Source: a virus
Direction: 5' to 3' (one strand)
IMG/VR virus record: IMGVR_UViG_3300037137_000640
Coordinates: 1 to 25,964 of that record
Length of the DNA: 25,964 bases
A program made the translations under genes and the position numbers. A model generated the notes under the pieces. That model made no database searches and was not told the DNA's origin. It worked only from the letters and a program-made list of their open reading frames with translations. How positions within the stretch are numbered: position 1 is the first letter of the stretch; every line of letters starts with the position of its first letter. Shown here in pieces: positions 1 to 25,964 of this stretch.

Positions 1-144
1 GGCTTCCGCTGGGAGCAGCTCGACGGGATCGAGCGGAAGTTTACGAAGCTCTGGGTCAAGGCTGCCAAGGAGTGCGACCTGCCCGCCCTGCGGGAATCGG
101 CCAAGGCGGCCGGCGTCCGGCTCGTCGAGGTCCCGCCCGCATGA
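1..144 (+). CDS. C-terminal end of an unidentified phage early gene (partial)
   Basis: Frame 1 is open from the first base of the window to TGA at 142-144, giving the last 47 residues of a protein whose start lies upstream. The tail is charged and helical-looking (WEQLDGIERKFTKLW, then ALRESAKAAGVRL) and ends in EVPPA. I recognise no family. Codon use is GC-rich like the following genes. The stop overlaps the ATG of the next gene by four bases (ATGA), the same translational coupling seen throughout this operon, which supports it being a real gene end. Confidence 0.6.
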   Translation, partial: GFRWEQLDGIERKFTKLWVKAAKECDLPALRESAKAAGVRLVEVPPA

Positions 145-434
145 ACTCCCTGCCGACCTCTGCCTGCCGCTATTGCCCGAAGAAGATTCTGTGGGCGATC
201 CATCCCGAGTCCGGCCGCGCGATGCCTCTCGACGCCGAGCCCTCGCCGAAGGGGACCTGGCGCGTCGAGGCGGGGGCCGACGGGAAGCTCCTCGGCTTCT
301 ACGTCAAGAAGACGGACGCGGGGGCGGTGGGGCTCTTCGCGGACGAGCTCCTCCACGAGAGTCACTGGTCGACGTGCGCCGGGGCCAAGAAGGCGCGGCT
401 CGACGCGGACGCAAAAGGAAAGGAGAAACTATGA
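141..434 (+). CDS. Small phage protein with Cys pair and His/Cys tail, possible metal binding
   Basis: This 97-residue protein starts at ATG 141, overlapping the previous stop. Near its N terminus it has C-x2-C (SACRYCPKK), followed by a W-A-I-H-P segment, then MPLDAEPSPKGTW, and near the C terminus HESHWSTCAGAKKARL. This pattern of two cysteines, a P-L-D segment, and a late His plus Cys recalls small phage early proteins with a presumed zinc-binding fold. The metal binding is an inference and no catalytic motif is visible. The C terminus is Lys-rich. It lies in an early operon with a resolvase and helicase parts, so a role in DNA metabolism is plausible but not shown. Confidence 0.7.
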   Translation: MNSLPTSACRYCPKKILWAIHPESGRAMPLDAEPSPKGTWRVEAGADGKLLGFYVKKTDAGAVGLFADELLHESHWSTCAGAKKARLDADAKGKEKL

Positions 435-679
435 ACGCCCGGAAGCCTCGGACAGCACGAATCGAATTCGTTACGACCCGGTCGCGCTCCGAGACCACAC
501 CCGGCGCGACCAATTACCGACTGCTCCACCACGTCCGGATCCGCGGCGCGAACGGCCGGATCCTCATGGCATCCGAGAGCTACCACTCGAAGACCGCGGC
601 GCGTCGTCTGGCCGTGTGGCTCTGGAGGGTGAGCGCTCTGAAGATGCGGGATATCGACGAGACGGGAGATGCCAAATGA
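431..679 (+). CDS. DUF1508/YegP-like small protein
   Basis: 82 residues from ATG 431, four-base overlap with the gene before; the upstream AAAGGAAAGGAG gives a strong ribosome binding site. The central stretch YRLLHHVRIRGANGRILMAS followed by ESYHSKTAARRL resembles the DUF1508 (YegP-like) pattern, in which a strand is followed by NG-x-I-L-x-x-SE-x-Y-x-(S/T)-K and a helix. In that family the domain is often tandem; here there is one copy. The N terminus is basic (NARKPRTARIEF). Function in phages is unknown. The assignment rests on the motif alone and is moderately sure. Confidence 0.7.
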   Translation: MNARKPRTARIEFVTTRSRSETTPGATNYRLLHHVRIRGANGRILMASESYHSKTAARRLAVWLWRVSALKMRDIDETGDAK

Positions 680-1110
680 GATTGATCATCGTCGTCCTCC
701 TCGCCTTCGGCTCGCTCGGCTGCGACAAGATCAAGGATCCCGTCGCGCCGGCCTACGTCACTCCGACTCCGGTCCCGGCCGCCACGCAGACCCCGGCTCC
801 CCCGCCGAAGCTGACGCCGACGCCCACGCCGACCGTCGGTTCCCCGGACAGCAAGACGGAGCGGGCCATGACCTTCATCGTGGAGGACAGGGCTACCGGG
901 GCGCGGTGTGCGAACGCCGGTTTGGACTTCCGGAACATCTCGACCGGCGTCCTCGTCCACGTCGCCCTGCCGAGCGGAATGGCGACGCTGGTGATGAAGG
1001 ACGGCGAGTACACCTTCTCGCTCGGCACCCCCGGCTATCAGCTCCTCACCGGCCAGATCATCGTCAGCTACGCCTGGCAGACGATCACTTTCCAGATGGC
1101 GGCGAGATGA
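676..1110 (+). CDS. Phage-encoded lipoprotein with Pro/Thr linker
   Basis: 144 residues from ATG 676, overlapping the previous stop (ATGA). The N terminus is a lipoprotein signal: a short basic start, a hydrophobic core (LIIVVLLAFGSLGC) and lipobox cysteine C16. Residues about 25-60 form a Pro/Thr-rich linker (TPTPVPAATQTPAPPP, then TPTPTPT). The remaining about 80 residues are rich in predicted strands (MTFIVED, GVLVHVALPSG, GEYTFSLGTPGYQLL) and look like a small beta-sandwich. A lipoprotein expressed with early replication genes is unusual for lysis, and known phage lipoproteins of this kind can block superinfection; that role here is inference only. It overlaps the resolvase gene by four bases. 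Confidence 0.75.
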   Translation: MRLIIVVLLAFGSLGCDKIKDPVAPAYVTPTPVPAATQTPAPPPKLTPTPTPTVGSPDSKTERAMTFIVEDRATGARCANAGLDFRNISTGVLVHVALPSGMATLVMKDGEYTFSLGTPGYQLLTGQIIVSYAWQTITFQMAAR

Positions 1111-1610
1111 TGGAGATTCTCTTCGAGGTCTTCGGAACGGCTCAACCGGCCGGCTCGAAAAGGGCATTCGGCTTCCGCCGCGGTGACGGAAGCGTCGGCG
1201 CGACCGTCGTGGACGCCAACCCGAAGAGCCGTCCCTGGAAGACCCTCGTTTCCGAGACCGCAGCCAGGGTTTACTCCGGCCCCCTCCTCGAGGGGCCGCT
1301 CTCGGTCGAGCTCGTCTTCGAGATGCCGCGCCCGCAGGGTCATTTCGGAAAGCGTGGGCTTCTCCCGTCGGCGCCGGCGCACCCAACGGTGAGGCCTGAC
1401 GTCCTGAAGCTCGCCAGGGCGGTTGAGGACGCGCTGACGGGGGTCCTCTACCAGGACGACTCTCAGATCGTTCACGAGGTCCTCGTGAAGCGCTACGGAG
1501 AGCGCGCCCGGCTCGTCGTGACCGTGCGGCGCCCGCTCGCTTACGCCGAAGCCTCTCCCCTGTCAGGCCGAGAGCAGCCGTCCCTGATCCCGGCGGAGTC
1601 TTCGCGATGA
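1107..1610 (+). CDS. rusA: RusA-like Holliday junction resolvase
   Basis: 167 residues from ATG 1107 (ATG 1110 is an alternative). RusA enzymes cut Holliday junctions in phage recombination and replication intermediates. Residues about 92-118 carry the family core: RPDVLKLARAVEDALTGVLY followed by QDDSQIV, and then VKRYGE. The C-terminal strand RLVVTVRRP fits the family fold. In E. coli RusA the catalytic acidic residues are D70, D72 and D91. Here the first (RPD) and the later DD are present, but the position of the second is Leu (PDVLKL rather than PD-x-D), so activity may be altered or another acid may substitute. It sits directly before the DnaB-like genes, consistent with a replication/recombination module. 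Confidence 0.85.
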   Translation: MMEILFEVFGTAQPAGSKRAFGFRRGDGSVGATVVDANPKSRPWKTLVSETAARVYSGPLLEGPLSVELVFEMPRPQGHFGKRGLLPSAPAHPTVRPDVLKLARAVEDALTGVLYQDDSQIVHEVLVKRYGERARLVVTVRRPLAYAEASPLSGREQPSLIPAESSR

Positions 1611-1987
1611 GTGCACGCACCGTCGACTGGTCCATCCCTCGCGGACAGCGAACGCCGATGGATCTACTCGAACGCTCCCTTCTCGGCGCGTGTCTGATCC
1701 TCGGGAAGGTCCCGAGCCAGGCCGTCGCCCCCGGAGACTTCTCCGTCCCGGAGCACGCCGAGCTCTGGCGGACGCTGAGTGAGATGGCGTCAGCGGGGCG
1801 TCCACTCGACCAGGTCCTCGTCCTCCCGGCGCTCGATCGGGCCGGACGCCTCAAGGATGCCGGCGGTGCGGCCTACGTCTCCGGCCTTGTCGACCGCGTC
1901 CCCGACGTCGAGAACGTGGAGGCCTACGCCAGAGACGTGCACGAGGCCGGCGCGGCGAGGAGATGGAGGCTCCAGCGTGGCGCCTGA
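1607..1987 (+). CDS. Stand-alone DnaB N-terminal-domain protein
   Basis: 126 residues from ATG 1607, overlapping rusA (ATGA). The sequence matches the all-helical N-terminal domain of replicative DnaB helicases: an early LLERSLLGACLI segment, FSVPEHAELWRTLSEM, then a middle part with LPALDRAGRLKDAGGAAYVS and VENVEAYARDVHEAGAARRW. It lacks Walker motifs and stops where the linker to the RecA-like domain would begin. The ATPase domain is encoded separately further on. Ancestrally the next gene (GTG 1977) would have overlapped this stop by 11 bases, so the protein was probably already separate before the AT-rich insertion. A fused ancestor broken by a frameshift cannot be excluded. It could act as a loader or collar for the ATPase subunit. 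Confidence 0.75.
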   Translation: MSARTVDWSIPRGQRTPMDLLERSLLGACLILGKVPSQAVAPGDFSVPEHAELWRTLSEMASAGRPLDQVLVLPALDRAGRLKDAGGAAYVSGLVDRVPDVENVEAYARDVHEAGAARRWRLQRGA

Positions 1988-2014
1988 GCGGGGGCGGGTG
2001 GGGCCCCCGGAGGT
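1977..2014 (+). pseudogene. Displaced 5' end of the helicase gene (cut off by the insertion)
   Basis: GTG 1977 has a GGAGG ribosome binding site at 1965-1969 with 7-base spacing. It reads MAPERGRVGPPEV up to the GGAGGT at 2009-2014. If this is joined to the GGAGGT at 3364-3369, the frame continues without a break into SGSIADEIRKDREELL of the helicase. I therefore read 1977-2014 as the original first codons of that gene. In the present sequence this frame runs into the AT-rich insert and stops at 2150 with an unrelated tail, so it is a remnant. Confidence 0.65.
2009..2014 (+). repeat. Left GGAGGT boundary repeat of the insert
   Basis: GGAGGT is the last part of the GC-rich left flank; the bases that follow (TCTAACTGCTTATG) are AT-rich. 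The same hexamer occurs at the right composition boundary. Both copies also match the Shine-Dalgarno consensus, so one repeat could be coincidental, but its place at both boundaries and the restored frame argue against chance. Confidence 0.6.
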
Positions 2015-2058
2015 TCTAACTGCTTATGAAAATCCAACAAAATCAAGAGGAGTGAAAA

Positions 2059-2229
2059 ATGAAAGTCATCAAAGTCACGAAAGAGTATTTCCAGACAGAG
2101 GACGAGAAGGTTTATTTCTTCGAGCCTTTGGAAAAAGAAATATCCGTTGAGGATATGCAGAAGGTTGTGGATGCAAACGAGAAATTAGTTAAGGAGTTGA
2201 AAGATGGAACAAATACCTTTTCCAAATAA
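2059..2229 (+). CDS. Small acidic/basic helical protein of the inserted element
   Basis: 56 residues from ATG 2059, preceded by a strong GAGGAG ribosome binding site at 2048-2053. The protein begins MKVIKVTKEYFQTEDEKVYF and ends with a charged helix (MQKVVDANEKLVKELKDGTN). Codon use is AT-rich, like the next two genes and unlike the phage genes. Its end overlaps the methyltransferase start by 26 bases, so the two are probably coupled. I do not recognise a family. Its fixed place before a DNA methyltransferase makes a partner or regulator role possible, but this is a guess. Confidence 0.65.
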   Translation: MKVIKVTKEYFQTEDEKVYFFEPLEKEISVEDMQKVVDANEKLVKELKDGTNTFSK

Positions 2230-2746
2230 GAAATACCAGATTATCTATGCTGACCCGCCATGGGATAGCAATTCTCAGTTCGGTAGGGATAAGAACAAAG
2301 GTAATGAGCAACACTATCCGCTAATGGATTTGGAAGCGATTAAAAAATTACCCATTAAGGAATTGGCAGACCAAAATTGTGTATTGTTCTTGTGGGTAGT
2401 GGATACACAGTTATTTGATGCTAAGCAGGTTATTGACGCTTGGGGGTTTATTTATAAAACAGTTGGGTTCACTTGGGCTAAAGAAACATCAACAGGTAAA
2501 GACCATTTCGGAGTTGGTATGTGGACAAGGAAAAATCCCGAAATGTGTTTGCTCGCTACTAAGGGGCATCCAAAAAGAATAAATGCTGGAATAAGGCAAT
2601 TACAAAAACACAAGGTTAGGGAACACTCACAAAAGCCAGATGAGATTAAAGACGAAATTGTTAAACTATGTGGCGACCTTCCCCGCATAGAACTTTTCGC
2701 CCGTCAAAAAACCGAAGGCTGGGATGTTTGGGGCAATGAAATATGA
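2204..2746 (+). CDS. MT-A70-family adenine-N6 methyltransferase
   Basis: 180 residues from ATG 2204, with AAGGAG eight bases upstream. MT-A70 proteins transfer a methyl group from S-adenosylmethionine to the N6 of adenine; in phages and bacteria the substrate is usually DNA. The catalytic motif DPPW is at residues 17-20 (IIYADPPWDSNSQF). Further family features are the YPLMDLEAIKKLPI segment, NCVLFLWVVD, WGFIYKTVGFTWAKE, the MWTRKNPEMCLLATKGHP loop and the C-terminal HSQKPDEI...RIELFARQKTEGWDVWGNE. Length is normal for the compact phage type with no separate target-recognition domain. No restriction enzyme is beside it, so it is an orphan enzyme. Codon use marks it as foreign to this phage. 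It overlaps the recombinase by four bases. Confidence 0.93.
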   Translation: MEQIPFPNKKYQIIYADPPWDSNSQFGRDKNKGNEQHYPLMDLEAIKKLPIKELADQNCVLFLWVVDTQLFDAKQVIDAWGFIYKTVGFTWAKETSTGKDHFGVGMWTRKNPEMCLLATKGHPKRINAGIRQLQKHKVREHSQKPDEIKDEIVKLCGDLPRIELFARQKTEGWDVWGNEI

Positions 2747-3360
2747 AAATATATAAAATCACAGAAGCAAGCGATTATCTTGGGGTGTCGATAAACACTC
2801 TCAAGACGCTTGCCAACAACGGAAAGATAAAATCTTTCAAGACGACTGGCGAACATAGGCGTTTCCGTCAGGAAGATTTAGACGCTTACATGGGAGTCGA
2901 GAAAGAGAAGCAAGAAAAGTTGACTGTGATTTATGCAAGATGCTCAACGGCAAAACAGAAAGAGAATCTTGAACGGCAGAAAGACAGGTTACGGAAACAC
3001 GCAGAAGCCAAAGGCTATAAGTATGCCCTGATTGACGAGATTGCCAGCGGAATAAACGAGAAGCGGAAAGGCATCCACAAGTTAATCAAGATGTGCTTCG
3101 AGGGAAAAGTAGAACGGGTGCTGATTGAATATAAAGACAGGCTTGCCCGATTTGGCTACGAATATCTGGACGCCATCTTTTCCAATCTGGAAATCACGGT
3201 TGAGATAATGGAAACCAAAGAGAAGAAATACGAAGAAGAATTGGCAGAGGATATTATGAAGATTCTGACCTGTTACTCGGCTCGGTATTACGGTGCGAGA
3301 GGCGGCAGGAAGAAGAAAAACAAGGTCGAGAATGAACCGGTCGAATCTAATGGAATTTGA
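2743..3360 (+). CDS. tnpA: IS607-type serine recombinase (TnpA-like)
   Basis: 205 residues from ATG 2743, coupled to the methyltransferase (ATGA). Residues 1-50 form a MerR-like helix-turn-helix (ITEASDYLGVSINTLKTLA, then GEHRRFRQEDLDAYM), the DNA-binding part placed N-terminally as in IS607 TnpA. Residues about 61-190 are the resolvase-type catalytic domain: YARCSTAKQ with presumed nucleophile Ser68, the IASGINEKRKG segment, and YKDRLARFG with D132, R133 and R136. The C terminus is a basic tail (GARGGRKKKNK). Length and all motifs look intact, so it may be active. No TnpB follows. The last 29 bases overlap the start region of the helicase gene. Such recombinases join circular intermediates at short GG-containing cores. 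Confidence 0.93.
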   Translation: MKIYKITEASDYLGVSINTLKTLANNGKIKSFKTTGEHRRFRQEDLDAYMGVEKEKQEKLTVIYARCSTAKQKENLERQKDRLRKHAEAKGYKYALIDEIASGINEKRKGIHKLIKMCFEGKVERVLIEYKDRLARFGYEYLDAIFSNLEITVEIMETKEKKYEEELAEDIMKILTCYSARYYGARGGRKKKNKVENEPVESNGI

Positions 3361-4618
3361 AAAGGAGGTCTCGGGCTCGATCGCGGACGAGATCCGGAAG
3401 GACCGGGAAGAGCTTCTCCGGAAGCTCGCGATCGACGATGAGGCCCTGGCGGAGCTCGAACCCGCCGGAGGGCCCGACCTCTGGCTGGAGTACGGCGCCA
3501 TGCTCGGCGAGCGCCGGGCGGCCGGGTCCCGGTTCTCGACCGGCCTCCGCGTCTTCGACGGGAAGCTCGAGGGAGGGCTCTATCCCGGCGTCGTGGTTGC
3601 GATCCAGGGGCCCCCTGCGGCCGGGAAGACCGGCTTGGCCTCTCAGATAGCCCTCTCCCTCGGTCGGGCTGGGTGCGCCGTCGGGGCGCTCTACGCCGAC
3701 GAAGGGCTCTCCGGGGCGGCCGTCATGCTCGGGCAGCAGTTCGGGGCGGCGCGCGTCCCCCTGATGGCCGGCGACGAGGGGCAGGCCCAGCTCGCGATCC
3801 AGGGGGCGGGGGCCCTCCCCTTCTTCCGGGCGATGCGCCCCTCCCACCACAGCGCCACCCTCGAGAAGTTCGCCGAGGACTTCGACGCGATCGCTCCGGC
3901 CGGGATGCAGCGCGTGTGGCTCCTGGATTCCGCTCAGACGCTCCGGCTCTCCTCGAAGAACGGGGGCGGGAAGGAGTCGCAGTTCGACCGGATCGCGCGC
4001 GCCGTCGAGATGGTGCGAGACCTGACCCTTTCCATGGGAGCCATCACGCTCCTCGTCTCTCGCGTGAACCGCGCGGCTTACGCGAAGAAGAAGGAGGAGG
4101 AGAAGGCGGACCCTCTCGGCTCGTCGTGGGGCGTGGCCCTCGAATACTTCGTCGAGCTGCTCGTCAACCTCGAGGGAAAGCCGACGCTCGAGAAGCCGCG
4201 CGTCGCCCTGCGCGTCTCGAAGAACCGGGTGTCGGCCTCAGGGAACTTCGTGCTCCCTCTCGACATGGATTTCCCGAGGCACGGCTTCAAGGAGGTGGAC
4301 CCGACGGTAGAGGAAGCCGAAAAGGACGCCGCAAAGCTGACAGTCCTGGCGCTGACCAAGGGAAAAATCATCGCCACACTGACCGGGCGAGATGGGGTGA
4401 GCGGGCGGGCCCTGGATAAGGAGGTCGGCGGCCCAGCGGCTGTCGTTCGGGAAGCCCGTCGTGAACTTGCTGTCGAGGGAAAGATTCACGAGCGGGATAG
4501 GGAGGGAAAAAAGGGCGGGGGAAAGGAGTGGTTTCTGGGGTCGACTGGTGGGGATTCTGGCAGGCGACCAGGAGGGGTTTCTGTCCCACTCTTCGGGGAC
4601 GAAAGGGAGACTGAATGA
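3332..4618 (+). CDS. RecA/DnaB-like replicative helicase ATPase with re-made N terminus
   Basis: 428 residues from ATG 3332 (AAGG six bases upstream); ATG 3350 is an alternative start. Both lie inside the end of the recombinase gene, on DNA brought by the insert. From about residue 66 the fold is RecA-like: FSTGLRVFDGKLEGGLYPG, Walker A GPPAAGKT (93-100), Walker B VWLLDSAQTL with D199, and a sensor-like strand ITLLVSRVNRAAY. The C-terminal part (LALTKGKIIATLTGRDGVSG, then AVVREARRELAVEGKI) looks like a winged helix, as in RepA/AAA_25-type phage helicases. It should unwind DNA at the phage fork, perhaps with the separate DnaB N-domain protein. The first 11 or so residues replace the ancestral ones beginning at GTG 1977. 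Confidence 0.85.
   Translation: MNRSNLMEFEKEVSGSIADEIRKDREELLRKLAIDDEALAELEPAGGPDLWLEYGAMLGERRAAGSRFSTGLRVFDGKLEGGLYPGVVVAIQGPPAAGKTGLASQIALSLGRAGCAVGALYADEGLSGAAVMLGQQFGAARVPLMAGDEGQAQLAIQGAGALPFFRAMRPSHHSATLEKFAEDFDAIAPAGMQRVWLLDSAQTLRLSSKNGGGKESQFDRIARAVEMVRDLTLSMGAITLLVSRVNRAAYAKKKEEEKADPLGSSWGVALEYFVELLVNLEGKPTLEKPRVALRVSKNRVSASGNFVLPLDMDFPRHGFKEVDPTVEEAEKDAAKLTVLALTKGKIIATLTGRDGVSGRALDKEVGGPAAVVREARRELAVEGKIHERDREGKKGGGKEWFLGSTGGDSGRRPGGVSVPLFGDERETE
3364..3369 (+). repeat. Right GGAGGT boundary repeat of the insert
   Basis: This copy of GGAGGT separates the AT-rich end of the insert (GAATTTGAAAA) from GC-rich helicase sequence. With the preceding bases it reads AAAAGGAGGT, a perfect Shine-Dalgarno sequence, but no start codon follows at a useful distance, so here it is coding sequence (Lys-Glu-Val) and the presumed recombination boundary. 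Confidence 0.6.
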
Positions 4619-4815
4619 GTCAAGTGCGTCTAACTGCGCTAAGTGCGTCTAAAAGTGCGTCTAGACGCGCCTTGTCTGTAACTGCGCTAGTGCGTCTAGC
4701 GCCTATAGTAAATAGGCGCGACGCAGACGCGCTTACGACAACTTGGAAAACTAGAAGGGCGGATTGGGAGTTAGACGCGCTTAGGAGAGCAGAACCGGGG
4801 ACGGTGGTCCCATGA
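4615..4815 (+). CDS. Small basic protein encoded across iteron-like repeats
   Basis: 66 residues from ATG 4615; its start overlaps the helicase stop (ATGA) and its stop overlaps the next ATG (ATGA). This exact fit at both ends suggests real translation, even though the DNA is unusually AT-rich for the phage and full of repeats. The protein is basic and Ser/Ala/Arg-rich at the front (LTALSASKSASRRALSVTAL) and ends TTWKTRRADWELDALRRAEP. I recognise no family. It might be an accessory DNA-binding protein, or merely the through-reading of a replication origin lying between two coupled genes. Confidence 0.5.
   Translation: MSQVRLTALSASKSASRRALSVTALVRLAPIVNRRDADALTTTWKTRRADWELDALRRAEPGTVVP
4622..4783 (+). 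repeat. Iteron-like repeat cluster, candidate phage replication origin
   Basis: (A/T)AGTGCGTCTA occurs at 4622-4632, 4641-4651, 4653-4663 and 4688-4698. AACTGCGCTA occurs at 4632-4641 and 4680-4689. Inverted relatives (AGACGCGCTTA) are at 4725-4735 and 4773-4783, and TAGACGCGC at 4662-4670. A perfect 12-base palindrome GCGTCTAGACGC spans 4657-4668, and a hairpin of 8 base pairs with loop AGTAA spans 4699-4719. Repeats, palindromes and lower GC directly after a helicase gene are typical of phage origins bound by an initiator. No initiator protein is recognised, so origin function is inferred. Confidence 0.6.
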
Positions 4816-5042
4816 GCTTCCCTGCCTGTCCCTCCTGCGGCTTCCCGGACGTTCCGGTAGCCGATCGGGCGATCGAGGTCGCCACCGCCAGCGCCTCCGG
4901 GACTCCCTGCGTGTCGACGACGACCGTGCACCGGGGCTACCGCTGCGCCGGGTGTCTGAAGACGTTCTGGACGGCCGAGACGGTCGCGGCGGTGGGGACC
5001 AAGACGGCGCACGTTCGCCCCCTTTACTACAAGCGGTTGTAG
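4812..5042 (+). CDS. Zinc-ribbon protein, possible Ogr/NrdR-like regulator
   Basis: 76 residues from ATG 4812 (ATGA overlap). It has two Cys pairs spaced as in a zinc ribbon: CPSC near residues 6-9 and CAGC about 50 residues in. The latter sits in YRCAGCLKTFWTAETV, where the (T/K)-F-x-T-x-E-x-V ending is like the zinc ribbons of P2 Ogr/Delta late-gene activators and of NrdR. A third cysteine (TPC) lies between. It is the last gene before the late (packaging) module, a logical place for a late-transcription activator. That role is inference; the metal-binding motif is directly visible. A short structured spacer follows. Confidence 0.65.
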   Translation: MSFPACPSCGFPDVPVADRAIEVATASASGTPCVSTTTVHRGYRCAGCLKTFWTAETVAAVGTKTAHVRPLYYKRL

Positions 5043-5044
5043 TC

Positions 5045-5134
5045 GGGCCGTAGCGCACGGCCCAAAGCGGCACCACGCTTGCCGGCGTGGAGCCTCCTGA
5101 CGAGTCCCCCGCGCCCGCCGTTTTACCGGCGGGC
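5045..5134 (+). promoter_or_regulatory. Cluster of hairpins at the early/late boundary
   Basis: Three perfect inverted repeats lie close together: GGGCCGT/ACGGCCC (5045-5051 and 5057-5063, loop AGCGC), CCACGC/GCGTGG (5073-5078 and 5085-5090), and GCCCGCCG/CGGCGGGC (5113-5120 and 5127-5134, loop TTTTAC). AAGCG/CGCTT (5065-5069 and 5076-5080) competes with the second. The second hairpin encloses GTG 5087, the presumed start of the terminase small subunit. No U-tract follows, so simple termination is unlikely. Attenuation, translational control, or a terminase binding (pac/cos) site are possible. Confidence 0.45.
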
Positions 5135-5482
5135 TCGCCTTTCAACGGGGTAGTCCCTCCCGTTTCGAAGCGCTTCACGAAGGGCAACCGCGCAGGCCCG
5201 GGCGCTCTTCCCAACTCCCGGAAGTTCACCGCATGGGTCCGCGCGTTCCTCGAGAAGCCCGAAACGGCGAAGCTCATCGAGGAGAAAATAAACCGCGACC
5301 TGACTGGCGACGGACCTGCGACGTTCGCTCTCAGGATGTTCGCCTACGGCTACGGCGAGCCGAAGCAGACGCTCGAGCTCGTCGCGCGCGACCAGGCGAG
5401 GCGGCTTGCCGAAGAGGCAGGAGTGAGTCCCGAGGCTCTCATCGCAACGGCCGAACGTCTCGTCGGGATCGAAGCAAATTGA
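5087..5482 (+). CDS. Putative terminase small subunit
   Basis: 131 residues from GTG 5087, the only early start codon in this frame. The Pro-rich N terminus (MEPPDESPAPAVLPAGSPF) is followed by KRFTKGNRAGPGALPNSRKF and a helical C-terminal half (WVRAFLEKPETAKLIEEKIN, then FALRMFAYGYGEPKQTLELV and an Ala/Glu-rich helix). Small terminase subunits bind the packaging site and hand DNA to the large subunit. The assignment rests mainly on position immediately before the large subunit, size, and the AYGYGEPKQ segment, which is common in small phage proteins at this place. No clear helix-turn-helix is visible. It overlaps the large subunit by four bases (TTGA). Confidence 0.6.
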   Translation: MEPPDESPAPAVLPAGSPFNGVVPPVSKRFTKGNRAGPGALPNSRKFTAWVRAFLEKPETAKLIEEKINRDLTGDGPATFALRMFAYGYGEPKQTLELVARDQARRLAEEAGVSPEALIATAERLVGIEAN

Positions 5483-6894
5483 TCGGCTCGCGCGCCGTCG
5501 CCGTTCTCGAAGCCCTTCCCTACGCCGCGGCACTGATCAAGCTCGAGCGCGAGCGCGACGACCTCCAGCCGAAGGTCACGCCGACGTTCCGCGGGGCAGC
5601 CCTCGAGGCGCAGTCGACAACGGAGCACGAATGGATTCTCTCGGGGCCTTCGGAGACCGGGAAGACGGTCGCGGATCTCTGGCGCTTCGACTCGCTGCTG
5701 CGCGCGACACCGTTCGCTCGCGCCGTGATTCTCCGGAAGGTCCGCGCCGACATGAACGGCACGGTCCTCGAGACCTGGCGCCGCATCATCGCGATCCGCG
5801 GTGGCGTCTCGGTCTACGGCGGCGAAGAGGCGAAGCTCTACACCTACCAGAACGGCGCCCGCGTCTTCGTCGCCGGGATGGACCGCCCAGGCGCGGCGCT
5901 CTCCTCCGAGCGCGACTTCATCTACGTGAACCAGGTCGAGGAACTCGGCGTCGAGGACTGGGAATACCTCTCGACGCGGGTTACTGGGCGCGGCACCGTG
6001 ACGTCGACGCCGATGATCTTTGGCGACTGCAACCCGGGGCCCCCAAAGCACTGGATCCGCACGCGCCCTTCGTTGCGCGTCCTCGAGTCGCGGCACGAAG
6101 ACAACCCGACGCTCTACACGGACGACGGCCAGATCACCCCCCAGGGCGTGCGGACGATCTCCGTCCTCGACAAGCTGACGGGCGTCCGGTTCCAGCGCCT
6201 TCGCCTTGGGAAGTGGGTTGCGGCAGAGGGCGTGGTCTACGAACGGTTCGACCGCGCGGTACATGTCATCCCGCGCTTCGAGATCCCGGCGAGCTGGCGC
6301 CGCCTCCGCGTCGTCGACTTCGGGTTCACGAACCCCTTCGTCTGCCAGTGGTGGGCGATCGACGGTGACGGCCGCGCCTTCCGCTACCGCGAGATCTACA
6401 AGACGCAGCGGATCGTCGAGGACCACGCACGCGACATCGTGCGGCTCTCGAAGGGCGAGCAGATCGAAGAGACGATCGCCGATCACGACGCCGAGGACCG
6501 AGCGACGCTTGAGCGCCACGGCGTTTCGACGATCGCCGCGGAGAAGGAAATCACCCCGGGCATTCAGGAAGTCCAGGCGCGCCTCTCGGCGGCCGGCGAC
6601 GGGAAGCCGCGGATCTTCTTCCTCGAGGACTCGCTCGTCGAGCGCGATGAGGAGCTCGCGGCGGCTCATCGGCCCGTCTGCACCGAGGACGAGTTCGAGG
6701 TCTACGCCTGGCCGAAGGACGCGGCCGGCGCGTCGCTCAAGGAAGTCCCGGTCAAGCAGAACGATCACGGCATGGACGCGGCGCGCTACCTCGCGCGGCA
6801 CCTCGACTCGTCTCCTCAGGTCGACTGGCATCAGATCGACCCGGCGCGGGACATGGGCCTCGCCTTCGCGGCTGCCGACGCGGGGGGCCTGTGA
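5479..6894 (+). CDS. terL: Terminase large subunit (packaging ATPase/nuclease)
   Basis: 471 residues if started at TTG 5479, which overlaps the small-subunit stop; the frame is open further upstream but that part is anti-coding in character. The N-terminal ATPase has Walker A GPSETGKT (56-63), a Walker B-like FIYVNQVEEL and the coupling motif GDCNPGPP. The C-terminal RNase H-like nuclease shows VVDFGFTNPFVCQWW (first acid), TIADHDAEDRATLERHG (second) and NDHGMDAARYLARHL (third). It pumps DNA into the prohead and cuts the concatemer. The motif set is complete, so it should be functional. It overlaps the portal start (GTGA). Confidence 0.95.
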   Translation: MIGSRAVAVLEALPYAAALIKLERERDDLQPKVTPTFRGAALEAQSTTEHEWILSGPSETGKTVADLWRFDSLLRATPFARAVILRKVRADMNGTVLETWRRIIAIRGGVSVYGGEEAKLYTYQNGARVFVAGMDRPGAALSSERDFIYVNQVEELGVEDWEYLSTRVTGRGTVTSTPMIFGDCNPGPPKHWIRTRPSLRVLESRHEDNPTLYTDDGQITPQGVRTISVLDKLTGVRFQRLRLGKWVAAEGVVYERFDRAVHVIPRFEIPASWRRLRVVDFGFTNPFVCQWWAIDGDGRAFRYREIYKTQRIVEDHARDIVRLSKGEQIEETIADHDAEDRATLERHGVSTIAAEKEITPGIQEVQARLSAAGDGKPRIFFLEDSLVERDEELAAAHRPVCTEDEFEVYAWPKDAAGASLKEVPVKQNDHGMDAARYLARHLDSSPQVDWHQIDPARDMGLAFAAADAGGL

Positions 6895-8642
6895 GCTTCG
6901 GCGAGCGCTTCCGCTCCGCTTTCGATGTCCTGACGGGCAAGGCCAACGCCGTCCCGACGCAGGAGATCTGGACGCCCTCCCTCCAGGACAAGTTCTGGAT
7001 CCCGGTCGGTACGACCTTCAAGCCCGGCACGCTCGTCGGCTACCTGTCGCGGGCGCAGAGCGGGTACTTCGATCGGCTCCAGGCCTTCTACGACGACATG
7101 CTCTCGAGGGACGCGCACCTGCGGGCGGAGATCGAGAAGGCGACGATGTACGTCAGCGGGGCGACGCTGACCGTGCAGCCGCCGGCCGCCCTTCGGAAGA
7201 CGGCAGCTCAGAAGAGCCCGGAGTCCGTCGCGGCGCACGAAGTTGCCGAGTACGTCGACGAGCAGCTCCGCTCGCCAGATGTCGGGATCGAGGACGCGAT
7301 CGCGACGCTCCTCGGTGGCCGCTGGCGCGGGATCGCTGGTCTCCAGGTGCTCGTCGAGCCAGGGCTCGGGCCGAAGGGTCGCGAGAAGCTCTCCTCGCTG
7401 ACCGCCGTCCCCTCGCAGCGCTTCGGCATGGATCCCAAGAGCCTCCGTCTCGTGCTTCGCCCCGACGCCGGCTCAGGCGAGTTCGTCTACCTCGAGGACC
7501 TCGGCCCGTCGCTCGTCTGGCTCGCGACTGACCTCGAGTTCACCAACCCGGCGCGGCGCGGCCTCTTCCGCGCGTGTATGCACCCCTGGCTCATCCGGAA
7601 CGAGGGCCTTCTCTGGTGGGCGAACTTCGTCCAACTCTTCGGGCAGCCGATCCGAACCGGCACCTATCCGCCGGGGGACGACGACGCGCGGAAGACCCTC
7701 GCCGGGATCCTCGATGCAATGGGCGCGTCCGCCTGGGCGACGATCCCGAAGGGCTCGGAGATCAACTTCGTCGAGGCAACCCAGCGCGTCTCGTCGAACA
7801 ACTCCCCGCACGAAATGATCTTTGAGTGGTGCGCGCGTGAGATGTCGAAGCTGATCATGGGCCACACGCAGACGGCCGACGTTCAGCGTGGCGCGGGCTC
7901 AAAGCAGAGCGCCGAGACCGGCGACGACGTCTCGCTTCGGCTGGCGAAGGCGGAGGCGAAGCTCGTCGCCCGCGTCCTCAGGAACCAGCTCGTCAAGGGC
8001 CTCGTCGAGCGGAACTTCGGGCCCGACGCCACGGTCCCGGACGTTCGCCTCGACGTCGAGAAGGCAAAGGACCTCCTCGAGATCTCGGAGACCTTCAAGA
8101 ACTTCAACGACGCCGGCCTCATGGGCGAGATCACGTCTCGCGACTTCCACGAGATCACGGGTCTCGCGACCGCCGAGGACGGCGAGCCGATGCTGCCGCA
8201 GGCCCAGAAGATCGTCCCTCCGCCGCTTCCAGGATCCCCCGCCGACCGCGCCCCATCGCGGGCGTTACCTCCCGCCCAACAGCCCGGACCAGACGGCGGT
8301 GCGGGCGCGGCCGGGGGCTCTGTCGTCCCGTTCCCCGGCTCCGTGCGCCGTTCCTCGCCTGATGTTCCGGTCACGGCAGCCCCGGCCGTCGAGCCGCTGC
8401 TCCTGCGCGCTACGGCGGCCGCCTACGGCGCCGGCGAGGAGATCGTCGGCCCCTACCGCGACCTCATCGACGCGGCCGTTGCAGAGGGCCTGACGCTGAA
8501 CCAGATCCTCGTGCGGGTTCTGCATCGGGCCCGCGCTGACAACCCGCCGCCGGAGCGCCTGATCGGGCTCTTGGCGGCCGTGCAGCTCGACGCCGAGCTC
8601 CGCGGCCTCTTCACGGCGCAGAAGGCAAAGCCGAATGCGTAA
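6891..8642 (+). CDS. Portal protein, Mu gp29-like (DUF935)
   Basis: 583 residues from GTG 6891. The portal forms the dodecameric ring at one capsid vertex through which DNA passes. The protein follows the DUF935/Mu gp29 pattern: an early LVGYLSRAQSGYFDRLQAFY, DAHLRAEIEKATMYVSG, the central LVWLATDLEFTNPARRGLFR and WLIRNEGLLWWANFVQLFGQ, then MIFEWCAREMSKLIMGHTQT and the SAETGDDVSLRLAKAEAKLV helix. A Pro/Ala-rich linker (about residues 440-500) leads to a helical tail typical of this family. It sits between terminase and the Mu F-like head gene, as in Mu. It overlaps the next gene by eight bases. Confidence 0.93.
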   Translation: MSFGERFRSAFDVLTGKANAVPTQEIWTPSLQDKFWIPVGTTFKPGTLVGYLSRAQSGYFDRLQAFYDDMLSRDAHLRAEIEKATMYVSGATLTVQPPAALRKTAAQKSPESVAAHEVAEYVDEQLRSPDVGIEDAIATLLGGRWRGIAGLQVLVEPGLGPKGREKLSSLTAVPSQRFGMDPKSLRLVLRPDAGSGEFVYLEDLGPSLVWLATDLEFTNPARRGLFRACMHPWLIRNEGLLWWANFVQLFGQPIRTGTYPPGDDDARKTLAGILDAMGASAWATIPKGSEINFVEATQRVSSNNSPHEMIFEWCAREMSKLIMGHTQTADVQRGAGSKQSAETGDDVSLRLAKAEAKLVARVLRNQLVKGLVERNFGPDATVPDVRLDVEKAKDLLEISETFKNFNDAGLMGEITSRDFHEITGLATAEDGEPMLPQAQKIVPPPLPGSPADRAPSRALPPAQQPGPDGGAGAAGGSVVPFPGSVRRSSPDVPVTAAPAVEPLLLRATAAAYGAGEEIVGPYRDLIDAAVAEGLTLNQILVRVLHRARADNPPPERLIGLLAAVQLDAELRGLFTAQKAKPNA

Positions 8643-9330
8643 TCTGGCTGCGTTCTCGGCGGTCCCGGAGGAGCCTCCCGAACTCACCATCGAGGCCGTC
8701 CTCGACTACTGGCGCTCGCTCGAGATCCTGCCGGCCGCGGTCTTCGCGGCGCTCGAGGCGGAGGCCAGGGCGTCGGCCTTCTCGCTCGCCGAGGTCTGGG
8801 ATCAGAAGTTTCTCGCGGCCGTCCACGAATCGCTCTACGACGCCATCGCCGAGGGGATGACCTGGAAGGAATGGGCGGACGTCTTCGACTCGCTCATCCA
8901 GTTCTACGGCGGGAAGGCCGGGGCGGAGGTCTACAGCGAGACGCCCTGGTATTCGCAGCTCGTCTTCCGCCAGAACGTCCTGAACGCCTACGCGGCAGGG
9001 GCCTACGCCGCGCAGTTCTCGCCGAAGGGAATCGACCGCGCCCCCTACTGGATGTTCTCGGCGATCGAGGATGAGCGACTCTGCGAGATCTGCGCGCCGC
9101 TCGACGGGCAGGTCTTCGAGAAGACGGACGAGACGGCGAGGGAGTTTCTCCCATCTCTCCACTTCAACTGCCGCTGCACGGCGATTGACCTCGACGCCGA
9201 GGACGTGGCGGCGGGGAACTACACGGTCAGCAACGGGCACGACGTCACGGTCCCCGTCCCCGACGGCTTCAACCACGACAAGGTCGCAACCCTCGTTCCC
9301 GAAAGCCTCCGAGAGGTGGGCTCGCGATGA
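8635..9330 (+). CDS. Minor head protein, Mu F-like (SPP1 gp7-like)
   Basis: 231 residues from ATG 8635. The central region (QFYGGKAGAEVYSETPWYSQ, then FRQNVLNAYAAGAYAAQ) and the C-terminal Cys/His motif LCEICAPLDGQVF...LPSLHFNCRCTAIDL are hallmarks of the Mu F/SPP1 gp7 minor head family. The paired cysteines C-x2-C and C-x-C probably bind a metal. These proteins join the portal in the prohead and may enter the host with DNA. It is shorter than Mu gpF, keeping mainly the core and the Cys motif. It overlaps the protease gene by four bases. Confidence 0.9.
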   Translation: MRNLAAFSAVPEEPPELTIEAVLDYWRSLEILPAAVFAALEAEARASAFSLAEVWDQKFLAAVHESLYDAIAEGMTWKEWADVFDSLIQFYGGKAGAEVYSETPWYSQLVFRQNVLNAYAAGAYAAQFSPKGIDRAPYWMFSAIEDERLCEICAPLDGQVFEKTDETAREFLPSLHFNCRCTAIDLDAEDVAAGNYTVSNGHDVTVPVPDGFNHDKVATLVPESLREVGSR

Positions 9331-10820
9331 AAATGGTCGAACTAAGCGTCGAGAGCCTTGCCGAAGCCTTCCGGGACTTCAACGAGAAGCAGCGGCAGAA
9401 GGCGGCCGACTCCGGGGCGGCGATGCCCGACGGCTCCTTCCCGATCGAGACCGAGCAAGACCTCCGGAACGCAATTCACGCCATCGGGCGTGCGAAGGAC
9501 CCGGCGGCGGCGAAGGCGCACATCAAGAAGCGGGCGGCGGCTCTCGGACGAGCCGACCTGGTCCCCGAGGGGTGGAGCGTCGAGTTCACGGCATGGGGGG
9601 CGACGATCGAACTCGAGCCGTTCGAGGCGCAGCCCGGAGCCGACGGACTCGTGCCTGGGAAGCCAATCCAACTCTTCAAGCTCGGGAAGTACAAGGCGCG
9701 CGACGGCCGAAAGCTGAATGTCGCGAAAGAAGAGACGGATTCGCTCCTCGCGGACGCGCAGGTGCTTTCCGACGACGGGAACGAGATCGCCCTCCTCGCG
9801 GAGCACGGCGAAGACCCGGTCGAAGGGATGAAGGCCCTCGGCTGGATCGACCCGTCGAGCATCGAACTCCGCGCTGGCTCCGGCCTCTGGGCGACGCGCC
9901 CGAAGTGGACGACCGACGCCTACTCGGACATCAAGGCGCGGAAACGGCGCTACATCTCCCCCCACGTCTTCTCCGTCATCGACGCCGATGGGGCCGTCCG
10001 CCCTCGTCGCTGGCTCGAAATCACGGCCACGAACATTCCGGCCATCACCGGCATGGCGTCTATCGCCGCTCATGCCACACGGTCCACCGACTCGCCCGAG
10101 GATGAGGCGAGGGAACGAAAGGAGCGCGCGATGCAGAACGTCGCGAAACTCCTCGGACTCGCGGAAACCGCGAGCGAGGACGACATCAGCAAGGCCACGA
10201 CGGCCCTGACCGCCAAGGTCACGGACCTCGAGACCAAGCTCGCCGCGAAGACGGCGGGCGGGGGCGGCGGCCACAACGACCACGGCAAGGGGACGTGCTC
10301 GACGGAGTGCCCCTGCAACGGCACCGAGAAACTGACCGCGAAGCCGGAGCCCGACGCGGCCCTGGCCGCAGTGGCCAAGACGGTCGCCGCCCAGCTCGGC
10401 CCGATCTTCATCGAGCAGTTCGCCGCCGCCGCGAAGGCTACCGCCGAGAAGGTCGTCACGGAGCGCTTCGCCGCCGAGGCGAAGGAGAAGCGGGTCGCCG
10501 CTCTCGTCGACCGCGGCGCGCGCGAGGGGAAGATCATCAAGGCCGACCGCGAGAAGTTCGCGGCGCTGGCTGCGATCGACCCCGAGAGCTTCGAGAAGGT
10601 CGTCCTCCCCGCTCTCAAGGTCGTCGCGCCTGTGCGGACGCTCCCGATCGACCGAAGCGACACGAACCTCGACACGAAGGACCCGGCCGAAGAGGGCGCG
10701 CTCCTCATGACGCACGCCGCTCAGCTCTCGGCGACGACGGGCGTCCCGCTGGCCGACGTCGTCGACTACCTGCGGACGAAGCCGGACGGCGACGGCGCGC
10801 CCAAGGGGAAGGAGAACTAA
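9327..10820 (+). CDS. Prohead protease with scaffold domain, Mu I-like
   Basis: 497 residues from ATG 9327 (a second ATG is two codons on). Residues about 25-75 form a small module (MPDGSFPIETEQDLRNAIHA, then AKAHIKKRAAALGRADLVPE) often found fused to phage proteases (DUF6582-like). Residues about 80-255 are the Mu gpI-type protease: WSVEFTAWGATIELEPF, GWIDPSSIELR, WTTDAYSDIKARKRRYISPH with a candidate Ser, and RRWLEITATNIPAITGM. The C-terminal 229 residues are a helical scaffold rich in Ala/Glu/Lys and can also be made alone. It contains an unusual GGGGGHNDHGKGTCSTECPC stretch with clustered His and Cys. The protease should remove scaffold during capsid maturation. Confidence 0.88.
   Translation: MKMVELSVESLAEAFRDFNEKQRQKAADSGAAMPDGSFPIETEQDLRNAIHAIGRAKDPAAAKAHIKKRAAALGRADLVPEGWSVEFTAWGATIELEPFEAQPGADGLVPGKPIQLFKLGKYKARDGRKLNVAKEETDSLLADAQVLSDDGNEIALLAEHGEDPVEGMKALGWIDPSSIELRAGSGLWATRPKWTTDAYSDIKARKRRYISPHVFSVIDADGAVRPRRWLEITATNIPAITGMASIAAHATRSTDSPEDEARERKERAMQNVAKLLGLAETASEDDISKATTALTAKVTDLETKLAAKTAGGGGGHNDHGKGTCSTECPCNGTEKLTAKPEPDAALAAVAKTVAAQLGPIFIEQFAAAAKATAEKVVTERFAAEAKEKRVAALVDRGAREGKIIKADREKFAALAAIDPESFEKVVLPALKVVAPVRTLPIDRSDTNLDTKDPAEEGALLMTHAAQLSATTGVPLADVVDYLRTKPDGDGAPKGKEN
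10131..10820 (+). CDS. Nested capsid scaffold from internal start
   Basis: ATG 10131 lies in frame inside the protease gene, six bases after a strong AAAGGAG (10118-10124). Translation from it gives a 229-residue scaffold beginning MQNVAKLLGLAETASEDDIS, with a coiled-coil-like TTALTAKVTDLETKLAAK, the His/Cys stretch and an Ala/Lys-rich helix. Phages Mu (I/Z) and lambda (C/Nu3) make their scaffold in this way from an in-frame internal start at the end of the protease gene. The same design here is well supported by the ribosome binding site and the domain boundary. Confidence 0.75.
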   Translation: MQNVAKLLGLAETASEDDISKATTALTAKVTDLETKLAAKTAGGGGGHNDHGKGTCSTECPCNGTEKLTAKPEPDAALAAVAKTVAAQLGPIFIEQFAAAAKATAEKVVTERFAAEAKEKRVAALVDRGAREGKIIKADREKFAALAAIDPESFEKVVLPALKVVAPVRTLPIDRSDTNLDTKDPAEEGALLMTHAAQLSATTGVPLADVVDYLRTKPDGDGAPKGKEN

Positions 10821-10821
10821 C

Positions 10822-11208
10822 ATGGCTCTCAAAGGGACCACCGAAGGGCCGACCTTCACCGCTGTCGTCGGCGCTGCCGCGATCAACGGCCACACGAACG
10901 GCCCCCTCCTCGTCACCTACGACACGTCCGGCACAATCGTCGCCTGCGGCGTGGGCGGCACGGCCATCGGCTACGTCGTCGACGACTACGCCATCGCGGC
11001 GACGGCGACCGTCCACTCGATCTTCAATCCGGTCTGCGAGGGAACGGCGAGCGCCGCGATCGCGAAGGGCGACTTCCTGAAGTCGGCAGCCGCCGGCCAG
11101 ATCGCGCCCGAGGCGACCGTCACCACGAAGACCCTGAACACCATCGGGCAGGCAGCGACCGCGGCCTCTGGCGCGGCTGTGGCCTTCACCTGGTCGCCGA
11201 GCCTGTAA
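10822..11208 (+). CDS. Capsid decoration protein (DUF2190/gpD-like)
   Basis: 128 residues from ATG 10822, with GGAAGGAG upstream. It is small, Ala/Thr/Gly/Val-rich and strand-rich, with no charged helices: LLVTYDTSGTIVACGVGG, CEGTASAAIAKGDFLKSAAA and a terminal AAVAFTWSPSL. This matches the trimeric decoration proteins that lock the expanded capsid; the G-D-x-L-x-(S/T) segment is usual in DUF2190 members. It lies between scaffold and major capsid, the standard order. A 10-base gap leads to the capsid gene. Confidence 0.8.
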   Translation: MALKGTTEGPTFTAVVGAAAINGHTNGPLLVTYDTSGTIVACGVGGTAIGYVVDDYAIAATATVHSIFNPVCEGTASAAIAKGDFLKSAAAGQIAPEATVTTKTLNTIGQAATAASGAAVAFTWSPSL

Positions 11209-11218
11209 GGGGCCGACC

Positions 11219-12376
11219 ATGAACACCAACATCCGCGACGCAGAGGTCGGCCGCATCCCCGACGCCATCCTCAACGAAGCCGCCGAGCGGTTCGCAAAGC
11301 TCGGCAAGCGCTTCAAGCCCGCCCCGATGACCGAGGTCGACCCCGGCCTCGCCAAGTTCATGCGCGAGCGGCTCATGAAGCGAGTCCCCGAATCCGAGTA
11401 CCTCCAGCGCTTCGGCCCGGTGACGGACTTCCAGCCCGCATCAAAGACTGTCCTCCCGATGGCGCTCGGCTACACCCAGGCGCCGCACATCGTCGACTTG
11501 CTCTTCCCGCCGTTTGTCGGCGGCCTCGACCTGAAGGCCGACTACCCGAACGCGGGCCTCGAGAAGTTCGACCAGCTCAACACGCTGATCAACTTCGGAT
11601 CGGCCGCGAAGCGGCTCGACATCAAGATCTCCTGGAGCACGGTCCGCGTGGACCTGCACGCGAACGAGACCGTCGTCGACGACCTCGAGGCGCAGGCTGC
11701 GTCCACCCTCCCGTTCGGCTTCGACAAGGAGCTCGCGACCGTCCAGGAATCGCAGATGAACAACGAGAAGGAACAGGCGTTCGAGACGATCCTCGGGACG
11801 GCTGGCACCGGCTCCTACACCTCCGGCTTCTACCAGACGCTCGCGACCACGTATCAGTGGTCGGACCACACGACCTCTTACACCGGCCATCCGATCGACG
11901 AGGTCCGCCAGAAGATGTCAAAGCTCCGGAAGGCCGTGGGCGCGAACACCTTCAACTTCTGGTGTGGGCCCGACGTCATCGCCGCGCTGATCACTCACCC
12001 CGACGTCAAGAGCGCCATCCAGTACGCGGGCCTCGGCGGCAAAACAGCCCCCGGCGGCGTCGCATCAATGGACACGCTCACCGGCCTCTTCGGCTGCAAC
12101 ATCGTCGTCGGCGGCGCCGGCTACCTTACGGCCGGCGCTCGCGCTGACATGTGGCTCCAGGATGCGGGCCTTCTGGCCGCTCCGACGGGCTCGATCATGT
12201 CCCAGCAATTCGTGATGAACGTGATCACGGAAGTCTTCCCCTACTTCTACACGTACCGCGACGAGCGGCTCGGGCCGAAGGGCTCGATGGTGCAGAAGTT
12301 CTCGAACTGCTGGAAGACCGTGCAGCTCAACAAGTCTGCCGGCTACCTCTGGAAGAACGCGACGGCCGCCTTCTGA
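11219..12376 (+). CDS. Major capsid protein
   Basis: 385 residues from ATG 11219. The N-terminal part is a charged helical arm (AILNEAAERFAKLGKRFKPA), followed by a domain with KTVLPMALGYTQAPHIVDLL, ISWSTVRVDLHANETVVDDL and FDKELATVQESQMNNEKEQA. The centre holds SGFYQTLATTYQWSDHTTSY and the C terminus FPYFYTYRDERLGPKGSMVQ. Length, order after decoration protein, and these segments fit the HK97-fold capsid proteins found in Mu-like head modules. It forms the hexamers and pentamers of the head. A hairpin follows directly after the stop, as is common behind highly expressed capsid genes. Confidence 0.88.
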   Translation: MNTNIRDAEVGRIPDAILNEAAERFAKLGKRFKPAPMTEVDPGLAKFMRERLMKRVPESEYLQRFGPVTDFQPASKTVLPMALGYTQAPHIVDLLFPPFVGGLDLKADYPNAGLEKFDQLNTLINFGSAAKRLDIKISWSTVRVDLHANETVVDDLEAQAASTLPFGFDKELATVQESQMNNEKEQAFETILGTAGTGSYTSGFYQTLATTYQWSDHTTSYTGHPIDEVRQKMSKLRKAVGANTFNFWCGPDVIAALITHPDVKSAIQYAGLGGKTAPGGVASMDTLTGLFGCNIVVGGAGYLTAGARADMWLQDAGLLAAPTGSIMSQQFVMNVITEVFPYFYTYRDERLGPKGSMVQKFSNCWKTVQLNKSAGYLWKNATAAF

Positions 12377-12384
12377 TCCTGAAC

Positions 12385-12412
12385 GGGCGGGGGTTGCGAG
12401 CTCCCGCCCTTT
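12385..12412 (+). terminator. Terminator-like hairpin behind the capsid gene
   Basis: GGGCGGG (12385-12391) pairs with CCCGCCC (12403-12409). One G-U and one G-C pair extend the stem to nine, with loop TTGCGAG, and three Ts follow. The short T-run makes it a partial terminator or an mRNA-stabilising end rather than a full stop, since genes continue on the same strand 40 bases on. Confidence 0.5.
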
Positions 12413-12428
12413 CCCGAACGGAGAACCC

Positions 12429-12617
12429 ATGCTCGTTCTCGTCAAAGACCGGATCGAAATGGGAAGCCAGGTCTGGGAACCGACGCCCGGCAAGGACCTC
12501 GTCGTGGACGGGGGTGTCTTCGGCTTCCATCTCAGGGACCTCATCAACGCGAAGGTCGTCGAGCCGGTCGAAGGGGTCGCGGCGTCGACGGCTCCCGAGA
12601 AGACCGACGATGTCTGA
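12429..12617 (+). CDS. Small conserved-looking phage protein behind capsid
   Basis: 62 residues from ATG 12429, with GGAG seven bases upstream. The protein begins MLVLVKDRIEMGSQVWEPTP and continues GKDLVVDGGVFGFHLRDLIN, an alternating pattern suggesting a small beta structure, with an acidic C terminus. No family is recognised. Its place after the capsid gene is where many phages encode a small head-completion or Rho-like helix-extension protein. It overlaps the lipoprotein gene by eight bases. Confidence 0.6.
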   Translation: MLVLVKDRIEMGSQVWEPTPGKDLVVDGGVFGFHLRDLINAKVVEPVEGVAASTAPEKTDDV

Positions 12618-13053
12618 CCGACAGAGTTACCCCCTGCCGGCGGTGCGGGCTTCCTCCGATTTCCCTGCCAGTCGTCGGGGTGAGTACCTCCTTCCCCGTA
12701 ACCGCCGGCGCTTTTTCGCTTCGATCCTCGTCCCCGTCCTTCTCGTCGTCTCCTGCGCCACCTTCAAGTCGAACCCCCCGAACAAACAGGCGCTCCAGAT
12801 CCTCGACGTCACGCGGGCGAGTGTCGCCGCGGCCGTCACCGTCTTCAACGGCCTGATCGCCGAAGGGAAAGTCTCCGAGCCGGCGCGGCTCAAGGCCATC
12901 CAGCTCCGACAGCAGTACCTCGCGGCCGACAAGGTCGCCGTCGACGGCCTGGCCGTCTCCACGGTGACGGACGCGACCGTCTACGCGGCGCCGGTCAAGC
13001 AGCTCGCGGACGACCTGGTCGCTTTCATCGCGACCCTGAAGGGCGCGCCGTGA
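12610..13053 (+). CDS. Putative phage lipoprotein of the lysis region
   Basis: 147 residues from ATG 12610, the only usual start before the signal. After a long leader (35 residues, ending in the basic RNRRR) comes a hydrophobic core SILVPVLLVVSC with lipobox Cys49. The mature part is helical and Ala/Val/Lys-rich (NKQALQILDVTRASVAAAVT, then LKAIQLRQQYLAADKVAVDG). An outer-membrane spanin (Rz1-like) is one possibility given the membrane and endolysin genes downstream, but this protein lacks the Pro-rich composition of Rz1. The long leader is unusual for a lipoprotein signal. Confidence 0.65.
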   Translation: MSDRQSYPLPAVRASSDFPASRRGEYLLPRNRRRFFASILVPVLLVVSCATFKSNPPNKQALQILDVTRASVAAAVTVFNGLIAEGKVSEPARLKAIQLRQQYLAADKVAVDGLAVSTVTDATVYAAPVKQLADDLVAFIATLKGAP

Positions 13054-13484
13054 TGCCGACCGAACCGTGGCACGAGCGGTATGTCCCGGAGCCGAATACG
13101 GGTTGCTGGCTCTGGCTCGGTGGCGTAAACGGCACCGGCTACGGCTGCGCTTATGACAGAGCCGGGCATCAGGTTCGGGCCCATCGCTTGTTCTACGAAA
13201 GATTCAAGGGCCCTGTCCCTAACGGACTGGAACTCGATCATCTTTGCCGGCAGCGCTCGTGCGTGAACCCGGCTCATCTTGAACCCGTGACGAGGGCCGA
13301 AAACCTGAGCCGCAGCCCAATTGTCAATTGGCAAAAGAAGAAGCGGCTAACGCACTGTAAGCACGGGCATGCTTTCGATGAACCCAACACTTGTTATCGC
13401 CTGTCTGGCGGGCGAGGTTGTCGCCGATGTTCATACGACGCGAAAAAACGGTTCGACGCCCGGAAGAGGCTGAAGGGAGCATGA
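13053..13484 (+). CDS. HNH homing-type endonuclease
   Basis: 143 residues from ATG 13053 (GTG 13050 is also possible). The HNH core is NGLELDHLCRQRSCVNPAHL with D62-H63, N72 and H75; two cysteines (C65, C70) belong to the usual H-x-C-x(4)-C-V-N-P-x-H-L pattern of free-standing phage HNH enzymes. The N-terminal GCWLWLGGVNGTGYG segment is also typical, and the C terminus has an extra Cys/His module (HCKHGHAF, GRGCRRC). Such enzymes cut DNA of related phages lacking the gene and spread by repair. Its base composition is less GC-rich than its neighbours, and it splits the lysis-type cassette, both signs of recent arrival. Confidence 0.9.
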   Translation: MPTEPWHERYVPEPNTGCWLWLGGVNGTGYGCAYDRAGHQVRAHRLFYERFKGPVPNGLELDHLCRQRSCVNPAHLEPVTRAENLSRSPIVNWQKKKRLTHCKHGHAFDEPNTCYRLSGGRGCRRCSYDAKKRFDARKRLKGA

Positions 13485-13485
13485 C

Positions 13486-13668
13486 TTGGGCTTTCTCGCT
13501 TTCCTCGCGACACCGGCCGGTGCCGCTCTCGTCGCTGCCGTCCCCCAACTCATCGGCGAAGTCATTCAGATCCTCCACAAGAGCGGGCACCTGACGGCAC
13601 AGGACATCGCTGACCACTTCTCGATCAAGGTTCCTGAGATCGCCGAACAGCCGAAGGCGGGACCGTGA
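13486..13668 (+). CDS. Small membrane protein, holin candidate
   Basis: 60 residues from TTG 13486, preceded by AAGGGAG. The first about 30 residues are hydrophobic (FLAFLATPAGAALVAAVPQL) and can form one membrane segment; the rest is polar (KSGHLTAQDIADHFSIKVPE). Single-segment small proteins next to an endolysin can be holins or pinholins, but no sequence signature proves it. It overlaps the next gene by four bases (GTGA). Confidence 0.55.
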   Translation: MGFLAFLATPAGAALVAAVPQLIGEVIQILHKSGHLTAQDIADHFSIKVPEIAEQPKAGP

Positions 13669-13958
13669 ACGAAATTGCGGCCGTCGGCCATGGGATCAGC
13701 GAGTGGGCCGTGAACTTCATCGCGACGCACCCGTCTCTGATCGGCTGGGCGCTCGTCGTGTTCGTGGTCGCGACGTTCACCTGCAACGCGATCAAGTGGG
13801 CCTGGCCCGTCTACCACGAGATGCCGCGCGCGGCCCGGTTCGTTCTCGGGTTCTGTATGCCGCTCGCCCTGAACTTCTGGTCGCTCTCGAAGAAGGTCGG
13901 CATCCAGGAACCGATCGCCCCAACCGACGACACAGCGAAAGAGGCAGTAAAGCCGTGA
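13665..13958 (+). CDS. Two-segment membrane protein, holin candidate
   Basis: 97 residues from GTG 13665, overlapping the previous stop. A membrane segment spans about residues 25-45 (SLIGWALVVFVVATFTCNAI), and a second weaker one about residues 57-74 (RFVLGFCMPLALNFWSL). The C-terminal tail is charged. Size, two segments and position shortly before the endolysin make this the better holin candidate of the cassette. Family is not recognised. Confidence 0.6.
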   Translation: MNEIAAVGHGISEWAVNFIATHPSLIGWALVVFVVATFTCNAIKWAWPVYHEMPRAARFVLGFCMPLALNFWSLSKKVGIQEPIAPTDDTAKEAVKP

Positions 13959-14332
13959 AGCTCGACGACGGCCACGCTCTCGGTGTCTCGCACGATCGGC
14001 GGGAGTGCGAGCCAGGGGTCTACTTCACGAAGAGGCAGCTCATGGCGTGGGCTCTCGTCCTCTTCGGGGCCGCCACCTCGAGTCAGGTCGCGATCAACGT
14101 CTGGGCGTTCGACGCCCGGATCAGCCAGCACGTCTCGGGAGGGATCAAGCACCACAACACCGACCCGGCAGCTCACGCACTCGCGCTTCTGTCGGCCGAA
14201 AAGGAACGTTCCGAGATCCTGAGACAACTCGCCGAAGTTAAGACGGCCGTGACCGGCATCCACGAGATGTTGACCGTCATCGCGAACCAGGGCCGCTTCA
14301 ACGTCGAAGCCCCGCCGCCGAGGAAGCGCTGA
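13955..14332 (+). CDS. Membrane-anchored coiled-coil protein, possible inner-membrane spanin
   Basis: 125 residues from GTG 13955 (GTGA overlap). One membrane segment at about residues 29-48 (LMAWALVLFGAATSSQVAIN) is followed by an external region ending in a heptad-like helix (LLSAEKERSEILRQLAEVKT, then VTGIHEMLTVIANQG) and a Pro/Arg tail. N-terminal anchor plus coiled coil is the layout of i-spanins, which pair with an outer-membrane lipoprotein; the lipoprotein at 12610 could be the partner. The N terminus before the segment is longer than usual for i-spanins. Confidence 0.55.
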   Translation: MKLDDGHALGVSHDRRECEPGVYFTKRQLMAWALVLFGAATSSQVAINVWAFDARISQHVSGGIKHHNTDPAAHALALLSAEKERSEILRQLAEVKTAVTGIHEMLTVIANQGRFNVEAPPPRKR

Positions 14333-14811
14333 TGGCCTCCCGCTCGCTCGTCGACTGCGATCCGATCCTCGCCGAGAAGTTCCTGCTCTTGCAGGAGACG
14401 TACTCGCACCGCTTTTTCCCGTGGTTTCTTCAGATCACCTGCACCTACCGAACTCCGGCCGAGCAGCAGGCGCTCTACGCGCAGGGCCGCGAGGGGCTTG
14501 ACGCCGTCAACGCGAAGCGCGCGGCGGTCGGCCTCCCGCCGATCTCCCCGGAGCAGAACGAGAAGGTCACCTGGACCCTCCGGAGTCGGCACACGCGGTT
14601 TCCGTCCCAGGCGATCGACGTCGTCCCGGCGATCGACCCGGACGGGCCGGAGGGCCCCCTCAAGGTGATCGTCGACTACAACGACATCGGGCGCTTTCGA
14701 CCGCTGGTCTCCCTCGCTGAAAAGGTCGGCCTCGTCTCGGGCGGGGGCTGGGGCAAGCCGGACTGGCCGCACATTGAACTCCCCACTACCCCCGCGGGAG
14801 AGGCCGTCTGA
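14332..14811 (+). CDS. Endolysin, peptidase M15-like
   Basis: 159 residues from ATG 14332 (TGATG overlap). The protein matches the M15/VanY-type L-alanyl-D-glutamate or D-Ala-D-Ala peptidases that cut the peptidoglycan stem peptide. Visible motifs are TCTYRTPAEQQALYAQGREG, the zinc site SRHTRFPSQAIDVVP (H and D ligands of S-x-H-x(6)-A-x-D type) and the late DWPHIEL (third ligand His). No signal peptide is seen, so it should need a holin. It closes the lysis-type cassette. Confidence 0.88.
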   Translation: MASRSLVDCDPILAEKFLLLQETYSHRFFPWFLQITCTYRTPAEQQALYAQGREGLDAVNAKRAAVGLPPISPEQNEKVTWTLRSRHTRFPSQAIDVVPAIDPDGPEGPLKVIVDYNDIGRFRPLVSLAEKVGLVSGGGWGKPDWPHIELPTTPAGEAV

Positions 14812-15506
14812 TGGCCGGCGTCATCGTCCTCGTCCTGACAACCCGCGGCAGCGGCTACACGGCCGCCCCGACCGTCGGATTCACCGGGGGCGGCGGCGGC
14901 TCTGGGGCTGCCGCGACGGCCGTCGTCGTCGGGTCCGTCGTCTCCTCCATCGTGATCACGAACCCCGGCACCGGATATACACAGGTCCCCAGCGTGACCT
15001 TCAGCGGCGGCGGGGGCGGCTCGGGCGCCGCGGCCGTGGCGCGGATCGGCACGGCCTACTCCACCTCCTCCGACCTCGCTTCCCACATCCCTGACGCCCG
15101 CCTCGCGGAACTGACGGCCGAATCCGGGATCAACGTCGACCCGGACGTCCTCCTGAGCGTCCTCGTTGACACGGCGGCCGAGATGGACTCCTACCTCGGC
15201 GTCCGCTACTCGATCCCGGTCGTCGGAGACGCGACGACGGCCGCCTCCCTCCGGATCCATTCGAACCGACTCGCCAAGTGGATCATGCTCGGCCGGCGCC
15301 TCATCGTCTCGGCCTACGAAGAGGCCAAAGAGGACCGGAAGGCCACGCTCAAGTACCTGACGGACGTCAGGGACGGCAACGGGACTCTTCCGGGGGTCCC
15401 CGCGGGGGCGCCGCGCGGAGCCTTCCTGGCCGACGCCTCGAACATCAGCGGGTCATTCGGCTCGAACCTCGGCGGCCCCACCTTCACAACGGACGACGGG
15501 CTCTGA
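14811..15506 (+). CDS. Mu gp36-like connector (DUF1320) with N-terminal GSGYT repeats
   Basis: 231 residues from ATG 14811. Residues about 75-230 match the DUF1320/Mu gp36 head-tail connector: AYSTSSDLASHIPDARLAEL, DPDVLLSVLVDTAAEMDSYL and GVRYSIPVV, followed by a helix YEEAKEDRKATLKYLTDVRD. In front are two tandem modules of about 35 residues, each with (G)(S/T)GYT-x2-P-(T/S)-V-x-F-(T/S)-GGGGGSGAAA, ending before residue 75. Family members normally start near the DUF1320 part, so the modules are an added domain. The same module occurs in the tail tube gene. They are probably strand-rich and exposed on the virion. Confidence 0.82.
   Translation: MAGVIVLVLTTRGSGYTAAPTVGFTGGGGGSGAAATAVVVGSVVSSIVITNPGTGYTQVPSVTFSGGGGGSGAAAVARIGTAYSTSSDLASHIPDARLAELTAESGINVDPDVLLSVLVDTAAEMDSYLGVRYSIPVVGDATTAASLRIHSNRLAKWIMLGRRLIVSAYEEAKEDRKATLKYLTDVRDGNGTLPGVPAGAPRGAFLADASNISGSFGSNLGGPTFTTDDGL
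14838..15045 (+). repeat. Two tandem GSGYT/GGGGGSGAAA modules (connector gene)
   Basis: The two modules begin at GSGYTAAPTVGFTGGGGG and GTGYTQVPSVTFSGGGGG and each ends GSGAAA(T/V)A. At DNA level the glycine runs form very GC-rich near-repeats (around 14885-14925 and 15005-15040). They are protein repeats rather than recombination sites. Confidence 0.7.
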
Positions 15507-15507
15507 G

Positions 15508-16020
15508 ATGGGCGTCGAAGTGACAGGCGTCCAACGCCTCCAGAAGGACCTCCTCGCGATGGCGTCCAGAGCGAAGAACCCGAAAGACCTGATGACGGAA
15601 GCCGGCGAGATCATGGTCCGGAGCGTCCTCCCGCAGGTCTTCCGAGACTCCGGTGCGCCAGGGCCCCGATGGAAGGACCCCGTCCTCCGGCCCGGCGGGA
15701 AGCCACTCCTCGACACCGGACGACTGTCCAAGTCGATCACGTACACGGCGACCGACCGGGAACTCGTCGTCGGCGTCCCGTCCGGCCTCGGCGCCCTGTC
15801 GAAGTCGGCCCGCGTCCATCAGTACGGCGCCACGATCACAGCGAAAAACGTCCCCTACCTGATCTTCCCCATCCGCGGCGCGACCGGGATGAAGCCGGTC
15901 GGCTGGGTGAAGAAGAAGCAGGTGACGATCCCCCAGCGCCGCTTCCTCTTCTGGAGCACTGAGGCTCTCGAAAAGATCAAGCGTCGCTGGGTCGTGCTCC
16001 TCTCGCGGGAGGCCACGTGA
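15508..16020 (+). CDS. Virion morphogenesis protein, Mu gpG-like
   Basis: 170 residues from ATG 15508, one base after the previous stop. The family pattern is GVQRLQKDLLAMASRAKNPK, then VFRDSGAPGPRWKDPVLRPG followed by LLDTGRLSKSITYTATDREL, VHQYGATI, and the C-terminal IPQRRFLFWSTEALEKIKRR. Mu gpG and its HK97 gp10-like relatives connect head and tail or complete the tail. All segments are present and the length is normal. Confidence 0.88.
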   Translation: MGVEVTGVQRLQKDLLAMASRAKNPKDLMTEAGEIMVRSVLPQVFRDSGAPGPRWKDPVLRPGGKPLLDTGRLSKSITYTATDRELVVGVPSGLGALSKSARVHQYGATITAKNVPYLIFPIRGATGMKPVGWVKKKQVTIPQRRFLFWSTEALEKIKRRWVVLLSREAT

Positions 16021-16457
16021 GCGACGTCGGGAAGTACGCGGCCTGCGAAGCGGAGATCGCGAACGCCCTCGTGGGGCTTCCGGGCGCGATGAAGATCGCC
16101 CCGTCTCTGAACGCGACGGAACTCGTCTACCGCGACGGGATTCAGAAGCCGGCAATCGGGATCATCCACGTCGGGACCGACCTTCGGCAGGTCTACTCCA
16201 TCAGCTCGCGACAGTTCCTCGGGACGACGAAGTGGGCGCTCGCCTTCGCCCTGGACAACCTCCGCGGCGCCGTCTCGGGCCGCCCGGCGCTCTACGAACT
16301 CCTCGAGAACGCCCGCGACCGCCTCCACGGTCTCCAAAGCAGCCAGTCGCCTTTCGGAAAGTATTTTTTCGAGTCGGAAGCCTATCCGGAACAGCAGCCC
16401 GACGGCCTGATCGTCGCCGTCGCCACATTCAAGCTCGACCTCGTCTTGGGGCAGTAG
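16017..16457 (+). CDS. Tail completion protein, gp37/DUF1834-like
   Basis: 146 residues from GTG 16017 (GTGA overlap). An N-terminal helix (YAACEAEIANALVGLPGAMK) is followed by strands and a helix (WALAFALDNLRGAVSGRPAL, then YELLENARDRLHGLQ) and a terminal strand (DGLIVAVATFKLDL). The W-x-(L/V)-x-(F/V)...L...R..L..L.....GL pattern with closing strand is that of tail terminator proteins such as Mu gp37. It would cap the tail tube at the head side. An AAAGGAG site stands before the next gene. Confidence 0.72.
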   Translation: MSDVGKYAACEAEIANALVGLPGAMKIAPSLNATELVYRDGIQKPAIGIIHVGTDLRQVYSISSRQFLGTTKWALAFALDNLRGAVSGRPALYELLENARDRLHGLQSSQSPFGKYFFESEAYPEQQPDGLIVAVATFKLDLVLGQ

Positions 16458-16475
16458 AGCGAAAGGAGCACGTCC

Positions 16476-17708
16476 ATGCCTGATCCAGCTATCGGAGCAC
16501 TTTCACCCGTCCTGATCGACACGGAGAATCCGGGAGGCTGGAACGAGCCCTCCAAGACGGCCGGAGTCAACTACGTCCCGGTCTCCGCCGGCGGCTCGGG
16601 CTATACCAGCGGCGCGACAGTCGGCTTTTCCGGAGGTACGCCGACGAGGGTGGCGGCCGGGTACGTCGTCTGCGTCGCGAACGCCGTCACGGCGGTCTAC
16701 ATCACGGACGCAGGGGCCGGGTACGCCTCGGCTCCGACAGCGACGATCACTCCGGTCGGCGCGGGCTCCGGCGCGACCTGCGGCACGGTGCTCCTCGGCG
16801 CGTACAACGCCCATCAGATCGGCGTCGTCCAGGAGACGATCTTGCCGACGCAGGACCTGCTCGACAACCCGACGCTGCGCGGCGACTTCAATGCGCCGGA
16901 CCCGACATTCGGGAAGAAGGCGGCGGCCGGATCGCTCATCGTCATCCCGAACCAGCAACTCCTCCCGCTCTTCTTCCGGCAAATCGTCGGCGAGCAGGGC
17001 GAGGTGACGACCGGCGCGGGGCCATACACGCACACGGCGAAGCTCGGGGCCTATCTTCCCCTCTCTTTCAAGATCGAAAAGCAGATGAACATCGGCGGCT
17101 CGATGCGCTACATGCTGGCGAAGGGCGCGCGGATCAACCAGATGACGATCCCGCTCGACTCCGTCGGCCTGACGCAGTGGAGCCTTGACATGATGGCGGC
17201 CGACGTCGCCGTGAACACGACATCGCTCTTCACGACATCGACCGACTGGCGCTCCCTCGGCACCCCGCAGGACTTTCTCCAGTTCGCCGCCGCCGACGTG
17301 AAAATCGGCGGCTCCGCCGTCGCTTACATCAAAAAGGGCTCGATCCAGATCGGCCTGAACCTCGCCGCCGACGACTATCGCGCCGGGGCTGGCGGCGCCC
17401 GCGGATCCCTCACCCCCCAACAGGCGAAGATCAGCGGGACCCTCACGCTCGTCCTCGATTCGACGGCCGTCCTCACACTCCTGACGGCCGGCACGGCTTC
17501 GGCACTCTCGCTCAAGTGGACGATGGGAGGGGGCCACAGCTTCGAACTCGACCTGGACCGGATCTTCATCATGAAGACGGCCGCGGCGATCAAGGACGGC
17601 GGCCCCGTCGAAGTCGACGCGACTTTCCGCGGCGTCTACGACGTGACAAACGTGACTTCGTTCCGCGCGATCATCATCAACGACCAGGTGCTGACAGCCT
17701 ACAAATAA
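16476..17708 (+). CDS. Tail tube (major tail) protein with internal GSGYT modules
   Basis: 410 residues from ATG 16476, with AAAGGAG nine bases upstream. Residues about 110-410 resemble siphovirus tail tube proteins: QEAT-like start QIGVVQETILPTQDLLDNPT, FGKKAAAGSLIVIPN, FKIEKQMNIGGSMRYMLAKG and C-terminal LDLDRIFIMKTAAAIKDGG followed by VDATFRGVYD. Between residues about 38 and 107 two diverged copies of the GSGYT module are inserted (GSGYTSGATVGFSGG and GAGYASAPTATI), relatives of those in the connector. Inserted domains in tube proteins usually project from the tail surface. Lack of a sheath gene indicates a non-contractile tail. Confidence 0.8.
   Translation: MPDPAIGALSPVLIDTENPGGWNEPSKTAGVNYVPVSAGGSGYTSGATVGFSGGTPTRVAAGYVVCVANAVTAVYITDAGAGYASAPTATITPVGAGSGATCGTVLLGAYNAHQIGVVQETILPTQDLLDNPTLRGDFNAPDPTFGKKAAAGSLIVIPNQQLLPLFFRQIVGEQGEVTTGAGPYTHTAKLGAYLPLSFKIEKQMNIGGSMRYMLAKGARINQMTIPLDSVGLTQWSLDMMAADVAVNTTSLFTTSTDWRSLGTPQDFLQFAAADVKIGGSAVAYIKKGSIQIGLNLAADDYRAGAGGARGSLTPQQAKISGTLTLVLDSTAVLTLLTAGTASALSLKWTMGGGHSFELDLDRIFIMKTAAAIKDGGPVEVDATFRGVYDVTNVTSFRAIIINDQVLTAYK
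16590..16795 (+). repeat. Two diverged GSGYT modules inside the tail tube gene
   Basis: The modules start at GSGYTSGATVGFSGG and GAGYASAPTATITPV and end near GAGSGATCGTV. They are less similar to one another than the pair in the connector gene, so they are probably older or under different selection. They are separate from the tube core in position and composition. Confidence 0.65.
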
Positions 17709-17718
17709 GAAGGAGAAC

Positions 17719-18078
17719 ATGAGCGACAAGGCCAAGGAGATCACTCACCCGAACGGGGACCAGTTCACGATCGAGCCGCTCACCCCCGGCCGGATCTTCT
17801 CCGTCATGAAGAAGATCGGCCGGGACGGGCACGTTCTGAAGCAGGGGGAGGGGGCGGTCAACGATTCGGAAACGCTGATGGCCTTCGCCTTCGCCGTCTG
17901 CCGCGAGGTCCTCGTCGACTGGCGCCGGTCGGTCAACGGATCGCTGGTCGAGACGACGCCAAAGGACCGAGAAGAGCTGATGCTCAGTTCCGACCTTCTC
18001 CCGCCCTGGGTCCTCGCGGAGTCCCGCAAGATCCAGACGCAGCTCGACGAACGGTTCAAGACCGACTCGGGAAACTGA
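17719..18078 (+). CDS. Tail assembly chaperone, short form (gpG analogue)
   Basis: 119 residues from ATG 17719, with AAGGAG seven bases upstream. The protein begins MSDKAKEITHPNGDQFTIEP and continues LTPGRIFSVMKKIGRDGHVL, with a helical middle (ETLMAFAFAVCREVLVDWRR) and an acidic end. Position between tail tube and tape measure, size, and the slippery site just before its stop identify it as the short tail chaperone, which coats the tape measure before tube assembly. The stop TGA 18076-18078 directly follows G GGA AAC. Confidence 0.8.
   Translation: MSDKAKEITHPNGDQFTIEPLTPGRIFSVMKKIGRDGHVLKQGEGAVNDSETLMAFAFAVCREVLVDWRRSVNGSLVETTPKDREELMLSSDLLPPWVLAESRKIQTQLDERFKTDSGN
18069..18075 (+). promoter_or_regulatory. 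-1 ribosomal frameshift site G GGA AAC
   Basis: The heptamer is in the right phase (G GGA AAC read in the chaperone frame, immediately before TGA 18076). A slip of one base back re-pairs as GGG AAA and continues at CTG 18075 into an open frame. Lambda uses the very similar G GGA AAG to make gpGT. No downstream structure was computed. Confidence 0.85.
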
Positions 18079-18476
18079 CGGAGGCGCTCCGCCGTGAATG
18101 GCTCGCCGCGGAACGCGACCCGGAAGAGTGCGAGCGATGCCGCTTCACGGGCGAGCAGCGGTGGGGGCGCCGCGTCTGCTTTTTCACCGGAGACCGCTGC
18201 AAGTACGAAGTCGACGACGGCTCCGTCGTCCAGGAACTCTCCCCGCGAGCGACCGAGGCGCTCTTTCTCTGGCGGCGCTCGCAGACTCAGTGGAGGATCG
18301 GCGCCGCCGGCGCGACCGGGCTTGATTACGCCGGGGTGGCGACCGTCGCGGCTGCTCTGGATGTCGCTCTCGACGCGGAGATACTCGGGCTCCTTCAGGT
18401 TGCCGAAGCTGAGCGTCTCCGCGCCTGGGTCGAGAAGCACAAAGCCGAGGAGGACAAGAAGAAAAGCGGGGGTTGA
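18075..18476 (+). CDS. Frameshift extension of the tail chaperone (gpT analogue, DUF1799-like)
   Basis: Frame 3 is open from before 18075 to TGA 18474-18476 and adds 133 residues to the 119-residue chaperone, making a 252-residue fusion. It lacks an ATG, GTG or TTG near its front, so frameshifting is its likely source. Visible parts are LTEALRREWLAAERDPEECE, four cysteines (C-x2-C then RVCFF and DRCKY), ALFLWRRSQTQWRIGAAGAT, the GLDYAGVATVAAAL segment typical of DUF1799 proteins, and a charged Lys-rich tail. Such extensions bind tail tube subunits and bring them to the tape measure. Cys pairs may hold a metal. Confidence 0.82.
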   Translation: MTEALRREWLAAERDPEECERCRFTGEQRWGRRVCFFTGDRCKYEVDDGSVVQELSPRATEALFLWRRSQTQWRIGAAGATGLDYAGVATVAAALDVALDAEILGLLQVAEAERLRAWVEKHKAEEDKKKSGG

Positions 18477-18479
18477 GCG

Positions 18480-21400
18480 GTGAGCGACTACGAAGTAGCA
18501 GTAAAGCTCATCGGGGAAGACAACCTCTCGGGCATCCTCGAGAGCGTCAGCGACCGGGTCAAGACCCTCGTCACCGGGTTCGTAGAACTCCTCCCGCAGA
18601 TCACGGCCGCCACGGCAGCACTCGGGGCCCTGGCCGTAATCGGGAAAGAGACCCTCGAAGCTGCCGCCGCCTCTGAAAAGTTCGCCTTCCAGCTCGCCTC
18701 TCTCACGGCCGCTACGCAGGGCTGGGACGAGGCGATGAAGACGGGGGCGGCTACTCTCCGGATGCTGGATCAGGTCTCGGGAAAGACCGGGGAGTCGACC
18801 GAGAACCTGGTCTCCACCTACCGACAGCTCGGCGCTCTCGCGGGCGGCACGAGCACGCAGATCGTCGGCCTGACGCAGAGCCTCGCCGTCGTGGCAGCTC
18901 AGGCCGGGACATCTTCGACCAAGTTAACCGAGGTCATCACCAGGGCGGCAATGACGGGCCAGCTACTGCTTTCGTCTCCTGGCGCCAGAGAGCTCGCCGA
19001 GAAGTACCAGATCACCGGGCCGGTCCTGCAAAGCTGGCAACAGGCCGGGACCTTGATGCAGGATTTAACGGAGCGCTTGAAGGACACCACCGGTGCCGCG
19101 GGCATTCTGGAAAGAATGTGGGGCACTCTGACAAAAGCGCAGAAGACGGCCAGGGACGCCCTTCTCTCGGACATCGGGGAAGCCTGGGAGCCGCTCAAGG
19201 CGATTCTTATCGAGATCCGGGACCTGATGCTTTCGGAAGGCTTCCGGGGCGCGATCCGAGACGCCGCGAACGCCGTCGCGCAGTTCCTCGACGCCTGGCG
19301 CTCCTCCATCGCGGACTCGACTCTTCTCAACGTCGCGAAGGGCCTCGGAACCATCACCGAAGCCCTGAACCTCGCCACAGGGCCGCTGAAGATCGTGCTG
19401 ACGGCCTGGGTCGGCCTGCTCGGAGCGATGTCCGAGATTCAGAACGCCGTCACGACGCTCTACACGGTCATGACGGGCGGCCTCGCGAACGCGATGGACA
19501 ACGCCGCCAAAGGGGCGGACCGTGCGGCCGAGATCGCGACGCAGACCGCAGCACGAATCAAGTCGATCTGGGCGGGGGCGGCTCCGGGGAGCGCGGCATC
19601 CTCGGAGGCCGCCGGGCCCTTCGACGACAAGGAAGTCCGGAAACTCCAGGCCGCCTTCGACAAACTCTTTGAGTCGCTCGACCGCGAGCACTCCCTCGCC
19701 GGCCTCCAGGGCATCCAGAAGCAACTCATGCAGAACCGGCTGCACGCCGAGGAGGAAATCCAGAAGGTCACGCAGACGGAGTTCACGGAGGCCGGGAAGC
19801 GGGTCGTCTCCGAGCAACAGGTCGCCGACGCGAAGGCGCTGATCTGGTCTACGCAGCGGGCGAACGACCTCCGGGACCTCACGACTTACGGGGAGAAGTG
19901 GTCGAAGGAGTTCGTCGACGCAACGACGAAGGCGTACAACAACGCCCAGAAGGCCACGGCTCAGTACAACGTGGACCTTGCAAAGCTCCGGAGCAAGTCG
20001 AGTACGGACGAGCTGGACCTGATTCACGACACCGCAGAGAAGGAGATCGCCGAGGCCGAGAGGATCACCGAGAAACTCCGGGAGCAATCGAGGACGCGTG
20101 GCACCTTCGCCCAGGACGAGGCGGATATCGCCGAGGCGCTCATCGCGAAAACAGCGGAGATCCGCCGGCGAGAGGAAGCCGACGAGAAGATGGTCCTCGA
20201 CCGTCGCAGCGGGAATTGGGAGGGGTACTTCCAGGACATCATCGACAAGGCCACCGAAGCCGGGGAGAATAGCGTCGCCGTCGTCCAGGCCGCTCTGAAC
20301 ACCGTCGCCAACCGCGCAATCGCCAGCGCGAACACGATGAGGGACGGGGTCATCGCCGCCTGGTGGAAGATCAAGTCCACCATCCAGACCGACGGCCAGA
20401 TCGTCGCTCAGTTCGCCGTCGCCGCCTGGGACACGATCGGGAAGGGCTTCTCCGACTCCGTCTACGCCGTCATCACCGGCAAGGCCAGCTCGCTCCTTGA
20501 CATCCTGAAGGGCGTCTTCAACTCGATCCTCCGGGAGTTCTCGGACATGGTCGCGAAGATGGTTCAGAAGTGGATCGTCGGGCAGCTCCAGATGGGCGAG
20601 ACGCAGGGCCCGCTCCAGCCGGGGACGTCGTTCGGGGGAGGCGGCTCATTCGGCCTCCCGGACTACGTCCTCCCCTCTGTCGCCGCCGGCATGGCCGGTT
20701 ACGGGGCGACGGGGAATCCGTGGATCGGTCTCGCCGGGGCTGCCGGGGGCATCATTGCCGGGGCTACTGGACTCACCACAGCACTCGCCACCGGCATCCT
20801 CTCCGGGCTCTCGGTGACCGTCATCGGCGCCATCATCGCCGTCGTGGTGATGGCGATCGCCGCCGGGATTTCCGCGCTCCTGAAGAAGTCCACCCAGCAG
20901 TGGCAAACCCTCGCGGGGACGGAGATTCTCGGTCCGGGCCAAACGCAGGCAGGAGCGGAACTCTTCCAGAAATACGGGAAAACGCTCGGGAGTTTCTCGG
21001 ACATCATGCGGGCCGGCGGCGGGAAAGGCTCCGACCTCGTCTCCTTCCTACGTGCGAATCAGGACGAGTTTCTCCGCTCGACTGGCATCAAGTACGGGAC
21101 GGGATCGAACGAGGACACTCAGAAACTCTGGGACGAGTACCTGAAGAACTTCTTCCCGAAGACCATGCTCTCAATGGCCTTCGGCCGCCAGGCTACCGGC
21201 GGGTTCGCGTCTATCCCCGGCGTCGGAGAGAACTTCCAGGGGATCCCCGAGTTCACCGGCGGTGCGGGGGACACGCCGCTGACGCGAATGATGAAGAACC
21301 TCGGCTTCACGGCGGCGAAGCTGGACGAGATCGCCAAGCAGATCGACACCCGCGACGCCGACGAGTTCATCGCGTGGCTCACGAAGATGGTGACGGTCGT

Positions 21401-22253
21401 CAAGGGCTTCAATGACCTGACGACCGATTTCCGGAAGTCTTCGACCGACATCTTCAAGGAATTCGACAAGGTGGCGGGCACCCCGGCCTCCGTTGGCTTT
21501 AGCGAGGGGGCCGGCAACCTGATCGACCTGGCCAGCTCGCTTTCCCTCTTCGCCGGGGACGAGCAGCTCAACCGGGCGCAGGACCTCCTCCAGCTCGGCC
21601 AGCAGTACTACCAGAGCCAGGTCCAGTACCTGAAGAGCCTCTACGACCTCCAGAAGTCGATCACGGGGTCCGTCGACACTCAGATTCGCTCGATGAGTCT
21701 CGACATGATGGACCCGAAACAGAAGACGGCGTTCTATCGGTCCGACATGACCCAGACGCTGGCCAAGCTCAGGCTGGCCACGACGCCGGAGGAGATCAAG
21801 CTACTTTTCAACCAAATTTCCGGTGACGTTAGTTCCATCTGGCAGGGGAGCACCAAGAGCCAGACGCTTTTCGACGAACTGAAGCTGATCCTCACCGAGG
21901 CGGGGAACATCTCGAACGCGGCGCTCGACGCAGAAGCGGCAAAAACGGTCGCCCGGAACACCGAACTCGCCGACGCGATGGACAGGGTCAAGGGGCTCTT
22001 CACGGGCCTGTCCGACCCGCTCGCGAGTCTCAGCGTGGCAACGGACAGCAGCACGATCGCGGTGAGGGCGAACGAAGCGGCGATCCGGGCCTCGACAGCC
22101 GTCGTCATTAACTTCACCGCCGCGCTCGACGACGCGAGGGCGGCGGTCGCCGCAAGCCGTGCCGGGACTCCAGCGGCCGCTGCCCTGGCCGCGTCCGCGA
22201 TCGCGGCCTCGATTCGTCAGAACCCCTCTGTCTTCCAGTCGAGGTTCGCCTGA
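18480..22253 (+). CDS. Tape measure protein
   Basis: 1257 residues from GTG 18480, three bases behind the chaperone extension. Tape measure proteins set tail length and enter the host envelope. The start YEVAVKLIGEDNLSGILESV, a long helical region with repeated Ala/Thr segments, charged coiled coils at about residues 380-600 and a hydrophobic block at about residues 755-800 (GLSVTVIGAIIAVVVMAIAA) are typical. A FTAALDDARAAVAASRAGTP helix ends the protein. At the usual 1.5 angstrom per residue, tail length would be about 190 nm. It is the longest gene in the window. It overlaps the next gene by one base (TGATG). Confidence 0.92.
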   Translation: MSDYEVAVKLIGEDNLSGILESVSDRVKTLVTGFVELLPQITAATAALGALAVIGKETLEAAAASEKFAFQLASLTAATQGWDEAMKTGAATLRMLDQVSGKTGESTENLVSTYRQLGALAGGTSTQIVGLTQSLAVVAAQAGTSSTKLTEVITRAAMTGQLLLSSPGARELAEKYQITGPVLQSWQQAGTLMQDLTERLKDTTGAAGILERMWGTLTKAQKTARDALLSDIGEAWEPLKAILIEIRDLMLSEGFRGAIRDAANAVAQFLDAWRSSIADSTLLNVAKGLGTITEALNLATGPLKIVLTAWVGLLGAMSEIQNAVTTLYTVMTGGLANAMDNAAKGADRAAEIATQTAARIKSIWAGAAPGSAASSEAAGPFDDKEVRKLQAAFDKLFESLDREHSLAGLQGIQKQLMQNRLHAEEEIQKVTQTEFTEAGKRVVSEQQVADAKALIWSTQRANDLRDLTTYGEKWSKEFVDATTKAYNNAQKATAQYNVDLAKLRSKSSTDELDLIHDTAEKEIAEAERITEKLREQSRTRGTFAQDEADIAEALIAKTAEIRRREEADEKMVLDRRSGNWEGYFQDIIDKATEAGENSVAVVQAALNTVANRAIASANTMRDGVIAAWWKIKSTIQTDGQIVAQFAVAAWDTIGKGFSDSVYAVITGKASSLLDILKGVFNSILREFSDMVAKMVQKWIVGQLQMGETQGPLQPGTSFGGGGSFGLPDYVLPSVAAGMAGYGATGNPWIGLAGAAGGIIAGATGLTTALATGILSGLSVTVIGAIIAVVVMAIAAGISALLKKSTQQWQTLAGTEILGPGQTQAGAELFQKYGKTLGSFSDIMRAGGGKGSDLVSFLRANQDEFLRSTGIKYGTGSNEDTQKLWDEYLKNFFPKTMLSMAFGRQATGGFASIPGVGENFQGIPEFTGGAGDTPLTRMMKNLGFTAAKLDEIAKQIDTRDADEFIAWLTKMVTVVKGFNDLTTDFRKSSTDIFKEFDKVAGTPASVGFSEGAGNLIDLASSLSLFAGDEQLNRAQDLLQLGQQYYQSQVQYLKSLYDLQKSITGSVDTQIRSMSLDMMDPKQKTAFYRSDMTQTLAKLRLATTPEEIKLLFNQISGDVSSIWQGSTKSQTLFDELKLILTEAGNISNAALDAEAAKTVARNTELADAMDRVKGLFTGLSDPLASLSVATDSSTIAVRANEAAIRASTAVVINFTAALDDARAAVAASRAGTPAAAALAASAIAASIRQNPSVFQSRFA

Positions 22254-22939
22254 TGCCGGCTCTCCCCGCCTATGTCACGACTCACGCCGGGGACGCGAAG
22301 CAGGTTGTCCCCTACCTGGTCGAGATCCTCGTCGCGAGCCCTTGGCGGTGGACCACCTTCGGCCGCGCCATCGTCACGCTCTCCCAGACCTGGTCCCCCT
22401 ACGCCGTCGATGTCAGGGGCCTGACCGCGAACCAGTACAACGCGGCGTCCTGCTCGCTCGTTGTTGCCGATGGCGACGACACGATCGCCTCGGCCGACCT
22501 CGCTCTCGCGAAGGGGCTCGTCGGGACGCTCGTGAACATCTGGGAATGCTGGCTCGACCCCTCGACGTTCTCGGTGCAGGCCACCGTGAAGAAGTTCCGG
22601 GGGCGGATCGAGGGCGTCTCTCTCGCGATGGACACGGCCACGCTCAAGTGCGGCCCTTGGGTGAACTTCGCCGGGAAGCCGGTCCCGAGATGGACGGTGC
22701 AGGCGAACTGCCCGTACGCCTTCAAGGATCTGCGTTGCGGGTACGCAGGCGCGGACACGAGCTGCCTGAAGACGTGGGCCGACTGCGGGGCCCGGACCGG
22801 CGGCTCGAATCAGGTCCGCTTTGGCGGGTTCAGGAACCTGCCGCATCCGAATACGGTCCTCTCCTGGACGAACGGGAAGTGGCCGCTCCCAGCTTCTCCT
22901 CGGGCGGGCCCGCCACCTCGGAGGGGGGTCTTCCGGTGA
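22253..22939 (+). CDS. Tail tip protein with four-Cys site (lambda gpL / DUF2163-like)
   Basis: 228 residues from ATG 22253. The N-terminal half is strand-rich (VVPYLVEILVASPWRWTTFG, then VVADGDDTIASADLALAK). The C-terminal domain has four cysteines C153, C162, C171 and C178 in ANCPYAFKDLRCGYAG, ADTSCLKTWADCGAR and the closing RFGGFRNLP. In lambda gpL four similar cysteines bind an iron-sulfur cluster, and gene-transfer-agent hub proteins (DUF2163) have the same C-x(8)-C...C-x(6)-C...F-G-G-F layout. So an Fe-S or metal site in the tail tip is likely. It overlaps the next gene by four bases. Confidence 0.82.
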   Translation: MPALPAYVTTHAGDAKQVVPYLVEILVASPWRWTTFGRAIVTLSQTWSPYAVDVRGLTANQYNAASCSLVVADGDDTIASADLALAKGLVGTLVNIWECWLDPSTFSVQATVKKFRGRIEGVSLAMDTATLKCGPWVNFAGKPVPRWTVQANCPYAFKDLRCGYAGADTSCLKTWADCGARTGGSNQVRFGGFRNLPHPNTVLSWTNGKWPLPASPRAGPPPRRGVFR

Positions 22940-23541
22940 GCCTCTTCCCCGACCTCGCCTCCCAGGTCCTCGAGCCATACAGGTGGAAGCCGCGCTTCAA
23001 GACGTACTACGCCGGCCCGTTCGGGAACGAGAACGTCGTCACGCGAGCGGCGATCCAGTTCCCGCTGCACTCGGCCGTCATGAACTTCCGGACGATCGCC
23101 TGGCCGACGCTGACTCAGTCGATCATCGAATTCCACCGGGACCGCCGCGGACGCTATGAATCGTTCAGCTTCTACGACGTGCAGGGCTGGGACGCCTCGC
23201 CCGATCCGGGGATCGCTTGGAACCTCTGCTTCGTCGGGATCCAGACGTCCGGCGGCGTCACCACCTTCGACTTCCCCGTCTATCACGCTAAGCAGGACGC
23301 GACGCGGCTCGCCTACGTCAACGGCTCGAACGTCGGCTGGGCGAGTTGGACGCGCGACACGGGGGCCGACGGGAGAGACCGGATCGTCCTGAGCGCGGCC
23401 CCGAGCGTGGGCGACGTCGTGACCTGCTCCTTCTTCGGCCGGCGGGTCTGGAATGCGAAATTCGCGACCGACGACCTCGAAGTCGTCACGAAAGCGGCGT
23501 CCTTCTACGAGATCAGCGTCCCATTGATTGAGGTCCCCTGA
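22936..23541 (+). CDS. Distal tail protein, DUF2460-like
   Basis: 201 residues from GTG 22936 (GTGA overlap); the frame is open further upstream but that part is a shadow of the four-Cys tail tip gene. Key segments are YRWKPRFKTYYAGPFGNENV, MNFRTIAWPTLTQSIIEFHR, GRYESFSFYDVQGWD and FGRRVWNAKFATDDLEV. DUF2460 proteins are the Dit-like ring of the tail end in gene-transfer agents and related siphoviruses. The order four-Cys tip protein and DUF2460 is swapped from that in the transfer agents, where DUF2460 comes first. Confidence 0.82.
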   Translation: MSLFPDLASQVLEPYRWKPRFKTYYAGPFGNENVVTRAAIQFPLHSAVMNFRTIAWPTLTQSIIEFHRDRRGRYESFSFYDVQGWDASPDPGIAWNLCFVGIQTSGGVTTFDFPVYHAKQDATRLAYVNGSNVGWASWTRDTGADGRDRIVLSAAPSVGDVVTCSFFGRRVWNAKFATDDLEVVTKAASFYEISVPLIEVP

Positions 23542-23542
23542 C

Positions 23543-25964
23543 GTGCCGGACGAATTTACCCTGTCTCAGGCAGCGTTCGGTGCTCCTGGAAACCCAGGGA
23601 ACATTGACCACCGTCAGTCCACCCGCGAGACGACGTGCAGCGCAGCGGACGGTCCGATCCCGCTCGTCTACGGGCAGCAGCGCGTCGGAGGCCGGCTCTT
23701 CTACGCCTCGAGCTATCAGGGGACCCTGATCCTCGGCTTCGCCCTCTGCGAGGGGCCCGTCTACTCGCTGACGGCCGCGAACGTCACGCTCGACGGGAAC
23801 ACGCTGACGACCTGCGTCACGAAGGGCTGGATCAAGTACGACCTCCATGACGGGGCCTACGCGCAGACCGTCTCCCCGATCCTCGCGCTCGCCGGGTACA
23901 CGCAAACGCACCCCGGGCTCTCCTATCTCGCGCTCCGGATCTTCGGCAAGGCCCCCTGGTCGGCCCTCCCGAGCGTCCTCGCCATCATCCAGGGCCTCCT
24001 CGTCTACGACCCGCGGGACACGAACACGAAGTATTCGGACAACCCGGCGTTGATCGCACGCGACCTGATGACCCGGCTCGGGACTCTCGTCACGGCCGAC
24101 TTCGACGACACGAGCGTCGACGACGCGGCGACGTACTTCGACGCGACGATCGACTCCGAGAAGCGGTACACCCTCTGCCTCGCGATCACGACTGAGTCGA
24201 CGCTTCAGGCGTGGCTCCAGAACGTCCAGGCGCACTGCGGCATGGAGATCTATCCCGACCAGGGCGTCTACGTCTTCGCTCCGGACAAGACCCTTTCGAG
24301 CCCGGTCGCCCTGACGGATGGCCATCTGAAGAACGTCGTGATTCAGCGGAAGAGTTCCGTCGACACGCCGACCCGCGTCACCGTCGAGTGGACGAATCCG
24401 ACGAAGGACTACATCACCGACACGGCCACGGCCGAGACGGCCGAGGTGGCGGCCGGGACGGAGGACCCCGTCACCGGGTCCCATCCCTGCCCCGGCATCA
24501 CGTCGGCGAAGATGGCGCAGCGGCACGCGCTCTACCTGCTCCGGAGAGAGAACTTCGCCTCCCTGATGATTAGCGCCGTCGTCTCACCAATGGCCGAGCA
24601 GCTCCGGCGCGGGGACTACGTCACGATCACGAATCGGGGGACTCCCTACGGGAAGTCGTCCCCGACGTATCGGCTGAACGCCCAGGGAGCGATCGTCAAG
24701 GAGGTCCAGCCGGTCGGGGACGGGTCTTTCGCGGTGACGTTCGAAGAGTACGACGCCAACGCGTACAGCACGTCCACCTACACGACGGACACGCCGCCCT
24801 CGACGACGCTTCCGGATCCGTTCGCGGCCCCGGCCGACGTCGACTTCATCTGGGACTCGACGTACCTCGACCCCTACTTCTGGTTCGAAGGGCCGCTCGA
24901 CTGGAGCCTCGACCCGGATCTCACCGTCGGAGCTTCGTGGTCCTACTCCGGGTCGATCACGAACTGGGACGCCGCGAAGATCAACGACGGCATCCTGAAC
25001 GTCCGGGCCTTCACGATCCCGGCGGGGGCGGCCTCGCTCATCGTCGACCTCGGCGCTGCCCCTCCGACGTACATCAACCGCTTTCGGGTGGACTTCACCG
25101 GCGCGGTCGACACGACGCAGGTCAGCGTGACGCAGCTTCTCTACTCGGACGACGGCTCGACCTGGTCGAACCTCTCCTCCGGCGGGAACTACAAGTACTT
25201 CATGACGTGGGGGACGGACTCGTTCATCGACTACGCCTGGCCGGAGGGGAACGAGTCGCACCGCTGGTACAAGATCCAATTCGTCAACACAACGACCGCG
25301 AAGGACGTTTCCGAGGTTCGATTCTTCAGGTCGTCGCTCTCGCCCGTCGTCGGCGGCTGGAACATCCACGAGTACGTCGATCCGAGCGGGACGCCGCACA
25401 TTGGGAAACTCCTCGTCACGATCCCACGCGCCTCGATGCCGACGAAGTCGCGCCCGGTCCAGTTCCCCGGAGATCCGATCGTGACCTTCGACCCTTCGAC
25501 GGGGCTGACGGAGTACGAACGCTACGTCGTCGTCCTGGCCTACAACGGCACGAACCCGGCGCTGACGTCGCCGATGAGCGGGATCCACTGGCATTTTGAG
25601 CAGTCCTACACGGTGGCCGAGACGAAGGCCACCAACAGCGGGCAGCAGGGACTTCACCTCGAGCCGCAGGCCTCGCCGACGGTAGCTCCATCCGGGACGG
25701 CGTCCGTCGTCCTCGACTCCGCCGACTCCAAACCGAAAATTTCGATCAGCGGGAGCGCCTACGTCCAACTCGCGACGCTCTCCGACATAGGAGGCGGTGT
25801 GGGACCTGATTCTCTCTTCGGCTGGGCGGGGTTGTCGTACCCCTACAACAACGCCTCTACGACGGACGTCACGATCTCGGGGGCTACGACCTGGGACGAG
25901 GCGACCTACCCCGACGGCGTGCGACGCCTCCGGAAGCTGACGATCAACGCGAACCAGACGCTGA
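23543..25964 (+). CDS. Tail hub / host-recognition protein (gpJ-like), partial
   Basis: Open from GTG 23543 to the window end, at least 807 residues, no stop seen. The front (PIPLVYGQQRVGGRLFYASS, LILGFALCEGPVYSL, then LSYLALRIFGKAPWS) is like lambda gpJ/TipJ hub proteins. Next come TLCLAITTESTLQAWLQNVQ and MEIYPDQGVYVFAPDK, a hub domain. Residues about 455-595 look like a discoidin (F5/8 type C) sugar-binding domain (SITNWDAAKINDGIL, VDLGAAPPTYINRFRVDF, LLYSDDGSTWSNL, VSEVRFFRSS). A fibronectin-like region follows (KLLVTIPRA...ERYVVVLAYNGTNPALTSP). It forms the tail end that contacts the host surface. Confidence 0.85.
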   Translation, partial: MPDEFTLSQAAFGAPGNPGNIDHRQSTRETTCSAADGPIPLVYGQQRVGGRLFYASSYQGTLILGFALCEGPVYSLTAANVTLDGNTLTTCVTKGWIKYDLHDGAYAQTVSPILALAGYTQTHPGLSYLALRIFGKAPWSALPSVLAIIQGLLVYDPRDTNTKYSDNPALIARDLMTRLGTLVTADFDDTSVDDAATYFDATIDSEKRYTLCLAITTESTLQAWLQNVQAHCGMEIYPDQGVYVFAPDKTLSSPVALTDGHLKNVVIQRKSSVDTPTRVTVEWTNPTKDYITDTATAETAEVAAGTEDPVTGSHPCPGITSAKMAQRHALYLLRRENFASLMISAVVSPMAEQLRRGDYVTITNRGTPYGKSSPTYRLNAQGAIVKEVQPVGDGSFAVTFEEYDANAYSTSTYTTDTPPSTTLPDPFAAPADVDFIWDSTYLDPYFWFEGPLDWSLDPDLTVGASWSYSGSITNWDAAKINDGILNVRAFTIPAGAASLIVDLGAAPPTYINRFRVDFTGAVDTTQVSVTQLLYSDDGSTWSNLSSGGNYKYFMTWGTDSFIDYAWPEGNESHRWYKIQFVNTTTAKDVSEVRFFRSSLSPVVGGWNIHEYVDPSGTPHIGKLLVTIPRASMPTKSRPVQFPGDPIVTFDPSTGLTEYERYVVVLAYNGTNPALTSPMSGIHWHFEQSYTVAETKATNSGQQGLHLEPQASPTVAPSGTASVVLDSADSKPKISISGSAYVQLATLSDIGGGVGPDSLFGWAGLSYPYNNASTTDVTISGATTWDEATYPDGVRRLRKLTINANQTL

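Follow-up and report, generated by a model that had tools for sequence, protein, structure and literature searches.

An IS607-family cargo transposon without TnpB that probably shuttles exchangeable DNA-modification genes among phages

Introduction

IMG/VR record IMGVR_UViG_3300037137_000640 includes a 25,964-bp stretch of viral DNA, referred to here as the window, in which a serine recombinase of the IS607 type is found beside an adenine methyltransferase gene and a short open reading frame (ORF). The locus raises the question of whether these genes form a mobile unit, and what a DNA-modification enzyme does in such a unit when TnpB is missing. IS607 transposition is reported not to require tnpB (PMC6188088). 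The reading favored here, at a probability of roughly 83%, is that the locus is a phage-borne cargo transposon of the IS607 family which lacks TnpB and moves exchangeable DNA-modification genes between phages. Sequence comparisons show the unit, its ends, the variety and exchange of its cargo, its precise insertion, and its target bias.

The element in the window

All features of the locus lie on the plus strand. The element is an AT-rich island with sharp edges at positions 2012-3366 (1,355 bp); both ends were fixed against relatives and are common to other complete elements, and for one sister element the exact empty site was found. Windowed GC content is 39-43% inside the island versus 59-73% where it was computed fully outside. 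A preliminary description had placed the unit at 2015-3363; the unit stands, but its edges are moved slightly outward by the relatives. The same description had reported a serine recombinase, a methyltransferase with a DPPW motif, and a 56-residue ORF, all AT-rich and overlapping, without TnpB, and the ORF calls, Pfam matches, and GC content agree. The three ORFs follow one another with overlaps of 26 and 4 bases, at 2059-2229 (56 aa), 2204-2746 (180 aa), and 2743-3360 (205 aa).

The left flank, read directly, ends in GGA (2009-2011), the left half of the target site, and the right flank begins with GG (3367-3368), the right half. Most relatives have a left end ∼50 bp longer than that of the window copy (2012-2047, GGTTCTAACTGCTTATGAAAATCCAACAAAATC...). 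A nine-codon ORF, MKIQQNQEE (2026-2055), stops just upstream of the small ORF and may act as a leader; in many relatives the leader comprises 28 codons and is ATGA-coupled. The left end of relatives also contains a promoter-like TTGCTT-17-TATATT motif in a stretch absent from the window copy; it is a putative sigma-70 promoter, visible by eye but missed by consensus scans of this end. The right end (3343-3366, GAATCTAATGGAATTTGAAAAGGA) overlaps the tnpA stop codon and restores AAGGAGG with the flank. Downstream lies a DnaB-C-like ATPase gene (3350-4618), whose reading frame of 422 aa now opens at an ATG within the right end, with ATG 3332 as an alternative start.

The last ORF, tnpA (2743-3360), encodes an IS607-family serine transposase with an N-terminal helix-turn-helix (HTH_17, PF12728) at residues 4-50 and a Resolvase domain (PF00239) at 62-194. 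The protein scores 188 bits against the NCBIfam IS607 model NF033518 (cut-off 110), and its nearest PDB chains are 6dgc, 3lhk, 3ilx, 3lhf, and 6dgb. Ser68 in the YARCST motif is presumably the catalytic serine, and TnpA is presumably the agent of transposition. Near-full-length TnpA copies retain at least 77% identity to that of the window. No relative above 60% identity was present in phage isolate or plasmid records, so comparison with a cultured phage was impossible. TnpB was not detected in any of the 41 complete elements described below when plus-strand ORFs of at least 100 aa were grouped by BLAST and group representatives scanned with Pfam; three ORFs (103, 118, and 145 aa) fell outside the groups, and the longest minus-strand ORF is 180 aa.

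The cargo gene (2204-2746) encodes an MT-A70 adenine methyltransferase (PF05063, E 2.5e-31). Its DPPW motif lies at residue 17, and the protein is also assigned to phrog_359 and to the PADLOC Type II MTase (1.9e-67). Purifying selection is indicated for all three genes, with median dN/dS values of 0.047 for tnpA, 0.072 for the small ORF, and 0.061 for MT-A70, based on codon pairs with dS of 0.02-2 (133 for tnpA, 200 out of at least 200 for the small ORF, and 15 for MT-A70).

The 56-aa protein (2059-2229) is specific to the element, as judged from the ORF call and comparison with relatives, and 36 of the 41 complete elements hold a relative of it. Its N-terminal part is conserved and its tail varies with the cargo. 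There is no match in Pfam or NCBIfam, nor, with an E threshold of 0.01, in 50,697 phage records; weak matches to UvsY (E 0.035) and Cas5fv (E 0.007) were taken as chance. AlphaFold2 predicts three short strands and a long helix (mean pLDDT 82, pTM 0.36), and no function is claimed for the protein because the top match in a fold search of the PDB has an E of 4.1.

A family of elements with a variable slot

The element belongs to a family of 76 insertion sites, 41 of which hold complete elements, that remained after 12 of 88 left-end matches were removed as spurious by eye (one of the 12, L321, had a real right end). The common ends read GGTTnTAACTGCTTATG... on the left and ...GAATCTAATGGAATTTRAAAAGGA on the right, and enclose variable inserts that bring complete elements to 738-2,773 bp. 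Flanking GC ranges from 28% to 68% across the carrier phages. The cargo of the 41 complete copies comprises 26 methyltransferases of six families, eight PAPS-reductase/SspD-like genes, two Mom genes, one radical-SAM gene, and four genes of no known type; the PAPS-like and radical-SAM cargos are putative modification genes. Depending on the sister element, the slot is occupied by a C5, N4/N6, Dam-like, Mom, SspD-like, or radical-SAM gene, and overall it is filled by at least nine gene families.

The small ORF, MT-A70, and an intact tnpA occur together at six of the 41 complete sites, the window included and one with extra genes, which refutes restriction of the trio to a single phage lineage. 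The sharp ends, the unrelated phages, and the lack of TnpB bear out the earlier proposal of a distinct mobile unit. That the unit was undescribed also holds as far as the literature covered, which took in few subscription journals and no preprints: no such element was found among the matches listed.

Target site and the Shine-Dalgarno sequence

Left flanks end in A at all 76 sites, in GA at 69, and in GGA at 63; the remaining seven without GA end in A. Right flanks begin with GG at 29 of the 41 complete sites and in 36 of 51 distinct right flanks, a tally that used 66 of 70 left ends with four duplicate sites left out. Among GGA insertions, 25 of 34 are GGA^GG versus 270 of 4,933 control GGA sites. 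One target-site tally took in 34 of 35 complete copies, with the duplicate E14 excluded. Across complete sites, GGA^GG accounts for 25 of the 41 and other sequences for 16.

A Shine-Dalgarno sequence precedes most genes in many bacteria and archaea. An ORF starts 4-10 nt beyond the insertion at 18 of the 25 GGA^GG sites versus 107 of 270 controls (Fisher p 0.0025), and the right end reads AAAAGGA, completing AAGGAGG with the flank; at such sites the element therefore splits a Shine-Dalgarno sequence and restores it with its own right end. Twenty of the 41 complete sites have, within 12 nt, no start codon that opens an ORF; the copy in the window also lacks one, although it sits at GGA^GG. TnpA might instead merely prefer the word GGAGG, the link to ribosome-binding sites being a by-product combined with selection and the ends not being adapted. 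We regard this as unlikely, though it deserves serious weight: 107 of 270 control GGAGG sites stand before a start codon in any case, but the insertions do so above the control rate, and the completion of AAGGAGG by the right end also speaks against it. In-frame splitting of host genes was rejected as a general rule; a long ORF is readable from the right end in few insertions, that of the window included.

Exchange of the cargo

Cargo class is scattered on the TnpA tree, with 17 changes for 27 labelled rows in nine classes (E14 and rows labelled unknown excluded). MT-A70 alone requires seven changes for eight rows, versus a shuffled mean of 7.3. When all 11 groups are considered, the labels show slight clustering (19 changes, equally low in five of 200 shuffles), which comes mainly from three unknown-cargo rows within one clade. 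Distances in the left arm track those of tnpA (r 0.84, n 29), whereas cargo class shows no correlation with TnpA distance (r 0.07, p 0.12); two copies, the duplicate E14 and E00 (the truncated copy in the window), were excluded from these correlations, and a main-clade run (n 21) excluded eight more divergent copies. The slot is bordered on the left by a conserved arm of ∼240 nt that ends in a Shine-Dalgarno sequence and start codon, and on the other side by the tnpA start, whose first bases supply stop codons in two frames. Copy E08 is a mosaic that shows exchange through recombination, and cargo appears to be swapped by homologous recombination within the left arm and the tnpA-start arm.

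The preliminary description had suggested that the methyltransferase, found in place of TnpB, could protect element or phage DNA or mark donor and empty sites. On one reading the enzyme would do the job of TnpB, by such marking or by shielding the element, and thereby promote its retention. The presence of an ORF in the slot of all 41 complete elements, usually coupled with tnpA, would suit such a role, but C5, N4/N6, Mom, and SspD-like chemistries fit no single marking mechanism and cargo class is uncorrelated with TnpA distance; we consider this reading improbable. Because the slot contents vary, the class does not follow TnpA, and a copy lacking TnpA has moved (see below), the methyltransferase looks like exchangeable cargo, most likely benefiting the phage.

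Mobility

The flanks of one element (L150) match an empty site in another phage contig (L325) at 644/644 and 356/356 positions, with a net gain of exactly 1,068 bp. This precise insertion against an otherwise near-identical phage is direct evidence, at the level of sequence, that the element is mobile. The L150 element lacks TnpA. No target-site duplication is seen at the exact empty site, where a 2-bp overlap within GGAGG would be indistinguishable. When the flanks of two intragenic insertions at other sites are joined, the reading frame is restored in each case, and the resulting protein aligns without a break to phage homologues. The L325 site was the only natural empty site from two junction scans, the second of which (copy E05) gave none; BLAST comparison of joined flanks within an initial set of retrieved loci also gave none. 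No empty site emerged for the window copy: a search of viral contigs with the downstream ATPase returned only the same phage and a fragment starting inside the gene.

A recombination hot spot that is immobile today, where modification genes are exchanged between conserved flanks and tnpA is a passenger, would account for the resemblance of cargo exchange to homologous recombination. This is highly improbable: the 30-nt left flanks differ among the 76 sites, joined flanks, apart from a few short stretches, matched other retrieved loci only in duplicate contigs, methyltransferase genes, and nested copies, and the insertion against a near-identical phage contradicts immobility. Least credible is an ordinary IS607 insertion sequence that picked up a methyltransferase once as a passenger, the remainder being descent. 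TnpA is indeed a genuine IS607 transposase, but nine or more gene families occupy the slot while near-full-length TnpA copies keep at least 77% identity to that of the window, and the cargo scatter and mosaic E08 contradict a single acquisition.

Proposed mechanism

In the proposed scheme, the element leaves its site as a circle, probably excised by TnpA, and the joined ends of this circle (AAAAGGA-GGTTCTAAC) would themselves read GGAGG. The circle would integrate in one orientation at GGA^GG, mostly a Shine-Dalgarno sequence. The left junction would retain a Shine-Dalgarno sequence ahead of the overlapping leader, small protein, cargo, and tnpA ORFs, which may be translationally coupled. The right end (...AAAAGGA) would restore that of the downstream gene, hence little harm to the host phage. 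Modification of phage DNA and a block to host restriction are the probable roles of the cargo. As the element moves among unrelated phages with interchangeable modification genes, it may be a common kit against bacterial restriction. A bolder version sees a new category of phage-to-phage exchange platform, with the Shine-Dalgarno sequence as a one-way attachment site, the neighboring gene left unsilenced, and a rapidly swapped library of modification genes carried among phages whose hosts differ widely; this we hold tentatively, at somewhat less than even odds.

Relation to known systems

The TnpA layout, an N-terminal MerR-like helix-turn-helix and a C-terminal serine recombinase, is the same in IS607, ISC1904, ISC1926, and IS1535. 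Target duplication is likewise not seen in the IS607 family, and short repeated AAAATC motifs, read by eye, likewise occur near the left end. In contrast to that family, the element has a variable modification gene and a conserved ORF of ∼50-65 aa in place of TnpB. The IS607 target is reported as GG with little further specificity (PMC6188088, PMC4058570), whereas the target here is GGA^GG with an invariant A. Neither the GG ends with an invariant GG target as exchange dinucleotide nor the low specificity beyond GG, both hallmarks of IS607, is found, and the exchange overlap is more likely GA or AG than GG. Exchangeable modification cargo, targeting of ribosome-binding sites, and the lack of TnpB are new relative to IS607.

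IStrons, which combine IS607 or IS605 with a group I intron, are reported to insert without harming the host gene (PMC4227781). Both systems spare the host gene, here apparently at the ribosome-binding site. No group I intron or other Rfam match was found in the window or in the L028 element stretch (4000-6600), and on that basis the interruption of tnpA in L028 was not attributed to an intron. Integron gene cassettes likewise consist of single exchangeable genes placed in a fixed slot for expression, but they are moved by a tyrosine integrase at attC. The element instead has a serine transposase, no known attC sites, apparent exchange through homologous arms, and mostly DNA-modification cargo. 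That cargo belongs to or resembles the orphan methyltransferases, Mom, and SspD/DndC-like genes of phages, here carried by a dedicated mobile element.

Implications

The gain or change of anti-restriction DNA modifications by phages is mostly described as vertical descent or chance recombination. The element would be a dedicated vehicle, with a highly conserved TnpA and varied modification chemistries in one slot, in phages of GC-diverse flanks. Ribosome-binding sites would extend the range of safe targets known for mobile DNA, and one end of the element would be shaped to restore them. Its serine transposase, which prefers a 5-bp target, is a possible tool for one-way insertion, and the slot, with its unknown and radical-SAM cargos, is a source for mining new DNA modifications. 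If the exchange-platform reading is true, anti-restriction would be a shared, modular trait of phages.

Window locus

In the window, an AT-rich island is flanked by a DnaB-N-like gene (PF00772) on one side and a DnaB-C-like ATPase gene (phrog_19) on the other. The window comprises an entire virus record of 25,964 bases, which carries terminase and portal genes and may itself be a fragment. The GC content of the island is 39-43% versus 59-73% for stretches wholly outside it. The preliminary description of three overlapping ORFs, encoding a 56-aa protein (the small ORF, 2059-2229), an MT-A70 methyltransferase (2204-2746), and an IS607-type recombinase (tnpA, 2743-3360), is borne out by ORFs, domains, and GC. 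The window copy of the element spans 2012-3366 and is missing ∼50 bp of the left arm present in most relatives. This copy occupies a GGA^GG site near the beginning of the ATPase ORF, and no start codon lies just downstream. Joining the flanks makes the ORF continuous with a GTG at 1977 (a start chosen by the author), a sign that the ATPase gene may have lost its original start; the right end of the element supplies two in-frame ATGs that were not there before, at 3332 and 3350. The N part (1607-1987) and C part (3350-4618) of a DnaB-like helicase are separate ORFs, one on each side of the element. No empty-site relative of the window copy was found when viral contigs were searched with the downstream ATPase gene. 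Directly before the next gene, a stretch of somewhat lower GC at 4620-4760 contains GTGCGTCTA repeats and their complement (read by eye), perhaps the iterons of a replication origin.

Family and distribution

The recombinase search revealed 65 viral loci. Among copies whose match covers 195 or more of the 205 residues, identity in the best segment is 77-100%, except for the remnant at locus L062 (37%); two more distant copies display 41-42% identity and the remaining ones are cut or broken. Aligned relatives share a left end, GGTTnTAACTGCTTATGAAAATCCAACAAAATC..., and a right end, ...GAATCTAATGGAATTTRAAAAGGA, that overlaps the tnpA stop codon, and the distance from the left end to tnpA differs among copies. 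Scans of viral contigs detected the left end in 70 stretches, the right end in 53, and the small protein at 79 loci. The merged total is 76 insertion sites, distinct by their 30-nt left flanks and with both ends present at 41; of the 88 raw left-end matches, 12 looked spurious by eye and were excluded.

The GC content of the element is 30-42% and that of its flanks 28-68%, measured in the 52 copies with sufficient flanking sequence. Against every locus collected at that stage, the joined flanks match only duplicate contigs, methyltransferase genes, nested copies, and a handful of short segments, and hence the hosts of the element are mostly unrelated phages. A scan of one genome per species (84,980 species) yielded six loci, on MAG contigs labelled Kuenenia, Thermoplasmatota, Gracilibacteria, Syntrophaceae, Patescibacteria, and Nanoarchaeota; one of the six, L211, is surrounded by phage-like replication genes (ORFs judged by eye). 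In 50,697 phage records and 72,556 plasmid records, no relative is above 60% identity. The stops in the overlaps of the element are generally TGA, and Gracilibacteria read TGA as glycine. Given these stops versus the code that its label implies, the Gracilibacteria-labelled contig (L213) may carry a wrong bin or host label, or its cargo may be read through.

Target site and expression

The left flank terminates in A at all 76 sites, in GA at 69, and in GGA at 63, while the right flank begins with GG at 29 of 41 sites and has G at the second position at 37 of 41; GGA^GG accounts for 25 of 41. GG follows GGA at 25 of 34 GGA insertions versus 270 of 4,933 GGA sites in flanking DNA. An ORF start codon lies 4-10 nt past the insertion point at 18 of 25 GGA^GG sites versus 107 of 270 control GGAGG sites (Fisher p 0.0025). 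The same picture was obtained from earlier, smaller sets of target sites. Based on this preference and the start codon that follows, the element usually inserts into a Shine-Dalgarno sequence. With AAAAGGA at the right end, an insertion there places AAAAGGAGG ahead of the downstream gene; GGAGG is also retained ahead of the element. The exchange dinucleotide of IS607 is GG (PMC6188088, PMC4058570); the invariant A at the left flank argues instead for GA or AG in this element.

A leader ORF, opened by an ATG or GTG 12 nt past the left GG and with a stop overlapping the ATG of the small ORF, is present at 35 of 76 left ends. Another 13 have the leader ATG with an earlier stop, and in the remaining 28 either this start codon or a recognised small ORF is missing. 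The divergent subfamily L040-L042 has a left arm 18 nt shorter and keeps the leader/small-ORF overlap. These reading frames suggest that the element genes would be translated in relay.

Cargo slot

In 34 aligned copies, the first ∼240 nt are alike across cargo classes until a stretch such as AAGGAGTTGAAAGATG, beyond which the sequence changes with the cargo. The cargo stop codon is supplied by the first bases of tnpA (ATGAAAATCTATAA), with a 4-base ATGA overlap in 20 of the 32 complete copies that have a recognisable tnpA start and a 14-base overlap in nine of the other 12 (hand count).

Cargo families of the 41 complete elements were assigned by testing representatives, to which the remaining cargos were matched by BLAST. 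The methyltransferases are of the N4/N6 (10 elements), MT-A70 (eight), phrog_757 (three), C5 (two), Dam/D12 (two), and phrog_11619 (one) types. Mom is the sole cargo in two elements, and a third Mom accompanies two methyltransferases. PAPS-reductase-like cargo is present in eight elements, radical SAM in one, and unclassified types in four. The three PAPS-like representatives, of putative activity, match PADLOC SspD (1e-16, 2.7e-19, and 7.8e-9), a DNA phosphorothioation protein. No TnpB was seen in the 41 complete elements; tnpA is intact in 29 and missing or broken in 12.

Complete elements with small, unclassified cargo proteins, some with Cys pairs, include L029:1795-2268, L040, L041, and L042. 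L040-L042 form a single tnpA clade, and these cargos might be uncharacterised modification or defence-evasion proteins. A near-identical phage (L002/L217, contig 36761_001614) shares the insertion, but its MT-A70 ORF is listed at only 140 aa, and this cargo may be decaying or contain a sequence error.

Cargo exchange and selection

Cargo classes are scattered on a tree of 31 tnpA genes, with 17 changes for 27 labelled rows in nine classes (least possible 8). MT-A70 alone requires seven changes for eight rows (shuffled mean 7.3). All 11 groups require 19 (least possible 10, shuffled mean 21.5), a value as low in 5 of 200 shuffles, and in this table the three rows of unknown cargo group in a single clade. 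Distances in the left arm are correlated with those in tnpA (r 0.84, n 29; main clade, r 0.50, n 21), whereas cargo-class difference is uncorrelated with tnpA distance (0.07, p 0.12; main clade, -0.02, p 0.57), indicating that the middle is swapped while the arms are kept together. The proposed role of the methyltransferase as a TnpB substitute is thus unsupported, as the slot holds varied families whose class does not follow tnpA distance.

A mosaic copy, E08 (L014, right end not found), shows how the middle is swapped: nt 1 to ∼165 are of one subfamily, the ∼165-245 stretch and a cargo akin to that of copy E22 come from a second, and tnpA is from the first again. In copy E28 (L045), one cargo is reduced to a remnant, a second is also present, and the tnpA start is duplicated. 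Median dN/dS is 0.047 for tnpA, 0.072 for the small ORF, and 0.061 for MT-A70; all three are under purifying selection.

ORFs at or within tnpA

In L048, L056, and L211, a NUMOD3-type ORF of 196-199 aa immediately follows codon 7 of tnpA (ATAAAATCACAG^G), and L045 contains a related ORF. The L211 ORF, the one scanned, has a weak REase-like tail. The NUMOD3-type ORF is possibly a homing-type endonuclease with its target in tnpA. At L028:5588-6496, a 303-aa LAGLIDADG ORF interrupts tnpA near YY^GARGG and its end continues into the tnpA tail; no Rfam intron match was found for this interrupted tnpA.

Movement and function

Copy E43 is 1,068 bp long, with SspD-like cargo and without tnpA. Its 30-base joined-flank junction matched one other contig, IMGVR_UViG_3300038428_000030. 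The left flank of this contig is identical to that of the occupied phage L150 at 644/644 bases and the right flank at 356/356; on the left side it is also 99.7% identical to L204 and L207, over 1,326 and 1,294 bases. From the alignment coordinates, the empty and occupied sites differ by exactly 1,068 bp. As no tnpA match was detected in the four records of this site (possible fragments, in a search without a positive control), E43 probably moved in trans, and recently. Two intragenic insertions yield one protein each when their flanks are joined, a DNA methyltransferase (E20) and a MazG-like pyrophosphohydrolase (E22), and each aligns unbroken over the junction with homologues from phages (best identity 49% and 44%).

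The common ends, the mostly unrelated host phages, and the empty site confirm the initial view of a distinct mobile unit. Transposition by TnpA is inferred from family membership and the empty site. The element is best explained as an IS607-family cargo transposon that lacks TnpB and specialises in DNA-modification genes; its cargo points to a putative anti-restriction role.
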